Part shown: one piece after another, positions 1 through 64,000 of the stretch | How the letters are laid out: each line of letters starts with the position of its first letter | Position numbering within the stretch: position 1 is the first letter of the stretch | Source of the DNA: an uncultured Paracoccaceae bacterium | GTDB lineage: Bacteria > Pseudomonadota > Alphaproteobacteria > Rhodobacterales > Rhodobacteraceae | DNA length: 64,000 nucleotides | Direction of reading: 5' to 3' | NCBI GenBank assembly: GCA_947497065.1 | Contig: CANMEQ010000001.1 | Coordinates: forward strand, 62,001 to 126,000 | The notes under the pieces: model-generated | What the model saw: the letters and a program-made list of their open reading frames with translations, nothing else | Told to the model about the DNA's origin: nothing | Database searches by the model: none | Position numbers and translations under genes: made by a program

Positions 1-1
1 T

Positions 2-289
2 GAATTATATGGTCAAACCATTCGGGTGGACGGTGGACGGCTGATCAACGCTGAGGGCAATTTGGCGGGCGCGCATGTGACCCAAGCGGAAGGCGTGCGA
101 CGTTTGGTGAACACCGTGGGCGTGCCGCTGGCGCAGGCCTTGCGCATGGCCATCAGCGTGCCTGCGCAGGTGATCGGACGGCCTGATTTGATCACGCTGA
201 TTGGGCGCCGGATCGACGATTTGATAGTTCTTGACGATGCATTGGACGCGAAAGGATTGGACCTTAGCGGAGCCCCTCACGGGCAATGA
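2..289 (+). CDS. nagA: N-acetylglucosamine-6-phosphate deacetylase, C-terminal end (partial)
   Basis: Reading from base 2 gives an open frame that ends at a TGA at 287-289; the 5' part lies outside the window. The visible 95 residues contain VDGGRLINAEGNLAGAH followed by an Ala/Val-rich helix and a Pro-Ala-x-x-x-Gly-x-P ending, typical of the C-terminus of NagA (amidohydrolase superfamily), which deacetylates GlcNAc-6-P on the way to fructose-6-P. The Gly-Ser/Asn-Leu-Ala-Gly stretch corresponds to the active-site region of the family. It converges with the lipoprotein gene on the other strand and the two coding regions overlap by 26 bp. Family assignment rests on these motifs only, since the N-terminal metal ligands are not visible. 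Confidence 0.82.
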   Translation, partial: ELYGQTIRVDGGRLINAEGNLAGAHVTQAEGVRRLVNTVGVPLAQALRMAISVPAQVIGRPDLITLIGRRIDDLIVLDDALDAKGLDLSGAPHGQ

Positions 290-827
290 GTTCGGCAAGG
301 TCGAGGACCAACTGGCCGCGCGCGGTGGCGATGGCTGCAGGGCCGCCAAGCGGGTCGTAGGCCACGGTCAGGTCGAAGAGGCCAAAATCATCGTTGTCGC
401 CCTGATCGGAGCTGACGAAATACTGGCCTGACGCGCGGTATAGACCATCTGTGCGGGCGATGAAGCTTTCAAACCGGACTTCGAGTGAGGCATCGGGGTA
501 GTCTTCGAACGGCCAAGGTTCGGAGGCTACACGTTTGCCGGACAATTGCACGAGGTGGCGTGTCAGTTCGAGAGCGACGGCGCGTTCAGGCGTGTCGGCC
601 CACCGGACATCTGCATCGGTGAGCAGCAGGCCACCCGCGCCTTCGATGGCGATTTCGTCGGCGGCGGCATAGGCAGGCAGGGAGACGTCGCGTACTTCGA
701 CGGTGTTGAAGGCGATGGCGATCCGTTCGCTGGGTTGGGGGGCTGTAACCGAATACAGGTCTGCCGGTGTGCCGCAGGCTGCAAGCAGGCAGGACGCCGC
801 AAAGAGAGCAGGTTTTAGGATGGTCAT
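264..827 (-). CDS. pqiC: PqiC-like ABC-type transport auxiliary lipoprotein
   Basis: A 187-residue protein with a lipoprotein signal peptide: MTILK, a short hydrophobic stretch, then the lipobox LLAAC with the lipidated Cys at about residue 18. The body fits the PqiC/YmbA family (DUF330), outer-membrane lipoproteins that work with the MCE protein PqiB and the membrane protein PqiA in moving lipids across the periplasm. It starts one base after the stop of pqiB, so it is the last gene of the pqiA-pqiA-pqiB-pqiC operon on the minus strand. Its 3' end overlaps the end of nagA. Membership in the operon supports the call; substrate is inferred from the family. Confidence 0.85.
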   Translation of the reverse strand: MTILKPALFAASCLLAACGTPADLYSVTAPQPSERIAIAFNTVEVRDVSLPAYAAADEIAIEGAGGLLLTDADVRWADTPERAVALELTRHLVQLSGKRVASEPWPFEDYPDASLEVRFESFIARTDGLYRASGQYFVSSDQGDNDDFGLFDLTVAYDPLGGPAAIATARGQLVLDLAELIAREGLR

Positions 828-828
828 G

Positions 829-2913
829 TTATCGTCCCCGAATAAGTGCGTCTGGATTACGTTCTAGCATCCGCGCCAAAGATTCCAGTGCATCTGCGGC
901 GCTGGAGATGTCGCGCAGGGCGGTTTGGGCTTCGCGGCTAAGGGTTTGGCCCTGATTGTAGCCCGCGATGGTTTGTCCGGCTTGATCGAGCACGGCCCGC
1001 ATGCGGGCGGCAAGGGCGGGCAAATCGCCAGTGGCGGCGGCCACGGCATCTGCAGCGTCACGGGCGGAACCCAGTGTTGCGTTGATGTTGGTCACGGCGC
1101 CGCCTTCGCGCAGCTCGGTCAGGGTGGCGTTGATTTCAGCCAGCGCTGCGCCGAGGTCTTCAGGGAGGGCGCGCGCGGAGGGTTGATCAAGGATGCTGGT
1201 GGTGGCGGCGAGAAGATCTGTCAGCTCTGCGGAGAGCGCCTCGAGGGGGACGGCCTCTGCTTTGGCGGCTACAGCTGTGATCTGGTCGAGCAACGCAGGC
1301 AAGCCATCGACGGAGGCGCTAACGGTGTCGGCGGCGGTTGCAGCAGAGAGCAGGGCGGTGTCGAGGCTGGCGAGCAATTGCGCCTGTTCGATATCTGCCA
1401 GCAGGGTTTCAAAGCGGGTAACGCCTGAGTTCAGGTTGACCAGCAACATTTGCGCATCATCGGAGCCGACGATGCCGCTGATGTCGCCCACGAGGGCGCG
1501 CAGATCGGCGGGGGTTTGTTGCAGGTCTTCGTTTGCGATCAGGGCTTCTGCGCTGTCGAGGAAGTCGATCGCGGAGGTGAGCAGGTCTTCGATGGGCAGG
1601 TTATTGACCCGGTTGATCACACCTTCGACGGTGGCGGCTGCATCTGCGATGTCGCTTTCGACCGTTGGCAGGATCGGCATGCCACCGTTGCTGGTGACGA
1701 GGGTTGCGGGGGCAGCATCATCGGCTTGGACGAGATCGATTTTCAGGCCGCCTGTGAGAAGGCTCGCGTTTGCGAGTTGGGCGCGCAGTCCGGTTGCGAC
1801 ACGGTCTTCGAGGAAGGTGAGCGCGCCTTCTGGGGTTACGTCGTCTTGCAGGCCCAAGCGTGCAGGTTGGATGGCGAGAACCACGGTCAGACGCACGCGG
1901 CTGTCCCCGAATTCTTCTTCGTCGATCACGCCGAGGACAGATTGCACTTCGCCGATTTGCAGTCCGTTGATTTCAACGGGCGCATCCACAGTGAGGCCTG
2001 AGATGTTTTCATCGAAGACCACGCGGACCTGCAGGGTTTCGACTTCGGTTTCCGTAAATAGGCTGTTGCGGGCTTGGGTTTCGGCGAGGTGAACGTCGAA
2101 CACGTGGCCATCGTTGATGCGACGGCCACCTGACACGAAGGTGTCAAAGGTCACACCGCCGCCCAGTAGGGTCGCGATTGAGGAGAAATCCAATTCGGCG
2201 CCGCTGGGGCCTACGGAGAACGAGAAGCCAGCCGTGTCCCAGAAACGCGTTGCGCTGGAAATGAGGCGGTCGTGGGGTTCGTAGATGATCGCTTCGGCGA
2301 CGGCGAATTCGCCTTGCGGTGAGATGGAGGCTTTGCCGATGCGGCCCACTTCGATGCCGCGAAAGGTGATTGGGCTGTTGTCTGTCATGCTGCCGCCTGG
2401 CGTGGTGCGCAGTACGATTTCGAGGCCGGATTGGCCTGCGCGAAACAGCGGCGGGTCTTGGAGGCCGGTGAAGCTGCTCAGCGGCGCACCTGCGTCGGCG
2501 TCCCACGAGCCTTCGATGTAGACACCGGAGAGCACTGTATCGAGGCCGGTGACGCCTTGGGCGGAAATCTCGGGCTCGACGATCCAGAAGCTGGCGGAGC
2601 TATCGATGAAGGCCCCGATGGATTTATCGACGCGCACATGGGCAATCACATGGGTTAGGTCGTCGGAGAATGCGACGTCTTCGACCAAGCCCACGGTAAC
2701 ATCACGGTAGCGCAATTCGGTTTCGCCTTCGGCGATGCCTGCACCGTTCTCGAAGCTGATTTCGATGAGCGGTCCACGGTCGTTATAGCTTTGCCATGCC
2801 ACGGCGAGGGCCGCGATGAGGGCAATCAGCGGAATGATCCAGACAACAGAGAGACGGCCAATGCCACTGGCACGGGATGGTTCGACCGGAAGTGAGGGGG
2901 GCGTTTGGTTCAT
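829..2913 (-). CDS. pqiB: PqiB-like MCE-domain intermembrane transport protein
   Basis: 694 residues. A single N-terminal membrane helix (about residues 24-42, rich in Ile, Ala, Leu) anchors it in the inner membrane. Three MCE domains follow in order, starting near residues 48, 163 and 290, each with the pattern hydrophobic-strand, Gly, x, R/I-G-x-x-x-G-x-V/I (for example RYRDVTVGLVEDV and FRGIEVGRIGKA). The long C-terminal part (about 430-680) is Ala/Leu/Asp-rich and predicted helical, as in the PqiB needle that spans the periplasm. The start overlaps the stop of the upstream pqiA half by ATGA, showing translational coupling. The family carries phospholipids or related lipids between the two membranes. 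Confidence 0.92.
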   Translation of the reverse strand: MNQTPPSLPVEPSRASGIGRLSVVWIIPLIALIAALAVAWQSYNDRGPLIEISFENGAGIAEGETELRYRDVTVGLVEDVAFSDDLTHVIAHVRVDKSIGAFIDSSASFWIVEPEISAQGVTGLDTVLSGVYIEGSWDADAGAPLSSFTGLQDPPLFRAGQSGLEIVLRTTPGGSMTDNSPITFRGIEVGRIGKASISPQGEFAVAEAIIYEPHDRLISSATRFWDTAGFSFSVGPSGAELDFSSIATLLGGGVTFDTFVSGGRRINDGHVFDVHLAETQARNSLFTETEVETLQVRVVFDENISGLTVDAPVEINGLQIGEVQSVLGVIDEEEFGDSRVRLTVVLAIQPARLGLQDDVTPEGALTFLEDRVATGLRAQLANASLLTGGLKIDLVQADDAAPATLVTSNGGMPILPTVESDIADAAATVEGVINRVNNLPIEDLLTSAIDFLDSAEALIANEDLQQTPADLRALVGDISGIVGSDDAQMLLVNLNSGVTRFETLLADIEQAQLLASLDTALLSAATAADTVSASVDGLPALLDQITAVAAKAEAVPLEALSAELTDLLAATTSILDQPSARALPEDLGAALAEINATLTELREGGAVTNINATLGSARDAADAVAAATGDLPALAARMRAVLDQAGQTIAGYNQGQTLSREAQTALRDISSAADALESLARMLERNPDALIRGR

Positions 2914-3596
2914 TTTTGTGGTGTTGCCTTTTGTGTGGGGCTGTCCGTGGTTGAGCGGGATACGCGGGCTTGTGCATCCCAGATCAACCGGCTGTCAAAT
3001 GCCTGAGCCGATAACATGGTGAAAATAACAGATAATGCAAAGAACAAACTGGCGGTGCCGGGGGTGATGGAGGCCAGTGCATTGAGCTGGACGAGCGATG
3101 ACATGATGGCCACCACAAATATATCGATCATCGACCAGCGGCCAATGTATTCGACGATTTCAAAGAGCACTTGCCTGTGGTGTGCGGAAATGCGCGAGGC
3201 GCGCCGAACCGAGATGGCCAGAAAGGCGATAGCGATGAATTTGGCCACGGGGATTACCACTGAGGCAAACAGGATGATCGAGGCCACGCCCCAAGAGCCG
3301 TGATGGGCCAGCTCGACCGCGCCGCCGACGATTGTGCTTTCGTCGACATGCATCAGCGTGCGGGTACTGAGCATGGGATACATGTTTGCGGGGATGTAGC
3401 ACATAATACCCACAAGCCACAGGGCCCAGACCCGTTGTAGGCTGGTGGTGTCGCGCGAGTTGATGTGATGACCGCAGCGGCCGCAGATCTGCGTCTCGCC
3501 GGGCCAGACACGGCTACACCTGCGGCAGGTGACGAGACCCATTTTGCGGGCGGTTGTTATGTCTGTGTTGTGTCCAGCGCGTTCCATACCGACCAT
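2910..3596 (-). CDS. pqiA: PqiA-like membrane protein, second half
   Basis: 228 residues. Near the N-terminus is a rubredoxin-like zinc ribbon, CRRC...CGRC, followed by four hydrophobic segments, matching one of the two repeated domains of PqiA. In E. coli PqiA is one protein of about 417 residues with two such domains; here the domains are two genes. The first half ends at 3557, so with the longest start this frame overlaps it by 40 bp. Alternative starts at 3587 (MERAGHN) or 3542 (MGLVTC) are possible because no strong ribosome site marks any of them. It acts in the inner membrane as partner of PqiB. Confidence 0.85.
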   Translation of the reverse strand: MVGMERAGHNTDITTARKMGLVTCRRCSRVWPGETQICGRCGHHINSRDTTSLQRVWALWLVGIMCYIPANMYPMLSTRTLMHVDESTIVGGAVELAHHGSWGVASIILFASVVIPVAKFIAIAFLAISVRRASRISAHHRQVLFEIVEYIGRWSMIDIFVVAIMSSLVQLNALASITPGTASLFFALSVIFTMLSAQAFDSRLIWDAQARVSRSTTDSPTQKATPQK

Positions 3597-4195
3597 CTAC
3601 ATAAAAGTCTGTCCTGAAGGACAATCAAAAACACCAAACCGGAGAACATCCAGAAGGCAGGACCAAATTCGACATCTGCGAGATCCGTGATTTTTACCAA
3701 GGCCACGGCACATCCAAGGGCAAAGATTTCCGCCATGGACCAGGGCCTGAGGGCTTCGGACAGGCGGAAGGCGCGGGTGGCACCGCGTGCTGGGGGGCGA
3801 TCGTTAACCAAGGGGATGAGGACATAGAGCGACAAGAGCACGCGTAAGAACGGGATGAAGACAATCAGCGCGGCCGTGGCGAAGGATAAAAACACCAAAA
3901 TCCCATCGGTGAAGACAAGTGCGGCCTGTAGGATAGAGACCGAATTGCTGCGCCCGCCTGCATTGATGGTGAGGAAAGGAAAGACGGTGGCCGCCACGAT
4001 GAGGACCGCAATGCTGAGGGAGAGGGCAATGATCTGTTTGCCTGCCTTGCGGCGCGGCGAAATGAGGCGGGTGCCGCACCGTGGGCAATTGGCGATTTGG
4101 CCAAACTCGGGTGCGTCTAGCGTATAGACCGCATCACATTGGGGGCAGCCGATCAGGCTTGTGTAATCCAGCGGTTTGGGTGCGGGTGCGGTCAT
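3557..4195 (-). CDS. pqiA: PqiA-like membrane protein, first half
   Basis: 212 residues with a zinc ribbon CPQC...CPRC at residues 18-40 and then four predicted membrane helices, the same architecture as its downstream neighbour, so the pair together makes the usual two-domain PqiA. It is the first gene of the pqi operon; the region 4196-4321 separates it from the divergent LysR regulator and must hold both promoters. Both frames look intact, with conserved ribbons and helices, so the split appears to be gene fission rather than decay. PqiA is an inner-membrane component of an MCE lipid transport system. Confidence 0.85.
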   Translation of the reverse strand: MTAPAPKPLDYTSLIGCPQCDAVYTLDAPEFGQIANCPRCGTRLISPRRKAGKQIIALSLSIAVLIVAATVFPFLTINAGGRSNSVSILQAALVFTDGILVFLSFATAALIVFIPFLRVLLSLYVLIPLVNDRPPARGATRAFRLSEALRPWSMAEIFALGCAVALVKITDLADVEFGPAFWMFSGLVFLIVLQDRLLCRWSVWNALDTTQT

Positions 4196-4289
4196 AGGGT
4201 TGGTTAATCACATCCATGGGCCGAGGAACAGTGTAGCGGCGGGTAAAGGCGCGGTACAACCCAACTATGATTGTCGGGTATTGGTTCCC

Positions 4290-4310
4290 TTGATAGGGTT
4301 TCGCTATCGA
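4290..4310. promoter_or_regulatory. Candidate LysR operator upstream of the regulator
   Basis: TTGATAG, seven bases, CTATCGA: an interrupted inverted repeat with one mismatch. It has the same arms and the same 7-bp spacer as the repeat in front of fdsG at 5208-5230. LysR-type regulators bind such T-N11-A dyads, so it is probably an autoregulatory site just before the LysR start at 4322. Confidence 0.6.
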
Positions 4311-4321
4311 AAGGTGAATTT

Positions 4322-5212
4322 ATGATCGATAAGTTGGAAATGTTTATCGCGTTGGCGCGGGAAGAGCACTTCGGTCGTGCAGCTACGGCCCAAGGGGTGA
4401 CGCAGCCCACATTGTCTGCTGCGATCAAACAACTTGAAGACCAGCTTGGCGTTATGCTGGTTTGGCGCGGATCGCGGTACCGCGGGTTGACGCCTGAGGG
4501 CCAGCGCGCGCTGGATTGGGCACGGCGCATTGTGGGGGACGCACGGGCGTTGCGCCAAGAAATGCGGGTTGCGCGAGAAGGTTTGTCGGGGGACTTGCGA
4601 TTGGCGGTGATCCCGACGGCGCTGACGGTGGTGTCTGAGCTGACAGCTGGGTTCGGTGAGGCTCATCCGAATGTGCGCTTCACCGTGCAGTCCAAAACAT
4701 CATCGGATATTTTGAAGATGGTTGAAAACCTAGAGATCGACGCCGGGCTAACCTATCTAGACAATGAGCCTTTGGGGCGGGTGACGACCGTGCCGATCTA
4801 TTCGGAACGCTACGTGTTGGTGGCCCGCTCTGGGCATCCGCTGTTGGATGGCCCTGTGGCGTGGGGGGATCTGGCGGGCGTGCCGCTGTGTTTGCTGACG
4901 CCTGATATGCAGAACCGTCGGATTATCAATCAACATCTGTCGGAGGCCAGTGTTGAAGTTGCGCCCCAGATTGAATCAACCTCTGTGATCGTTTTGGTCA
5001 GTCACGTGTTGCACAGTGATTGGGCGACGATCCTGCCAGTGCGCGCGGCCGAGATTTTCCTGAAGGGGCCGGATTTGGGGGCGGTTCCGATTGTTGGGCC
5101 GGATGCGCGCCATGTTGTAGGTTTGGTCGCCCCGCACCGCGAACCGTTCACCCCGGTATTGGCCGCATTGTTAGAGAGAGCCAAAGCCATCGCTATTGAG
5201 CGGGAAGATTGA
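4322..5212 (+). CDS. LysR-family regulator, likely controlling formate dehydrogenase
   Basis: 296 residues from the ATG at 4322, which begins MIDKLEMF as LysR proteins usually do; a longer in-frame extension to 4271 uses a TTG and would run across the operator, so it is rejected. The N-terminal winged helix (about residues 3-60, ARAATAQGVTQPTLSAAIKQLE-type helix) is followed by a substrate-binding domain. It sits 87 bp upstream of fdsG in the same direction. In Cupriavidus and other bacteria a LysR protein called FdsR precedes the fds operon, so control by formate or a related signal is likely. The matching inverted repeats before its own start and before fdsG support both autoregulation and control of fds. 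Confidence 0.85.
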   Translation: MIDKLEMFIALAREEHFGRAATAQGVTQPTLSAAIKQLEDQLGVMLVWRGSRYRGLTPEGQRALDWARRIVGDARALRQEMRVAREGLSGDLRLAVIPTALTVVSELTAGFGEAHPNVRFTVQSKTSSDILKMVENLEIDAGLTYLDNEPLGRVTTVPIYSERYVLVARSGHPLLDGPVAWGDLAGVPLCLLTPDMQNRRIINQHLSEASVEVAPQIESTSVIVLVSHVLHSDWATILPVRAAEIFLKGPDLGAVPIVGPDARHVVGLVAPHREPFTPVLAALLERAKAIAIERED

Positions 5213-5230
5213 TAGGATTTTTCTATCAAT
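5208..5230. promoter_or_regulatory. Perfect inverted repeat before the fds operon, candidate LysR operator
   Basis: ATTGATAG, seven bases (GATTTTT), CTATCAAT: 8-bp perfect arms. It overlaps the stop codon of the LysR gene and lies about 70 bp before the fdsG start, a usual position for a LysR activator site. The related repeat at 4290-4310 has the same spacing. Confidence 0.65.
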
Positions 5231-5299
5231 AGACGGAATAACGATATTGATTTAGCGTTCAGATAGGCCGACAAAGTCGAACCACTTTGGAGGAACACA

Positions 5300-5779
5300 A
5301 TGCCCTGCGCGCAAACCCAGCAAACGATGGACGACATTTTGGCGCGGCATCGCACCTTAGAAGGGCCGTTGCTGCCTATTTTACATAGCGTTCAGGCGGA
5401 ATTCGGGTTTATCCCCGAAGATGTGGTTCAGATTATTGCAGATGCGTTGAACATCACGCGCGCCGAGGTGCATGGGGTTATAACATTTTATCATGATTTT
5501 CGCTCGGCCCCCGCTGGACGGCATGTGGTTAAGATTTGCCGTGCCGAGGCTTGTCAGGCGGTAGGTGGCACGGCGATTTCAGAGCGTGCGTTTGAAAAAT
5601 TGGGGATCGGGTGGCATGGGACCACGGCAAACGGGGCCGTCACGCTAGAGCCTGTCTATTGCTTGGGGCTGTGTGCGTGCGGGCCTGCAGCTATGGTCGA
5701 TGGCAAAGTGGTTGGGCGCGTTGATGCGACGAAGCTGGATAAACTCTTGGCTGTTGTTCAAACGGGAGCAGGCGCATGA
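5300..5779 (+). CDS. fdsG: NAD-dependent formate dehydrogenase gamma subunit (NuoE-like)
   Basis: 159 residues, a thioredoxin-fold [2Fe-2S] protein of the NuoE/HoxE family. The four cluster cysteines are visible in CRAEACQ (about residues 86-91) and CLGLCACG (about 127-133). In the soluble Fds complex it passes electrons from the catalytic subunit FdsA towards the flavin in FdsB. A good ribosome site (GGAGG at 5289-5293) precedes the ATG. The stop overlaps the start of fdsB by ATGA. Gene order G-B-A-C-D matches the fds operons of Rhodobacter and Cupriavidus. Confidence 0.93.
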   Translation: MPCAQTQQTMDDILARHRTLEGPLLPILHSVQAEFGFIPEDVVQIIADALNITRAEVHGVITFYHDFRSAPAGRHVVKICRAEACQAVGGTAISERAFEKLGIGWHGTTANGAVTLEPVYCLGLCACGPAAMVDGKVVGRVDATKLDKLLAVVQTGAGA

Positions 5780-7293
5780 AGATTTATGTACCGCTAGACA
5801 GTGCGGCCAAAGCGCTGGGCGCTGATGAGGTGGCGGACGCGATTGCAACAGAAGCGGCGCGCCGGGGTATGGATGTGGAAATCATTCGAAATGGAACCCG
5901 CGGTATGATTTGGCTGGAGCCGCTGGTGGAGGTGGAGACACCGCAGGGGCGTGTAGGCTACGGGCCGGTGGAGGCGGATGATGTGCCGCTTTTGTTGGAC
6001 GGAAAATTGGCCAGCCTTGGGTTGGTGGAGCAGCTGGACTGGATGAAGGGACAGACCCGTTTGACGTTTCAACGGTGTGGCGTGATTGATCCGTTGTCGT
6101 TGCAAGATTACGAGGCGCACGGTGGGCTGGTTGGGCTGCGCCGCGCGATCGGGATGCCGGCTGCGGACATTGTTGAAGAGGTCACGACATCGGGGTTGCG
6201 CGGTCGCGGCGGTGCGGGGTTCCCGACAGGGATCAAATGGAACACGGTTCTTGGGGCGGATGGGCCGCAAAAGTACATCGTGTGCAACGCTGATGAAGGG
6301 GACAGTGGCACATTCGCGGACCGCATGATCATGGAGGGTGACCCTTTCACACTGATTGAAGGGATGGTGATCGCTGGATTGGCGGTTGAGGCGACCAAGG
6401 GCTATGTTTATCTGCGGTCTGAATACCCGGATGCCATTGAAATTATGGAAAAAGCTGTGGTGTTGGCACGTGCCGCAGGCGTGTTGGGGCCGGATGTTTT
6501 GGGCTGTGGTCGCGCGTTTGATATGGAAATTCGCGTGGGCGCGGGGGCCTATGTGTGCGGTGAGGAAACATCCCTCCTGAATTCATTGGAAGGCAAGCGC
6601 GGCGTGGTCCGCGCCAAGCCGCCATTGCCCGCCTTGGAAGGATTTTTGGGCCGTCCGACAGTCGTGAACAATGTGATTTCGCTGGCGACGGTGCCGGTGA
6701 TTTTGGAGAAGGGCGCGCAGCACTACGCGGACTTTGGGCTGGGGCGTTCGAAGGGAACGATCCCCATTCAGATTGCGGGAAATGTGCGCCATGGCGGGCT
6801 CTATGAAACTGCGTTCGGGATGCCGCTGGGCGTTTTGGTAGATATTGTTGCAGGGGGCACCTTGTCTGGACGGCCTGTGAAGGCTGTGCAGGTGGGCGGG
6901 CCGCTGGGCGCCTACATGCCACGCGAGAAATTTGATACGCCCTTTGGGTACGAAGAATTCGACGGGCAGGGCGGGTTGATCGGCCACGCGGGCTTGGTCG
7001 TATTTGATGACACGGCGGACATGCGGGATATGGCACGGTTCGCGATGGAATTCTGCGCTGTTGAAAGTTGTGGCAAGTGCACGCCCTGCCGGATCGGGGC
7101 CGTGCGCGGGGTGGAAACGATTGACCGCATTGGGCAAGGCGACACAGACGCGATTGCGCTGTTGGAAGACCTGTGTGAGACGATGAAAGACGGATCGCTC
7201 TGCGCTTTGGGTGGGTTTACGCCCTATCCGGTCTTGTCAGCCCTGCATGGTTTCCCCCATGATTTCGACGTGAAGACAGAGGCGGCGGAATAA
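5776..7293 (+). CDS. fdsB: NAD-dependent formate dehydrogenase beta subunit (NuoF-like, FMN and NAD site)
   Basis: 505 residues. An N-terminal thioredoxin-like stretch of about 110 residues is followed by a NuoF-type domain with the FMN/NAD motifs GRGGAGFPTGIKW (near 147) and NADEGDSGTF, then GAYVCGEETSLL, and C-terminal [4Fe-4S] ligands ESCGKCTPCR. It takes electrons from formate oxidation and reduces NAD+. The gene overlaps fdsG by ATGA and is followed one base later by a small gene of unknown function, which is not part of the classical fdsGBACD set. Confidence 0.94.
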   Translation: MKIYVPLDSAAKALGADEVADAIATEAARRGMDVEIIRNGTRGMIWLEPLVEVETPQGRVGYGPVEADDVPLLLDGKLASLGLVEQLDWMKGQTRLTFQRCGVIDPLSLQDYEAHGGLVGLRRAIGMPAADIVEEVTTSGLRGRGGAGFPTGIKWNTVLGADGPQKYIVCNADEGDSGTFADRMIMEGDPFTLIEGMVIAGLAVEATKGYVYLRSEYPDAIEIMEKAVVLARAAGVLGPDVLGCGRAFDMEIRVGAGAYVCGEETSLLNSLEGKRGVVRAKPPLPALEGFLGRPTVVNNVISLATVPVILEKGAQHYADFGLGRSKGTIPIQIAGNVRHGGLYETAFGMPLGVLVDIVAGGTLSGRPVKAVQVGGPLGAYMPREKFDTPFGYEEFDGQGGLIGHAGLVVFDDTADMRDMARFAMEFCAVESCGKCTPCRIGAVRGVETIDRIGQGDTDAIALLEDLCETMKDGSLCALGGFTPYPVLSALHGFPHDFDVKTEAAE

Positions 7294-7294
7294 C

Positions 7295-7765
7295 ATGGAC
7301 GATGCAATGACACAGGACCCACAGGCCAGAACCGTTGAAGATCGGATGGTTTCGGCGGCGGAGACATTCGATTTGCCGCTGGGCGCTGTGCGTTGGTACG
7401 TCGAAGGTAAACATTACCATTTGGACCACGGGCCGCTGCATTTCGGGAAACGTTTTCGCGTGATGAAGGGCATTGCCTCGAATTTGGGTGATGCTTTGGT
7501 TGCAGGTCAGGATGTGCGGTTTGTGGGGGCGGAACATCCCAGCGGGACCGAGCTGGTGCTGTATTTCGAAAGCCCGAAATCAGATAAGATTGTTTTGCAT
7601 TTCGACCAGAACGCGCCCCAGCAACCAGACCGGACCCGGTATTTACGGGATGCGACGGCGCATTTCCGTCCGGTTTTGTTTGATTTTGCAGCGCGGCGGA
7701 AACGACTGGTCGCTGCACATGCGGTTCTATTTCATCTTCGCAGCCAACATGAGGCCCGCCTATGA
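7295..7765 (+). CDS. Unknown protein encoded inside the formate dehydrogenase operon
   Basis: 156 residues. I do not recognise a family. It contains no cysteine, so it is not an iron-sulfur subunit, has no signal peptide and no membrane segment, and is rich in His, Arg and Phe in its C-terminal half (RYLRDATAHFRPVLFDF). It starts one base after fdsB stops and its stop overlaps the fdsA start by ATGA, so it is translated as part of the operon. Codon use resembles the neighbours. Tight coupling between the beta and alpha subunit genes suggests a role in assembly, stability or regulation of the complex, but this is inference from position only. A second ATG five codons in is also possible. Confidence 0.75.
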   Translation: MDDAMTQDPQARTVEDRMVSAAETFDLPLGAVRWYVEGKHYHLDHGPLHFGKRFRVMKGIASNLGDALVAGQDVRFVGAEHPSGTELVLYFESPKSDKIVLHFDQNAPQQPDRTRYLRDATAHFRPVLFDFAARRKRLVAAHAVLFHLRSQHEARL

Positions 7766-10662
7766 AAGATTTCATCATCCCGACCCATGATATGGACATG
7801 GGCACGCCAGCGTCCAAATCCACAAAACAGGTGACGCTGACGATCGACGGGTTCGACGTGACGGTGCCCGAAGGCACATCGGTCATGCGGGCCAGTGCCG
7901 AAGCGGGCATTCAGGTGCCGAAATTATGTGCGTCTGACAACCTAGAGGCCTTCGGGTCTTGCCGGTTGTGTGTGGTCGAGATTGAAGGGCGACGCGGCAC
8001 ACCTGCGTCATGCACGACACCAGTGACAGACGGCATGGTTGTCAAAACGCAATCTTCCAAGGTGAAAAAGATCCGCAAAGGTGTGATGGAATTGTACATT
8101 TCCGACCATCCGCTGGATTGTTTGACCTGTGCGGCCAATGGGGATTGCGAGCTGCAGGATATGGCGGGCATGGTCGGTTTGCGTGATGTGCGCTATCAGG
8201 CGCCTGCAGATGGAGCCTTGGCGAACCATTTCGAGGCGCGGTCGAATGCCGGTGCACCTAATCCGCAGTTTATTCCCAAAGACGACAGCAACCCGTATTT
8301 CACCTATGATCCGTCAAAGTGCATTGTGTGCAGCCGCTGTGTGCGCGCCTGTGAAGAGGTGCAGGGCACATTTGCGCTGACCATCGAAGGGTCGGGGTTC
8401 AACAGCCGCGTGTCGGCCGGGGCTGCGGGCGATGATTTTATGTCGTCTGATTGTGTGTCCTGCGGGGCCTGCGTGCAAGCTTGCCCGACGGCAACCTTGC
8501 AAGAGAAATCCGTGATTGAGATGGGCACGCCGGAGCGGTCTGTGATCACCACCTGCGCCTATTGCGGGGTGGGCTGTTCGTTCAAGGCGGAGCTGAACGG
8601 CGATGAACTGGTGCGGATGGTGCCCAACAAACATGGTGAAGCAAATCGTGGCCATTCTTGTGTGAAGGGGCGGTTTGCATGGGGCTACGCCAACCATTCT
8701 GACCGAATATTGAACCCGATGATCCGCGAAAAGGTAACGGACCCGTGGCAGGAGGTGTCTTGGGAGGAGGCGATTTCCTATACGGCGAACAAGCTGCGCG
8801 ATTTGCAGGCCAAACACGGGGTGAAATCCATTGGCGGGATCACGTCCAGCCGCTGCACCAACGAAGAGACCTATTTGGTGCAAAAGCTGATCCGCAGCAC
8901 GTTTGGCAACAATAACACGGATACCTGTGCGCGGGTGTGTCACTCACCGACGGGCTATGGATTGAAAACCGCATTCGGGACGTCCGCTGGCACGCAAAAC
9001 TTTGATTCTGTTGAAGAAACCGATGTCGTGATCATCATTGGTGCGAACCCGACAGATGGGCATCCTGTGTTCGCCAGCCGGTTGAAGAAACGGTTGCGTC
9101 AGGGGGCGAAGCTGATCGTGATTGATCCGCGCCGCACGGACATCGTGAAATCGGCCCATATTGAAGCGCAACATCATTTGCCCTTGTTACCGGGCACGAA
9201 CGTGGCTGTTTTGTCGTCGATTGCCCACGTGATTGTGACCGAAGGATTGATGGACGAAGCGTTCATTCGCACCCGTTGCGATTGGGATGAGTTTACCCAT
9301 TACGCCGAATTCATCAGCGATCCGCGCCATGCGCCTGAGGCCACTTCGCTGTTGACCGGTGTGAACGCCGACGAGTTGCGTGCGGCGGCACGATTGTTTG
9401 CCACAGGGGGCAACGGGTCGATTTATTACGGTTTGGGCGTGACAGAACATTCCCAAGGATCAACCACTGTCATGGCCATTGCGAATTTGGCGATGATGAC
9501 GGGGAACCTAGGCAAGAATGGCGTGGGCGTGAACCCGTTGCGCGGGCAAAACAACGTGCAAGGCGCCTGCGATATGGGGTCGTTCCCCCATGAATTGCCG
9601 GGCTACCGCCATGTGTCAGACGATGCCACACGTGAGGTATTTGAGGCGATTTGGGGCACCAAAGTTGACCCAGAGCCGGGCTTGCGCATTCCGAATATGC
9701 TGGATGCGGCTGTGGATGGGACATTCCGCGGGATCTACATCCAAGGCGAGGATATTTTACAGTCTGATCCTGACACCAAACACGTGAAAGCGGGCTTGGA
9801 GGCGATGGAATGCGTGATTGTTCACGATCTTTTCTTGAATGAAACGGCGAACTACGCCCATGTGTTTTTGCCGGGATCGACCTTTCTAGAAAAGGACGGC
9901 ACGTTTACGAATGCGGAACGCCGTATCAACCGTGTGCGCAAGGTGATGGCGCCCAAGAATGGCTATGCGGATTGGGAAATTACGATGATGTTGGCCAATG
10001 CCATGGGCAGCGGTTGGACTTACACGCACCCCGCTCAAGTGATGGACGAGATTGCCGCGACGACGCCGGGCTTTGCCAATGTGAACTACGAGATGTTGGA
10101 GACACGCGGGTCGGTGCAGTGGCCGTGCAATAATGATAAGCCCGATGGCTCGCCGATCATGCATATCGACGGGTTTGCGCGCGGGAAGGGGCAGTTCATC
10201 ATCACAGAATATGTGGCGACGGATGAGAAGACAGGCCCGCGGTTCCCGCTGTTGCTAACAACGGGGCGGATTTTGTCTCAGTACAACGTGGGTGCGCAGA
10301 CACGGCGGACGGAAAACACCGCCTGGCACGAGGAGGATCTGTTAGAAATCCATCCTCATGATGCCGAGGTGCGCGGCGTTCGTGATGGGCAATATGTGCG
10401 GCTGGCGTCGCGGGCGGGTGAAACGCAGCTGCGGGCCACGATCACCGATCGCGTCAGCCCCGGTGTTGTGTATACCACCTTCCACCACCCGGATACGCAG
10501 GCCAATGTGATCACCACGGATTATTCCGATTGGGCCACGAACTGCCCTGAATATAAGGTGACTGCGGTTCAGGTGGCCTTGTCGAACGGGCCCACAGATT
10601 GGCAGGAAGACTACAACGCGCAGGCGGAACAGTCGCGGCGAATTTTGCCGGCGGCAGAATGA
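7762..10662 (+). CDS. fdsA: NAD-dependent formate dehydrogenase alpha subunit (molybdopterin catalytic)
   Basis: 966 residues. Order of domains: [2Fe-2S] ferredoxin (Cys56, Cys67, Cys70, Cys84), NuoG-type His-Cys [4Fe-4S] (HPLDCLTCAANGDC, 116-129), two [4Fe-4S] ferredoxin motifs (CIVCSRCVRAC and CVSCGACVQAC), a further [4Fe-4S] site CAYCGVGC (265-272), then the molybdopterin-bis-guanine dinucleotide domains. The catalytic motif is VCHSPTGYGL with Cys393-His394, so this is a cysteine rather than selenocysteine enzyme. It oxidises formate to CO2 in the cytoplasm. Its stop overlaps the start of the fdhD-like gene by ATGA. Confidence 0.96.
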   Translation: MKDFIIPTHDMDMGTPASKSTKQVTLTIDGFDVTVPEGTSVMRASAEAGIQVPKLCASDNLEAFGSCRLCVVEIEGRRGTPASCTTPVTDGMVVKTQSSKVKKIRKGVMELYISDHPLDCLTCAANGDCELQDMAGMVGLRDVRYQAPADGALANHFEARSNAGAPNPQFIPKDDSNPYFTYDPSKCIVCSRCVRACEEVQGTFALTIEGSGFNSRVSAGAAGDDFMSSDCVSCGACVQACPTATLQEKSVIEMGTPERSVITTCAYCGVGCSFKAELNGDELVRMVPNKHGEANRGHSCVKGRFAWGYANHSDRILNPMIREKVTDPWQEVSWEEAISYTANKLRDLQAKHGVKSIGGITSSRCTNEETYLVQKLIRSTFGNNNTDTCARVCHSPTGYGLKTAFGTSAGTQNFDSVEETDVVIIIGANPTDGHPVFASRLKKRLRQGAKLIVIDPRRTDIVKSAHIEAQHHLPLLPGTNVAVLSSIAHVIVTEGLMDEAFIRTRCDWDEFTHYAEFISDPRHAPEATSLLTGVNADELRAAARLFATGGNGSIYYGLGVTEHSQGSTTVMAIANLAMMTGNLGKNGVGVNPLRGQNNVQGACDMGSFPHELPGYRHVSDDATREVFEAIWGTKVDPEPGLRIPNMLDAAVDGTFRGIYIQGEDILQSDPDTKHVKAGLEAMECVIVHDLFLNETANYAHVFLPGSTFLEKDGTFTNAERRINRVRKVMAPKNGYADWEITMMLANAMGSGWTYTHPAQVMDEIAATTPGFANVNYEMLETRGSVQWPCNNDKPDGSPIMHIDGFARGKGQFIITEYVATDEKTGPRFPLLLTTGRILSQYNVGAQTRRTENTAWHEEDLLEIHPHDAEVRGVRDGQYVRLASRAGETQLRATITDRVSPGVVYTTFHHPDTQANVITTDYSDWATNCPEYKVTAVQVALSNGPTDWQEDYNAQAEQSRRILPAAE

Positions 10663-11462
10663 CCGAAAGCAAGACAGGCGCAGGCATGGCCACCGCATAT
10701 GTGGTGCGCAAGGGCAGGGGTGAAACGGTTAGTCGTGCGCTGCCTGAAGAAGTGCCCGTCGCGCTTGTCTACAACGGTACGACGCAGGCCGTTATGATGG
10801 CGACGCCTTGCGATTTGGTTGATTTTGGTGCGGGATTTACTCGCACGGAGGGACTGGGCACCGTCGAGAGTGTTGAGATTGTGCCCCATGCGAACGGGAT
10901 CGAAGTTCAGATGTGGCTGCCCGAGGAACTGGCGGAGGCTTTGGCAGAGCGCAGACGCGCCATGGCTGGGCCTGTGGGCTGTGGTTTGTGCGGCATTGAC
11001 AGTTTGGATCAAGCGGTGCGCCACGTGCCTAAAGTGACGGCGCAGGTCGGGTTCACGGCGATGCAGATCGCAGAGGCGATGGCGGCAATGCGTGGGGCGC
11101 AGCGCTTGCACGATCAGACGCGGGCGGTCCACGGGGCTGGTTTTTTCGAACCAGGCCGCGGGCTGCAGTGCATGCGCGAAGATGTGGGGCGGCACAATGC
11201 GCTGGATAAGCTGGTTGGAGCTGTGCCGGACTGCGCTAAAGGGGCCATCGTTTTGACGTCGCGCGTGTCTGTAGAGATGGTGCAGAAAGCGGCGTTTGCA
11301 GGGGCGGGGGTGATCCTCGCGGTGTCTGCGCCCACAACTTTGGCGGTTGATACTGCGCAGGCTGCGGGCATCACTTTGGTGGCGTTGGCACGCGATGACA
11401 CGTTCGAAATTTACAGCCACCCCCACCGTATTCAGACAGAGGAGGCCCATGATGTCGCCTGA
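10659..11462 (+). CDS. fdsC: FdhD-family sulfurtransferase for formate dehydrogenase maturation
   Basis: 267 residues from ATG 10659, which overlaps the fdsA stop as ATGA; an in-frame extension to 10599 lies entirely inside fdsA and is rejected. The CGLCG motif (GPVGCGLCGIDSL, about residues 106-118) holds the two cysteines of FdhD/FdsC, which binds and sulfurates the Mo-bis-MGD cofactor before insertion into FdsA. REDVGRHNALDKL is a second hallmark of the family. Named fdsC by its place in the operon; fdhD is an equivalent name. Essential for activity of the complex in known systems. Confidence 0.93.
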   Translation: MTESKTGAGMATAYVVRKGRGETVSRALPEEVPVALVYNGTTQAVMMATPCDLVDFGAGFTRTEGLGTVESVEIVPHANGIEVQMWLPEELAEALAERRRAMAGPVGCGLCGIDSLDQAVRHVPKVTAQVGFTAMQIAEAMAAMRGAQRLHDQTRAVHGAGFFEPGRGLQCMREDVGRHNALDKLVGAVPDCAKGAIVLTSRVSVEMVQKAAFAGAGVILAVSAPTTLAVDTAQAAGITLVALARDDTFEIYSHPHRIQTEEAHDVA

Positions 11463-11670
11463 TAAAATGGTCCGCATGGTCAATCAGATCGCCACATTTT
11501 TCGACAGCCAGCCTATGGCAGATAAGCCGAGCGCGGTGGCGGCGCATTTGATCGAATTTTGGGAGCCGCGCATGTTGGAGAAGCTGAGCGATCATCTTGC
11601 CGCAGGCGGTGAAGGCTTGAGCGATTTGGCCCATGACGCTGCAAAACAGGCCACAACTCAAACGGCCTGA
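11452..11670 (+). CDS. fdsD: Formate dehydrogenase delta subunit
   Basis: 72 residues beginning MSPDKMVRMVNQIATFF, the standard opening of the FdsD family (NAD-dependent formate dehydrogenase delta subunit), followed by AAHLIEFWEPRM. Two ATG codons are adjacent (11449 and 11452); the second is chosen because it lies six bases after GGAGG at 11441-11445, while the first would leave three. It overlaps the end of the fdhD-like gene by 11 bp and ends the operon. A short inverted repeat ACGGCC/GGCCGT spans its stop codon. FdsD is needed for active enzyme in other species, with a role not fully settled. Confidence 0.9.
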   Translation: MSPDKMVRMVNQIATFFDSQPMADKPSAVAAHLIEFWEPRMLEKLSDHLAAGGEGLSDLAHDAAKQATTQTA

Positions 11671-11761
11671 GGGCCGTGCGCCGCAAAAAGGTCAGGGTTT
11701 CCCCGCTTGTTTGCCATACGCCGAAACCATAGGGTTTTGAGGGGCTATTGGCAGGCGGGGT

Positions 11762-12718
11762 ATGATTGCATCCATCATCAAATCATTGGGACGGGACTAT
11801 TTAAACCTGCGCCTGCGCACGGCTGGGGGCCGCGAGGTGCGTATTCTGGAGCGTCCCGGTCGCTGGATGTCTGACGCGGATCTAGCGGATTTGACCGAGG
11901 ATCTTCGCGCAATTGCGACCAAAGCGCTGCCCGATGGGCCGTTAACCTATGGGGTGTTCTCGGGGGATCGTGATCTTTTGCGCGACATGATTATCACCGT
12001 GGTGAGCACTGGTGATGGCGCGCCTATCGCGTTCAATGCATTGGCGGTCATGACGGTGGATATGCAGCCCGAACCGGTGGACGTGTTGCATTTGGGTTTG
12101 GTGATGGTGGACCCCGATCAGCGCTCTGGTGGGTTGTCATGGGTGTTGTACGGGCTGACGTGTTTTTTGATGTTCACGCGCAACCAATGTCGGCCCCTTT
12201 GGATATCAAGTGTGACACAGGTGCCTGCGGTTGTTGGCATGGTTTCGGAGATGTTTTCGGATCTTTGGCCGCGTCCGGATGCGCCGCGGCGCACCTTGAA
12301 CCATGTGTTGTTGGCCCGCCGTATCATGGCCCACCACCGCCACGTGTTTGGGGTTGGGGGCGACGCTGGATTTGACGAGGATCGTTTCGTAATCACCAAT
12401 GCCTACACCGGCGGGTCCGATGCATTGAAAAAAGCTGCGGATGACGCTCAGCAGCATCGGGATGCGGTCTTTAACGACTTCTGCGCGGAAGAGCTGGACT
12501 ACGACCGAGGTGACGACTTTTTGCAATTGGGCCGCATGGATATGCCTGCTTTGCGCAGGTATCTCACCCGCGAGGTGCCACGCAATGCGCTGTTGTCTGT
12601 GTTGCTGGCGGGGGGATTTGATTTCGTGCGCCGATTGCTGTTGCCGCTGATCTATTGGTCCGACAGTGGCCGCAGCTATGGCGTATTGCGCCCCACGCAC
12701 GAGGCCGTTGATGGATGA
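11762..12718 (+). CDS. Unknown protein with GNAT-like acyltransferase motif
   Basis: 318 residues. A stretch near residues 115-130, HLGLVMVDPDQRSGGLSW, resembles the acyl-CoA binding motif A of GNAT acetyltransferases (V-x-P-x-x-x-G-x-G), with a hydrophobic strand before it; the rest is not recognised. No signal peptide is seen at the N-terminus and a hydrophobic stretch occurs near residues 277-293. It is the first gene of three that overlap tightly: its stop overlaps the start of the membrane protein gene by 8 bp. The association with a membrane protein and an Acg-like nitroreductase is noted as a finding. Function unknown. Confidence 0.65.
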   Translation: MIASIIKSLGRDYLNLRLRTAGGREVRILERPGRWMSDADLADLTEDLRAIATKALPDGPLTYGVFSGDRDLLRDMIITVVSTGDGAPIAFNALAVMTVDMQPEPVDVLHLGLVMVDPDQRSGGLSWVLYGLTCFLMFTRNQCRPLWISSVTQVPAVVGMVSEMFSDLWPRPDAPRRTLNHVLLARRIMAHHRHVFGVGGDAGFDEDRFVITNAYTGGSDALKKAADDAQQHRDAVFNDFCAEELDYDRGDDFLQLGRMDMPALRRYLTREVPRNALLSVLLAGGFDFVRRLLLPLIYWSDSGRSYGVLRPTHEAVDG

Positions 12719-13937
12719 GCCGGAAGATATGACTGCTGGCGGATTAGGCTTGGCCGTATCGGACACGGGCAATCTGGTTTTGTCCCTCGCGGCGCTGGCT
12801 GGTTTGATGATTTTGCAAGGTGTGATCATGGCGCGCGACCGCTCGGCGCCGTTGAATCGCCGATTTTTGTTTGGGCTGCGGGTGCTGATGATGTTGTTCG
12901 CGGGCCGCGCGCTGTTCGTGGTGACAGACCTGCAGGTATTTCGGTTTTTTATCCTCTTGGCGGCGGCCTGTGTGCCGGTGTCGGTGGTGATTTTGGCAGA
13001 GGGAATGCTGCGCCGGCATGCGCCCGCTTGGGTGAAGATTTGGATCGCCGGGGGGACGACCGTTTTTGCAGTGTCAGCGCTGTGGTGGTCCTCAAGCATT
13101 GATCCTGCGCGATTGATCGGGCTTTTGCTGTTTCAAATCAGTGGCTTCGCGATTGGGGGCTACTTGGTTTTAACGCGGGATCGCGCAAGCCTCAGTGCTG
13201 CTGAAAACAAAGCTGTCGAACGCATGGCCTTGTCTTTGGTTGTGCTGATGCCTTTGGCCGCGGCTGATTTTTTGATGACCTATTTAGGGCTGCCTGTTCA
13301 AATCTCACCCTTGGGAGTTTTGTTTTTGTGTTGGTTGGCCGTGTCTTTGGCGCGCGCACAGGTGCAGCACCGCGCGCCGCTGCTATCGTTTGGAGCCAGT
13401 GTTGCCGTTGCCGCGATCGCGGGAGGTGTTGTCGCGCGGATGGCAGGGCTGGGGCGCGACGGCACCATTTTGACGCTGGTGCTGGTTTTGGCAGCGGTTT
13501 TGGTGGCGGTTTTGAGTGTTGAGGCGCAAAGCGTGCGGGCGGAGGAGCGGTCCCACAGTCTTTTGCGGCACATGGCCGAGGATCGGTCGCGCGATGCGTT
13601 AGGGTTCTTGCGCGGCTTGCAGGCGCATCCGATGGTGGAAGGAGCTGTGATCATCGAGGCGCCGCAATTGGCGGAGATGGATGACGGCGTATTGCAGCAT
13701 ATCTTCCGTGTGCGCCCTGTTTTGCGACGGGCCGATCCGCCGTTTACGGATGGGCCGGAGGGAGATCATATCTCGCATTTGTTCGCGCGGTATGACGCCA
13801 GTCATATCTTGCTGGTGCGTCAGGCGCCCTTGGCTTTGGTGGCGCTGTCGATGCCTGCGATGAGCGCCTCGCCCCGTGCGGAGTTGGAATTGGCGGCGGT
13901 GCAACGCATGGCCAGTTTGATGAAGGTAGGTTCATGA
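12711..13937 (+). CDS. Multi-pass membrane protein of unknown function with cytoplasmic C-terminal domain
   Basis: 408 residues from ATG 12711 (MDEPEDM). About nine hydrophobic helices can be counted between residues 15 and 275, followed by a charged region of about 125 residues (starting VRAEERSHSLLRHMAEDRSR) that should lie in the cytoplasm. The layout resembles sensors with a membrane input module, but I see no kinase, cyclase or chemotaxis motif. An extended start at 12666 lies within the upstream gene and is rejected. Its last codons overlap the start of the nitroreductase-like gene by ATGA. Function not assigned. Confidence 0.65.
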   Translation: MDEPEDMTAGGLGLAVSDTGNLVLSLAALAGLMILQGVIMARDRSAPLNRRFLFGLRVLMMLFAGRALFVVTDLQVFRFFILLAAACVPVSVVILAEGMLRRHAPAWVKIWIAGGTTVFAVSALWWSSSIDPARLIGLLLFQISGFAIGGYLVLTRDRASLSAAENKAVERMALSLVVLMPLAAADFLMTYLGLPVQISPLGVLFLCWLAVSLARAQVQHRAPLLSFGASVAVAAIAGGVVARMAGLGRDGTILTLVLVLAAVLVAVLSVEAQSVRAEERSHSLLRHMAEDRSRDALGFLRGLQAHPMVEGAVIIEAPQLAEMDDGVLQHIFRVRPVLRRADPPFTDGPEGDHISHLFARYDASHILLVRQAPLALVALSMPAMSASPRAELELAAVQRMASLMKVGS

Positions 13938-14902
13938 TAGACGATACCGTTTTTGAAACATGTGTCGCGCGGGCTGCTTTGGCACCGACCGTGCACAACA
14001 CGCAGCCTGCCCGCTGGGTGCGCGATGGTGCGGTTCTCTCGTTGTTTTGTGACACGAACGTGGGGCTGCCGGTGGCGGACCCCACTGGGTTTCAGGCGGG
14101 GCTGTCCTGTGGGGCAGTTTTGGAGGCTATGGTTCTGGCGCTTTCGGCAGAAGATATTGGTGTGGTGGTCAGCTATACCGGCCTGCCAACACAGGCGGGC
14201 CAAGGTTTGGTCGCAGTGGCGCATCTTACCTTGGCAGAGGGATCGGTTGATGTACTTCACGAACAATTGGAAAACAGGTTTACGTGGCGCGGCGCGTTTG
14301 AGAATACGCCGCCTGCATTGTTTGGTTGGACCCGTCCCGATGCGCGATTGGTGACGGACCGCACCAGCAAAGAGTGGTTGGCGGAGCAAAACGATTGGGC
14401 AAGCCATCAGATTATGCAGCATGGCGCGTTCCGGCAGGAGCTTTTGTCTTGGATGCGGTTGCAGGCCACGCATCCACGGGCTGGGCTTGATGGGATGGAC
14501 CGGTTGGCATTGATGATGACCCCCAGGCAGGCCCGGGTCGTGCCCTTTGTTTTCGGGGCTTTCTGGCGTGTGCTGTCGTTGTTCGGGAGGACGAAGGGGC
14601 TTGTTGCGGAGGCTGGATTTACATCACAAACGCCGGTTATTGCGTTGTTTCACAGAGATATTCACGAAAACCCAGTTGTGTCTGGTCGCGCGTATCTGCG
14701 GATGTGTCTGGAGGCTGCATCTCTCGGGTTTGCAGGCTGGCCAATGGCCGCACTGACGGATCATCCGGCGGCGAATGATGCGCTGCGGGATCGGTTTGGG
14801 ATCGCGTCTGATCGGCGGTTGATCCAAGCCATTCGGTTTGGAACGCCGGTGGGGATTGCCCCGCCACGGGCCAGACGGCCCATGGCAGAGATTTTGCGTT
14901 AG
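13934..14902 (+). CDS. Acg-like nitroreductase family protein
   Basis: 322 residues. The opening AALAPTVHNTQPARWVRDG matches the FMN-binding start of nitroreductase-fold proteins of the Acg type (A-P-S-x-H-N-x-Q-P-W). A distant Gly-rich C-terminal segment (AASLGFAGWPMAAL) fits the second FMN contact, where these proteins carry G-x-G/A-W. No typical active-site residues for a defined substrate can be named. It is the third gene of the overlapping trio starting at 11762 and converges with the flavin reductase gene, the two stops overlapping by 4 bp. Role unknown; flavin binding is likely. Confidence 0.7.
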   Translation: MIDDTVFETCVARAALAPTVHNTQPARWVRDGAVLSLFCDTNVGLPVADPTGFQAGLSCGAVLEAMVLALSAEDIGVVVSYTGLPTQAGQGLVAVAHLTLAEGSVDVLHEQLENRFTWRGAFENTPPALFGWTRPDARLVTDRTSKEWLAEQNDWASHQIMQHGAFRQELLSWMRLQATHPRAGLDGMDRLALMMTPRQARVVPFVFGAFWRVLSLFGRTKGLVAEAGFTSQTPVIALFHRDIHENPVVSGRAYLRMCLEAASLGFAGWPMAALTDHPAANDALRDRFGIASDRRLIQAIRFGTPVGIAPPRARRPMAEILR

Positions 14903-15384
14903 CCCTTTAAGGAAACGAAGCGGCCACCTTGGAACAGCAACGGTAGCCCGTCGCGGGCGCTGGCGCGGTGGACGCGGCCGACGATGATCGTGTGATCGCC
15001 TGCATCGTGTTCGACGTCGAGGCTGCATTCGAAGCGCGCCAGACAGCCTTTCAACAGGGGAACATCGTTTGCACCGGTTTCCCAATCCAAACCGTCGAAT
15101 GCCGATTTGTCTTTGGTGAACCCGTTGCAGATGTCTTGTTGATGGGCGTCCAGAACATGGATCGCGAAGTGCGGCGCGCCGGAATAATAGCTGAACCGCT
15201 TTGACGATTTTGCAGGGGACCAGAGCACCAAAGGCGGATCTAGTGAAACCGATGCGAAACTGTTTGCGGTGATGCCGATGGGGCCGTCTGCGGACGGGAC
15301 TGTGACAATGGTCACACCCGTCGCGTAGGCCCCCAAAGCCGTACGAAACGCTCTGGGATCATCGAGAGGATCGAAACCAAACAC
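14899..15384 (-). CDS. Flavin reductase (SmoA-like), partner of the flavin monooxygenase
   Basis: 161 residues of the flavin reductase family (HpaC/FRP-like), with the fold marks RTALGAYATGVTIVTV, GITANSFASVSLDPPLVLWS and HAIHVL near the middle. It supplies reduced FMN to a two-component monooxygenase. The start is a GTG that overlaps the stop of the aldo/keto reductase gene (TAGTG). Gene order flavin reductase, aldo/keto reductase, luciferase-like monooxygenase is the same as smoA-smoB-smoC in the sulfoquinovose monooxygenase pathway of Agrobacterium. Substrate of the partner enzyme is inferred from order, not proven. Confidence 0.85.
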   Translation of the reverse strand: MFGFDPLDDPRAFRTALGAYATGVTIVTVPSADGPIGITANSFASVSLDPPLVLWSPAKSSKRFSYYSGAPHFAIHVLDAHQQDICNGFTKDKSAFDGLDWETGANDVPLLKGCLARFECSLDVEHDAGDHTIIVGRVHRASARDGLPLLFQGGRFVSLKG

Positions 15385-16268
15385 TATGGTACCTCGTGGC
15401 CGAGCGCGGCTTCATAGAGTTTGAACCACGTTGGACGATCCATTTTCACTTTAAGGGCGTCTGAGAAGCCTTTGATCCGGTTTATGTTGTTGGTTCCCAT
15501 GACTGGCATTACATTCGCGGGGTGCGCCAAGATCCATGCGACAGCTACGGCTGCGCGGTCCACGCTGTTTGCGTTTGCAACCTCGTCCATCACGGCGGTG
15601 AGTGGTGTGGATTCCGTCATGAGGGCACCACCGCCCAAGGGGGACCATGCCATCGGCGCGATGCCACGTTCTTGCAGATAAGCCATGTCGCCATTTGTCA
15701 GGGCTTCGTTGGCGGTCAGCGATAGCTCAATCTGGTTGGTGACCAGTTTCGCCTCGGTCGCGGATTGCAGGAGGTTCCAATCGTGCAGTTTGAAGTTGGA
15801 CACGCCAACGCTGCGCACCTTGCCAGACGCGATCACTTCGTCGAGTGCTGCACCTGTTTCGTGATGGTCCATCAGCGGGTCGGGGCGGTGGACGAGCAGC
15901 AGATCGATTTTGTCGATGCCCATGAGGCGCAGCGAATGGTCGACAGAGGCCAAGATGTGTTCGCGTGAGGTGTCGTAGTACTTGCCACCCACATCTGCGT
16001 AACGACCTTCGGGGATCAGAATGTCGCATTTTGTGACAACTTCGATCTGGTCTTTGATCGTGGGGGTCAAAGCTGCGCCCATGATTTCTTCCGCCATGTA
16101 GCCGCCGTAAATATCGGCCTGGTCCATGGTGGTGATGCCCTGTTCGAGGCAGGCTTCGATCTTGGCTTGGACGTGAGCGGGGGACGTGTCTTCGACATCG
16201 CCGAGCCGCCACATGCCGTAGACAATACGGCTGAAAGAAAGGTCGGAAGTAAGGTTATTGCGTTCCAT
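15384..16268 (-). CDS. Aldo/keto reductase (SmoB-like)
   Basis: 294 residues, AKR (beta/alpha)8 barrel. The catalytic tetrad is visible: Asp49 and Tyr54 in MDQADIYGGY, Lys80 in VVTKCDI and His127 in LLVHRPDP. NADPH-binding residues are expected near VMPVMGTNN. It overlaps the monooxygenase stop by one base (TAATG) and the flavin reductase start by one base. In the sulfo-SMO pathway SmoB reduces 6-oxo-glucose, the product of desulfonation, to glucose with NADPH; the same gene order makes this the leading hypothesis. It is otherwise a YdhF-like AKR whose substrate cannot be read from the sequence. Confidence 0.86.
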   Translation of the reverse strand: MERNNLTSDLSFSRIVYGMWRLGDVEDTSPAHVQAKIEACLEQGITTMDQADIYGGYMAEEIMGAALTPTIKDQIEVVTKCDILIPEGRYADVGGKYYDTSREHILASVDHSLRLMGIDKIDLLLVHRPDPLMDHHETGAALDEVIASGKVRSVGVSNFKLHDWNLLQSATEAKLVTNQIELSLTANEALTNGDMAYLQERGIAPMAWSPLGGGALMTESTPLTAVMDEVANANSVDRAAVAVAWILAHPANVMPVMGTNNINRIKGFSDALKVKMDRPTWFKLYEAALGHEVP

Positions 16269-17422
16269 TATGTACGTGGTCCATTTCCAAGAGGTGTTGC
16301 TGGCGTGCCCGCGGGGACACGACCATAAGCATGGGGCAATGAGCAGGTTTTCAAGTCCGGCATGACAAGTTTGCCGAAATATTTCGCTTCATCGATGTGG
16401 GGGTAACCAGAGAAAATGAAGCTGCGGATGCCCATTTTACGGTAGTTTTCGATTTTGCTGAGCACTTGATCGGCTGAACCGACCAGGGCAGCGCCACAGC
16501 CGGAGCGCGCGCGGCCGACGCCTGTCCACAGGCCCGGCTCAACGTATCCATATTTGTCGGCCAATTCACGAGCTTTGGCTTGGTGGGCCACGCCGAGTGA
16601 AATGCTGTCGTGTGCACGGTCGCGGATCAGTTTGCCGTATTCATCGTCGAGTTTCGAGGAGATATAGTCGGCGTATTCGCGGGCCTCGGCTTCGGTGTCA
16701 CGGACGATCATATGAACACGCAGGCCGTAATCTAATGTGCGGTCGTACTTTTCGGCGACGGCATTCACGTCTTTCATGCGTTGGGCGATGTTTTCTTCGG
16801 GTTCTGGCCACATCAGATAGACGTCGCAGTGCTGCCCGCACAGGTCGAGCGCCGCGGGAGAGTAGCCGCCGAAGTACAACAGCGGTCCGCCGGTTTGGTA
16901 GGGGGTCGCGGGGGCTGTTGGCACGCCTTGGAAGTTGTAGACTTCGCCTTCGTAGTTGATCTCATCACGGGTCCAGGCCTGCTTCAAGATTTCAACCACT
17001 TCGCGGGAGCGTTGGTAGCGATAGCCGCTTTCCGCCACTTCACCAGGAAAATCCGACGAGATAACGTTGAGGGTCAAACGCCCCTTCATCATGTGGTCCA
17101 GCGTAGCCACGGTGCGCGCCAGCATGATGGGCTGCATTTCACCACAGCGGATGGCGGCTAACATGTTGATGTTTTCAGTCAGGGGCGCCATGCCCGCGAC
17201 AAAGGACAATGTGTCTTGGCCCACTTGATAGGAAGACGGGGCGAGGACGTTACGAAACCCTTGGGCTTCGGCCTCGAGCACGATATCGCGGCAGTGTTCC
17301 CAAGACGACCGCAGGTCGCCATCCGGGACGCCAAGGAATTGATAGTCGTCTGAACAAAGGGCAGAAAACCACGACACTTCTGAGGCGTCTAGGTCGGGGC
17401 TGGTCACCGGAACGATGGTCAT
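16268..17422 (-). CDS. Luciferase-like flavin monooxygenase, candidate sulfoquinovose monooxygenase (SmoC-like)
   Basis: 384 residues of the bacterial luciferase-like (SsuD/LLM) family: PSSYQVGQDTLSFVAGMA, RCGEMQPIMLARTVATLDHM and GRLTLNVISSDFPGE are family landmarks, and the conserved His-Met strand follows. The family uses FMNH2 and O2, for SsuD breaking C-S bonds of alkanesulfonates. Neighbours are flavin reductase and an aldo/keto reductase downstream in the same operon, the smoABC order, with a GntR gene divergent. The intergenic region 17423-17531 carries the shared promoter. Release of sulfite is expected if the call is right. Alternative: a monooxygenase for another alkanesulfonate or a non-sulfur substrate. 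Confidence 0.82.
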   Translation of the reverse strand: MTIVPVTSPDLDASEVSWFSALCSDDYQFLGVPDGDLRSSWEHCRDIVLEAEAQGFRNVLAPSSYQVGQDTLSFVAGMAPLTENINMLAAIRCGEMQPIMLARTVATLDHMMKGRLTLNVISSDFPGEVAESGYRYQRSREVVEILKQAWTRDEINYEGEVYNFQGVPTAPATPYQTGGPLLYFGGYSPAALDLCGQHCDVYLMWPEPEENIAQRMKDVNAVAEKYDRTLDYGLRVHMIVRDTEAEAREYADYISSKLDDEYGKLIRDRAHDSISLGVAHQAKARELADKYGYVEPGLWTGVGRARSGCGAALVGSADQVLSKIENYRKMGIRSFIFSGYPHIDEAKYFGKLVMPDLKTCSLPHAYGRVPAGTPATPLGNGPRT

Positions 17423-17473
17423 GAAACCTCCAATTGGGTTTTGATTTGCCCCTTGCGTAGCATCCTAAAGTTG

Positions 17474-17494
17474 GTGCATCAATAGTGTATCAAT
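17474..17494. promoter_or_regulatory. Direct repeat in the divergent promoter, candidate GntR operator
   Basis: GTGCATCAAT at 17474-17483 and GTGTATCAAT at 17485-17494: two 10-bp copies with one mismatch, period 11, about one helical turn. They lie between the monooxygenase (start 17422, minus) and the GntR gene (start 17532, plus), where one site could control both directions. Confidence 0.5.
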
Positions 17495-17531
17495 TTTTCT
17501 GCGCCGAAACCAGTATCGAGAGGGGGCGAGC

Positions 17532-18254
17532 ATGACACAGCACCAGTCTTCGTCTGATCGGTATGGTGCCTTGCCGAAATATGTACAGATTGCGGAAATG
17601 TTGATCCGTGATATGGCGGCAGGGAGGTTGGCCGACGGTGCGCGGTTGCCGCCTGAACGTGAAATGGCGCAGGAGCTGGGGATTGCTGTTGGCACCTTGC
17701 GCAAAGCGTTGGATGTCTTGGCCGACAAGGGATTGCTGGAGCGTGTTCAAGGGTCTGGAAACTACGTGCGGGCACAGGCGAATGTGCCGTCTGTCTATTC
17801 GTTTTTGCGGATCGAGCGGTTGCAGGGCGGCGGGTTGCCCACAGCGGATATGCTGTCGATTGATCAGATGGTTGCACCGCGCGAAGCAGGATTTCGCAGC
17901 CCCAAAGGATTTCGGTTTCGGCGGTTGCGGTTTATGGATGATGTGCCTGCGGCATTGGAAGAGATTTGGCTAGACGGGGCTGTGACCGAAACGGTGGATG
18001 CAGACGCTGTATCTGAATCGTTGTATCTGTATTACCGTGAAGCCTTAGGCGTGGTGATCACGTCGGCTGAAGACCGTGTGAATGTGTCGGCTGTGCCGGA
18101 GTGGGTCGATCCGCGGTTTGGGGTGAAGGCGGGCGCATTGGCCGGCTACATCGAACGCACAGGCCGTGCGCAATCGGGCGAAACGGTCGAGTTTTCAAGA
18201 ACATGGTTCGATCAGAATCAAATCAATTATGTCTCAAGACTGGGAAAGAGCTAA
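17532..18254 (+). CDS. GntR-family regulator with UTRA domain
   Basis: 240 residues. Winged-helix DNA-binding domain at about 20-80, with LPPEREMAQELGIAVGTLRKALDVLADKGLLERVQGSG broken over the recognition helix, as in HutC-type GntR proteins; the C-terminal part (100-235) fits a UTRA ligand-binding domain. It is divergent from the monooxygenase operon and three bases upstream of the Gfo/Idh/MocA gene. The direct repeat at 17474-17494 in the shared promoter is a candidate binding site. Ligand likely relates to the pathway substrate; the identity is inferred only from context. Confidence 0.87.
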   Translation: MTQHQSSSDRYGALPKYVQIAEMLIRDMAAGRLADGARLPPEREMAQELGIAVGTLRKALDVLADKGLLERVQGSGNYVRAQANVPSVYSFLRIERLQGGGLPTADMLSIDQMVAPREAGFRSPKGFRFRRLRFMDDVPAALEEIWLDGAVTETVDADAVSESLYLYYREALGVVITSAEDRVNVSAVPEWVDPRFGVKAGALAGYIERTGRAQSGETVEFSRTWFDQNQINYVSRLGKS

Positions 18255-18257
18255 GCG

Positions 18258-19364
18258 ATGGAAATGGTGAATTACGGATTGATCGGTTGCGGGATGATGG
18301 GGCGTGAGCACATCCAGAACATCAATCTGTTGCCGCAAGGGCGCGTGAGCGTTGTGTATGATCCGGTGCGTGAGTTGGCGGAAAGTGCGGCTGTTTTGGC
18401 AGGCAAAGGGGGGGCTGCGGCGCCTGCTGCTGTCGCGGAAACCTTGGACGACTTTCTGGCGTTTGAAGCGTTGGATGCGGTTGTGATTGTTAGCCCGAAC
18501 AACATCCACGTTGCCCAGCTGCGCGAGATTGTGGACAAGCGCCCGATGCCGATTTTATGTGAAAAGCCGCTGTATACGGATCCGGCGGATGCGGCTGTTT
18601 TGGATAAACTGTTCAAAGGCTATGCCCATCCTGTGTGGGTGGCGATGGAATACCGATACATGCCGCCCGTGGCTGCCTTGATTGAGCAGGCCGAACAGGC
18701 GACAGGCGGCATCGCGATGTTGACCATCCGCGAGCACCGTTTTCCGTTCTTGCCCAAGATCGGCGATTGGAACCGGTTTAACGAAAACACCGGCGGGACG
18801 CTGGTGGAAAAATGCTGCCATTTCTTTGATTTGATGCGCGTTATTTTGAAGGCGGAACCGGTTCGTGTTATGGCATCGGCGGGTCAAACGCTGAACCACA
18901 AAGACGAAGAATATGATGGTCGCGTGCCCGATATTTGGGACAATGGTTATGTGATCGTTGATTTCGACACCGGGGCCCGTGCGATGCTGGAATTGTGCAT
19001 GTTCGCCGAAGGATCTGAGTATCAAGAAGAGATCAGCGCAGTTGGGCCGAAAGGCAAAATCGAATGTCTGGTTCCGGGGCCCGGACGGTTTTGGCCTGAA
19101 AAACTGGGGCCTGCGCCGGTGCCACAGCTGATCATCAGCCCGCGTGCGCCCAAGGGGCCAATCACCATGGATATTCCGGTGGACCCGACCCTGCTGGAAG
19201 CAGGGGATCACAACGGCTCGACGTTTTATCAGCATCAACGGTTCAATGCCGTTGTGCGCGGTCAAGGCGGTGTGGAGGTCAAGCTGTCAGACGGCGCAAA
19301 AGCTGTGGCGATGGGAATCGCGGCGCAAGAAAGTGCAGCGACAGGCCAAGCTGTCGAGATTTAA
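18258..19364 (+). CDS. Gfo/Idh/MocA-family NAD-dependent protein, candidate NAD+-dependent sulfoquinovosidase (GH188-like)
   Basis: 368 residues. N-terminal Rossmann fold with GLIGCGMMGREH (residues 7-18), the EKP motif in CEKPLYT (near 98) and GGTLVEKCCHFFDLMR in the C-terminal domain, all standard for the Gfo/Idh/MocA family. Co-transcribed with the GntR regulator and facing the smoABC-like operon. A Gfo/Idh/MocA-like family, GH188 (SqgA), hydrolyses sulfoquinovosides with NAD+ as transient redox cofactor and is found in sulfoquinovose gene clusters, so it may replace the GH31 glycosidase. A plain sugar dehydrogenase is the alternative. No hairpin terminator with a T tract follows, but two hairpins fill 19385-19430. 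Confidence 0.75.
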   Translation: MEMVNYGLIGCGMMGREHIQNINLLPQGRVSVVYDPVRELAESAAVLAGKGGAAAPAAVAETLDDFLAFEALDAVVIVSPNNIHVAQLREIVDKRPMPILCEKPLYTDPADAAVLDKLFKGYAHPVWVAMEYRYMPPVAALIEQAEQATGGIAMLTIREHRFPFLPKIGDWNRFNENTGGTLVEKCCHFFDLMRVILKAEPVRVMASAGQTLNHKDEEYDGRVPDIWDNGYVIVDFDTGARAMLELCMFAEGSEYQEEISAVGPKGKIECLVPGPGRFWPEKLGPAPVPQLIISPRAPKGPITMDIPVDPTLLEAGDHNGSTFYQHQRFNAVVRGQGGVEVKLSDGAKAVAMGIAAQESAATGQAVEI

Positions 19365-19439
19365 TCGCAAAGGCGTTGCGTTTTTGACCAGAAATGATTT
19401 GGTCATCCGGTGCTGCCAGCGCGGCACCGGACCCAAAAG

Positions 19440-20327
19440 TTAGCCCATACGTTCGGACGAGAAGCTGCCGGGCGATGCGTTGAAGACCACCGTTTTGTTG
19501 CCATTCAGGAACGTGCGGTGGTTGGCATGGGCATGAATGGCACGCGCGAGCACTTGGCTTTCTACGTCGCGGCCCAAAGACACGTAGTCCGCACCACTTT
19601 GCGCGTGGGTGACGCGCACGATGTCTTGTTCGATGATGGGGCCTTCATCCAGATCAGCGGTCACGTAGTGTGAGGTGGCCCCGATCAATTTCACGCCACG
19701 CTCAAACGCCTGTTTGTAGGGGTTCGCCCCCTTGAAGGACGGTAGGAACGAGTGGTGGATGTTGATGATGCGACCGGACATTTTCTGGCACATAGCGTCG
19801 GACAGGATTTGCATGTAGCGGGCCAATACGATCAATTCGGCGTTTGAATCTTCGACAACCTTCATGATGGCGGCCTCGGCTTCTGGTTTGTTTTCCTTTG
19901 TCACCTTGATGCAGTGAAACGGGATGTCGCTGTTTACCACAACCTTTTGATAATCCATGTGATTTGAAATCACGGCGACGACTTCGACCGGCAGTGCGCC
20001 GATTTTTACACGGTAGAGCAGGTCATTCAGGCAGTGGCCAAATCGGCTGACCATAATGACAACTTTCATCTTCACAGATTCGTCGTGGAACGCGGATGTC
20101 ATTTCAAATTTTGCGGCGACGTCTTTGGCAAAGTCAGCCTCGAGTGCGGATTGTTCAGCGCCAGTTTCAGAGGTGAAGCTGATGCGCATGAAAAACTGGC
20201 CCGTATCCATATCATCGTATTGGGAGCTGTCCGTGATATTGCAGCCGTGGTCCGCCAGAAACGTCGAGATGGCGGCAACGATGCCGCGTTCTGAGCGTGC
20301 AGTCACGGTGAGGCAATATTTCGTCAT
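19440..20327 (-). CDS. purU: Formyltetrahydrofolate deformylase
   Basis: 295 residues. An ACT domain (MTKYCLTVTARSERGIVAAIS) precedes the formyltransferase-like catalytic domain with INIHHSFLPSF (the HxSxLP motif), and GATSHYVTADLDEGPIIEQ, which provides the catalytic Asp. It hydrolyses 10-formyl-THF to formate and THF. The start chosen is the ATG at 20327, preceded by AAGGA seven bases upstream; a longer frame to 20471 is not credible. Its formate product can feed the Fds enzyme encoded 9 kb away, and it can recycle THF for the sarcosine oxidase and DmdA reactions nearby. Confidence 0.93.
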   Translation of the reverse strand: MTKYCLTVTARSERGIVAAISTFLADHGCNITDSSQYDDMDTGQFFMRISFTSETGAEQSALEADFAKDVAAKFEMTSAFHDESVKMKVVIMVSRFGHCLNDLLYRVKIGALPVEVVAVISNHMDYQKVVVNSDIPFHCIKVTKENKPEAEAAIMKVVEDSNAELIVLARYMQILSDAMCQKMSGRIINIHHSFLPSFKGANPYKQAFERGVKLIGATSHYVTADLDEGPIIEQDIVRVTHAQSGADYVSLGRDVESQVLARAIHAHANHRTFLNGNKTVVFNASPGSFSSERMG

Positions 20328-20536
20328 TTTCAGATCCTTTGCAGAGCGCCATTCGCTGGGCGGCTGGGGGCAATTCGTTACAGTTTGGATGACAGCCCTG
20401 TGCAGGTCGAACAAGCCATCATGAATGAAATTAGGGCCAATTTTTTCATGATGGAGGGCTACAAACGCCACCTTCGTGCCAATATGCGTCGTTCGGTTCC
20501 AATAGGCGTCATATCACTCGGGTGTGCGAGGTTGTG

Positions 20537-21508
20537 TTAGGGGGCTGATGCAACGTCGATCATTCGATTGGCGAAGCCCCATTCGTTGTCGTACCAGCCA
20601 AACAGACGGATTTGGCGGCCGATAACACGGGTTTGTGGCATGGCGAGGATGACGCTCTCTGACCGCATGCGCAGGTCAGAGGAGACGAGTGGCTCATCGA
20701 CACACCCGATTATGTCGTTGGTATAGCTGTGCACTTTCGCGTTCACCTCCTCTGGCGTCGCGTCGTCGCGGCAGGTGGCCACTAGATCGACGGCGGAGAC
20801 AGAGGGAGTGGGCACGCGCACCGAGGAGACGACGGTGCGGTTTTTGAGGTGCGGCAAGACATCATCGATCAATGTGGCAGCACTGGTTGTTGTTGGCACC
20901 ATGGATAGGCTGGCAGCGCGGGCACGCTCAAAGGTGCCGTTGGCCGTGTCGATGCTGGGTTGTGAGGCCGTGTAGCAGTGGATCGTGGTGACATGGGCCG
21001 AGGTCAGGTCAAAATCGCGATCGATCAGCGGCAAAAGCGGGGCTACGGCGTTGGTTGTGCATGATCCTAATGAGATGATCTGCTGATCCGCGAGCTGTTC
21101 GGTGTTGGCCCCGAGCACCAGCGTGAGATCGGCTGTGGGGCAGGGCCCAGAGACCAAGACGCGCTTGACGTCGGTGTTTCGCCATAGCGCCGCATACTGA
21201 GGGTCTTTGCCGCGTCCGGTGCAGTCGAGAACGCAATCGATGCCGTGCAGATGGTCAGTGGTGAGGGTCTGTTCCTGCAAAAAAGGAATACTGTGCCCGT
21301 CAATGGATAGCGCCTGGCCATTCTGGGACACGGTGCCCGGATGTCGGCCAAAGATGGAGTCGTATTTGAAAAGGTAGGTCAAATGCTCGGGGGCGGCGAG
21401 ATCGTTGATCATCGCCACTTCAATATCGGTGTCTTTCCGCGTGGTCGTCAGAGCGCGCAGAACACTGCGGCCGATGCGGCCAAATCCGTTGATCAAAACC
21501 CTAGGCAC
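20537..21508 (-). CDS. Glyceraldehyde-3-phosphate dehydrogenase paralogue
   Basis: 323 residues. Rossmann start VLINGFGRIGRSVLRAL and the catalytic segment GSCTTNAVAPLLP with the active-site Cys (near 149), so it belongs to the GapA/GapB family. It is somewhat divergent: the usual ASCTTN is GSCTTN and HAYTNDQ is replaced by HCYTASQ, and the phosphate-binding and C-terminal regions (FGWYDNEWG) are kept. In this clade a second gap-like gene with erythrose-4-phosphate or anabolic role is common, so the exact substrate is open. Monocistronic, facing away from dusA. Confidence 0.87.
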   Translation of the reverse strand: MPRVLINGFGRIGRSVLRALTTTRKDTDIEVAMINDLAAPEHLTYLFKYDSIFGRHPGTVSQNGQALSIDGHSIPFLQEQTLTTDHLHGIDCVLDCTGRGKDPQYAALWRNTDVKRVLVSGPCPTADLTLVLGANTEQLADQQIISLGSCTTNAVAPLLPLIDRDFDLTSAHVTTIHCYTASQPSIDTANGTFERARAASLSMVPTTTSAATLIDDVLPHLKNRTVVSSVRVPTPSVSAVDLVATCRDDATPEEVNAKVHSYTNDIIGCVDEPLVSSDLRMRSESVILAMPQTRVIGRQIRLFGWYDNEWGFANRMIDVASAP

Positions 21509-21853
21509 GTTTCATTCCTGTTTTATTCGTATGGTAATTGAGACGGCATTGGGGTCGGTACACCAAACTGTTCCGTCCTGTTAACAGCCTGTTGGCGGCA
21601 ACTTTTACCAAGGGGGCGTATTTTGCAAGGGCGCGTTGGCGGCGTTCTACGCTCGGGATCGCGCGCTATGATTTCTAGTGGTGTCGTGGCGGGAAGTGAA
21701 CAGGCGGGGTCATGCTTGACGCCTGCCGAGATGAGTTTACGCAGCGCGCGATCTGACATATGTGTCTGCGATGTTTGGGAGCGCTTGGGCGGTCCTGAAA
21801 CACTGTCTTGCCCTCAAAGGGTTTGTGTCACCGTCAGCTGGAATGTGCCGAAA
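21509..21853. other. 345-bp divergent intergenic region
   Basis: Lies between the GAPDH paralogue (minus) and dusA (plus) and must carry both promoters. A 78-codon minus-strand frame (21523-21759) has no ribosome site and no recognisable motif, and the in-frame extension of dusA to 21623 has no family similarity, so neither is called. I see no strong operator or hairpin. Confidence 0.5.
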
Positions 21854-22900
21854 ATGTCTGAAGTTTCGCAAGTTGAAAATGGCCGGAATGCGCTCCGGAA
21901 AAAGCCGCTCTCAGAGGCTGCGAAGCTATCGGTGGCGCCTATGATGGATTGGACGGATCGGCATTGCAGGTATCTGCACCGTTTGTTGTCCAAGGAGACG
22001 TTGCTCTACACGGAAATGGTAACCGCGCCTGCGTTGGTGCGGGGCGGCGCGCGGCATTTGTTGCGGTTTGATCCGGCGGAGCAGCCGGTTGCGTTGCAGT
22101 TGGGCGGGTCTGATCCGGCTGAGCTGGCGGCGGCAGCTGTGATGGGGGCGCACGAAGGCTATCCGGAGATTAATCTGAACTGCGGGTGCCCGTCTGACCG
22201 GGTCCAATCCGGTGCGTTCGGAGCGATTTTGATGCAAGACCCTGCGTTGGTTGCTGAGTGTTGTCGCGCGATGATTGCTGCGCAACCCGCTGAAGTCACA
22301 GTGAAATGCCGTATCGGTGTGGATGATCAAAATCCGACCGAAGTGTTGCCAGAATTTTTGTCGCAGATTGTTGCAGCAGGTGTTGAGCGTGTGACGATCC
22401 ATGCTCGAAAAGCATGGCTGCAAGGACTTTCTCCAAAAGAAAACCGTGACATTCCTCCGCTGGATTATGATCTGGTTTTCGAGATGAAACAATTGTTTCC
22501 GCATCTTCATATTTCTATCAACGGGGGCGTGACCTCGATTGAGCAAGCGGCGGAGTTGTTGGACCGCGGGGTGGACGGTGTGATGATCGGGCGGGCGGCC
22601 TACCACAACCCGACGGACATTTTGCAGCGCGCCGATGCGGTGATTTATGGGGGCGAAATCGGGCCTGATCCGGTGGATTTGGTGCTGCAAATGCGGCCCT
22701 ATATCGAAGCCCATTTGGCTGATGAGAGCCGAGGCAGTGGAAAGCTGTCGCAGGTGACCAAACACATGTTGGGTCTGTTTGCGGGCAAACCCGGTGCGCG
22801 CCATTGGCGCAGGCATTTGTCCGAAAATGGCCACCGCGATGGTGCGGGATGGTCTGTCGTGGAAGATGCTCTGGACGCGATGAACCACGCGGCAGCTTGA
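21854..22900 (+). CDS. dusA: tRNA dihydrouridine(20/20a) synthase DusA
   Basis: 348 residues, FMN-dependent reduction of uridines 20 and 20a in the tRNA D-loop. Motifs in order: APMMDWTDRHCRYL, TEMVTAPALVRG, QLGGSDP, NLNCGCPSDRVQSGAFGAILM with the catalytic Cys, VKCRIGVDD, HARKAWLQGLSPKENR (the DusA signature), NGGV and GVMIGRAAYHNP. The start at 21854 is chosen because homology begins there; the frame is open back to 21623 but that part shows no family features. No clear Shine-Dalgarno precedes it. Confidence 0.93.
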   Translation: MSEVSQVENGRNALRKKPLSEAAKLSVAPMMDWTDRHCRYLHRLLSKETLLYTEMVTAPALVRGGARHLLRFDPAEQPVALQLGGSDPAELAAAAVMGAHEGYPEINLNCGCPSDRVQSGAFGAILMQDPALVAECCRAMIAAQPAEVTVKCRIGVDDQNPTEVLPEFLSQIVAAGVERVTIHARKAWLQGLSPKENRDIPPLDYDLVFEMKQLFPHLHISINGGVTSIEQAAELLDRGVDGVMIGRAAYHNPTDILQRADAVIYGGEIGPDPVDLVLQMRPYIEAHLADESRGSGKLSQVTKHMLGLFAGKPGARHWRRHLSENGHRDGAGWSVVEDALDAMNHAAA

Positions 22901-22968
22901 GCGATCAAAGGTTGTGATCTGCTCTGAGCCAAGGCATTCCTAGCACAGCATGAATTGGGGAGGGCACC

Positions 22969-23787
22969 ATGCCGGACATGTCTGTTTTACTGCCGCTGGT
23001 GGCACTTTTGTTGGCGATCGGGGCCTTTGCGGGGCTTTTGGCAGGGCTTTTGGGCGTGGGTGGGGGCATCGTACTGGTGCCCGCCTTTTTCTACGCGTTT
23101 ACGGCCTTGGGGTATGACAGCCCGCAATTGATGCAGATCTGTTTGGGCACGTCTTTGGCGACGATTATTGTAACCTCGATCCGGTCCGTTTCATCGCATC
23201 ACAAAAAGGGCGCAGTGGAGTGGGACATTCTGCGCGGCTGGGGGCTGGGCATTGTGATCGGGGCGATTGTGGGCGTTTTGGTGGCCACACAATTGCGGTC
23301 GGTTGTTTTGCAGGCGGTTTTTGGCGGGATGGGCCTGTGTATCGGGCTCTACATGGCGTTTGGCCGTGCGACGTGGCGTTTAGGCGATGACATGCCCAAA
23401 GGCGCGGGGCGTGCTGCGGGCGCGCCTACGATTGGATTTTTGTCGGTGTTGATGGGCATTGGTGGCGGCAACATCGGGGTGCCGTTGATGACGCTGTACG
23501 GCGTGCCTATTCATCGTGCGGTTGCCACCGCATCGGGGTTCGGTGTTTTGATCGGCGTGCCTGCGGTAATCGGGTTTTTGTTCGCGGATATCGATGTGGC
23601 GCCCCCGCTGACGGTGGGCGCCGTGAACCTCGGCGCATTCGTGATCATTATTGCGATGACATTGATAACAACGCCGATGGGGGCCGCATTGGCGCACCGG
23701 ATGGATCCAAAACCGTTGAAAAAGGTGTTCGGGTTTTTCTTGATGTTCGTGGCGCTGAACATGCTGCGTAAAGTGTTTTTCGCTTAA
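22969..23787 (+). CDS. TauE/SafE-family sulfite exporter
   Basis: 272 residues with about eight membrane helices. The opening LLALGAFAGLLAGLLGVGGGIVLVP-type segment and the second half repeat GFLSVLMGIGGGNIGVPLM are the duplicated domain of TauE/SafE proteins. Members export sulfite or other sulfonate-derived anions, and this gene lies 5 kb from the putative sulfoquinovose locus, which would release sulfite. No operon link, though: it follows dusA by 68 bp with its own ribosome site (GGGGAGGG at 22957-22964). Substrate cannot be read from sequence. Confidence 0.85.
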   Translation: MPDMSVLLPLVALLLAIGAFAGLLAGLLGVGGGIVLVPAFFYAFTALGYDSPQLMQICLGTSLATIIVTSIRSVSSHHKKGAVEWDILRGWGLGIVIGAIVGVLVATQLRSVVLQAVFGGMGLCIGLYMAFGRATWRLGDDMPKGAGRAAGAPTIGFLSVLMGIGGGNIGVPLMTLYGVPIHRAVATASGFGVLIGVPAVIGFLFADIDVAPPLTVGAVNLGAFVIIIAMTLITTPMGAALAHRMDPKPLKKVFGFFLMFVALNMLRKVFFA

Positions 23788-23802
23788 AACTTGGGTCGCG
23801 CC

Positions 23803-24048
23803 CTAGCGTTTGAGGCGCGCTGCGCGTCCGCCGCGACGCTTTTTCAACGCAGCGCCTCGGTTGGGAAGGTCATCCATCACACCGGCGCGGTCCTCAGCGG
23901 ACATGCGCGACCATGCCCCGATTTCATCGATGCTGCGTAAACACCCTGTGCACAGCCGTGTTTCAGTATGGATGACACAGATTTTTACGCAAGGGCTTTC
24001 GATTTCGGCCCGTTGCCAGACGGTGTCGTTGCTGTCTGATGTGGTCAT
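23803..24048 (-). CDS. DUF1289 small protein
   Basis: 81 residues with the DUF1289 pattern SPCVKICVIHTETRLCTGCLRSIDEIGAW and a basic C-terminus (KKRRGGRAARLKR). Four cysteines in C-x3-C...C-x2-C may bind zinc or an iron-sulfur cluster. It starts immediately after the ruvX stop, in the same operon on the minus strand, and converges with the sulfite exporter. Function of the family is unknown. Confidence 0.88.
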   Translation of the reverse strand: MTTSDSNDTVWQRAEIESPCVKICVIHTETRLCTGCLRSIDEIGAWSRMSAEDRAGVMDDLPNRGAALKKRRGGRAARLKR

Positions 24049-24522
24049 TCAAGCCCCTTTCAGGTTACGCAAACGGTCGAGCAGCCCCTGGAGAATAACG
24101 CCCGCTGCGACGTGATCGATCACTTCCGCGCGACGTTTGCGGGAGGTGTCAGCCTCAAGCAAGGCGCGCTCTGCGGCGACTGTCGACAGCCGTTCGTCCC
24201 AGTAGGTGATGGGCAGGTCTGTCAGTCGCGTGAGGTTGCGGGCAAATGCCCTAGTGGCTTGCGCACGGGGGCCTTCTGATCCGTCCATATTGCGGGGCAG
24301 GCCCAACACCAGCCCGCCGATTTGGCGATGCTCGGTGATGTCCAGTAGGCGTTTGGCATCTGCTTGGAACTTGGTGCGTTTGATTGTTTCCAGCGGTGTG
24401 GCAATCATGTGGCCTGCGTCGCTGACGGAAATTCCGATGGTTTTGGTTCCCAGATCAAGCCCCGCGAGGGGCGCGTAGCTCGGCAGGCAGGCTGCGAATT
24501 CGGCCACATCTTCGTAAATCAT
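24049..24522 (-). CDS. ruvX: Putative Holliday junction resolvase (YqgF family)
   Basis: 157 residues, RNase H-like fold: [17 protein letters not shown] carries the first catalytic Asp, [24 protein letters not shown] the next motif, [17 protein letters not shown] the Glu-Arg motif and [15 protein letters not shown] the last Asp. YqgF/RuvX processes pre-16S rRNA 5' ends and was named as a resolvase. Its start overlaps the ccmI stop by ATGA, and it is followed directly by the DUF1289 gene. Confidence 0.93.
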
Positions 24523-25730
24523 TCAGTCAATCCTGCCTCTTGTGCGGCGCGGCGAATAAGCGTGACCGCCTGAACGTCGCCGCCAAATATCGTTTCAGCC
24601 TCTGCCAGCACGCGCGCGGCGGCCTCTGCCTGGTCGATGACCATCAAAGATGAAATCAGCCGCGCCCAGTCTTGTGGGGGGCCGCCTTCGGAGGCGAGCC
24701 TGTCGGCCAAACCACCGACCATGCCTTCGATCATCGCGCGCCGGTCTTCGGGGGCCATGTCTTGGGCTGCGTCCAAATCCTCGGCCGTGGGGCCGCGTTG
24801 GTCGGGCAGGGCGTAATCAACGCCCATTTGCGCCGCGACCTGACCGATTTGGTTGGCGGCGAAATCCCAATGCAGGCTGCCCTGCGGTGTGGCTTCGATG
24901 ACCTGCCGCCAAAGGGAAAACGCGCGATCGGGGCGGTCGTTTTGCGCGTACATCAGGCCTGCGTAGTACAGGGCTGCAGGGTTCGTCGCGTCCCGTTGAA
25001 GCACGCCAAAGGCGAGCGTTTCAGCTTCGGGGGAGACATAGCCTTGGGTGCCGGCAACCATGAGGTCGAGCAATTGCACATAGTCTTCTACGGGCGCATC
25101 TGCGCCGCCTAAAGCGACCACTCGTTCGGCGGCGCGGGTGGCGCGGTGGTACTGGCCAATTGCGGCTTCGGTTTGGGCGAGGATGTCCCACGACTGACGG
25201 TCACTGGGCCGTTCGAAAGTGGCTACGCGGCGCGATTGGATCAGATCGCGGGTCGCCTCATCGAATTGATCTAGGGTGTCGGGAATGGGCACACTCGCTT
25301 CGGCGGACATTTGATCGGGGCGGTTCAAACGACGCTCTTCGCCCAGTGACAGGCGCAGCGCGCGCGGCACATCGCCGTAACCCGGTGCGCCCAAGACGGT
25401 ATAAAGACCCGCCGATGCGCCGATCAAACAGATCGCCAGTACGATTGCTGTGATCCGGTTTGCCTTGGTTGGGGCATCGCCCGCCTGCGTGCGGGCGTTC
25501 GTATCGGCGGCCAGAAGACGGCGGGAAATCTCGGTGTGGGTGCGCTCGGCCTCGGCTTCATCCAAAACGCCCCGTGCGAGGTCGCGGTCCACTTCGGCCA
25601 GTTGATCGCGGTAGATCGCGATATCGGTCTCTTCGCCCACTGGTGCTTGCATGTCGCGCCAGAGCGGCAAAAGCACGGCCGCGAGCGAGAGGGCGGCCAG
25701 AGCCGCAGCGATGAAAACAAACCCGATCAT
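24519..25730 (-). CDS. ccmI: Cytochrome c biogenesis protein CcmI
   Basis: 403 residues. Two membrane helices near 5-20 and 98-115 flank a cytoplasmic segment ([36 protein letters not shown] split over the loop) that is the leading mark of CcmI, followed by a periplasmic TPR-like region. CcmI delivers apocytochrome c to the CcmFH haem ligation complex. It heads the operon ccmI-ruvX-DUF1289 on the minus strand, the next gene overlapping by ATGA. Confidence 0.92.
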
Positions 25731-25912
25731 GCAGGCAGATGTAGTCGTTTCGTGGCCCTTTCAAAAGGTACAATCGACCACTGTAGTGCGACGTTTCGGC
25801 CCGATCCTGCATGGGTGTCGGAAAAGGGTGATTAAGTGCCGCCCGCGGTCTGCACGAAAATCGCAGGACGGCCCAAATTGAGGGCAAGTTCTAGAACCTT
25901 TGGGGATTTGCC

Positions 25913-27157
25913 ATGCGTCGTTTTTCAGCATTTGCCATCGCGCGCGAGGCGTTCCGCTATCATTCAGGATGGGAGCGTCACTGGCGTAATCCGACTCCCA
26001 AGAAAAAGTATGACGTGATCATCGTGGGCGCGGGTGGACACGGGCTGGCCACGGCGTGGCATTTGGGCAAACACTACGGCATCACCAATGTGGCTGTGAT
26101 CGAAAAGGGGTGGTTGGGTGGCGGGAACACGGGCCGTAACACCACCATTATCCGCTCCAACTACCTGCAAGACCCGTCTGCCGCGATTTATGAAAAGTCC
26201 CGCAGCTTGTATGAAACGATGTCGCAGGATTTGAACTACAACGTGATGTTCAGCCCACGCGGCGTGATTATGCTGGCGCAGACCCACCATGAGGTGCGGG
26301 GCTATTTGCGCACTGCTCATGCCAATGCTTTGCAGGGGGTTAAAACTGAGTGGATTGATGCGCGGAGGGTGAAAGAGCTTTGCCCGATCATGAACATTGA
26401 TGGGCCGCGCTATCCTGTGCTGGGCGGGCTGTGGCAGGCCCGTGGGGGCACAGCCCGCCATGATGCGGTGGCTTGGGGCTATGCGCGGGCCTGTTCGGAT
26501 ATGGGCATGGACATCATCCAGCAATGCGAAGTCACCGGTGTGCGCACGCAGGCAGGTAAAGTGGTGGGTGTTGATACCAGCAAGGGCGCAATTGGCTGCG
26601 ATAAATTGGGGATGGTCGTGGCAGGGCATGCTTCGCATCTGGCGGATATGGCCGGGTTCCGGTTGCCGATCGAAAGTGTGGCCTTGCAAGCGTTGGTGTC
26701 CGAACCAATCAAGCCCTGCATGGATGTTGTGGTTATGGCCAACACGGTGCACGGGTATCTGTCGCAGTCCGATAAGGGCGAAATGGTGATTGGCGGCGGC
26801 ACGGACGGGTTTAACAATTACACCCAACGCGGGTCGTTCCACCATGTAGAAGAAACCGTGCGGGCGCTGGTCGAAACTTTCCCCATGTTGTCGCGGCTGA
26901 AAATGCTGCGCCAATGGGGCGGCATCGTGGATGTGACAGGGGACAGGTCACCGATTTTATCCAAGACACCGGTTGACGGTGTGTTCGTCAACTGTGGTTG
27001 GGGCACGGGCGGGTTTAAGGCCATTCCAGGGTCCGGTTTTGCCATGGCCGAATTGATGGCAAAGGGTGCGTCGCCGCTGACGGATGAGTTTTCAATGTTC
27101 CGCTTCAGGGAAGGAAAATTCATTGATGAAAGCGTCGCAGCGGGGGTCGCGCATTGA
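25913..27157 (+). CDS. soxB: Sarcosine oxidase beta subunit
   Basis: 414 residues, FAD-dependent oxidoreductase (DAO family). YDVIIVGAGGHGLATAWHLG at residues 33-52 is the dinucleotide-binding motif; GWGTGGFKAIPGSGFAMAELMA at the end contacts FAD. By family analogy the covalent FMN is carried by a His in RGGTARHDAVAWG (His183). It is the first gene of a sarcosine oxidase operon of the soxBDAG type; the heterotetramer oxidises sarcosine to glycine, transferring the methyl carbon to THF. The downstream gene order is soxB, small protein, soxD, soxA, soxG. Confidence 0.94.
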   Translation: MRRFSAFAIAREAFRYHSGWERHWRNPTPKKKYDVIIVGAGGHGLATAWHLGKHYGITNVAVIEKGWLGGGNTGRNTTIIRSNYLQDPSAAIYEKSRSLYETMSQDLNYNVMFSPRGVIMLAQTHHEVRGYLRTAHANALQGVKTEWIDARRVKELCPIMNIDGPRYPVLGGLWQARGGTARHDAVAWGYARACSDMGMDIIQQCEVTGVRTQAGKVVGVDTSKGAIGCDKLGMVVAGHASHLADMAGFRLPIESVALQALVSEPIKPCMDVVVMANTVHGYLSQSDKGEMVIGGGTDGFNNYTQRGSFHHVEETVRALVETFPMLSRLKMLRQWGGIVDVTGDRSPILSKTPVDGVFVNCGWGTGGFKAIPGSGFAMAELMAKGASPLTDEFSMFRFREGKFIDESVAAGVAH

Positions 27158-27374
27158 TGCTCGTAAGAATTACTTCTCCTGATGTTCGGTGGATGCCGGT
27201 GGTTGCGCTGTGCTCGCATCTTGCGGGCCTTCGCAGGGTCAAGGTGGCGTGTTCGAGCCGATCACATGTCGCCCAAACGGCTGACGACCGCGCAAACGCA
27301 CCGGCGTTTTCCGCCGATATTCCATCGCTGCGCCAACCTGCCAATGTGTCCTTACCCAACCGAAAGGACATTCC

Positions 27375-27593
27375 ATGGCTGACTATGATTTCTCGAAACC
27401 TGCGCCCGATCGGTCGCACCGTATCCCGCTGGATGGAAGCTCTGGCGCGGGCAGCGTGGGGTTTATCCTCGCGGGCGTCGTCATCTTACTTGTCGTGCTC
27501 TACGCTGTCTTCGGCGGCGCTGGCGTTTCAAACTCGCAAGACCCAAGCACCATTGCGCCTGCCGATAGCGCTGTTCCAGTCCCCACTGAATAA
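27375..27593 (+). CDS. Small single-pass membrane protein in the sarcosine oxidase operon
   Basis: 72 residues with one membrane helix at about 30-48 (GFILAGVVILLVVLYAVF) and a short disordered C-terminus. Ribosome site AAAGGA lies before the ATG (27361-27366). It is 217 bp after soxB and 79 bp before soxD, with a strong terminator in between. I do not recognise a family. The conserved position in the sox operon suggests an accessory or membrane-tethering role, which is inference. Confidence 0.7.
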   Translation: MADYDFSKPAPDRSHRIPLDGSSGAGSVGFILAGVVILLVVLYAVFGGAGVSNSQDPSTIAPADSAVPVPTE

Positions 27594-27620
27594 CTCAGCT
27601 TCCCACCACTCACCCCGACT

Positions 27621-27654
27621 GACCGAAGGCGCGACGCGTGTCTTCGGTCTTTTT
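27621..27654 (+). terminator. Intrinsic terminator inside the sarcosine oxidase operon
   Basis: Stem GACCGAAG (27621-27628) and CTTCGGTC (27642-27649) with a 13-nt loop, followed by TTTTT. It sits just 17 bp before soxD, downstream of the small membrane protein gene, so it should reduce transcription into soxDAG. It may act as an attenuator or as the end of a soxB transcript. Confidence 0.75.
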
Positions 27655-27671
27655 GCGTCTAAGGCTTGCCT

Positions 27672-28001
27672 ATGTTGATCTTGACCTGTCCCTATTGCGG
27701 TGTTCGCGCCGATGAAACCGAATTGTCTCCAGGCGGAGAGGCCCATTTGAAACGGTTTGGGCCGGGATCAAACGACGAAGCGTTTGAAGGTTACCTGTTT
27801 GTGCGGGAAAACCCGAAAGGTGTTCATTTCGAGCGGTGGCGGCACAGCTATGGATGTGGGAAATGGTTTCATGCGGCGCGGTGCACGACGACGCTGGAGG
27901 TCTTTGGCACCTACGAGGCCCAAACCAGTGAGCCACCCAAAGCAATCAGGGAAGCGATTTCAGCGAAACGACCGGGCTGGTCGTGGAGGGACCTGTCATG
28001 A
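27672..28001 (+). CDS. soxD: Sarcosine oxidase delta subunit
   Basis: 109 residues beginning MLILTCPYCGVRADETEL, the typical opening of SoxD, with the zinc-binding cysteines CPYCG and two more (YGCGKWFHAARC) further on. ATG 27672 is preferred over an in-frame TTG six bases earlier. The subunit is part of the alpha-beta-gamma-delta sarcosine oxidase complex. The stop overlaps the soxA start by ATGA. Confidence 0.92.
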   Translation: MLILTCPYCGVRADETELSPGGEAHLKRFGPGSNDEAFEGYLFVRENPKGVHFERWRHSYGCGKWFHAARCTTTLEVFGTYEAQTSEPPKAIREAISAKRPGWSWRDLS

Positions 28002-31000
28002 GTGCACGTTTGCAAACCACAGGGCGGTTGATAGATCGCACGAAACCACTTTCATTCACATTCAACGGCAAAAAAATGCAGGCGTTTGAGGGGGACACGC
28101 TGGCATCTGCGTTGTTGGCAAACGATCAAATGTTGGTGGGCCGGTCCTTCAAATACCATCGTCCGCGCGGCATTGTCGCGTCCGGTGCAGAGGAGCCAAA
28201 TGGCTTGGTCAATCTTGGTAAAGGCGGGCGTTTTGAGCCGAACCAGCGGGTTACAACGCAAGAGGTTTTTGATGGGCTAGAAGCGACATCGCAAAACCAT
28301 TTCCCCTCGCTCGACTTCGACATTGGGGCGGTGAATGCCAAGTTAGCGAAATTTATGCCCGCTGGGTTTTACTACAAAATGTTTATCCACCCGCGTCCGT
28401 TGTGGAAACATGTGTATGAACCGTTCATTCGCAAGGCCGCCGGATTGGGCAAAGCGCCCAAGGATCGCGATGCTGACACCTATGAGCATCTTTATCATTT
28501 CGCGGATGTCATGGTTGTTGGTGGCGGTGTCGCGGGCCTGTCGGCGGCGCTGGCTGCAGGGCGTGCTGGCGCGCGGGTGTTACTCGTTGAGCAAACAGCA
28601 CAGTGGGGCGGACGTGCACCTGTTGATCGGGCTCAAATCGACGGGATTGATGCGGATGTATGGGTGAAGGACGCGCTGCAGCGCCTTGATAAAATGGAAA
28701 ATGTAACCCGTGTTTCGCGTTGCATGGGGGCAGGTGTTTATGATCATGGGTACGCGCTCGCCTATGAGCGGTTGACCGATCATTTGGCTGATAAAGCGGG
28801 GCCGCGGCATCGGCTTTGGCGGGTGCGTGCGGCCCAAATTATTACAGCGACAGGGGCGATCGAACGCCCGCTGAGCTTTGCTGGCAACGATGTGCCTGGC
28901 GTGATGCTGGCCAGTGCTGTGCGCGACTATGTGGTGAACTACTGCACATCGCCGGGGGACAGAACACTTGTCGTGACGAATAACGATGATGCATACCGGA
29001 CAGCCATAGCGCTGACCTCGGCAGGGGTGCAGGTGCCTGCTATCGTCGATGCACGTATGGGCGCAGGCCCCTTGGCGCAAGAAGCACAGGCCTTGGGAAT
29101 ACCGGTGTATTTCGGCAAAGGCATTGCCAAGGTGCAGGGCGGTAAGCGGGTGACGGGTGTTGCGATCTGCGCGCAAGCGGGTGACGGACATGTGCTAGAA
29201 GAGATCCCCTGCGATGCAATCGCGATGTCAGGCGGTTGGTCGCCCGTGGTCCATTTATGGTCCCACTGTGGCGGGAAGTTGGTCTGGGATGATGTGCAAA
29301 ACCACTTCCGGCCAGATATTGATCGACCGCCGTTGGGTGCCGATGGTGCGGGGTTTGTGCAAACCGCAGGTGCCGCGCAGGGTGTGTTGACCACCGATGC
29401 CTGTATCGAGACCGGCCATGACGCCGGTGCCACCGCTGCGCGCATTGTGCAAGCGTTTGATGCGCCAGGACGGGCTGCACGCGCTGATGCGCCTGAAGAG
29501 GCCGCGATGGAGCCTGTCTGGATGATGCCTCAAGGCGCGGCCTATTCTTTGCGGTCGAAAATGTGGTTGGACTACCAAAACGATGTGAAAGTTTCAGACG
29601 TTCAGCTTGCCGCGCAGGAAGGATACGAAAGTGTCGAGCACACGAAACGCTACACCACATTGGGGATGGCGACTGATCAGGGTAAGTTAAGTAATATTAA
29701 TGGCTTGGCAGTGCTTTCTAATGCGTTGGGTCAAGCTATTCCTGCCACTGGGACGACTACGTTTCGGCCGCCCTATACGCCAATCTCACTGGGGGTGATC
29801 GGCGGTGAAGCAAGCGGCGCGCTGTTTCAGCCGTTGCGCAAAACGCCATTGCACGAATGGTCGGACGCGAATGGCGCCGAATGGGAACCCGTGGGGCAAT
29901 GGCGGCGACCCTATGCCTACAAACGGGCAGGTGAAACCACGCAAGAGGCCGTGAACCGCGAGGTGAAAAACACCCGCACTGCTGTGGGGCTGCTTGATGC
30001 GTCGACATTGGGCAAGCTGATCGTTGCAGGGCCAGACGCGGGCAAGTTTTTGGACATGATGTATACGAACATGATGTCGACATTGCCCGTTGGATCGTGC
30101 CGGTACGGTTTGATGTGCAACGAACAAGGGTTCTTGATGGATGACGGCGTGGTCGCACGCATCGCGCAGGATAGGTGGCTGTGCCACACGACCACGGGCG
30201 GCGCCGATGCCATTCACGCGCACATGGAAGAATGGCTGCAAACCGAATGGTGGGACTGGAAGGTTTACGTGGCCAACGTGACGGAGCAATACGCGCAGAT
30301 CGCGGTGGTTGGGCCCCATGCCCGGGATGTGCTGGAAAAGCTGGGCGGTATGGATGTGTCAAGAGAGGCCTTGCCGTTTATGCGCTGGTGCGACGGCAGC
30401 TTGGGCGGGTTCGACTGCCGTATTTATCGCATTTCATTTTCGGGCGAGCTTTCCTACGAAATTGCAGTGCCCGCCAGCCAAGGTGCCGGTCTTTGGGACG
30501 CGTTGATGGAGGCCGGTGACGGGTTCGGCGTCATGCCCTATGGAACAGAAACCTTGCATGTGTTGAGGGCCGAGAAAGGCTTTATCATGATCGGGGATGA
30601 AACCGATGGTACGGTCATTCCGCAAGACTTGGGGCTGGATTGGGCGCTGTCTAAAAAGAAGACCGACTATTTGGGCAAACGGGGGCAGGAACGGTCAAAT
30701 ATGGTCGATCCTGACCGATGGAAACTGGTCGGCCTAGAGAGCATTGATGGGTCGGTGCTTCCTGATGGCGCCTATGCTGTCGCGCCCGGTGAAAATGCCA
30801 ACGGTCAACGCTACACGCAAGGGCGTGTCACCTCGACCTATTATTCGGCCACTTTAGGGCGGGGCATTGCCATGGGGTTGGTTAAGAACGGGCCAGAGCG
30901 GATGGGCGACGTTTTGGAGTTCCCGACTGTGGGCGGCACAACGATTTCTGCAAAAATCGTGAGCCCTGTGTTTTATGACCCAAGCGGGGAGAAACAGAAT

Positions 31001-31006
31001 GTCTAA
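27998..31006 (+). CDS. soxA: Sarcosine oxidase alpha subunit
   Basis: 1002 residues. N-terminal domain with [2Fe-2S]-like ferredoxin fold (FNGKKMQAFEGDTLASALLAN), NAD-binding domain VMVVGGGVAGLSAALAAG (about 172-189), a second FAD/NAD module, and a C-terminal GcvT-like THF-binding domain (from about residue 600, YFRPPYTPISLGVIGG). It binds NAD+ and tetrahydrofolate and forms methylene-THF from the methyl group. Start 27998 overlaps the soxD stop; an extension upstream to 27983 is not needed. The final codons overlap soxG by 8 bp. Confidence 0.95.
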   Translation: MSARLQTTGRLIDRTKPLSFTFNGKKMQAFEGDTLASALLANDQMLVGRSFKYHRPRGIVASGAEEPNGLVNLGKGGRFEPNQRVTTQEVFDGLEATSQNHFPSLDFDIGAVNAKLAKFMPAGFYYKMFIHPRPLWKHVYEPFIRKAAGLGKAPKDRDADTYEHLYHFADVMVVGGGVAGLSAALAAGRAGARVLLVEQTAQWGGRAPVDRAQIDGIDADVWVKDALQRLDKMENVTRVSRCMGAGVYDHGYALAYERLTDHLADKAGPRHRLWRVRAAQIITATGAIERPLSFAGNDVPGVMLASAVRDYVVNYCTSPGDRTLVVTNNDDAYRTAIALTSAGVQVPAIVDARMGAGPLAQEAQALGIPVYFGKGIAKVQGGKRVTGVAICAQAGDGHVLEEIPCDAIAMSGGWSPVVHLWSHCGGKLVWDDVQNHFRPDIDRPPLGADGAGFVQTAGAAQGVLTTDACIETGHDAGATAARIVQAFDAPGRAARADAPEEAAMEPVWMMPQGAAYSLRSKMWLDYQNDVKVSDVQLAAQEGYESVEHTKRYTTLGMATDQGKLSNINGLAVLSNALGQAIPATGTTTFRPPYTPISLGVIGGEASGALFQPLRKTPLHEWSDANGAEWEPVGQWRRPYAYKRAGETTQEAVNREVKNTRTAVGLLDASTLGKLIVAGPDAGKFLDMMYTNMMSTLPVGSCRYGLMCNEQGFLMDDGVVARIAQDRWLCHTTTGGADAIHAHMEEWLQTEWWDWKVYVANVTEQYAQIAVVGPHARDVLEKLGGMDVSREALPFMRWCDGSLGGFDCRIYRISFSGELSYEIAVPASQGAGLWDALMEAGDGFGVMPYGTETLHVLRAEKGFIMIGDETDGTVIPQDLGLDWALSKKKTDYLGKRGQERSNMVDPDRWKLVGLESIDGSVLPDGAYAVAPGENANGQRYTQGRVTSTYYSATLGRGIAMGLVKNGPERMGDVLEFPTVGGTTISAKIVSPVFYDPSGEKQNV

Positions 31007-31529
31007 CGTTGCTCGAGTTTTTCAGAACCCTGCAGAAGGGATGATCACATTTCGTGGTGATCTGGCCAGCCGCACAGTGAAGAAGGCCATCAGATCTGTG
31101 GCCGGCGTCGCGATGCCGCCGGCAGGTGAAATACGCGGTGAATGGGGGCGCGGTGTTGGGTGGATGTCACCGGACGAGGTGATGGTTCTGGTGCCCTATG
31201 CCGACGTTGGGTCCGCAACTGCCCGTCTCAACGCCACACTGTCGGGCACGCATGTTTTGGTGGCCGATGTGTCTGACGCCCGCGTGTGTTTCAGGGTTGA
31301 GGGCGGGCAAGCCGCAGCCGTATTGGCACGCCTTTGCCCCGTTGATTTCCACCCTGACAGCTTTGGTGTTGGCACACTGCGGCGCACCCGTTTGGCACAG
31401 GTCGCAACGGCGGTGTGGCGCCACGACACCGGGTTTGATGTGATCTGCTTTCGGTCGGTCGCCGACTATGTGCAGGGCGTGTTGGTGAATGCGGAACAAA
31501 GTGTCCTGAGGGGCGCACTTGGGTCTTAA
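30999..31529 (+). CDS. soxG: Sarcosine oxidase gamma subunit
   Basis: 176 residues, GcvT-like fold remnant: VKKAIRSVAGVAMPPAGEIRG, WMSPDEVMVLVPYADV, LVADVSDARVCFRVEG, RLCPVDFHPDSFGVG and RTRLAQVATAVWRHD are typical of SoxG. ATG 30999 overlaps the soxA stop (AATGTCTAA) by 8 bp; an in-frame extension to 30975 lies inside soxA. Fourth subunit of the complex and last gene of the operon. Confidence 0.91.
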   Translation: MSNVARVFQNPAEGMITFRGDLASRTVKKAIRSVAGVAMPPAGEIRGEWGRGVGWMSPDEVMVLVPYADVGSATARLNATLSGTHVLVADVSDARVCFRVEGGQAAAVLARLCPVDFHPDSFGVGTLRRTRLAQVATAVWRHDTGFDVICFRSVADYVQGVLVNAEQSVLRGALGS

Positions 31530-31600
31530 CTATATTGCCTGCTTGATTTGCGAGGCCGCCTGAGGGGATAACGATGGGGTTCTAGCAAAAAGAGTATGTT

Positions 31601-32653
31601 ATGCGGATTACCTCCATCACCCCGATGAAGAATGAAGCCCCCTTTATTTTGGAGTGGGTCGCCTACCACCGGATGATCGGGGTGAATGATATCATCGTGT
31701 TTTCAAATGATTGCACCGATGGCACCAACATTATGCTGGAACGTCTGGATGAAATGGGGCTTTTGCGTCATTACCCGAACCCATGCATGGCGATGCAAAA
31801 GCCCAAACCGCATTTGCAAGTGATCCGCTACATCAACACGTCTGATCGGTTGCGCCGCTCGGATTGGGTTGTCAGCCTTGATGTTGATGAATTCATTCGG
31901 GTGAACACGGGCAAGGGTCATCTGGAGGATCTGTTTAATGCAGTGCCGGATGCGAATATGATCTGCATGAACCAGCTTAATTTTGGGCATGGGGGCGTTG
32001 AGGCATTCGAAGACGACCTTTTGATCAAACAGTTTCAATATTGTTGGGACTACAACAGAGCCTACCACCGAAACTTGAACCGGCGGGGGGTGAAAACGAT
32101 CACCCACGCCTCTTCAAACCCGAAAGCCTGGCACAACCATTCGCCTATTTTTCATCGTAAGGATGTGCCCAACGTGCATTGTGTCAATGGCAATGGGCAA
32201 CCGCTAGAGGATGTGAACTTAGAAAAAGACATCAAAAGCATTTTGGCGCCAAATTATGGGTTTGATTTGGTTCAGTTGAACCACTACGCGCTGCGTGCGC
32301 GTGATACGTTTATGCTCAAGGTCCATCGTGGCAATGCGAACCACGCCAATGATGACAAAGACCCCAAAGATATTATTTCAGAACAAATGACCTATTGGCG
32401 TCGCTACGACAATAATCACCACCACGATACCCGCATTCAAAGCATGGTTGATGATGTTGCAACGGCGCGCGATGAGTTGTTGAAAGACCCAGAACTGCGC
32501 CAGCTTCACACCGCAGCCGTGGGCATCGCGCAAGTTCGGATCGCGGAGTTGAAGGAAGATAAGATGATGCAAGCGCTGATGAAACGCGTGCGTGGCTTCA
32601 TCAAACGTCATCCTGTGGGCGTTCTGCCTGAGGCCGAGGTTGACGCCAGCTGA
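31601..32653 (+). CDS. Glycosyltransferase family 2-like protein (paralogue 1 of 3)
   Basis: 350 residues. MRITSITPMKNEAPFILEWVAYHRMIGV starts a GT-A fold; the metal-binding D-x-D is in VVSLDVDEFIRV (near residue 91). C-terminal part is charged. Its N-terminal half shares its pattern with the two genes on the minus strand (MKNEGPYLLEWLAYHKSIG and MMKDEGHSLVEWVAYHNHIG), so the three are paralogues of a Rhodobacteraceae expansion. It converges with the sulfotransferase gene, 5 bp apart. A cell-surface or exopolysaccharide role is expected. Confidence 0.85.
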   Translation: MRITSITPMKNEAPFILEWVAYHRMIGVNDIIVFSNDCTDGTNIMLERLDEMGLLRHYPNPCMAMQKPKPHLQVIRYINTSDRLRRSDWVVSLDVDEFIRVNTGKGHLEDLFNAVPDANMICMNQLNFGHGGVEAFEDDLLIKQFQYCWDYNRAYHRNLNRRGVKTITHASSNPKAWHNHSPIFHRKDVPNVHCVNGNGQPLEDVNLEKDIKSILAPNYGFDLVQLNHYALRARDTFMLKVHRGNANHANDDKDPKDIISEQMTYWRRYDNNHHHDTRIQSMVDDVATARDELLKDPELRQLHTAAVGIAQVRIAELKEDKMMQALMKRVRGFIKRHPVGVLPEAEVDAS

Positions 32654-32658
32654 CCTGT

Positions 32659-33453
32659 TCAGTCGCTTTCATTATTGGCGCAGACCGAGACCCATGATTG
32701 ATCGGCCTCATACCCAAGGGTGACCAAGGCATCGCCAAAAGCGTCGCTGTAGTCTTGTGCGATTTCAGCGGGCAAGCCCTCACGCCATTGCGCCGTGCGA
32801 CCGGACTTGATGTGCGATTTGACGTTCCCTTTGAGGTTTTCAGCCTCTTTCAGGCCCCCAAACATTGAATGGGTCCAGTAGAACTCCAACAGGCGTTCTT
32901 TATCAAAACCGCCCACGTCCAAAGCCTCGATCGCTTCTCTGAACAGGCTGGCATCTGTGTCGTTGATCAGGTCTTCGTAGCGCACATCAAACACGTTGCT
33001 ATGCCCGTAAGGCCAAGCCAACATTTCATCTAGGGTTGTTTTATGTTTGTTGTGCATCTCAAAACGCAGCTGCCCAGTGCGTGTGGTTTCTGTATTGATC
33101 CGCTCTTGATAGGACATGCCATCGAATTCGCGACGAGGGCGGGCCAGCCACTTTTCATTGCCAGTCTTGGCTGTCAGGTGGTAGCGCGCACCCGAAATCA
33201 AGACGTCCCGTGGATCGCGGATCATGTGAAAGGCGCGCACATCGTCACGGTCCAACAGCTCACGCGGGAAGGTTGACGACCAATTCACCAGCAAAGCAGG
33301 CCCATCTTCGGGCAGGTCATCCATATCAAATTTTTGGCCGATGCGGATTACGGGAATACCTTGCTCGGTCGCAAATTTGTGAAATGTGCGCCGCATCCAG
33401 ACGGTACCTGTCTTATGGTGGGTGCCGACGCAGAGAAACCTAGGGCCCGTCAT
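32659..33453 (-). CDS. Sulfotransferase family protein
   Basis: 264 residues. The PAPS 5'-phosphosulfate loop is THHKTGTVWMRRTF near residue 12 and the 3'-phosphate motif is MIRDPRDVLISGARYH (about 78). ATG 33453 overlaps the stop of the upstream glycosyltransferase gene by ATGA. Frame stays open upstream into a lysine-rich stretch (KKKAM), the reverse of a slippery site discussed in the findings. It probably sulfates a glycan made with the neighbouring glycosyltransferases. Confidence 0.86.
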   Translation of the reverse strand: MTGPRFLCVGTHHKTGTVWMRRTFHKFATEQGIPVIRIGQKFDMDDLPEDGPALLVNWSSTFPRELLDRDDVRAFHMIRDPRDVLISGARYHLTAKTGNEKWLARPRREFDGMSYQERINTETTRTGQLRFEMHNKHKTTLDEMLAWPYGHSNVFDVRYEDLINDTDASLFREAIEALDVGGFDKERLLEFYWTHSMFGGLKEAENLKGNVKSHIKSGRTAQWREGLPAEIAQDYSDAFGDALVTLGYEADQSWVSVCANNESD

Positions 33454-34475
33454 CGCTTTTTTTTTTCTTTCATCTTCTGGAATAGACCGGTGTCGATAAA
33501 GGTTCGGAACTCGGGCACTTGGAGTTGGTAATCTAGGGCGCGCTGCGAACATTCGGTGCAGGCACGGGCGAGGGCGGCCAGATCGGAATCTGCGAGCCAT
33601 GCATCCATCTGCGCTCGCAATCCATCTGTGCGGATTGTCGTGTCTTCATGGGTGTTGATGTCGTATTTGTCCCAATAATCCATGTCGATCCGGCCCTTGT
33701 TTTTGGAATTGGCCGTGCCCCGCAGACGCTTGAGCAAGAAATCTTCACGCGATTTGATGGCGTAGTGGTTTACCTGCGCAAAGGCGTTGGTGACATTCTC
33801 TTTATTGCCGCGCCATCCCTTACCAAGATACTGGTCGCCCATGGGCTGGCCGGCGGCATTGGTCCAAGTGACCATGCCGGGGGTCACCTCTGTTTCTTTT
33901 TTGAATTTGGGGCGGTGCACGCCAAAGAAATCGAATTTCCCGGGCCTAAACAATGTCTTGAAGCCCCAGACTAAACCATTTTCAGGATCGTCGAAGGAAG
34001 AACCACGTGTGAAACGTTCGGTGACCAATTCGCCTTTGACCGGATCGATCGACATTTTCGACTGTCCTTGCGAGCCCATCAAACGCCAGTTGATTGAAAT
34101 CGCATCTGGTGCACCGCAGGCGTCGATCAACGCATCAATGCTGCGGTCGCCCACATGGATGTTCAGGAACTCGTCCGCATCCACGATCAAAACCCAGTCT
34201 GCGGATTTCACCCAGTCTAAACCATTGGCGCGGCTGTAGGCAGACCGTTGCGGGTCCATACGTGGGCCTTGGGGGTTGTCGTAGTGTTTGACAACGCCCA
34301 TTTGATCCAGGCGGTTCAGCATCAGGTTTGTGCCGTCGGTACAATCATTTGAAAAGATGCAAAATTCGTCGATGCCGATAGATTTGTGGTAGGCCAGCCA
34401 TTCCAAAAGGTAGGGGCCTTCGTTCTTCATCGTCGTCACCAGAACCTTGCGGCCTGCGTTTGGGGCAGCGGTCAT
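33450..34475 (-). CDS. Glycosyltransferase family 2-like protein (paralogue 2 of 3)
   Basis: 341 residues. MKNEGPYLLEWLAYHKSIGI opening and metal-binding VLIVDADEFLNIHVG. It resembles the 31601 and 34472 products and clusters with the sulfotransferase. Its coding region ends in a run of ten A (in the gene sense) giving KMKEKKKR and the stop, whose last base starts the sulfotransferase ATG. Its start overlaps the stop of the upstream paralogue by ATGA, so the three minus-strand genes form an operon. Confidence 0.85.
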   Translation of the reverse strand: MTAAPNAGRKVLVTTMKNEGPYLLEWLAYHKSIGIDEFCIFSNDCTDGTNLMLNRLDQMGVVKHYDNPQGPRMDPQRSAYSRANGLDWVKSADWVLIVDADEFLNIHVGDRSIDALIDACGAPDAISINWRLMGSQGQSKMSIDPVKGELVTERFTRGSSFDDPENGLVWGFKTLFRPGKFDFFGVHRPKFKKETEVTPGMVTWTNAAGQPMGDQYLGKGWRGNKENVTNAFAQVNHYAIKSREDFLLKRLRGTANSKNKGRIDMDYWDKYDINTHEDTTIRTDGLRAQMDAWLADSDLAALARACTECSQRALDYQLQVPEFRTFIDTGLFQKMKEKKKR

Positions 34476-36151
34476 TTCTTGGTCGCTTTCTTTTTGGCCG
34501 CAGTTGCAGTTTTGGCCTTTGCTGTTGTTTTTCTGGCGGTTGTCTTTTTGGGCGCTGCTTTCTTCGGCGTTCCGGCCTTTCGCGGTGCGCGCTTTTTGGG
34601 TGCCGCTTTCGGCGCCACGGGCGTTGGCACAGTGTCCTCTGGGCTTTCGATGGTGGTCGATGCCTCTAAAGTTGTGCTTTTGACGATGGCGTCCATACTA
34701 GGGGCGGGCTCACGCATATCTACGACCGCTTTGGGCGATGGTTTCTCCTGCGCTTTCAGAATTTTACGGGCGTTTTCCGCCTTGGCTAAAAGGGTTGCAG
34801 CCGCTTTGTCGTTCGGGTCTGCGGCCTGTGCGGCCAATGCAATTTTCTGCGTCCGCTCATTCATCAGCGGCACACCCAAACCGGCGGCTGCTTCGGTGTT
34901 CAGAAACGGATTGTCGAGGGTGTCGCCCTTGTTTTCCTTGCCCTTCAGCTGATGTGCATCGAGTTTTTCGGCGGCATTTTCACCAGCTGCAGCCAACAAT
35001 GCCTGTCGGGTTTCACCTTTCTTCGCGGTTTGGGTCTGACTGATCATTTTTGCGATCTTTGTGTCGGGAACGCCGGCCGCCTGAAGTTGTTTGACCTTTT
35101 CTTGCCATTCCTTGGGCAAGTGCTGGACAAACAAAACCTCATCCAGCTTATCCAGTGGCACTTCGCTGGCGTCTTTCAGATCTTTAAGCCATTGATCGTA
35201 TTCCCCAGATGATCGTAGCATTTCAACGCGTTTCGCGTGGAACTCCAATGCCTTGTCCTGCAGCTCGCGCATGATCGGATCACTGAGGATTTTCGCCATC
35301 TTCTTTTTCACGCCCTTCGCATGGCGCGTGGCGTTCATGTGTTCTTCTTCGTTGCGATCAAACAAGGCGAAGTAGGCCGCGTTATATTTGTCTTCTTTGT
35401 TGTTCACGTTCCCGCGGACACGGCGCAGCAAATAGGCCTCGTAAGACTTTACCGCGTAGTGATTTAGCTCGACCCATTTGTAACCCAGTGTTGGTTTGGT
35501 GGATCGCCAGCCGGACAATGAAAATTCGTCAGGCATCGGTCTACCGGACCCATTTAACCACAGCTGATCGAACAAAAGCTTTGCATTAGCAGGCTCTTGC
35601 TTGGCTTTCTTAATGTGGGGGCGATGGATCCCGAGCTTCATGTCACGGTAGGGTTTGAACATGGTTTTCACGCCCCAACCCTTTTTAAACATGTCAGGTG
35701 CAGCATGGGTGTAGTTTTCAGTGACCAGCCCTGGGTTCCAATCGGTCACACCGCTGGAGCCGAAAAACCGCCAAGTGATGGCGATAGCATCTGCGTTCGG
35801 GTCCATTTTTTCGGCCAGATGTTGGATGTGACCACGCCCCACTTTGATGGACAGAAATTCATCTGCGTCCATCGTCAAGATCCACTCACTATCCGTGACT
35901 TCGGGGTTTTTTGTGGCCAGCATCAACGCATTTGGCTGCGGTTTTTTGCCTTCGGGCACATCGTTGCGGAAGTGTTTGACCCAGCCCAGCTCTTCGAGGC
36001 GGATCAACATATCGTCGGTGCCATCGCCGCAATTGTTTGTGTAGACGCAGATATTATCGAAGCCGATGTGATTGTGATAGGCAACCCATTCCACAAGGGA
36101 GTGGCCTTCATCTTTCATCATCGAGAGAATTGTAAACTGGTGTTTGGCCAT
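34472..36151 (-). CDS. Glycosyltransferase family 2-like protein with histone H1-like tail (paralogue 3 of 3)
   Basis: 559 residues. The first about 260 residues are the glycosyltransferase domain (MMKDEGHSLVEWVAYHNHIG, ILTMDADEFLSIKVG). Then a long charged, helical region (about 270-470) and a C-terminal tail of about 45 residues made almost only of Lys, Ala, Pro and Thr (KKAAPKK repeats), like bacterial histone H1-type tails. The tail is an unusual add-on for a glycosyltransferase and could bind polyanions or anchor the enzyme; this is inference. First gene of the operon with paralogue 2 and the sulfotransferase. Confidence 0.82.
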   Translation of the reverse strand: MAKHQFTILSMMKDEGHSLVEWVAYHNHIGFDNICVYTNNCGDGTDDMLIRLEELGWVKHFRNDVPEGKKPQPNALMLATKNPEVTDSEWILTMDADEFLSIKVGRGHIQHLAEKMDPNADAIAITWRFFGSSGVTDWNPGLVTENYTHAAPDMFKKGWGVKTMFKPYRDMKLGIHRPHIKKAKQEPANAKLLFDQLWLNGSGRPMPDEFSLSGWRSTKPTLGYKWVELNHYAVKSYEAYLLRRVRGNVNNKEDKYNAAYFALFDRNEEEHMNATRHAKGVKKKMAKILSDPIMRELQDKALEFHAKRVEMLRSSGEYDQWLKDLKDASEVPLDKLDEVLFVQHLPKEWQEKVKQLQAAGVPDTKIAKMISQTQTAKKGETRQALLAAAGENAAEKLDAHQLKGKENKGDTLDNPFLNTEAAAGLGVPLMNERTQKIALAAQAADPNDKAAATLLAKAENARKILKAQEKPSPKAVVDMREPAPSMDAIVKSTTLEASTTIESPEDTVPTPVAPKAAPKKRAPRKAGTPKKAAPKKTTARKTTAKAKTATAAKKKATKK

Positions 36152-36395
36152 CAGCTGCGGCCCCGCTTTGAGGATATCACGTTATTCCTGCTCTTACTGC
36201 GCCCAATACAACGCGGGCACGCTTGCCGGTTCATCCGGAATTTGAGTCAGCATACCGACATACCTCTTCAAGTCCACTGCTGCTTAGGGGGAAAACAAGC
36301 CGAATTGGACGCAATTTCATGTAAAGCGCCTTGACCTGAGCCGCTGAAGAGCTTTGTTACGCATCAGAGATTAAATTTCACAAAAGGGGTTACCT
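36152..36395. other. 244-bp divergent intergenic region before sodB
   Basis: Separates the glycosyltransferase operon (minus) from sodB (plus) and contains both promoters. AAAAGGGG at 36380-36387 is the ribosome site of sodB. I see no repeat or RNA gene. Confidence 0.5.
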
Positions 36396-36995
36396 ATGTC
36401 TTTCGAACTTCCTGATCTTCCTTACGCTCACGATGCGCTGGCTGCCAAAGGCATGTCTGCGGAGACGCTCGAGTATCACCACGATCTGCACCACAACGCC
36501 TATGTCACCAACGGCAACAAGGCGATTGAAGGTACAGAGTGGGCTGGAAAATCCCTCGAAGAGATCATCAAAGGCACTTACGACGCCTCTGCTGTTGCGC
36601 AAAACGGCATCTTCAACAACATCTCCCAGCTTTGGAACCACAACCAGTTCTGGGAAATGATGTCACCAGAAGACAGCAAAATGCCATCCGAGCTCGAAGC
36701 CGCTTTGGTTGAACACTTCGGTTCTGTCGACAAATTCAAAGACGAATTTTCAGCGGCAGGCGCAGGCCAGTTTGGCTCAGGTTGGGCTTGGTTGGTGAAA
36801 AACGCTGACGGGTCTTTGGCTGTGACGAAAACTGAAAACGGTGTGAACCCACTCTGCTTCAACCAGACAGCACTGCTGGGCTGTGACGTTTGGGAGCACT
36901 CCTACTACATCGATTTCCGCAACAAACGCCCTGTGTACCTGACCAACTTCTTGGACAACTTGGTGAACTGGGAAAATGTTGCATCCCGCATGTGA
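36396..36995 (+). CDS. sodB: Iron superoxide dismutase
   Basis: 199 residues, Fe/Mn-SOD family. Metal ligands His (EYHHDLHHNAYV), His (NHNQFWEMM), Asp (LLGCDVWEHSYY) and His follow in order, and FGSGWAWLVKN and NFLDNLVNWENV are family markers. GQFGSGW with Gln positions points to the iron enzyme. Detoxifies superoxide in the cytoplasm. Followed by a terminator at 37021-37046. Confidence 0.94.
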   Translation: MSFELPDLPYAHDALAAKGMSAETLEYHHDLHHNAYVTNGNKAIEGTEWAGKSLEEIIKGTYDASAVAQNGIFNNISQLWNHNQFWEMMSPEDSKMPSELEAALVEHFGSVDKFKDEFSAAGAGQFGSGWAWLVKNADGSLAVTKTENGVNPLCFNQTALLGCDVWEHSYYIDFRNKRPVYLTNFLDNLVNWENVASRM

Positions 36996-37020
36996 TCCAA
37001 CGGGACGGTCGCAATAAGAA

Positions 37021-37046
37021 AAGCCCGCCAATTTGGCGGGCTTTTT
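37021..37046 (+). terminator. Intrinsic terminator after sodB
   Basis: Stem GCCCGCCA (37023-37030), loop ATT, TGGCGGGC (37034-37041) flanked by AA and TTTTT. It lies between sodB and the convergent Hint-domain gene and can serve both. Confidence 0.85.
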
Positions 37047-37077
37047 GTTTGCATGAGACTGCAACGCAAGGGGGGTG

Positions 37078-38136
37078 CTACATGAGACCCAAAGTGGCAA
37101 CCTCGGCCTCGTACTTGCGGAGAGTTTGGCGCGAGGTTTTGAAGTTCAAAGCCAAGTCCGGATCGCGAAGTTCAGGGAATAGTGCAAAAATCTCTTCAGA
37201 TTGGGCCTTTCCAACCGCAGACAATGCTTGATCGCCTGGCTGGAAGCTTTCGGTCCACGCACCATCGACCATCAATACTTCGTGGCGGTCGCACAACAGG
37301 TGGACATAGGACACGTCTTGAGGCGGTAGACTATCCACCCCCGGCAGGCCAACAAGGTGTTTGGCCGCGACCAACATTTCGTCTTCGCCGAAATTTAGCG
37401 CGAGATGCGCGCCCACCAGAAGCATACGGTGGTTGGGTGACACGATCATATCCCGCATGGGGTAGTCTTGCCCCAAGGCCCCTTTACGAATGCGTATGGG
37501 GCAAAACACTGCCTCTTGCGTCAAACGGGCCCGCGAAAGCGTCTTGCAGCCGATCCAACGCACCTCTTGCAGGCCGTTGTCTCGTGTCATGACTTTGTCA
37601 CCGACTTGAAGGTTTTCAATGGCGACAAGGCCTTTGAGCGTGCTGACTTTTGCCCCCAGAGTAAAACAAGGCACAAAGGTTTCGTATTCCGAGTCTCCTC
37701 GGTTGGATCCGCCCGTTTTGACATAGCGCACGCCATCTTGCAGTTCCGCGTCTGCGGCCATGCCCCATACATTTGTGGTTTGACCGTTTTGCGAGAACAC
37801 AGTGATGGTGATAGTTGGCCCCGTTGGGTTGCCGTTGTCATCAAGCGCGCGGACGAAGTGCAAACTCTCGGATTCGACCTCGGTTCCGTTGGCGACAAGG
37901 CCGCTGCCATCAATGATGATGTGATCTTCTTCGGCATCATCGTTAAAGGTGTCGGGATCATTGTCCAAATCATCCAAAACGATGGTTTGGTATTCAAACC
38001 CGCTTGTGAATGTGAAAACTGTCCCAACCGGCGTGTTGGAATTGTTGATTATGGACGAGCCTGGGGTCAAAGACGGCGAGCTGGAGTCCACGGTAAATGC
38101 GTCGTTGTCGAAGGCTGCAAACTGACGTTGGACCAT
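37078..38136 (-). CDS. Hint-domain (Hedgehog/intein) protein
   Basis: 352 residues. N-terminal beta-rich region (about 1-155) with Asp/Asn-rich turns, then a Hint_2 domain beginning CFTLGAKVSTLKGLVAIENLQVGDKVMTRD (Cys near residue 158) and the SPNHRMLL motif near 228. Hint domains can self-cleave or splice proteins. No secretion signal for Sec, as is usual for Rhodobacteraceae Hint proteins that are thought to leave the cell through type I secretion; this is inference. Function unknown. Confidence 0.82.
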   Translation of the reverse strand: MVQRQFAAFDNDAFTVDSSSPSLTPGSSIINNSNTPVGTVFTFTSGFEYQTIVLDDLDNDPDTFNDDAEEDHIIIDGSGLVANGTEVESESLHFVRALDDNGNPTGPTITITVFSQNGQTTNVWGMAADAELQDGVRYVKTGGSNRGDSEYETFVPCFTLGAKVSTLKGLVAIENLQVGDKVMTRDNGLQEVRWIGCKTLSRARLTQEAVFCPIRIRKGALGQDYPMRDMIVSPNHRMLLVGAHLALNFGEDEMLVAAKHLVGLPGVDSLPPQDVSYVHLLCDRHEVLMVDGAWTESFQPGDQALSAVGKAQSEEIFALFPELRDPDLALNFKTSRQTLRKYEAEVATLGLM

Positions 38137-38325
38137 GTGGGTGCGCTCCTGTGGTTCTGATTGGCAAGTCGCGGTTTAAAGAGGGTATCTCGAGTAAATT
38201 CTGGTGTGTTCGTTCTGCGTTCAATCGCTGGTAATTCATAAAGTAGGGTTACCGTTCCCAATTTAATGGGGAAAAGTTCCAGACTCTATTCAAATTTCGG
38301 TGGGTGGCGCTGCGGGGCTCGCTGA

Positions 38326-38898
38326 TCACGCTGCTTTATGTGCGCTTAAAGCCCGGTGCAGGTCTGGGACCGTGTCGACCACGGTGATGAACTCGCGCAG
38401 GTCCGATCCTGCAAACCCCTGTGCGATCATGTGATCGATGAGGGCCAGAAGGGGGGTCCAATATCCATTGGTGTTGACCACGAAGACAGGTTTGCTGTGA
38501 AGCTCCAGCTGGCGCCACGTGAGGGCTTCGAACATTTCATCCATCGAGCCTGCGCCGCCGGGCAGCACCACGACAGCATCGGCGTTCATCAACATCACCT
38601 TTTTGCGTTCGTGCATGGTTTCCGTGATGACAAAGCTGGTCAGATCGGTTTTGCCGACTTCCCATTTTACCAGATGTTCGGGTATGACGCCGAATGTGTC
38701 GCCACCCGCCACTTGCGCGCTACGGGCGACACGGCCCATCAGGCCTACATCACCTGCACCGTAGACCAGCCGCCAGCCCGATTGGGCCAGCATTTCGCCG
38801 GTGGCCTCAGCGGCGGCACCAAAGGCTGGGTCCGCACCATCGCGGGACCCGCAGTACACACAAACAGAATAGGGACGCAGAGAGGCAGGGGCGGGCAT
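38326..38898 (-). CDS. LOG-family protein (cytokinin riboside 5'-monophosphate phosphoribohydrolase-like)
   Basis: 190 residues. VYCGSRDGADPAFGAAAEATG at the start, GAGDVGLMGRVARSA, and the catalytic PGGAGSMDEMFEALTWRQL (PGGxGTxxE) define the TIGR00730/LOG family, which cleaves adenosine monophosphate or related nucleotides into base and ribose phosphate. Divergent from the LysM protein gene. Physiological substrate in bacteria is unclear. Confidence 0.92.
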   Translation of the reverse strand: MPAPASLRPYSVCVYCGSRDGADPAFGAAAEATGEMLAQSGWRLVYGAGDVGLMGRVARSAQVAGGDTFGVIPEHLVKWEVGKTDLTSFVITETMHERKKVMLMNADAVVVLPGGAGSMDEMFEALTWRQLELHSKPVFVVNTNGYWTPLLALIDHMIAQGFAGSDLREFITVVDTVPDLHRALSAHKAA

Positions 38899-39024
38899 GG
38901 GGCAATCCGATCACAGGATGGTGGGTGGTGCAAAGCACCTTTTGACCCGTGATAGCGCCGTTGCTACACTCTGCCAACTGGTGCTGTGGGAAAGATGCGC
39001 CGGAACCGTTGGGGAGAGACGAAC

Positions 39025-40488
39025 GTGCAAACATCAACACTTGCCCTTTTGGGGAGCGGCGCTGTGGTTTTGGCCGTGGGCGCAGCCGTGTATCTGCGGC
39101 CGCTGCCGCAGTCGGCTGAGCCGGACGCAGTTGAGGTGACGCCGATCGCGAATGCGCCGTCTGAAGCGGTTTCTGCCCCCGTGAACGCGACACAAGACGA
39201 GAGCACTGAGGCCCAAGTGCCGCCTGTTCAATCTGCTGGGGAGCAGGCCGGCTCTGAGGCTGCGGCCTTGCCTCTTTCAACACCTGAGCCATCGCCCCTC
39301 GCATCCTCAACACCTGAGCCGAGCGATGATCAGCTTGTCGCGCCCGACGCGGAGCCTAGCGTAAGCGCTACACCATCCGCCGAGCTGGATGCGCAAGAGC
39401 TGCCACTGGCGGATGATGATCAAGGCGTGATCGCAACAGTCCTGACTGGTTTTCGGTTTGAACCTGATGGCGCGGTTCTGGTCAGCGGGCAAACCAGCAG
39501 CATGGCAAACATTGCGATATTGGTGGATGGCACAGAACAAGACCGTCTGATGGCGGACGCCACTGGCGCGTTCACCTATGTCGGGTTTATTGGATATTCA
39601 GACAGCCCGCGCGTGTTGTCCGTGGTGGCAAACCCCGATGGGGAGAGCGTCGGTGCGGATCGCACATTCATTATGGCCGCAAACCCTGCGCCTGTTGTGG
39701 CGCAGGTCGCGCCTCTGCGGGAGGCAAGCGAAACACCAGCGCTTACGGACAACACGGTTGTCGCGCAACGTCCCGACCCTGAACCGCAGGTGCCTGCGAC
39801 GGAACAACTTGCTTTGACGTCTGAGGAGGCATTGGCCGAAGAGACGCCCGTGCTTGCGCCCACTGTTGCGGCGGTTCCAGACGTGACACCAGAGGAGGCA
39901 GCAGACGTCAGCCAAGAGCAGGGCGCGTCGCCCACTATTTTGGCGCTCACGGAAGACGGTGTGGATGTTGTCCAAGCGCCCGTGTCCGATGCTTCGCCCG
40001 AAGTGATGTCGACCGTCGCCTTGGATGCGATTACCTATGACACTGAAGGCGAAGTCGTGTTGCAAGGGCGCGCATTGGGGCAGGGGTTTGTTCAAGTCTA
40101 CGTCGACAATGTACCCGTCAGCCGCTTGCCTGTGGATGAAGACGGGGCCTGGGCTGGCGATTTGCCGGATGTGGACAAGGGCGTCTACACGCTGCGGATC
40201 GATGAGGTCGACCTGGAGGGCGATGTGGTCAGCCGTATTGAAACGCCGTTTTTACGGGAAAGCCCTGAAACCGTGGCTGAGGCGCTGGCCGAACAGGTGA
40301 GCGACCCTTCGTTTTCCGTGGCCACACGCACGGTTCAGCCGGGGGCCACTTTGTGGGCGATTGCGCAAGACCGATACGGCGACGGGATTGCCTATGTCAC
40401 CGTTTTCGAAGCGAACCGTGATCGCATTCGCGATCCGGATTTGATCTATCCCGGACAGGTCTTCGTTTTGCCGGACGAGAGCGAATGA
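39025..40488 (+). CDS. LysM-domain cell-envelope protein
   Basis: 487 residues from a GTG that follows GGGGAG at 39011-39016; an upstream ATG at 38995 adds ten residues ([10 protein letters not shown]) and is an alternative. A hydrophobic N-terminus ([20 protein letters not shown]) anchors or exports it; a long Pro/Glu/Ala-rich low-complexity part follows, then Ig-like repeats (about 140-200 and 335-410), and a C-terminal LysM domain ([16 protein letters not shown], to the end) for peptidoglycan binding. ATGA overlap with the XdhC-like gene. Confidence 0.85.
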
Positions 40489-41453
40489 CCGACGCAGCCG
40501 GCCTGTCGGGCCGTGCGCTAGAGTGGCACAAAGCAGGACAAAAAGTGGCAATTGCCACTGTGGTTGAAACCTGGGGCTCTGCGCCGCGCCCCGTGGGTAG
40601 CCAATTGGTGATTGATGGCACAGGCCGCATGGAAGGATCCGTGTCTGGAGGCTGTGTTGAAGGGGCTGTGATTGTTGAAGCGCTTGAGGCTGTCGAGGAT
40701 GGCGGCGCGCGGCTTTTGGATTTTGGTGTTAGCGACGACGAGGCCTTTGCCGTTGGCCTGGCTTGTGGTGGCCGCATTCGGATATTGGTCGAACCGGTCG
40801 GAGGCGCGTTCCCTCTGGATGTGCTCGAAGCCCTTGTTGCGGCGCGGGTGGCCCGCGAACCGGTGGCTTACGTGGCAGATTTGAACGGGACAGAGCGGGG
40901 CCTTGCGCAGGTAGAGGCCTTTCCCGATCGATTTCGGTTGGATCGTTCTGGCGTCCAAGAGGACAGCACAACATTTGTTGCCATTCACAATCCGCCACTG
41001 CGAATGGTTGTGGTGGGCGGGGTGCATATCGCGCAGCATCTGTTGCCCATCGCGCGCAGCTGCGGGTATGACGTGACACTGGTTGACCCACGTCCTGCGT
41101 TTGCAGCACCCGAACGGTTTCCAGATACGGTGATCTCCGACGACTGGCCCGATGCGGCATTGGACGCGATCGGTCTTGATGCGCGGACGGCCGTAGTAAC
41201 CTTAACCCACGACCCCAAATTGGATGACCCTGCCATTTACGCGGCCTTAAGAACCGATGTGTTTTACCTCGGATGTCTGGGGTCAAAACGAACCCATGCC
41301 AAACGTGTTGACCGGCTTGCACAGGCCGGTTTCAGCGCCGCTGACATCGCCCGCATTCATGCGCCTGTCGGGCTAGACATTGGCGGCAGATCTCCGGCGG
41401 AGATTGCTGTCAGTATTATGGCACAGGTGACGGAGCGGTTGCGTAAAAGGTAG
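40485..41453 (+). CDS. XdhC/CoxI-family protein
   Basis: 322 residues. [18 protein letters not shown] and the C-terminal Rossmann-like segment with [16 protein letters not shown] and [16 protein letters not shown] are hallmarks of the XdhC/CoxI family, which inserts molybdenum cofactor, in its sulfurated form, into hydroxylases such as xanthine dehydrogenase or CO dehydrogenase. No such molybdenum hydroxylase is encoded nearby. It is co-transcribed with the molybdopterin-binding protein downstream, 4 bp away. Confidence 0.9.
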
Positions 41454-41457
41454 GTCG

Positions 41458-42363
41458 ATGAAATTTGAAAATGTGTCCTTGGGGGCGAGGAGCGATGATG
41501 CCACAGGTGTGTTTGAAAACATACAGGGCAACACACAAGTCTCTGGGGCACGTGCGGCGCGCGCAGTTGCGGATGCTTTGGTGACCGATCCACGATCGCA
41601 AGGTGTCATCGTGCGGCTGCAAGAGACGGGCAAAGCCGCGATTACAGCACGACGGGCGGGTGTCTTCGACGTTGATATAGAGCGTATCGCTCGTGTGAAC
41701 AGTATTGAGCCGGCCATTTCCCTTTCGACGGTTTCGAATTTATCGCGGGTCTCTGCGGGAATGACGCTTGCCAGTGTTCGGATACTCTCGGATTTGGTTG
41801 ACCTTGAAACGCTAACACGGACCTGCGTCTCTGCCCGCCAAGGAGTTACAGAAGCTTTGCGTGTTCACGGTGTGCAACACGCGCGCGCGACGTTGATTGA
41901 AACTCACCATCCAGGGGGGCGGATCGCGCCCAACGGGCGTAGGTTTTTGGACGAACGGTTGGACAGGTTGGGGGCATCACTACACCAAGTGTCCGACGTG
42001 CCCCATACGTCTGAGTCCGTTGCTGGGGCGATAGCCAGCGCAGACGGTGATGTGATTTTTGTACTGACACCCCCTGATTTTACCAATGGGGACAATGTTG
42101 TGGAGGATGGCCTGCGCGATGCAGGCGGGCATGTCGACCGTTTAGGCGTCCCTGTTGATCCTGGCTCACGTTTGCTGATCGGGTCTCATGCAGGGCGCCA
42201 TGTTTTAGGTTTGCCGGACGCTGCTCGCTCACCTGCGTTCAACGGGGCTGACCCGATCCTTGAGCGGCTGTTGTGTGGCGTTCCAGTTTCCGGCGACGAC
42301 ATTGCACATATGGGGGTTGGCGGGCTGATCATTGATCAGGTCGAACGCGGTCTGTTTCGGTAA
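41458..42363 (+). CDS. Molybdopterin-binding (MoCF-like) protein
   Basis: 301 residues. The second half, ATLIETHHPGGRIAPNGRRF...VIFVLTPPDFTNGDNVVEDGLRDAGGHVDRLG, has the pattern of the MoaB/MogA molybdopterin-binding domain. N-terminal half is specific to this group of proteins. With the upstream XdhC-like protein it forms a molybdenum-cofactor pair; linkage to the molybdenum formate dehydrogenase of this window is possible but not shown. Confidence 0.75.
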   Translation: MKFENVSLGARSDDATGVFENIQGNTQVSGARAARAVADALVTDPRSQGVIVRLQETGKAAITARRAGVFDVDIERIARVNSIEPAISLSTVSNLSRVSAGMTLASVRILSDLVDLETLTRTCVSARQGVTEALRVHGVQHARATLIETHHPGGRIAPNGRRFLDERLDRLGASLHQVSDVPHTSESVAGAIASADGDVIFVLTPPDFTNGDNVVEDGLRDAGGHVDRLGVPVDPGSRLLIGSHAGRHVLGLPDAARSPAFNGADPILERLLCGVPVSGDDIAHMGVGGLIIDQVERGLFR

Positions 42364-42439
42364 TTCCGGCCCGCTGCCTCACCGGATCAGTGAATTTTCA
42401 GACGCGGGAACCGGTCCGATCATACGTGTGCTGCAAATG

Positions 42440-42486
42440 AAAAAGAGCACCGACCCGCAAAGATCGACGCTCTTTCAAGTTCGCTA
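42440..42486 (-). terminator. Intrinsic terminator after infC
   Basis: On the minus strand AGAGC and CGATC pair with GGTCG and GCTCT (with one G-T pair), separated by TTTGCG, and the stem runs into TTTTT. It lies just past the infC stop at 42497. Confidence 0.7.
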
Positions 42487-42496
42487 GACGAAACGA

Positions 42497-43045
42497 TTAT
42501 TTCTGCGGCAATGGGCCGATCATCATAACCATCTGCCGGCCTTCCATTTTCGGGAAGTTTTCGACTTTACCATGTTCCTTGGTGTCTTCTGCGACGCGTT
42601 CCAGCAGTTCGCGACCAAGGTTCTGGTGTGCCATCTCACGGCCACGGAAGCGCAAAGTTACTTTTACTTTGTCGCCATTTTCCAAAAACTTGTAAACGTT
42701 CCGCATTTTGACGTCATAGTCATTGGTGTCCGTATTAGGCCGGAATTTGACCTCTTTGACTTCAATGATTTTCTGTTTCTTGCGGGCCTCAGCCTCGCGT
42801 TTCTGTGTCTCGTATTTGAACTTACCGAAGTCCATGATCTTACACACAGGCGGCGTGGCATTGGGAGAAATCTCGACCAGATCCAAACCTGCGTTTTCGG
42901 CCATAGCCATGGCGCGTTCAGGCGTAACAACGCCGACGTTTTCGCCTTCGGCGCCGATCAGGCGGATTTCGGTTGCGCGAATGCGGTCATTTACGCGGGG
43001 GCCGGTGTCGCGCTGTGGTGGCGCGTTATGAGGTCTGCGGGCTAT
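42497..43045 (-). CDS. infC: Translation initiation factor IF-3 with ATA start codon
   Basis: 182 residues. N-terminal domain ([22 protein letters not shown]) and C-terminal domain ([19 protein letters not shown]). In frame upstream of the internal ATG at 42910 (MAMAENAG) there is no ATG, GTG or TTG; the family start sequence [16 protein letters not shown] begins with ATA at 43045, eight bases after AAGGA (43054-43058 on the plus strand). Rare start codons in infC are known from E. coli (AUU) and underlie autoregulation because IF-3 rejects them. Starting at the internal ATG would delete 45 conserved residues. Terminator at 42440-42486. Confidence 0.93.
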
Positions 43046-43053
43046 GGGACTTT

Positions 43054-43058
43054 TCCTT
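43054..43058 (-). promoter_or_regulatory. Ribosome binding site that decides the infC ATA start
   Basis: AAGGA on the minus strand, followed by AAAGTCCC (8 nt) and ATA. No other good ribosome site lies in the conserved frame upstream of 42910. Confidence 0.75.
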
Positions 43059-43247
43059 AATTTGTTGGTCTCTCAGGGGCGCAACGTAAACCTGCTGGCC
43101 CCACACTTCAAGGCGCAAAAGTGTACTTTTCGGCGGCGCGTGATGGGGAAAGGGTTCCTTGGCTTCCCGCTTTTCATTGCTGAGGCAGCATGGCATACCC
43201 GCCGCGAGGTCCATTTGGGGGCCATGTTTGTTTAAAGGACAAAGATC

Positions 43248-44264
43248 ATGAGAGGGACAATCTCAATTCTCGTCATCGCAGTGCTGGGCTATTTCGGCTT
43301 CCAGTGGGGCGTGAATGGCAAAAACCCGGCAGAAGTGTTTTCTGGCGTGACTGAAGCCGCGTCTGACGTGGCTGCCGATGCCGCTGATGTTGCATCCGAT
43401 GCGGCCGGTACGGTTGCTGATGCGGCTGGCGACGTTGCTGAAGGTGCTGCAGATTTGGCAACTGACGCGGCTGACGCTGTGACCGACGCAGCAGGCGATG
43501 TAGCTGACGCTGCAAGCGACGCTGTTGAGGGTGCCGTAGATGCGGCAGGCGATGTTGCTGACGCAGCTGGCGATGCTGTGACTGGCGCTGTTGATGCAGC
43601 TGGCGACGCTGTTGACGGTGCAGTTGATGCTGCCGGTGATGTGGTCGACGGTACTGTTGAGGCCGCGGGCGACGCTGTTGATGCTGCAGGTGATGCGGTT
43701 GATGGTGCTGTTGACGCCGTAACAGGCGAGACAGAAGCCGCGATCGACGAAGCTGCCGCTGCTGCTGAAGCCGCTGCTGCTGAAGCTGCCGCCGCTGAAG
43801 AAGCCGCTGCCGCCGAAGCTGCTGCCGCTGCTGAAGCTGCCGCCGAAGAGGCTGCTGCTGCCGAAGCCGCCGCAGAAGCCGCTGTTGCTGAAGAAGCCGC
43901 CGCTGCCGAAGCTGCTGCTGCTGAAGCTGCCGCCGCCGAAGCTGCTGCTGCGGAAGAAGTTGCTGCTGCCGAAGCCGCTGCTGCCGAAGCTGAAGCCGCC
44001 GCAGAGGCCGCTGCCGCAGATGTTGCTGTTGCTGAAGAAGCTGCCGCCGAAGCTGCTGCCGCTGCTGAAGGTGGTTTGGATATCGCAAACTTCCTGACAC
44101 CAGAAACATTTGACGCAGGTCAGATTTCTGAGTGGATCGACAATGCGGAGCTGAGCCCGCTGGTTGCGACACCTTTGAAAACAGCTGTTGAAGCTGCTGG
44201 TGATAACCCTGACTTGATCCAAGGCGTGATCGATCAGGTGAAATCTGCTGCTGGTCTTGAGTAA
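43248..44264 (+). CDS. Alanine-rich low-complexity membrane-anchored protein
   Basis: 338 residues. MRGTISILVIAVLGYFGFQWGVNG is a single membrane anchor or signal anchor. Residues 30-165 are tandem repeats of the type AGDAVDGAVDA; residues about 166-275 are nearly pure Ala/Glu (AAAEAAAAE); the last about 60 residues (FLTPETFDAGQISEWIDNAELSPLVATPL) are a normal globular C-terminal region. The repeats look like an extended helical stalk across the periplasm. Codon bias and length suggest true translation; the frames on the opposite strand are shadows. Terminator at 44309-44338 follows. Confidence 0.8.
   Translation: MRGTISILVIAVLGYFGFQWGVNGKNPAEVFSGVTEAASDVAADAADVASDAAGTVADAAGDVAEGAADLATDAADAVTDAAGDVADAASDAVEGAVDAAGDVADAAGDAVTGAVDAAGDAVDGAVDAAGDVVDGTVEAAGDAVDAAGDAVDGAVDAVTGETEAAIDEAAAAAEAAAAEAAAAEEAAAAEAAAAAEAAAEEAAAAEAAAEAAVAEEAAAAEAAAAEAAAAEAAAAEEVAAAEAAAAEAEAAAEAAAADVAVAEEAAAEAAAAAEGGLDIANFLTPETFDAGQISEWIDNAELSPLVATPLKTAVEAAGDNPDLIQGVIDQVKSAAGLE
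43340..44070. repeat. Low-complexity tandem repeat region (GCTGCTGAAGCC type)
   Basis: Successive GCT, GCC and GAA codons encode long runs of Ala and Glu, preceded by units of the form (G/A)D-A-(V)-D-(G)-A-V-D-A-A. Copy number of such units is prone to change. Confidence 0.75.
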
Positions 44265-44308
44265 GCGAAACAGAATGATGTCAGCCTCTTCCGGGGGGCT
44301 GACATAAG

Positions 44309-44338
44309 AAAAGGGCCGCTCGATTGAGCGGCCCTTTT
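44309..44338. terminator. Bidirectional intrinsic terminator between convergent genes
   Basis: AAAGGGCCGCTC (44310-44321), loop GATT, GAGCGGCCCTTT (44326-44337) with T tracts on both strands. Ends both the Ala-rich gene and the fpr operon. A second hairpin TCAGCC/GGCTGA lies at 44281-44302. Confidence 0.85.
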
Positions 44339-44358
44339 TGTATTTGAAGTGGTCAGGT

Positions 44359-45213
44359 TTAGTCCAAGAACGCTTTTTCGACGACGTAATGCGCCGGCTT
44401 GGAGTTTGCACCTTCCTCGAGGCCGTAGTCTTCGAACATCTCTTTGAGTTCGAGGTTGAACGCCATATTGCCACAGATCATTGCGCGATCTTCGGCGGGG
44501 TTCAATGGGGCTACGCCGAGGTCTTTGAAGGCTTCGCCGGATTTCATCAGGTCTGTGATGCGGCCCATCTTCGGGCTCTCTTCACGGGTCGTGGTGGGGT
44601 AGTATTTGATCTTTTTCCAGAACCCTTCGCCGATGACTTCGTTCAAAAGCTCATCTTCTTTCAGGCCTTCAATCAGATCGCGGCCATAGGTCAGCTCGCC
44701 CACTTCACGGCAGGTGTGCGTGATGATGATCTCGTCGAACTTTTCATACGTTTCAGGCTCGCGCAGCAGCGATGCGAAGGGTGCGAAACCTGTGCCCGTG
44801 GCAAAGAACCAAATCCGTTTGCCCGGCACCAAAGCGTCGTGCACCAACGTGCCAACGGGTTTGGGGCGCAAGATGACTTCGTCGCCCACTTTGATGTGCT
44901 GCAGTTTGGACGTCAGCGGACCGTCTTCGACTTTGATGGAGTAGAATTCCATTTCTTCGTCCCAAGAGGGGGAAGCGATAGAATAGGCGCGCAAAAGGGG
45001 TTTCACTTTGCCTGTTTCAGGGTGCGGATCGCCCATCAGGCCGATCATCACGAATTCACCCGACCGGAACCGCAGGGATGCGGGGCGTGTGCAGCGGAAG
45101 CTGAACAGACGGTCGGTGTAATGTTTCACTTGCGTGACCGTCTGCGCATCGGGCAGGGCGGGTACGGCTTTGGGGGCTTTTTCGGTCAATGTTGTCGTCT
45201 CTGTCATGTACAT
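44359..45213 (-). CDS. fpr: Ferredoxin (flavodoxin)-NADP+ reductase
   Basis: 284 residues. RAYSIASPSWDEEMEFYSIKVEDGPLTSKL (FAD) and IWFFATGTGFAPFASLLREPETYEKFDE (NADP) in FNR order; ends in VEKAFLD with the C-terminal aromatic region. Start could also be the second ATG at 45207. It is the last gene of the sulfate-reduction operon, 62 bp after the DUF934 gene, and supplies reduced ferredoxin or NADPH-derived electrons for the CysI sulfite reductase. Confidence 0.92.
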   Translation of the reverse strand: MYMTETTTLTEKAPKAVPALPDAQTVTQVKHYTDRLFSFRCTRPASLRFRSGEFVMIGLMGDPHPETGKVKPLLRAYSIASPSWDEEMEFYSIKVEDGPLTSKLQHIKVGDEVILRPKPVGTLVHDALVPGKRIWFFATGTGFAPFASLLREPETYEKFDEIIITHTCREVGELTYGRDLIEGLKEDELLNEVIGEGFWKKIKYYPTTTREESPKMGRITDLMKSGEAFKDLGVAPLNPAEDRAMICGNMAFNLELKEMFEDYGLEEGANSKPAHYVVEKAFLD

Positions 45214-45275
45214 ATGGCGCAGACCATTGGCCTGCGCTCTCCTGTTACGTGGTGAACTACGTCAGTTAAAGGGGA

Positions 45276-45695
45276 TTAGCCGCGCAGGCGGGTTTGATAG
45301 TTGTGGTCTTGCCAGTTTGCACGGCGCAACCATTGGTCTTCGGGCTGGCGTTCGGCTAGCGCATCGTCAATTTCTACTTCGTCAAAACCAGACCGGCGGG
45401 CCATGGCATATTGGTCAGCGATCACATGACCGCGGGCGCGCAGGCGGCCCTGGAATCCAAGGCGGCGCAGTTGCGCGGCGATTGTGAAGCCGCGTCCGTC
45501 TGCAAAGCTTGGGAAATCCACGCGGATCATGTCGATCTCGGCGAGGCGGCCTGCCAGATCATAGGGCTCGGCGTCGGAGGCCAGATCGACGGCAACCGCG
45601 TTGCCTTCGTCATTGGCGGCCAGATCGGCGAAGGGCACAAAATCTGCTGTCCAATCGTCGGTTGTGAAACCTGTGTCGTTAATGATGACTGTCAT
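45276..45695 (-). CDS. DUF934 protein of sulfate assimilation
   Basis: 139 residues from ATG 45695 (MTVIINDTGF). Motifs ADFPSFADGRGFTIAAQLR-like and RLRARGHVIADQYAMARRSGFDEVEI match DUF934, an uncharacterised family almost always found next to cysH and cysI. The first 46 codons of the longer frame are not part of the family. Function unknown. Confidence 0.88.
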   Translation of the reverse strand: MTVIINDTGFTTDDWTADFVPFADLAANDEGNAVAVDLASDAEPYDLAGRLAEIDMIRVDFPSFADGRGFTIAAQLRRLGFQGRLRARGHVIADQYAMARRSGFDEVEIDDALAERQPEDQWLRRANWQDHNYQTRLRG

Positions 45696-45759
45696 CGTGT
45701 CGTCCTTTCGGAAGGTCCGTTTCGGTGTGGATAACGGACGCAAAATATGGGGGCCGCGT

Positions 45760-46488
45760 TTAGCTGGCTTCGGCTGGGCGCTGGATGCGCCCGTTTTCAA
45801 AATGGATGCCGCATTCGGTTTTGCCGGTGTCACGCCAGCGGCCCGCGCGGGGGTCTTCGCCGTCGTTTACACGGGTTGTGCAGGGTGTGCACCCGATGCT
45901 GGGGTAGCCTTGGGCGACCAACGGGTGACGTGGCAAGGTGTTGTTGCGCAGATAGTCCGCAATATCGTCGCGGTCCCAATAGGCCAGTGGATTGACCTTT
46001 ACCCGCGGCAGTTCCCCAAGGGGGCGATCCACCTCAAAGTGTTGGAGCGCGGCACGGTCGCCGCCCTGCACACGTTTGCGCCCCGTGACCCAAGCATCAA
46101 CGCCTTTCAGCGCTTTTTGCAACGGTTCGGTTTTGCGCAAGGCACAGCAGGCATCTGGATCATGCAGGTGCAACAGGTTTTCATTGTCCCGCTCGAACAC
46201 AGCCGCACGTGAGGCGCGGATGGTTTCGACATTGGTCAGGCCCAGCACCTTGGCCACCTGTTGTTGGTAGGCCAAGGTTTCTGGAAACAGAAGCTCCGTG
46301 TCGATGAAAACCACATGCACGCTGGGGTCAATTTTGGCCGCCATGTGCAACAAAACAACGCTTTCCGCCCCGAATGAGCTGACCAAAGACGTCTGACCCA
46401 ATTGGGTCAGCGCATGGTCCATCACATCCAACGCGTCTTTGTCTTTGAACACGCGGTTTAGGGTTTGGGTGCGTCCATCAAGCGGCAT
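45760..46488 (-). CDS. cysH: Adenylyl-sulfate (APS) reductase, CysH family
   Basis: 242 residues from ATG 46488. SSFGAESVVLLHMA is the nucleotide-binding loop, Cys114-Cys115 and Cys200-x2-Cys203 (GCTPC) are four cluster cysteines, and KTECGIH holds catalytic Cys226. The CC...CxxC pattern is typical for [4Fe-4S] APS reductases rather than PAPS-only enzymes. Converts APS to sulfite with thioredoxin. Overlaps the cysI stop by 11 bp in the operon. Confidence 0.93.
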   Translation of the reverse strand: MPLDGRTQTLNRVFKDKDALDVMDHALTQLGQTSLVSSFGAESVVLLHMAAKIDPSVHVVFIDTELLFPETLAYQQQVAKVLGLTNVETIRASRAAVFERDNENLLHLHDPDACCALRKTEPLQKALKGVDAWVTGRKRVQGGDRAALQHFEVDRPLGELPRVKVNPLAYWDRDDIADYLRNNTLPRHPLVAQGYPSIGCTPCTTRVNDGEDPRAGRWRDTGKTECGIHFENGRIQRPAEAS

Positions 46489-48142
46489 TCGCCTTGGCCT
46501 CCGGATATAGGATCGCCTTGAACGGGGCTGCGCCGAGGCGGCGGTAGGCCTCGAGGAAGGTCTCGTCTGCGTCTGCACGCAGGTCGATGTAGCCGGTGAT
46601 CAGACGCTCGATTGCAGGCACGATATCGTCGGCGCTGAAGCCCGGGCCTGCGCGTTCGCCGATAGCTGCGGTTTCGGTGCCGTCACCGCCCAGTGTGATC
46701 TGGTAGTTTTCAACACCTGCACGGTCGAGGCCGAGGATACCGATGTGGCCCACGTGGTGGTGACCACAGGCGTTGATGCAGCCGGAGATTTTGATCTTGA
46801 GCTGGCCGATGTCGTGCTCGACCTGCAATTCTTCGACGCGGGTTGCGATTTGCTGCGCCACAGGAATAGAGCGGGCCGTCGCCAAAGCGCAGTAATCCAT
46901 GCCGGGGCAGGCGATGATATCGGAGGCAAGGCCGATGTTCGCTGTGGCCAGATCCGCAGCACGCAGCTCGGCGTAAAGTGCAGGCAAGTCGGACTTGTGC
47001 ACGTGTGGGATGATCACGTTTTGCTCATGGCTGATGCGCAGTTCATCGTGGCCGTATTTGCGGGCCAGATCTGCCATCACGCGCATTTGGTCTGCGGTCG
47101 CATCACCTGGTGTGGCACCGTGTTTTTTGATCGAAATGCTGACGATGGCGTAGCTGTCGACGCGGTGCGCGGTCAGGTTTGTGTCGGTCCAAGACTTGAA
47201 CGCAGGGTTGGCCAGACGCGCGGCTTCGTAGCCGTCGATGGGCGCATTTTTGAACGCGGGGGGCGCGAATTGTGCTTCGATGTCGCGCAGGATGTCTTGG
47301 TCGACGCCTGTGAACAACGGGCGGATTTCGGCGAAGCGCTCGTCGACCAAACGACGGATTTCGTCGATGCCGTGCTCGTGCACAGTGATCTTGATGCGCG
47401 CTTTGTATTTGTTGTCGCGGCGGCCCAAACGGTTCCAGACAGATACGATCGCTTCGACATAAGGCAGAAGGTCAGCTTCGGGCAGGAAGTCGTTGATAAC
47501 CTTGCCAATCATCGGTGTGCGGCCAAGGCCACCCCCGACGCTGACTTCATAGCCACGCTGGCCGTCGCGTTCCAAAAGACGCAGGCCAATATCGTGGGCT
47601 TTGGTCACGGCGCGGTCGTTCTCGGAGCCGGTGATAGCGATTTTAAACTTGCGCGGCATGAACTGGAATTCAGGCTGATCCATGGACCACTGACGCAGCA
47701 ATTCGGCCACTGGACGCGGGTCGGCGACCTCGTCGGCGGCGGCACCAGCGAAGTGGTCGGCGGTGACGTTGCGGATACAGTTACCGGAGGTCTGGATGGC
47801 GTGCATGCCGACGTCGGCAAGGTCAGACAGCATGTCTGGCACGTCTTTCAGTTCAGGCCAGTTGTACTGGATGTTCTGGCGGGTGGTGAAGTGGCCGTAG
47901 CCTTTGTCGTAGGTCTCGGCGAGGTGGGCCAGACGGTCCATCTGATCGGAGCGCAGGGTGCCGTAGGGCACGGCCACGCGCAGCATGTAGGCGTGCAATT
48001 GCAGGTACAAACCGTTCATCAAACGCAGGGGTTTGAATTCGTCTTCGGTCAGGGAGCCGTCGATGCGGCGCTCCACTTGGCCTCGGAATTGGGAGACACG
48101 TTCGCGCACGAATGCTTCGTCAAAATCGTTATATTTATACAT
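46478..48142 (-). CDS. cysI: Assimilatory sulfite reductase hemoprotein (CysI-like)
   Basis: 554 residues of the nitrite/sulfite reductase family. Siroheme-[4Fe-4S] motifs: TSGNCIRNVT region and GMDYCALA, CINACGHHHVGHIG with the cluster cysteines, and FTGVDQDILRDIE. Uses electrons from ferredoxin (fpr is in the same operon). Reduces sulfite to sulfide with siroheme from CysG. Start 48142 follows the DUF2849 gene by three bases. Confidence 0.93.
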   Translation of the reverse strand: MYKYNDFDEAFVRERVSQFRGQVERRIDGSLTEDEFKPLRLMNGLYLQLHAYMLRVAVPYGTLRSDQMDRLAHLAETYDKGYGHFTTRQNIQYNWPELKDVPDMLSDLADVGMHAIQTSGNCIRNVTADHFAGAAADEVADPRPVAELLRQWSMDQPEFQFMPRKFKIAITGSENDRAVTKAHDIGLRLLERDGQRGYEVSVGGGLGRTPMIGKVINDFLPEADLLPYVEAIVSVWNRLGRRDNKYKARIKITVHEHGIDEIRRLVDERFAEIRPLFTGVDQDILRDIEAQFAPPAFKNAPIDGYEAARLANPAFKSWTDTNLTAHRVDSYAIVSISIKKHGATPGDATADQMRVMADLARKYGHDELRISHEQNVIIPHVHKSDLPALYAELRAADLATANIGLASDIIACPGMDYCALATARSIPVAQQIATRVEELQVEHDIGQLKIKISGCINACGHHHVGHIGILGLDRAGVENYQITLGGDGTETAAIGERAGPGFSADDIVPAIERLITGYIDLRADADETFLEAYRRLGAAPFKAILYPEAKANAA

Positions 48143-48145
48143 GAT

Positions 48146-48448
48146 TTATACTTTCTCGACTTGCTTGCCATGGGCGTAGTTTGAGGGGCCGCGCGTGCGG
48201 AATTCTTCGCGGAAGTGTGTGGGCTCCGGGCCGTCTTCGCCCATTTTGGCGTCGGCCAGATAGGCGCCAACGATGACGCCTTTTTGCGCGTTTGCTTCGA
48301 TCAGGCGCAGGTCAGCGTGGGCTTCATCGGTGATGAATTCGGCGTCTTTAATATCGCCGGTCCAGCCGTTGTCGGTGGTGAACCAAACCGCGTCACCTTC
48401 GAGCAGACGGTTGGATGTGATGACTTTTGGGGTGAAAGCACGGGGCAT
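48146..48448 (-). CDS. DUF2849 protein
   Basis: 100 residues. MPRAFTPKVITSNRLLEGDAVWFT is the DUF2849 start, followed by a short charged region. Small proteins of this family sit between cysG and cysI in many Rhodobacteraceae. Frame is open further upstream to 48544 but that part overlaps cysG. Function not known. Confidence 0.88.
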   Translation of the reverse strand: MPRAFTPKVITSNRLLEGDAVWFTTDNGWTGDIKDAEFITDEAHADLRLIEANAQKGVIVGAYLADAKMGEDGPEPTHFREEFRTRGPSNYAHGKQVEKV

Positions 48449-48449
48449 A

Positions 48450-49889
48450 TTATAGGGCCTCCTGAGGCTGTATGGGTTGGGTATGGGTCTGGTATGGGTC
48501 CGGTATGGCTGCGGGCTGGGTTTTCGCCAGTTCAGCTGCCTCACGTGGGGCCAGACCGAGAAAGGTCAAGGCGGGGCCGGAGAGGCCCGCGGTTGCGAGT
48601 GTTGGTTCCAATTCGGCCAATGTGGTGGCCAGCACGCGCTGATCGGGGCGCGAGACATTTTCGATGATCGTGACGGCAGTCAGGGGATCGGCGCCGTGCA
48701 TCAGTAGGCGGCCCTGAATGAAACGCGCGGATTTTTTGCCCATGTAGATGGCGGCCACTTGGCCCGGTTCGGCCAAGGTGCGCCAGTCGTGATCGGCGTA
48801 GCCTTTGGTGTCGTGGCCGGTGATGAAACGCACGGATGAGTTCCGGCCCCGCTTTGTGAGGCTTTGGTTCAGGGAGGCCACACCAGCGGAGGCGGCGGTG
48901 ATGCCGGGCACGATGGTGTAAGACAGATTGGCGGCGGTGATGGCGTCGAGTTCTTCGTCGAGGCGACCGAACACGGTTGGGTCGCCGGATTTGAGGCGCA
49001 CGACGTGGTGGCCTTGGCGACCGTGATCAACGATCAGGGCGTTGATGTCGTCTTGAGCCATGGCTTGGCCGAACCCGGTTTTGCCCGCATCGATCATGAT
49101 CGCTTCGCGGCGGGCCAATTCAAGGATTTCGGGCGTGACGAGACGGTCGTAGATCACGACGTCTGCTTTATCCAAGGCTTTGCGCGCTTTGAGGGTGAGA
49201 AATTCGGGATCGCCGGGGCCTGCGCCCACCAGATCGATGTGGCCGGGTTTGGATTTGGCGGCCAAGTGATCGTCGAGCAGGGTTTCCAGCGCTCCGTGCA
49301 CGGCGTCTTCGCCCAGTGCGATCGCGCGGGGGCCTGCGTTGAAATAATAGTCGGCCCAGAAATCGCGGCGGGCCACGCCGAAGGGCAGCTTTTCCGCCAT
49401 GGTGCGGAAGCCCTTGCCGATGCGGGCGAGCGTGCCGAGAGAGGCGGGCAGTTTTTCTTCGAGGTCTTTTTTGATCGCACGGGCCAACACGGGCGCAGCA
49501 CCTTCGGTGCCGATGGCCACGGTGACAGGATCGCGGTCGACGATGGCGGGGGTGATGAATTGGCTGTCGCCCAAATTGTCGACGATGTTGACCAAGGCGC
49601 CGTCGCGGTGGGCGAGGGCGGCGGTGCGGGCATCTTCGACCGCGTCTTCGTGGGCGGCGTAGAACAGCGATGCGCACAGGGCGTCGCCCGGTTCCATCGC
49701 GCGCTGGATCAGGGTGAGCTTGTCTGCGGCGGCCCAATCGTGGATTTCCGCAGCGGCGGTTTCCGCGATGACTGTGACCTTGGCTTGGGTTTTCAGGATC
49801 AACCGAAGCTTGGCCAAAGCCGCATCGCCACCGCCTGCAAGAACAATGCGGCGGCCTTCGACGGCTAGGAAGATCGGAAAGTGTTTCAT
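48450..49889 (-). CDS. cysG: Siroheme synthase (CysG-type, fused dehydrogenase/ferrochelatase and methyltransferase)
   Basis: 479 residues. N-terminal precorrin-2 dehydrogenase/sirohydrochlorin ferrochelatase domain (FLAVEGRRIVLAGGGDAALAKLR), then SUMT methyltransferase domain (LVGAGPGDPEFLTLKARKAL, DVVIYDRLV, RLKSGDPTVFGR). Makes siroheme for CysI. First gene of the operon; ends in a Gln/Pro/Thr tail encoded by near-identical repeats. Divergent from the Lrp-type regulator. Confidence 0.94.
   Translation of the reverse strand: MKHFPIFLAVEGRRIVLAGGGDAALAKLRLILKTQAKVTVIAETAAAEIHDWAAADKLTLIQRAMEPGDALCASLFYAAHEDAVEDARTAALAHRDGALVNIVDNLGDSQFITPAIVDRDPVTVAIGTEGAAPVLARAIKKDLEEKLPASLGTLARIGKGFRTMAEKLPFGVARRDFWADYYFNAGPRAIALGEDAVHGALETLLDDHLAAKSKPGHIDLVGAGPGDPEFLTLKARKALDKADVVIYDRLVTPEILELARREAIMIDAGKTGFGQAMAQDDINALIVDHGRQGHHVVRLKSGDPTVFGRLDEELDAITAANLSYTIVPGITAASAGVASLNQSLTKRGRNSSVRFITGHDTKGYADHDWRTLAEPGQVAAIYMGKKSARFIQGRLLMHGADPLTAVTIIENVSRPDQRVLATTLAELEPTLATAGLSGPALTFLGLAPREAAELAKTQPAAIPDPYQTHTQPIQPQEAL
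48470..48511. repeat. Short tandem repeat at the end of cysG
   Basis: Units TGGGTATGGGTC, TGGTATGGGTC and CGGTATGGCTG in a row; they encode the C-terminal DPYQTHTQP segment of CysG. Confidence 0.55.
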
Positions 49890-50024
49890 CGGTTACCTCT
49901 GGGACTTAACGGGATATATAGAATATTGTTCCAAAAAATGCGCCCCATATACGGTTGAAAGGGATGATTGTTCTGGTTATGCCTGAGATCGGGTAGTGTG
50001 TTTCCCAAAAGCGAGGAAAAGCGG
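49890..50024. promoter_or_regulatory. Divergent promoter region of cysG operon and Lrp-type regulator
   Basis: 135 bp, AT-rich around TATATAGAATATTGTTCC (49915-49932); AATATT at 49922-49927 is a plausible core of an Lrp/AsnC site. Binding is inference. Confidence 0.35.
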
Positions 50025-50486
50025 ATGGATGTTCGTGTAGACGAGTTGGACCGGAAAATTCTCAAGGCGATGCAGGCGGATGCGGGGCGTTCGCTGGACG
50101 AAATTGCACGTGAAGTGGGGTCGTCGAAGACGCCGGTTTGGAATCGGATCAAGAAGCTGCGCGAGGCGGGTGTGATTGGTCAGCAGACCGTGTTGCTGGA
50201 CGCCGAGGCGCTGGGGTTTGAGGCCTGTTTTTTCGTGTTGATCCGAACGTCGGAGCATGAGGCAGAGTGGCAGGCTAAGTTCTTGAAAGCATTGCAGGAA
50301 CGAGATGAGGTGCAAGAGGCTCACAGGCTGGCTGGGGACATTGATTATATCCTGAAAGTGCGGGTGAAAAATGCGCGCGCTTACGATGTGTTTTATCAGG
50401 CTTTGATATCTGAGGTGCGGGTGTTCAATGTGACCGCATTGCTGAGCATGGAAGAGCTGAAATCGACGGTGGCGTTGCCGCTGTAG
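50025..50486 (+). CDS. Lrp/AsnC-family regulator
   Basis: 153 residues from ATG 50025 (MDVRVDELDRKILKAM). Helix-turn-helix IAREVGSSKTPVWNRIKKL near residues 28-46, then an AsnC-type RAM domain. Position divergent from the sulfate reduction operon suggests it controls cysG and the rest. A longer frame to 49968 starts with a non-conserved stretch and is rejected. Effector unknown, possibly cysteine or a sulfur intermediate. Confidence 0.9.
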   Translation: MDVRVDELDRKILKAMQADAGRSLDEIAREVGSSKTPVWNRIKKLREAGVIGQQTVLLDAEALGFEACFFVLIRTSEHEAEWQAKFLKALQERDEVQEAHRLAGDIDYILKVRVKNARAYDVFYQALISEVRVFNVTALLSMEELKSTVALPL

Positions 50487-50507
50487 CGCTGCGTGTTTCG
50501 CGGGGGA

Positions 50508-51179
50508 CTAGCCGAAAATTCGGGCGGTTTCGCGCAAGATTTTTTCGCGGATTGCGCGGGGATAATCGAGGTGGCGGCGTGCGGTGATGACGAATCCGTC
50601 GCGGGTGATCAGCGCGTTTTGGTAAAAATTGGTCACGGCGAGCCCCATGCTTTCGATGGCGATCCCGTTGATTGTGATGCCGTTGCGTTCGGCAAGGCGC
50701 GCGGCGGCGCGTGTGTCTGAGCCTGCGTTGGGGGCGCCGTCGCCGGAGATATCGATGACCTGTCGCAGGCACGTCGGGGCCATGGCGAAGTGTTCGATGG
50801 CGAAAAGGATCGCATCGCCCGGGGCTGTGTCAGACATCACAAAGGCGCGCGGCATGGCGCGGGCGCGAGCGGCGAGGGCGCGCACGTCGGCTTCGGTGCG
50901 GATCTGGGTCCAGGGGATTGAGATATCTTGGCGGTCGACGCCGGACCATTGCATGATGGCCAAAGTGCTTTGCCCTTGGACCAGCGCGTCCATGATGTCT
51001 GCGTCCAGCAGCGCATCGGCCATGCCATCGGTTTGCAGGCGATATTCGCCCACGTCGATAGAATTGGACACGTCGATGGTCAGCAAAAGCGCTGTGTCGC
51101 AGGCCCGCGCCGCTTGGGCGGGCATGAGGGCGCAGAGGCCCAAGAGGGCCGCTGTTTTGAGGGAGCGAAGGCGCAACAT
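50508..51179 (-). CDS. DUF1194 secreted protein (von Willebrand A-like)
   Basis: 223 residues from ATG 51179; the second in-frame ATG at 51197 adds six. Signal peptide MLRLRSLKTAALLGLCALMPAQAARA, then CDTALLLTIDVSNSIDVGEY with a MIDAS-like D-x-S-x-S motif, typical of DUF1194. Periplasmic. Follows the membrane protein gene on the minus strand. Confidence 0.85.
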   Translation of the reverse strand: MLRLRSLKTAALLGLCALMPAQAARACDTALLLTIDVSNSIDVGEYRLQTDGMADALLDADIMDALVQGQSTLAIMQWSGVDRQDISIPWTQIRTEADVRALAARARAMPRAFVMSDTAPGDAILFAIEHFAMAPTCLRQVIDISGDGAPNAGSDTRAAARLAERNGITINGIAIESMGLAVTNFYQNALITRDGFVITARRHLDYPRAIREKILRETARIFG

Positions 51180-51215
51180 GGCATGATCAAACGGCAAAGT
51201 CGGGTTTGGCGCAAG

Positions 51216-52406
51216 TCACATCGGTGTTTTTCGGGGTGGCCAAAGGTGCTGGAGCGCGCAGACGAGGGCAAGGGCGATCCACAGGGTGAGGGCGTGCCAT
51301 TGCAGCGCTGCGGCGATGTGGTTGAAGGACCATGAGCCGCAATAGAGCAGGACGGCCCACGGGGGGAGGATCCGCGTGTAGCTCAGCGTGCCTTGGGCGA
51401 TTGCGGTCAGGGCGATGAGGCTGGCGGGGAGGGCAATCATCGCGATCCAGCGGCCATAGTCGATGCCGATGAGGAAGAGCGGCAGGATGGGCAGGGCGAT
51501 GAGGGCGGCGGCGCCGAGCAGGGGCGCGCGGCGCATGTTGCGGGGGCGCAGGCCGAAGAAGGGAAGGCTACAGGCGGCGGCCACGACGGCGAGGTTTAGC
51601 CACGCGGCCGGTGTGAAATAGGATTGGACGTAGGCAAAGCCGCTGCCCGCGCCACCGGCCATGAAGGGGAAGGGCCAGGTGCAGATCGGGTCGGGGATGG
51701 CGGCGCAGATCACCGCTGGGTCGGCGGTGGGGTGACGCAGGGCGGCGAGTGTGGCCAGCAGTGTTGCAAGGGCGCACAGGCCAGAGCCGAGGAGCGTGAT
51801 CCGTTTGAGTTGGGGGTGCGCGCGGAAGAAGAGGATCGCCGCGCAGAGGAAGGACCCGCCGAGCAGGGCGTTTGCTTCGTGCAAAAGCGCACAGAGCGGG
51901 AGGGCGGCGCAGGCGGTGAGAAAGAGGGCGCGTGCGCGTTTGGGATGGAGGGTGAGTGCGCCGAGGAGGATGAGGGCGAGGGCGATGAGGCCGAAAACCT
52001 CTTTTCTGATGAGAATATCGGGGTCGTAGGTAATAAACAGCAGGCCCCACGGGGTAAGGATAAGCGGGGTCATAGCCTGTGTTGGGCGGGTGTGGCTGTA
52101 GATTTTCAAGATCAGGGCACACAGAGAGGCACCGGCGAGGCTCAGGAGGAGGATGGCCCAAATGGTCGCGGGCCCGCCAAAGAAAGAGTGCAGGGCGAGG
52201 CTGATTTGGCCGCCCAAACCGCGCCGCACGAAGCCATCGGCGTAGTTGATCAAGAATTCACTGACGGGGTAGCGCGTGGGGGTGGGCTGCCACAGGGACC
52301 ACCACATGAGGACGATCGGAACAGCCATCGCAAGGCTGAGGAGGAGGCGGTGGGTGGTCCACAGGCGACGTTCAAGCGCGGTGGCGAGGGAGGAGAGGTG
52401 TTTCAT
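51216..52406 (-). CDS. Hydrophobic multi-pass membrane protein of unknown function
   Basis: 396 residues with about ten to twelve membrane helices (for example LLLSLAMAVPIVLMWWS, ILLLSLAGASLCALILKI, LIALALILLGALTL, ALLGAAALIALPILPLFLIG). A conserved-looking pair FLINYADGFVRRGLGGQ and YDPDILIRKEVFG sits in loops near 48-65 and 128-140. The pattern resembles EpsG/GT-C-like membrane enzymes, but no motif proves this. Function unknown. Confidence 0.75.
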   Translation of the reverse strand: MKHLSSLATALERRLWTTHRLLLSLAMAVPIVLMWWSLWQPTPTRYPVSEFLINYADGFVRRGLGGQISLALHSFFGGPATIWAILLLSLAGASLCALILKIYSHTRPTQAMTPLILTPWGLLFITYDPDILIRKEVFGLIALALILLGALTLHPKRARALFLTACAALPLCALLHEANALLGGSFLCAAILFFRAHPQLKRITLLGSGLCALATLLATLAALRHPTADPAVICAAIPDPICTWPFPFMAGGAGSGFAYVQSYFTPAAWLNLAVVAAACSLPFFGLRPRNMRRAPLLGAAALIALPILPLFLIGIDYGRWIAMIALPASLIALTAIAQGTLSYTRILPPWAVLLYCGSWSFNHIAAALQWHALTLWIALALVCALQHLWPPRKTPM

Positions 52407-52544
52407 AGATGCCGTTGTTCGCCCCCCAAGTGGTAGTGTTACCCTACGGCGGAGTGCGTGGGGGCGTCAAAAGGTTTGGCGAGGGGCAATGCCAAAGACA
52501 GCGATGACCAGTGTCGGCGCGATGGTTTTGTGAAACGTGAAGGG

Positions 52545-52870
52545 GGAGGTAGTGCAGGTTTCTGTTGCCAGGTACCTGCGAACCCCGCCTTAGGCTGCTA
52601 GGCGTAAGGGCTTAAGATTTCAATGTTTCGCACAGCTTACGCTGCGAGAGCCATTGGAGCTTTGTTGTCATTTGCAACTACTCTAGATGTACCGATAACG
52701 GTGGTAACTCACCGAAACAAAGCTAACCCCTTTAGACGTTCGTCGATCCTATTTCGTCCCCAAACTGGCCAAATGAACCGTATGTTGGTGGAGACGCCGG
52801 GTACCGCCCCCGGGTCCGATCCGCTTATTACGAGCGCGTTTATGTTCATAGTCCCGAAAGACATTGGAGA
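52545..52870 (-). ncRNA. ssrA: Two-piece (circularly permuted) tmRNA, boundaries approximate
   Basis: On the minus strand the acceptor piece comes first and ends at 52786 with GGCGTCTCCACCA; after a 24-nt spacer the second piece begins at 52761 with GGGGACGAAATAGGATCGACG, the conserved tmRNA 5' end. The 7-bp acceptor stem GGGGACG/CGTCTCC has the G3-U pair that marks alanine tRNA. The tag is coded by 52675-52637: GCA then ANDNKAPMALAA and TAA. Two paired segments (TGCGAA/TTCGCA at 52577-52632 and GCAGGT/ACCTGC at 52554-52579) close the coding piece. Ends at 52545 and 52870 are estimates. The plus-strand frame at 52623-53000 is antisense to it. Confidence 0.93.
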
Positions 52871-52897
52871 TATAGGATGCGGACCCTTGGGTTTCAA
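52869..52897 (-). promoter_or_regulatory. Sigma-70-like promoter of ssrA
   Basis: TTGAAA (52892-52897) and TATATC (52869-52874) on the minus strand with 17-bp spacing, giving a start near 52862, just before the acceptor piece. Confidence 0.65.
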
Positions 52898-53054
52898 GGG
52901 CTGCTGCGGGGATTGGTGCATTCGCGTTCAAAACAAAGTGTGGGCGCATTGTGGTCATGAGATTGACACAATACGGTGGTTGTGCGGGAAAGGTACGTAA
53001 ACGATTACAGAAACCATAGGCAATTGGGCCGATGGCGCGTTGAAAGGGCAAAGT

Positions 53055-53450
53055 ATGGGTGTGTTCAGCCGGTTTAGGAAAGAAACCGAAGGCGCAACAA
53101 CGATTGAATTTCTATTTTGGATTCCAGTGATGGTGGTTGTGATTGCGATGACCGTCGATGCTGTCATGTTGATGAACCACAATCAAACCATGTTTAATTT
53201 GGCCCGCGATGCATCACGGGCTGTTGCTGTAGGGGCGATGACGCCGTCTGAGGCGGAAGACAGTCTTTCAAGCTGGAAATCCAGCACCGGATCGACGGTG
53301 ACGGTTGTTGATGACGGGTCAGGTTTTGTGACGACGACGATCAAAACGCCATTTTCGTCTGCCGGAAATATGTCCGGTCTGTTTCTGAAAGGTGATTTGG
53401 GGGCCACGGCGGTGATGTGGATTGAAGGGGGCACAACCAGTGGAAGCTAA
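53055..53450 (+). CDS. TadE-family pilus assembly protein
   Basis: 131 residues from ATG 53055. N-terminal FRKETEGATTIEFLFWIPVMVVVIAMTVDAVMLM has the GA-T-x-E-F start and hydrophobic helix of TadE-like pseudopilins, including Glu at about position 5 of the mature helix. Pairs with the TadG-like gene that overlaps its end. Tad secretion/pilus system; other tad genes are not in this window. Confidence 0.87.
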   Translation: MGVFSRFRKETEGATTIEFLFWIPVMVVVIAMTVDAVMLMNHNQTMFNLARDASRAVAVGAMTPSEAEDSLSSWKSSTGSTVTVVDDGSGFVTTTIKTPFSSAGNMSGLFLKGDLGATAVMWIEGGTTSGS

Positions 53451-54933
53451 AGTGGCCTTGACCAAATTTGCCATGAACCGGTTGGCACGCCTGATGTCGT
53501 TTCGGTCTGACGTTCGCGGCAGTGCGACCATTTTCGGGCTCTACATGTTTCTGGTTGCGGTGTTTGTTCTGGGCATCGCACTTGACCGTGCCAATGGGTG
53601 GCGCGTGCGTCAGCAGTTGCAGGTGGCCAGTGATGCGGCGGCTTTGGCTGGTGCGGCAAACCTGAATGATTTGACCTATGCAAAGGCTATCGCCGTGGAG
53701 ACCGGGCGACGGAATTTGCCGGACCCTGCGTCCTTGGTTGAGAGCGACATTGTGTTTGGCAGTTTGGACCCTGATACGCTGGAATTTGTTGTGGGGCCGA
53801 ATGACGATGGCGAGATTACCGCCGTGGCGGCTTTTGCGGGGCGGACTGCAGAACGCGGGAACAGTGTGTCGACGTTGCTACTTTCGATGATGGGTATGGA
53901 TTCGCTGAACGTGAATGCTGGAGCGGTCGCGGTGGCTGCGGCAGGCGATGAGACCGATGTCGCGGCGACCTGTCATGACGCCTTGTTTCTGAGCACAAGT
54001 TTTGTGCAAACAGGGGGCGGAAACGATTTTGAGGGCGCGGTTTGCGTGCATGGTCAAAATGGGGTGCGCACCGGCGGCGGTGATCATTTTAACGAGAATG
54101 TGCGATTTACGGCAGAAGATGAGAGCGACATCATTCTCAACAGCTATTCTCCATCGACTTTGGAACGTGATGACCTTGTTGCGGAGCGGTCGATGCAGCC
54201 GGTTTTGCTGCCGCAGCTGGAAGGGATGCGGACCTCTATTTTCGATGATCTTTGGATTTCAGAAGACGACGACCCCAGTCTTTGGAGCCAAGGTGTGCAC
54301 CCACAAGGCTATAATCTGCACTACAAAATCGGTGAATACGAGATTACTGTGGCTGACTATGACGGTATTTTACCGGGCTTTATTTTTGATGACGACGGCA
54401 AGGCACAGGTGAATATGCGCAATGGATATTGGGGTATTCAGCCGGGGGAGATCGAGCCCAATACGATTTACCTCAATGAGGACAGCATTCAGTTTTCGGG
54501 GGGGGTAGATATTCAAGACGCGGCGTTTGTGTCAAAGCAGAATATTGGTGTTGGCGGTGGGTCCCAGCTGTTTTTCGACGACGTTTATTTTATCGGGACG
54601 AGTTTGAATATGTCCGGCAGCATCACGTGGGGTGACCGCGTGGACCCCTGCAATGTTGACTATGGGGTCTATGTTTTTGGGACCAGCAGCCTGTCGCTTG
54701 GCGGGTGGTATTCGGGTGCTTCGGTGAACGGGATGGTCGGTGCGGCACCGTCGTTCAACCCTGGTGGCGGTATGACCGGTACGGGTGTGTATTTTGAAAC
54801 GGATAGCAATCTAAGCATGGGCGGGGCCTATGATCTTTTTGGCTGTGACGAGCCGCGCGACTCTGAGGTGCCGATCCTTGACCCTAGTATTGAGGGTGAT
54901 CCGGTTTTGGCGGGATCGTTGTTGTACCGCTAG
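53440..54933 (+). CDS. TadG-like protein with long C-terminal domain
   Basis: 497 residues from GTG 53440, which follows GGGGGC by about eight bases; GTG 53452 and ATG 53473 are alternatives. The N-terminal GSATIFGLYMFLVAVFVLGIALDRANG is a TadG-like membrane anchor, and DAAALAGAANLND is the Tad-associated stretch (DUF2134). The rest, about 370 residues, is rich in Gly, Asp and Ser with beta-rich repeats (GGGNDFEGAVCVHGQNGV). Overlaps the TadE gene by 11 bp and converges with the DUF4345 gene. Confidence 0.82.
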   Translation: MEAKVALTKFAMNRLARLMSFRSDVRGSATIFGLYMFLVAVFVLGIALDRANGWRVRQQLQVASDAAALAGAANLNDLTYAKAIAVETGRRNLPDPASLVESDIVFGSLDPDTLEFVVGPNDDGEITAVAAFAGRTAERGNSVSTLLLSMMGMDSLNVNAGAVAVAAAGDETDVAATCHDALFLSTSFVQTGGGNDFEGAVCVHGQNGVRTGGGDHFNENVRFTAEDESDIILNSYSPSTLERDDLVAERSMQPVLLPQLEGMRTSIFDDLWISEDDDPSLWSQGVHPQGYNLHYKIGEYEITVADYDGILPGFIFDDDGKAQVNMRNGYWGIQPGEIEPNTIYLNEDSIQFSGGVDIQDAAFVSKQNIGVGGGSQLFFDDVYFIGTSLNMSGSITWGDRVDPCNVDYGVYVFGTSSLSLGGWYSGASVNGMVGAAPSFNPGGGMTGTGVYFETDSNLSMGGAYDLFGCDEPRDSEVPILDPSIEGDPVLAGSLLYR

Positions 54934-55280
54934 GGCCAGTTGATCCAAATAAGCAAGGCGGCAGGACCCCATTCAAAGCCCAAGAAAATAAGGGCTTTTT
55001 TGAAGGGCGGCTTGTCGAGCAGGATGGAAAGCGCGCGGCCCGCGCCCGCGCCGATATAGGCAATGCCCAAGGCAAAGTAAGCCTGCGGATTGCCGGTGAT
55101 CAAGCACCACAGCCCCAGTGCAACGAACAAGCCACCTGATCCTGCACGCAGTTCGGACAGGCCCATGGTGGACTGTGTTGTGGCCAGATCGAGCGCGCTG
55201 GCAGTGTAACGGGGCGCCAAAAAGCCAAAGGCGCCAAAGCCGATGGTGAGAAGGGCGATGAGAATGTTGATCACGTCCAC
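54930..55280 (-). CDS. DUF4345-like small membrane protein
   Basis: 116 residues from a GTG 55280 preceded by AAGGA (7-nt spacing); the in-frame upstream start is a TTG. Four hydrophobic segments with GLSELRAGSGGLFVALGLWCL and AYIGAGAGRALSI typical of DUF4345. Its stop overlaps the end of the TadG-like gene by 4 bp. Function unknown. Confidence 0.75.
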   Translation of the reverse strand: MDVINILIALLTIGFGAFGFLAPRYTASALDLATTQSTMGLSELRAGSGGLFVALGLWCLITGNPQAYFALGIAYIGAGAGRALSILLDKPPFKKALIFLGFEWGPAALLIWINWP

Positions 55281-55351
55281 GTGATAATCCTTCGTCAAAA
55301 AGTACCGTTTATAGGTTTACGGTGGCGCGCGCCTGTTAGATGCAAATTGAG

Positions 55352-56071
55352 TTAGGGTTTCATTGGCTTCTGATCAGCCACATGGCAGCCCAAGTCGGCG
55401 GTGTAATCCGCCAGCTCTTGCAATAGATCGCTGACCTTTGCGGCGTCTTGGGCGTCGAGCGCGTCGGTGATTTGGGTGTGCAGTTTGATGATGTGATCGC
55501 GGGAGCGGGCCGTGAAGGTGATCATGTTCATCAAGGGCTCAATCGCCTCGACCGCGCCGGCCAATTGGTAGGAGAGTACGGGGTTACCTGCGCCATCGAC
55601 CAAGGCGCGGTGGAACGCCACGTCGGAGGCGCAGAAGCTTTCATCGCTGAGGCCCGGTTGGGATTGGCGGGTGATTTCAGCACGCATTGTGGCGAGGTGA
55701 TCGGCCGTGCGGCGTGCGGCAGACAGAGGGGCGCAGGCGCGTTCAAGTGCAAATCGGGCTTCGCAGGCGGTTGTGAAATCGACGGCGTTCATGCTGAGCA
55801 GCAGGGCGGATGTGGTGATTTGTTGGCCGTAGGCGTCTTCAAACCGGAGGCGATTGACAAAGGCGCCACCGGTGGCTCCGCGCTGGGTGCGGATGAGGGA
55901 TTGCGCGGCGAGACGTTTAAGCGCCTCACGCACTGTGGAGCGCGAAACGCTGAATTGATCGCTGAGTTCTGCTTCGGAGGGGAGCCGTTCGCCCACGTCT
56001 AAATCGCCGGACACAATGGCATCCCGGATGGATTTTGCGATCTGCGCTGAGAGGTCTGGTGCATTTTTCAT
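55352..56071 (-). CDS. FadR/GntR-family regulator
   Basis: 239 residues. Winged helix at 8-75 (LPSEAELSDQFSVSRSTVREALKRLAAQSLI) and an FCD ligand domain (ACEARFALERACAPLSA, FHRALVDGAGNPVL) with a possible His metal site in HTQITDALDA. Divergent from the DUF2182-DUF1326-DinB-dmdA-acuI cluster; a 26-bp perfect palindrome lies directly before its ATG. Likely represses its own gene and the facing cluster, with a carboxylic acid as ligand. Confidence 0.9.
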   Translation of the reverse strand: MKNAPDLSAQIAKSIRDAIVSGDLDVGERLPSEAELSDQFSVSRSTVREALKRLAAQSLIRTQRGATGGAFVNRLRFEDAYGQQITTSALLLSMNAVDFTTACEARFALERACAPLSAARRTADHLATMRAEITRQSQPGLSDESFCASDVAFHRALVDGAGNPVLSYQLAGAVEAIEPLMNMITFTARSRDHIIKLHTQITDALDAQDAAKVSDLLQELADYTADLGCHVADQKPMKP

Positions 56072-56097
56072 TTGTCAGACATTTAAATGTCTGACAA
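56072..56097. promoter_or_regulatory. 26-bp perfect palindrome, candidate FadR-type operator
   Basis: Half site TTGTCAGACATTT followed directly by its exact reverse complement. The left end abuts the start codon of the regulator (56069-56071) and the right end is 39 bp from the facing gene. Confidence 0.75.
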
Positions 56098-56136
56098 TTG
56101 TTTGACAAGAGATGAGTCGCTTGGGAGGGCGCTGCA

Positions 56137-56922
56137 TTGAACCGGATCTTAAATCTGCGATCCATTTTGTGGTTGGCCTTTTTTACGGCCATCATCGCGG
56201 CTTGGGCGATGATGTACATGATGGCCGTGGGGATGGATTTGGATTGGGTCGGGCGGCCCGGTGAGATGGGCGCGCGGATGGCGGCGATGGACCCGCGGAT
56301 GCCAATGGATATGCCCATGGCGCGCTTTGGGCCGCTGTTTTTCATGTGGGCGATCATGATGCTGGCCATGATGTTTCCGACGCTGGTGCCGACGCTACGG
56401 TCTTATGAAGATTTGATCGCGAATGCAGATGGCTCGCGGGCGGGATGGGCCGGTGTTTTGCTGGGATATTTCGTGGTTTGGGTCGGGTTTGCGGCGGTGA
56501 TCACGGGGGTACAGCTGGCGCTGTTGTATGGCGGTGTTGTGGATATGCTGGGCATCGCGAAAAGCGTTTGGGTGTCGGCGGGGCTGTTGATTGTCGTTGG
56601 TTTGTTTCAGTTTAGCCGCATGAAAGAGGTGTGCCATGGGGTGTGCCATGCGCCGATGATGTATTTCTTGGGGCATTGGAAGACTGGGTTTGGCGGCGGA
56701 TTGCGCATGGGGCTTGGGCTTGGCGCGTTTTGTGTGGGCTGTTGTTGGGGATTCATGGCGCTGGGGTTTGTTGGCGGCGTGATGAGCCTGCTTTGGATGG
56801 GGCTCGCGACGTTGTTTATGGTATTGGAAAAGCTGCCGCAGATTGGGCACGCTGTCACAAAACCGGCGGGGGTTGCCCTTATTCTTGCCGGATTAGCATT
56901 GCCCGTTTGGGGCGCATTTTAA
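56137..56922 (+). CDS. DUF2182 membrane protein
   Basis: 261 residues starting at TTG 56137, with GGGAGG (56122-56127) a good distance upstream. Five to seven hydrophobic helices; Met-rich and His-containing segments such as WAIMMLAMMFPTLVPTL and CHAPMMYFLGHWKTG, and CVGCCWGFMALGF, suggest metal handling. Family is described as predicted metal-binding membrane proteins. Followed 13 bp later by the DUF1326 gene. Confidence 0.85.
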   Translation: MNRILNLRSILWLAFFTAIIAAWAMMYMMAVGMDLDWVGRPGEMGARMAAMDPRMPMDMPMARFGPLFFMWAIMMLAMMFPTLVPTLRSYEDLIANADGSRAGWAGVLLGYFVVWVGFAAVITGVQLALLYGGVVDMLGIAKSVWVSAGLLIVVGLFQFSRMKEVCHGVCHAPMMYFLGHWKTGFGGGLRMGLGLGAFCVGCCWGFMALGFVGGVMSLLWMGLATLFMVLEKLPQIGHAVTKPAGVALILAGLALPVWGAF

Positions 56923-56935
56923 GAGAGGTTGAGAG

Positions 56936-57646
56936 ATGGCCAGTAAGACACGTGAACCCGCGGATCGGTTGCCGATTTCGCAACGGATTGACAGCCGCGT
57001 GGCAAACAACCCTGCGCGGCGCAAAATGCAACCGACGGAGTGGGCGATTAAGGGCGAGCTGTTTTTGAACTGTTCGTGCACCGTGTTTTGCCCCTGTGTT
57101 GTCAGCCTTGGGGCGCATCCGCCCACGGAAGGGGATTGTAAGGCTTGGATGGCGATTGCCATTGATGAGGGCCATTTCGAAGGCGAGGATTTGTCGGGCC
57201 TGAATGTGGGGTTGATGGTGGAAATCCCGGGCCGCATGGGCGAGGGCGACTGGCGCGTTGCGGCCTATATTGATGAGCGGTCGACACAGAAGGCCTACAA
57301 CGGGTTGCTGAAGATTTTCAGTGGTCAAGCGGGGGGAACCACGGGGCTGTTTACCTATCTGGTGTCAACGATCATCGGCGCGGAACGTGAGAAGGTTGAG
57401 ATCGTGCGCGATGGGAAGAAGCGCGGGCTGTATATCGGTCGTAAAATTGCCGGTGAGATCGAGATGATCGATGGGGGCAATCCGGATCATCCGGTGATGA
57501 TCACCAATTCCAAATACTGGATGGGGCCGGATATTATCGCGGCCAAGGGGCTGAAATCGAAGGTCCGTGATTACGGGCGTATTTGGGATTTTGGTGGCAA
57601 GTCGGCGGAGATTTGTCCGATTGATTGGAAAGGCCCAAAGCCGTGA
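56936..57646 (+). CDS. DUF1326 protein
   Basis: 236 residues. NCSCTVFCPCVVS near residue 41 gives the C-x-C-x3-C-x-C motif of DUF1326, probably a metal site. Pairs with the DUF2182 gene as in many proteobacteria. Stop overlaps the start of the DinB gene by GTGA. No signal peptide. Confidence 0.87.
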   Translation: MASKTREPADRLPISQRIDSRVANNPARRKMQPTEWAIKGELFLNCSCTVFCPCVVSLGAHPPTEGDCKAWMAIAIDEGHFEGEDLSGLNVGLMVEIPGRMGEGDWRVAAYIDERSTQKAYNGLLKIFSGQAGGTTGLFTYLVSTIIGAEREKVEIVRDGKKRGLYIGRKIAGEIEMIDGGNPDHPVMITNSKYWMGPDIIAAKGLKSKVRDYGRIWDFGGKSAEICPIDWKGPKP

Positions 57647-58146
57647 TCACCCGTGAGTATTGTCAAAGCATGGCATCGTATAATCGTTGGCAAAACAATA
57701 GCTTGAGATCTCATGTTGGAGCGATGGATGAAGAGGAGTTGCGCGCGGATCGCGGGCTGTTTTTCGGATCGATGATGGCGACGCTGAACCATATCTTATG
57801 GGCGGATCTGTTGTGGATTGCGCGATTTGATGGAGGGCAAGAGTCGGGCGTGCCTGCGCAAGACAACACTGTGATGACGGAGACCAAGGCGGAGTGGGAC
57901 CGGCTGCGGTTTGCGACTGATGGCCGGATTTTGGAATGGGCGCGACGGGTGAAAGCCGTTGATTTGGTCGAAACGCTGACGTGGTATTCCAATTCGCAAC
58001 AACGGGAGTTTCATCAGCCCATGGGGATGTGCGTGACGCATATGTTCAACCATCAGACCCATCATCGCGGGCAGGTCCATGCGGTGTTAACGGGGCTGGG
58101 GCGTGAGACGATGGATACCGATCTTGTATTTTTGCCGGAGGGCTAG
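57643..58146 (+). CDS. DinB-family protein
   Basis: 167 residues from GTG 57643, overlapping the DUF1326 stop as GTGA. Four-helix bundle pattern YNRWQNNSLRSHV near the start, ATLNHILWADLLW with the first metal His, and HMFNHQTHHRGQVHAVLTGLG with the His pair of the DinB/YfiT metal site. Metal-dependent small-molecule transferase or hydrolase of unknown substrate. Confidence 0.87.
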   Translation: MITREYCQSMASYNRWQNNSLRSHVGAMDEEELRADRGLFFGSMMATLNHILWADLLWIARFDGGQESGVPAQDNTVMTETKAEWDRLRFATDGRILEWARRVKAVDLVETLTWYSNSQQREFHQPMGMCVTHMFNHQTHHRGQVHAVLTGLGRETMDTDLVFLPEG

Positions 58147-58149
58147 GGT

Positions 58150-59250
58150 ATGGCTGTAATTGCGGGGTCTCGGCGGGTGCGGCGGACGCCGTTTTCGGAT
58201 GGTGTCGAAGCGGCGGGTGTAAAGGGGTACACTGTTTATAACCGCATGTTATTGCCGACCTTTTTCAGGTCTGTGGTGGAGGACTATCACCATTTGAAAT
58301 CGGCTGTGCAGGTTTGGGATGTTGCGGTTGAGCGGCAAGTGGAAATTCGCGGGCCTGATGCGGGACGTTTGATGCAAATGCTGACGCCACGCGATTTGCG
58401 GGGGATGTTGCCGGGCATGTGTTATTACGTGCCGATGGTGGATGAAACGGGCGGGATGTTGAATGATCCTGTGGCTGTAAAACTGTCTGAGGATCGCTAT
58501 TGGGTTTCGATCGCTGATAGTGATTTGTTGTTGTGGGTCAAAGGGTTGGCCTATGGGTTTCGGATGGATGTCATGGTGGATGAGCCGGATGTGTCGCCCT
58601 TGGCCATTCAAGGACCAAAGGCGGATGCTTTGGCGGCGCGTGTTTTCGGGGACGGGGTGAAGGATTTGCGGTTTTTCCGCTACGGTCATTTCGATTTTCA
58701 AGGGCGCGATATGGTGGTTGCGCGGTCTGGCTATTCGAAACAGGGCGGTTTTGAGGTTTACGTTGAAGGGGCCGATATTGCGATGCCGCTGTGGAATGCG
58801 CTGATGGAGGCGGGGCGAGATCTGGATGTGCATGCGGGGTGCCCGAACTTGATCGAGCGGATCGAGGGGGGCTTGCTGTCCTATGGCAATGATATGACCC
58901 GTGATAACACGCCCCATGAAGCTGGATTGGGACGGTTTTGTTCGACGCAAACGGCGATTGGCTGTGTGGGGCGTGATGCGCTTTTGCGGGTGAGCAAAGA
59001 AGGCCCTGTGAAACAGGTGCGCGCCATTCGGATTGAGGGGGATTTGCCGCCCTGTGATCGGGAGTGGCCGTTGATGGACGGGCAGCAGCAGGTTGGGAGT
59101 GTCACGTCGTCGGCCTGGTCGCCTGATTTTGAGACAAACGTTGCGATTGGGATGGTGCGTATGACCCATTGGGATCGCGGGACGGATTTGGACGTGGTGA
59201 CACCTACGGGGGTGTTTCCCGCGATTGTAAATGAAACATTCTGGATTTGA
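58150..59250 (+). CDS. dmdA: Dimethylsulfoniopropionate demethylase
   Basis: 366 residues, GcvT-like fold. The N-terminus SRRVRRTPFSDGVEAAGVKGYTVYNRMLLP is that of marine DmdA; LAIQGPKADALAARVFGDGVKDLRFF, SKQGGFEVYVEG and GLLSYGNDMTRDNTPHEAGLG are hallmarks. It moves a methyl group from DMSP to THF, forming methylmercaptopropionate. Next to acuI, the known dmdA partner in roseobacters. Confidence 0.94.
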   Translation: MAVIAGSRRVRRTPFSDGVEAAGVKGYTVYNRMLLPTFFRSVVEDYHHLKSAVQVWDVAVERQVEIRGPDAGRLMQMLTPRDLRGMLPGMCYYVPMVDETGGMLNDPVAVKLSEDRYWVSIADSDLLLWVKGLAYGFRMDVMVDEPDVSPLAIQGPKADALAARVFGDGVKDLRFFRYGHFDFQGRDMVVARSGYSKQGGFEVYVEGADIAMPLWNALMEAGRDLDVHAGCPNLIERIEGGLLSYGNDMTRDNTPHEAGLGRFCSTQTAIGCVGRDALLRVSKEGPVKQVRAIRIEGDLPPCDREWPLMDGQQQVGSVTSSAWSPDFETNVAIGMVRMTHWDRGTDLDVVTPTGVFPAIVNETFWI

Positions 59251-59279
59251 ATTCAGAGGCTTATTGGAGGAAAGACGCT

Positions 59280-60263
59280 ATGTTTAATGCATTGGTTGTT
59301 GAGAAGAACGATGAAGGAAAGACCTCTGCGTCTGTTCAGCAGATGACAGAAGACCGGTTGCCTGAGGGCGAGGTGACGGTCGCGGTTGAGTATTCAACGG
59401 TGAATTACAAAGACGGTTTGTGCATCGGGCCGGGCGGTGGATTGGTGCGCAACTACCCGCATATTCCGGGCATTGATTTTGCGGGCACAGTCGAGACGTC
59501 GAGCGATGATCGGTACAAGGCGGGTGACAAGGTTGTTTTGACAGGTTGGCGTGTTGGGGAGGCCCATTGGGGTGGCTATGCCCAAAAGGCGCGGGTTAAG
59601 GCCGATTGGTTGGTGCCGTTGCCAGAGGGTTTGGATACGCGCCAAGCGATGGCCGTTGGGACGGCTGGATTTACCGCCATGCTGGCTGTGATGGCCTTGG
59701 AAGATCACGGGATCAAGGATGGCCCCGTGTTGGTGACCGGCGCTGCGGGCGGTGTTGGGTCTGTGGCGACTGCGATTTTGGCCAATTTGGGCCACGAGGT
59801 AGCGGCGGTCACGGGGCGGCCGGAGACGGCGGATTACCTGACATCTTTGGGGGCCAGCCAGATTGTGGCCCGTGAAGAGCTGAATGAAACCACCAAACGT
59901 CCGTTGGAAGCGGAAACCTGGGGTGGATGTGTTGATGCCGTGGGCGGCGAGATGCTGGCGCGGGTCTTGGGGCAGATGAAATACGGGGCCTCTGTTTCGG
60001 CGGTGGGGTTGGCGGGGGGCGCTGGTTTGCCGGCCACTGTCATTCCGTTTTTGCTGCGCGGTGTGAATTTGCTAGGGATCGACAGTGTGATGCAGCCGTT
60101 TGAAAACCGGCAGCGGGCCTGGGCGCGGATTGCGCAGGATTTGCCGATGGAAAAGCTGGAGGCGATGGTTCAGCCTGCGGTTTTGTCTGATTTGCCGAAC
60201 TTGGGTGCGGATATTTTGAAGGGTCAGGTCAAGGGCCGTGTGGTTGTTGATGTGAACGGGTAA
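59280..60263 (+). CDS. acuI: Acrylyl-CoA reductase (AcuI)
   Basis: 327 residues from ATG 59280, 6 nt after GGAGG; an in-frame ATG at 59247 would extend it into dmdA. Zinc-independent MDR reductase: GIDFAGTVETSSDDRYKAGDKVV, GTAGFTAMLAVMALE, VLVTGAAGGVGSVATAILA. Converts acrylyl-CoA to propionyl-CoA with NADPH, a step of DMSP catabolism and detoxification. Large inverted repeat follows at 60264-60315. Confidence 0.95.
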   Translation: MFNALVVEKNDEGKTSASVQQMTEDRLPEGEVTVAVEYSTVNYKDGLCIGPGGGLVRNYPHIPGIDFAGTVETSSDDRYKAGDKVVLTGWRVGEAHWGGYAQKARVKADWLVPLPEGLDTRQAMAVGTAGFTAMLAVMALEDHGIKDGPVLVTGAAGGVGSVATAILANLGHEVAAVTGRPETADYLTSLGASQIVAREELNETTKRPLEAETWGGCVDAVGGEMLARVLGQMKYGASVSAVGLAGGAGLPATVIPFLLRGVNLLGIDSVMQPFENRQRAWARIAQDLPMEKLEAMVQPAVLSDLPNLGADILKGQVKGRVVVDVNG

Positions 60264-60315
60264 GGGACGGGGCGGCGCTATTCGGCTGTGCCGAAGGCGC
60301 CCCGCCCACCGTCCC
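60264..60315 (+). terminator. Long GC-rich hairpin after acuI
   Basis: GGGACGGGGCGGCGC (60264-60278) pairs with GCGCCCCGCCCACCGTCCC (60297-60315), one unpaired A. No T tract follows, so termination is only likely, or it protects the mRNA 3' end. Confidence 0.5.
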
Positions 60316-60402
60316 ACAGGTTTCATGTGCAGTTATCTTTCGTTCGCGGCTTGGCGTTTCACGTTCGTGATCTAAGTTGTTCGCCAACAAGAAGGGTGTG
60401 AC

Positions 60403-61815
60403 ATGAAACCTGTAATTTATTGGGTGCGGCGGGATTTTCGGCTGAGTGACAATGCGGCGCTGACGGCGGCCTGCGACAGTGGGCGGCCTGTGGTGCCTGT
60501 GTTCATTTGTGATGAGGTTGTGAAGGATCAGGGTGCGGCGCCACGGTACCGATTGGGTGAGGGGGTTGCTGTGTTTGCCGCTGCCCTGCGCGAAAAGGGC
60601 GTGCGCCTGATTTTGCGGCGCGGGCCTGCGTTGGAGGTTCTGCGAGAGCTGATCGACGAGACCGGCGCGGAGGCCGTGTATTGGAACCGCTTGTATGACC
60701 CGATTTCCAAGGCGCGGGACACGGATGTGAAGGCTGCGTTGAAGGAGGCGCAGGTGGAGGCCAAATCCTTTGCGGGTCATTTGTTGTTTGAGCCTTGGGC
60801 GGTGGAGACCAAGACCGGCGGGTTCTACAAGGTGTTTACGCCGATGTGGAAAATGGTGCGAAGCCGCGATGTTGCAGACCCTTTGACGGCGCCCTCAAAG
60901 ATTGCTGGGCCGGAGGATTGGCCGGCGAGCGATGATCTGGCGGACTGGGGTTTGGGCGACGACATGCGGCGCGGGCGCGAAGTTTTGGCGGCGCATATCT
61001 GTGTTGGCGAAGAGGCAGCACGAGGGCGATTGGGCGCGTTTTTAGCCTCGAAGGTGGAGCGGTATGACACCAATCGTGATCTGCCCAGTGTTGATGGTAC
61101 ATCGCGGTTGTCGGAAAATCTGACCTATGGGGAAATCAGCCCTGCGACCTGCTGGCATGCGGGGTGGCGCGCCATTCATGATGGTAAGAAGGGGGCTGAG
61201 ACATTTTGCAAGGAATTGGTTTGGCGCGAGTTTGCCTATCATTTGGCCCATCACACGCCGCGCATTACGACGGGCAATTGGAAAGAGGGCTGGGATGCCT
61301 TTCCGTGGAACGAGGATGAGGAACATCCCCATGTGATCGCGTGGAAACAGGGGCGTACTGGTATTCCCTTTGTCGACGCCGCGATGCGCGAGATGTATGT
61401 GACGGGGACGATGCACAACCGCGGGCGGATGATTGTGGCGTCTTATTTGACGAAACATTTGATGTGCCACTGGAAGATCGGGTTGAAGTGGTTTGAAGCC
61501 TGTTTGACCGACTGGGATCCGGCGAGCAATGCAATGGGATGGCAATGGTCTGCGGGGTCTGGGCCTGATGCGACACCGTATTTTCGGGTGTTCAACCCTG
61601 TGACCCAGCTGGATAAGTTTGACCGTGGTGGCAATTATTCGAAACGGTGGATTGCGGAAGGGTATGGCGAGCCGTCGGATACCGCGTTGTCGTATTTTGA
61701 TGCGGTGCCAAAACGGTGGGGGCTCTCGCCTGATGATGCCTATCCGGAGGCGATTGTGGACCCAAGTGCCGGGCGCAAGGCGGCGTTGGAGGCCTATGAA
61801 AACCGGTCTTTCTAG
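60403..61815 (+). CDS. phrB: Deoxyribodipyrimidine photolyase
   Basis: 470 residues. WVRRDFRLSDNAAL starts the antenna-binding domain and RMIVASYLTKHLMCHWKIGLKWFEACLTDWDPASNAMGWQW the FAD domain, with the three-tryptophan electron path. Class I CPD photolyase. In Rhodobacter sphaeroides phrA and cfaA are neighbours controlled by the RpoE-ChrR response; the same order is seen here, but I could not find a clear TGATCC-N18-TAAGA promoter upstream. Confidence 0.95.
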   Translation: MKPVIYWVRRDFRLSDNAALTAACDSGRPVVPVFICDEVVKDQGAAPRYRLGEGVAVFAAALREKGVRLILRRGPALEVLRELIDETGAEAVYWNRLYDPISKARDTDVKAALKEAQVEAKSFAGHLLFEPWAVETKTGGFYKVFTPMWKMVRSRDVADPLTAPSKIAGPEDWPASDDLADWGLGDDMRRGREVLAAHICVGEEAARGRLGAFLASKVERYDTNRDLPSVDGTSRLSENLTYGEISPATCWHAGWRAIHDGKKGAETFCKELVWREFAYHLAHHTPRITTGNWKEGWDAFPWNEDEEHPHVIAWKQGRTGIPFVDAAMREMYVTGTMHNRGRMIVASYLTKHLMCHWKIGLKWFEACLTDWDPASNAMGWQWSAGSGPDATPYFRVFNPVTQLDKFDRGGNYSKRWIAEGYGEPSDTALSYFDAVPKRWGLSPDDAYPEAIVDPSAGRKAALEAYENRSF

Positions 61816-61939
61816 CTGTTGGGGTGGGGCGATCAGATCGGGGATGACAGCAAATCGTGAAAACGTTACTCTCTTTGTCATCCGTTGAGGCGGTTACGGC
61901 GTATAAGAATAAAACCAAAACAACGACTTGGGAGAGACA

Positions 61940-63154
61940 ATGATCCACACCACGACTGACGGTCAGACCGGTTTGCCGCGCTATTTTGCGCGTGTTTTCG
62001 ACATGGTGAAATCTTTGCCACGGGGGCGGGTGGATTTCATTTTGCCAGACGGGCGGACCTTTCGCGCGGATATGGCCGAGCCGGGCTATGTGGCGGTTGT
62101 GGAGGTTCACAACGTTGATTTGTTCGCGCGGTTGGTGCGCGAGGGGGATCTGGGGTTTTCTGAAGCCTATATGGATGGCTGGTGGTCGACGCCGGATTTG
62201 ATGGCCTTTATGGATCTGGTCAGCGATGAGGCGGATGATGTTTACGACGGATTTCCGGGGCAAGCTTTGGTGCGGGCCTATGAGAAAATGCGGTTTTGGA
62301 TGCAGAGCAATTCAAAGCGGCAGGCGCGCAAAAACATCAGTTATCACTACGATTTGGGCAATGATTTTTACGGTCTGTGGCTCGATAAATCGATGACATA
62401 TTCGTCGGCCAAATATGAGACGGGCCAAGAGGATTTGGAAAAGGCGCAGCAGCAAAAATATGCGTCGATGGTTGATGAGATGGGCGTGAAAGCGGGCGAT
62501 CATGTGCTGGAGATCGGCTGTGGTTGGGGCGGATTTGCGGAATATGCCGCAAAGGAACGTGGGCTGCGCGTGACGTGCCTGACGATCAGTGAAGAGCAGT
62601 TCAAGTATGCTGTGGACCGCATTGAAAAAGCAGGGCTTTCTGATTTGGTTGAGTTTAAATTGCAAGACTACCGCGACGAGACGGGCCAGTATGACGGGAT
62701 CGCAAGCATTGAGATGTTCGAGGCTGTGGGCGAGAAATACTGGCCGGTGTATTTTGAAACTGTGCGTGAGCGGCTCAAGCCCGGTGCGCGGGGCACGTTT
62801 CAGATCATTCTGGTGCAGGATGAGCGTTGGGAGGTCTACAAACGGGGCGTGGATTTCATTCAGAAATACATTTTCCCCGGTGGCATGTTGCCTGCGCCTG
62901 CGATTTTGCGAGAGCAGATCCGCAATGCTGGGCTGGAGGTGACGCAATCGGTGGAATTTGGGCAAAGCTACAGCGAAACGTTGCGCCGCTGGTATGAGAC
63001 CTTCAACGACAGATGGGACGAGATTGCCCAGATGGGATTTGATGACCGGTTCAAACGGATGTGGAATTTTTATCTGACATCTTGCGCGGGCGCGTTTCGC
63101 GGGGGTATTTGCGACGTGACACAAATTACGGTGACCCGCCCAAATCAGCCCTAA
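61940..63154 (+). CDS. cfa: Cyclopropane-fatty-acyl-phospholipid synthase
   Basis: 404 residues from ATG 61940 (GGAGAGAC before it). NISYHYDLGNDFYGLWLDKSMTYSSAKYE and LEIGCGWGGFAEYAA (SAM-binding) are typical of CfaA. Transfers a methylene from SAM to unsaturated acyl chains. Singlet oxygen or stress adaptation gene in the clade. Confidence 0.95.
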   Translation: MIHTTTDGQTGLPRYFARVFDMVKSLPRGRVDFILPDGRTFRADMAEPGYVAVVEVHNVDLFARLVREGDLGFSEAYMDGWWSTPDLMAFMDLVSDEADDVYDGFPGQALVRAYEKMRFWMQSNSKRQARKNISYHYDLGNDFYGLWLDKSMTYSSAKYETGQEDLEKAQQQKYASMVDEMGVKAGDHVLEIGCGWGGFAEYAAKERGLRVTCLTISEEQFKYAVDRIEKAGLSDLVEFKLQDYRDETGQYDGIASIEMFEAVGEKYWPVYFETVRERLKPGARGTFQIILVQDERWEVYKRGVDFIQKYIFPGGMLPAPAILREQIRNAGLEVTQSVEFGQSYSETLRRWYETFNDRWDEIAQMGFDDRFKRMWNFYLTSCAGAFRGGICDVTQITVTRPNQP

Positions 63155-63209
63155 AAAGGCCATAAGGCCATGGCACATGCGGCATCGAATGCATTGAGGA
63201 GCAAGAGCG

Positions 63210-63650
63210 ATGCCGACATTTGGACGATTGGTTGCGGCTGTATTTTACGGCGCATTGGCGTGGTACACGACGTTGTTGATTATTCCATTGTTTCCCGAAG
63301 AGACCAATTTGGGCTATTTTCAAGAGGTGAACACGGTGTTTGGCCTTGTCGCGGGGTGGAAAGTTGCCGGTCCGCGTGCGGGCACGGGCTATGTGGCGTC
63401 GTTGAGCTATGGGTTGACGGCGCTGATCGCGATGGTTGTCATGGCGTTGTTTTTTAATTCGTTTTTCGTGATGATCGAATTTTCCATGCGCGGTCGGTAC
63501 AAGGGCGCGGGTGAAGGTGTGACCCACGTGTTTGAATTGTTTGTGGAACATGGGATGTTGATGTCGACGCCCGAGGTGCTGGGCACTTTGTTGATTGGCG
63601 GCTTTGCCGGTGGTCTTGTGACGGAATTCTTTGGACGCAGGTATAGCTGA
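63210..63650 (+). CDS. trgA: TrgA-family membrane protein
   Basis: 146 residues with three to four helices. LVAAVFYGALAWYTTLLIIPLFPEE and NTVFGLVAGWKVAGPRAG are hallmarks of TrgA, linked to tellurite resistance in Rhodobacter. Coupled to trgB by TGATG. Confidence 0.88.
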   Translation: MPTFGRLVAAVFYGALAWYTTLLIIPLFPEETNLGYFQEVNTVFGLVAGWKVAGPRAGTGYVASLSYGLTALIAMVVMALFFNSFFVMIEFSMRGRYKGAGEGVTHVFELFVEHGMLMSTPEVLGTLLIGGFAGGLVTEFFGRRYS

Positions 63651-64000
63651 TGGATTTGTTTTTGTTCGGAACGCTGCTGCATCTGCCATTGCTGGAGCAG
63701 GTGAGCGGTGATGTGGATGTGGGGCAAAAGATCGCGCCTGCGACGCGGGCGGGATATCGTGTGAGCCGTGTTGAGGGGCATGTGTTCCCGATGATGCACC
63801 CATCGCCGGACAGCACAGCGCATGGCGTGATCGTCACGGGGCTTGATGCGCAGGCGTTGGCGCGATTGGATTATTATGAAAAGGCGTTTGGGTATGACCG
63901 TGTGGCGTTCACGGTTTTAGATGCCAATGAAGACCCGCGTGAGGTGACGGCCTATGTGCCTGAGGCGGGGCGGTGGTCGGCGGCGGAACCGTGGGATTTT
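63650..64000 (+). CDS. trgB: TrgB-like gamma-glutamylcyclotransferase/NUDIX protein, 5' part
   Basis: 117 residues, runs off the window. MDLFLFGTLLHLPLLEQVSG is the N-terminus of the gamma-glutamylcyclotransferase fold (F-x-Y-G-T-L). Stop of trgA overlaps its ATG. The NUDIX part would follow outside. Confidence 0.8.
   Translation, partial: MDLFLFGTLLHLPLLEQVSGDVDVGQKIAPATRAGYRVSRVEGHVFPMMHPSPDSTAHGVIVTGLDAQALARLDYYEKAFGYDRVAFTVLDANEDPREVTAYVPEAGRWSAAEPWDF

Follow-up and report, generated by a model that had tools for sequence, protein, structure and literature searches.

Can the five genes at positions 14899-19364 of the window, by which we mean the whole 64,000-nucleotide stretch of DNA that was analysed, encode a complete pathway for the breakdown of sulfoquinovose (SQ), the sulfur-bearing sugar of sulfolipid head groups in plants and algae, and how would the substrate enter a cell in which no transporter gene flanks them? 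SQ production is put at about 10 billion tons a year by Kaur et al. 2023 (PMC10755693). The locus consists of the following features:

14899..15384, minus strand: SmoA, predicted flavin reductase supplying FMNH2, 161 aa, GTG start (Pfam Flavin_Reduct and synteny)
15384..16268, minus strand: SmoB, aldo/keto reductase, predicted 6-dehydroglucose reductase, 294 aa (phmmer against the PDB)
16268..17422, minus strand: SmoC, predicted FMNH2-dependent sulfoquinovose monooxygenase, 384 aa, transcribed first in the operon (phmmer against the PDB; Pfam Bac_luciferase)
17423..17531, no strand: intergenic region separating the divergent smoC and GntR genes, with expected promoters and a predicted GntR operator (reading of the sequence; layout kept)
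17532..18254, plus strand: GntR/UTRA-family regulator, 240 aa (Pfam UTRA 1.1e-19, GntR 1.3e-16)
18258..19364, plus strand: predicted GH188 NAD+-dependent sulfoquinovosidase (SqgA type), 368 aa (phmmer against the PDB and conserved residues)

All five open reading frames (ORFs) are intact at these coordinates. The genes smoC, smoB and smoA form one operon, in which the single-base overlaps reported in an earlier note on this DNA are real (TAATG and TAGTG junctions); the order smoA-smoB-smoC given there holds for the coordinates, but transcription runs smoC-smoB-smoA. As also described there, the operon faces the GntR gene, with the monooxygenase ORF on the minus strand and the GntR/UTRA ORF on the plus strand. 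The GntR and GH188 genes are both divergent from the operon, and the GH188 start codon follows the stop codon of the GntR gene by 3 nt. Among 80 related loci, genes for an aldo/keto reductase (79/80), a flavin reductase (77/80), a GntR regulator (79/80) and a GH188 protein (77/80) were found within 6.5 kb of SmoC and, because these partners recur in 77-79 of the 80 loci, the grouping of the five genes is not due to chance. Moreover, the GH188 gene is divergent from SmoC in 77 of the 77 loci that have it.

The monooxygenase had been proposed to be of the SmoC type, and the comparison with solved structures agrees. In phmmer searches against the PDB, it matched 7oh2 (E 6.9e-208, 694 bits) and 7olf (E 2.2e-206, 689 bits), which we take to be SQ monooxygenases, far better than 7jv3 (1.7e-58, 202 bits), presumably MsuD, and SsuD 1nqk (7.8e-54, 187 bits). 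Its 244 bits fall well short of the 518 bits set as the SsuD equivalog cut-off. Moreover, the sulfonate-binding residues of 7oh2, which we take to be W206, R236, H238, Y341 and H343, correspond in the phmmer alignment to W205, R235, H237, Y340 and H342 of the locus protein, so that all five positions are matched. Neither of the sequence-based objections to a SmoC-type enzyme named in the earlier note, grouping with alkanesulfonate or unrelated luciferase-like enzymes and lack of sulfonate-binding residues, applies. In total, these matches identify the protein as a predicted SmoC orthologue, distinct from SsuD and MsuD. Similarly, the aldo/keto reductase is a predicted SmoB orthologue, which matched 7bby/7bbz, presumably SmoB, over its full length (E 3e-114 to 4e-114), with the next family, 1og6 (YdhF), at 1.6e-60. 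The flavin reductase matched Pfam Flavin_Reduct (3.3e-38) and, as its best PDB entry, 4xhy (3.3e-40); it reached the cut-off of none of the NCBIfam families listed, and these searches returned no SmoA-specific model and no recognisable SmoA among its solved relatives. Since it falls under every listed NCBIfam cut-off, the name SmoA rests on synteny, namely the linkage in the 77 loci mentioned above.

The proposal that a Gfo/Idh/MocA protein of family GH188 stands in place of a GH31 glycosidase was borne out. The best PDB matches were 8zn9 (4.3e-146), 8qc3 (ArSqgA; 8.6e-111) and 8qc2 (FlSqgA; 9.8e-107), followed by an entry at 1.9e-13, and 181 of the 359 residues aligned with ArSqgA are identical (50%). 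All nine published GH188 positions are kept (K103, Y132, E159, R161, L165, K167, E184, H188 and H318); they include the catalytic set K, Y, E, E, H, H (K103, Y132, E159, E184, H188 and H318), for which the catalytic Glu is printed as Glu163 in the publication while the numbering shift used here puts E one place later, and the counterpart R161/L165/K167 of the published sulfonate triad R166/L170/K172. The protein shares these nine positions with the GH188 SqgA enzymes (8qc2, 8qc3 and, by similarity, 8zn9) and shows no notable difference from them. That it is an ordinary sugar dehydrogenase in a cluster degrading another sulfonate or sugar is highly improbable: its Pfam families are indeed common to inositol and sugar dehydrogenases, but E-values of 1e-106 or better to the three SqgA-type entries, against 1.9e-13 for the next, and the presence of the sulfonate triad both argue against it.

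Gene content, gene order, orthology and conserved known active-site residues are what is observed, and from these we infer the activities and the regulation. On this basis we consider it very likely, with a probability of roughly 0.93, that the locus represents a complete sulfo-SMO (oxidative desulfonation) enzyme set in a marine roseobacter of the Octadecabacter group. GH188 would release SQ from sulfoquinovosyl glycerol via transient NAD+ oxidation at C3; SmoA would feed FMNH2 to SmoC, which with O2 would split the C-S bond of SQ to give sulfite and 6-dehydroglucose; and SmoB would reduce the latter to glucose. Between the two divergent units, the GntR protein would serve as a regulator that responds to sugar.

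The novelty that had been implied for this combination was set too high: GH188 is near-universal in Roseobacter-clade sulfo-SMO clusters according to Kaur et al. 2023 (PMC10755693), where Liu et al. 2023 (ISME J) is cited for such clusters. The enzymes of the locus are as published; what is new is that the transporter is absent. Ruegeria TM1040, with a Roseobacter-clade sulfo-SMO cluster that includes GH188, has these five genes, arranged in the same divergent way; however, its TRAP genes lie beside smoA, whereas the locus of the window is without TRAP and the candidate importer is an unlinked ABC cassette. In the sulfo-SMO pathway of Agrobacterium, the SQase is presumably a GH31 enzyme, which is replaced by GH188 in the window's locus, while the SmoA/B/C chemistry and an ABC importer, here a candidate, are common to both. 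The Agrobacterium importer is an ABC importer for SQ-glycerol according to the summary of Sharma et al. 2022 in PMC9594981.

An SQ transporter is a usual though not universal part of sulfo-SMO clusters, and in 52 of the 80 loci the smo genes have a TRAP gene next to them. As the earlier note had observed, no transporter gene flanks the smo and GH188 genes of the window, and TRAP, ABC and PSE-exporter query proteins gave no match at E 1e-5 in its 64 kb. An SQ-TRAP elsewhere in the genome was rejected as a candidate: an orthologue was not found, the best-scoring DctP binding-protein match having 27% identity (highest identity 29%) and permease pieces at most 46%. Loss of the importer could mean that the locus is decaying, with the remaining genes on their way out, and the absence of the usual TRAP from the locus, with no orthologue found in the genome, speaks for this. 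However, the five genes are intact and GH188 keeps every residue checked. Moreover, the same layout occurs in the closest locus (L002), with 93-96% identity in SmoA/B/C and 90-94% in GntR and GH188, and a second TRAP-less pair (L005 and L006) likewise keeps its genes; decay is, therefore, very unlikely. What the earlier note called a reduced version is better described as a locus that has lost its linked TRAP while a probable replacement importer is encoded elsewhere in the genome:

G000:C4:93289-97729 (another contig of the window's genome), strand not given: candidate CUT1 ABC cassette, with the gene of its binding protein at 93289-94548

We favour, with some reservation, the reading that the TRAP beside smoA was lost and that this cassette imports the SQ glycoside instead. 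Among 62 scored SmoC-positive genomes, the ABC sugar-binding protein was detected in 16 of the 17 TRAP-less as opposed to 1 of the 45 TRAP-bearing genomes. The exceptions are L027, which has both importers, and L079, which has neither. Within the genus of the window's genome, the binding protein was detected in exactly the four scorable SmoC-positive, TRAP-less genomes and in none of the 11 TRAP-bearing genomes, a fifth TRAP-less genome (G038) being left unscored as its contig ends inside TRAP genes. In SmoC-lacking genomes of the genus (G032, G033 and G040), two of which are less than 90% complete, no cassette was detected at E 1e-80. Across the 62 genomes, under the wider definition of the binding protein, about six of seven phylogenetically independent pairs, from a tree built on smo genes rather than genome markers, go opposite ways for TRAP and ABC (median p 0.03). 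When the count is restricted to binding proteins with 50% identity or more, the association drops to 9/17 versus 1/45, and the independent pairs no longer give a significant result (median p 0.25).

Glucuronate genes are frequent neighbours of the cassette, whose main substrate may therefore be a glucuronoside. The strongest alternative is that it imports glucuronosides only, that its anti-correlation with TRAP is a coincidence of lineage, and that SQ enters by another transporter. In a survey of 395 genomes of the family, 26 carried the binding protein; among the 25 besides the window's, uxaC, uxuB or uxuA (glucuronate isomerase, fructuronate-reductase-like gene or mannonate dehydratase) lay near the cassette in 18, and no smo gene lay nearby in 15. 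In the window's genome itself, UxaC, UxuB and a GH31 enzyme are encoded next to the cassette, and the loss of significance under the strict identity cut points the same way. However, in 10 of the 25 genomes smo genes occur no more than about 10 kb from the cassette; in L212 and L214 it is embedded in the smo genes, and the three uronate query genes found no match in the 20 kb retrieved there, and under the wider definition the swap recurs in several lineages. We therefore rate import of glucuronosides only as a substantial alternative with clearly less than even odds.

In L198, smoCBA lies immediately next to the same GH31-UxuB-UxaC-GntR-ABC cluster that the window's genome carries. The cassette may import acidic hexosides generally. 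SQ-glycerol is the head group of sulfolipid, as glucuronosyl-glycerol is that of glucuronosyl lipids. A more specific and rather doubtful extension is that the cassette is a general importer of anionic glycolipid head groups, taking up both compounds as near-isosteric C6-acidic hexosides, so that its holders could drop the SQ-TRAP and joined islands (smo genes with GH31, uxaC/uxuB/uxuA and ABC, as in L198) would degrade both with one importer. If confirmed, the repeated exchange of TRAP for ABC would name an SQ transporter for bacteria whose clusters seem transporter-less, provide a marker for reading metagenomes, and suggest a link between the use of sulfolipid and of glucuronosyl lipid. It would also caution against regarding such loci as incomplete for want of an adjacent transporter.

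The PDB entries 7nbz, 7ofy, 7qhv, 7yzs and 7yzu, which we take to be SmoF, were missing from the lists of PDB sequences matched by the binding protein (Marinovum orthologue or profile) and from the 50 listed of its 1617 fold matches, which is in each case an absence from lists only. The GH31 enzyme beside the cassette was rejected as a second SQase (YihQ): it scored 155 bits against a cut-off of 553 for PRK10426, presumably the YihQ model, and matched YihQ chains at 2e-30 to 1e-28 as opposed to 6e-78 for the best GH31 entry. Similarly, a CUT1 cassette beside the smo genes in L045 (Yoonia) and L022 was rejected as the replacement, both genomes still carrying TRAP elsewhere; its binding protein has a relative with 72% identity in the window's genome. 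An esterase and three Gfo/Idh/MocA proteins accompany the candidate ABC cassette in many genomes.

Finally, a sulfite exporter had been noted near the locus, and a TauE-family gene is present there:

22969-23787, strand not given: TauE-family gene, 3.6 kb from the locus

It is not specifically tied to the smo locus, and we rejected it as a dedicated sulfite exporter: TauE stays with a dus-like gene rather than with smo, lying about 1.1 kb from the former and 3-8 kb from smoC in 10 of the 10 loci in which TauE was found.

Five intact ORFs lie at window positions 14899-19364:

14899-15384, minus strand, smoA (flavin reductase), third in the direction of transcription
15384-16268, minus strand, smoB (predicted 6-dehydroglucose reductase), second in the direction of transcription
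16268-17422, minus strand, smoC (predicted sulfoquinovose (SQ) monooxygenase), first in the direction of transcription
17532-18254, plus strand, GntR/UTRA gene, divergent from smoCBA
18258-19364, plus strand, Gfo/Idh/MocA gene, divergent from smoCBA

The smoC/smoB and smoB/smoA junctions are one-base stop/start overlaps, and 3 nt separate the GntR/UTRA gene from the Gfo/Idh/MocA gene. The single-base overlaps described in the earlier note are present; its order smoA-smoB-smoC is that of the coordinates only, and the transcript would run smoC-smoB-smoA.

Compared with the PDB, the monooxygenase matched 7oh2 (E 7e-208) and 7olf (E 2e-206), which we take to be SQ monooxygenases, across its length, whereas the next-best matches were 7jv3 (2e-58) and SsuD (1nqk; 8e-54). 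Moreover, with 244 bits it did not reach the cut-off of 518 of the SsuD equivalog. The protein is a SmoC orthologue, as the earlier note had proposed, and distinct from SsuD. The aldo/keto reductase matched 7bby/7bbz, presumably SmoB, at E 3e-114. The flavin reductase belongs to the correct family, with no diagnostic relative among the solved structures and family models compared. The Gfo/Idh/MocA protein matched 8zn9 (4e-146) and the structures of ArSqgA (8qc3; 9e-111) and FlSqgA (8qc2; 1e-106), and the next entry followed at 2e-13. Aligned to ArSqgA, it is identical at 181 of 359 residues and conserves all nine positions named in Kaur et al. 2023 (PMC10755693), including the sulfonate triad; here, the ArSqgA chain numbering was taken as shifted by 13 relative to that paper, an inferred shift that accounts for all named residues but one, the Glu given there as 163, which sits one place later. 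With three matches at 1e-106 or better and the nine published positions kept, the suggested assignment to GH188 holds.

The conservation set comprised 80 loci, the best of at least 584 relatives in one scan of genome contigs. Within 6.5 kb of SmoC, the aldo/keto reductase was present in 79, the flavin reductase in 77, GntR in 79 and GH188 in 77 loci, and GH188 was divergent from SmoC in all 77 loci that have it nearby. Among the matches listed, the closest locus (SmoC 96%) is from a Rhodobacteraceae bacterium and the next (91-93%) are titled Octadecabacter or Pseudooctadecabacter; several of these loci share contig coordinates with genomes listed under the window's genus and, therefore, support that the host is a marine roseobacter, as had been claimed. 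Genomes with SmoB and SmoC were designated sulfo-SMO-positive in a 2026 study (PMC13372026). The core reading of sulfoquinovose desulfonation is thus correct and already published: the locus is a further example of the sulfo-SMO system of Kaur et al. 2023 (PMC10755693) and not a new one.

Of these 80 best loci, 52 have one or more TRAP genes beside smo; no TRAP was visible in 28, three of which end within ~0.3 kb of the last matched smo gene. TRAP follows the smo genes in seven of the eight annotated plasmid clusters examined, although the Qingshengfaniella cluster has only smoC and GntR of the smo set; in the eighth, Marinovum pMaD9, an ABC sugar transporter stands in place of TRAP. No orthologue of this SQ-TRAP was found in the window's genome (99% complete), in which the best-scoring binding-protein match was 27% and permease pieces reached at most 46%. 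This 27% DctP-like match (L086, G000:C2:34976-35941) has an in-frame TAA inside the matched stretch and is possibly a pseudogene. The Marinovum ABC binding protein has an 80% identical orthologue on contig C4 of the window's genome, adjoined by two permeases and an ATPase.

In the window's genus, SmoC is present in 16 of 19 genomes and the TRAP binding protein in 11, each time ~5 kb from SmoC. The ABC binding protein is present in four, exactly the SmoC-positive genomes without TRAP once G038, whose contig ends inside TRAP genes (L004), is set aside. Across 62 scorable genomes, 16 had ABC only, 44 TRAP only, one both (L027) and one neither (L079, a 1.9 Mb assembly); for many TRAP-positive genomes, TRAP was scored from the smo locus itself, and in five (L022, L027, L045, L061, L075) it lies away from that locus. 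Off-locus SQ-TRAP binding-protein orthologues (75-80% identical) occur in the five genomes G006, G007, G013, G015 and G018, whose fetched smo locus has no TRAP. On a tree built from SmoC, SmoB and GntR, seven independent pairs on well-supported branches gave a mean of 6.2 changes in opposite directions and 0.0 in the same direction (median p 0.03, range 0.016-0.063). Against an exchange of importers count the low-identity ABC calls, seven of 17 being just 41-47% identical (L020, L037, L041, L048, L068, L073, L076) and three of these seven having a fetched stretch without the Gfo genes that otherwise accompany the cassette (L162, L165, L166), and the cut at 50% identity or more, which left ABC in 9/17 TRAP-negative versus 1/45 TRAP-positive genomes (median p 0.25). 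Accepting either at least 50% identity or accompanying Gfo genes gave 13/17 versus 1/45 (median p 0.03). In total, we hold the importer exchange with moderate confidence as a testable addition to the published core; it was not described in the titles and abstract openings among the papers listed on SQ transport (TRAP, ABC, SmoF/SmoE, Roseobacter), and an earlier description is possible.

In a family survey, the binding protein was present in 26 of 395 genomes (E 1e-130 or better). Leaving the window's genome aside, ten of 25 neighbourhoods contain smo genes inside the fetched stretch of up to 20 kb (L198, L199, L200, L203, L205, L206, L207, L212, L214, L220), those of L203 being the aldo/keto reductase and flavin reductase only. 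L212 and L214 have the order smoC-smoB-binding protein-permease-permease-ATPase followed by the GntR and GH188 genes, and the uronate query genes had no match in either fetched stretch. The flavin reductase of L214 lies in between, on the other strand; none was matched in the L212 stretch. In L198, smoC-smoB-smoA adjoin GH31, UxuB, UxaC, GntR and the cassette, after which comes mannonate dehydratase; the GH31-UxuB-UxaC-GntR-ABC set also occurs in the window's genome, on a contig other than that of smo. Of the 25 neighbourhoods, 18 have UxaC, UxuB or UxuA close to the cassette. The simplest reading is that the cassette imports C6-acidic hexosides, i.e. glucuronosides, SQ glycosides or both. Among the 50 listed matches of the binding protein's predicted structure (mean pLDDT 81) were CUT1-type sugar-binding proteins, with identities of 14-21%.

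On contig C4 of the window's genome, L140:6751-19730 holds an ABC sugar importer, a FadR-type GntR, a glucuronate isomerase, a fructuronate-reductase-like enzyme, a GH31 glycosidase, a xylose-isomerase-like-barrel protein and another Gfo/Idh/MocA gene. This GH31 scored below the cut-off of the model that we took to be YihQ. In L021:12580-20092, L169, L170, L199 and others, the ABC cassette is accompanied by an esterase-like gene and a row of three Gfo/Idh/MocA genes, often with smo genes alongside; these genes possibly constitute an oxidoreductive glycoside pathway.

A TauE/SafE-family gene (window 22969-23787) adjoins a dus gene, as read by eye. It was matched in ten of the 80 loci; in all ten, the dus-like gene is ~1.1 kb away and smoC 3-8 kb away. 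In TM1040, Rhizobium SL42, Salipiger and Roseicitreum, TRAP is followed, either immediately or a few genes on, by another gene with the annotation putative sulfate exporter; this gene had no match within the 64-kb window. Also by eye, window 45760-49889, at a distance of 26-30 kb from smo, holds an assimilatory sulfur block of genes resembling those for sulfite/nitrite reductase, PAPS reductase and siroheme synthase, and a run of glycosyltransferase-2-like genes with a sulfotransferase-like ORF lies at 31601-36151.
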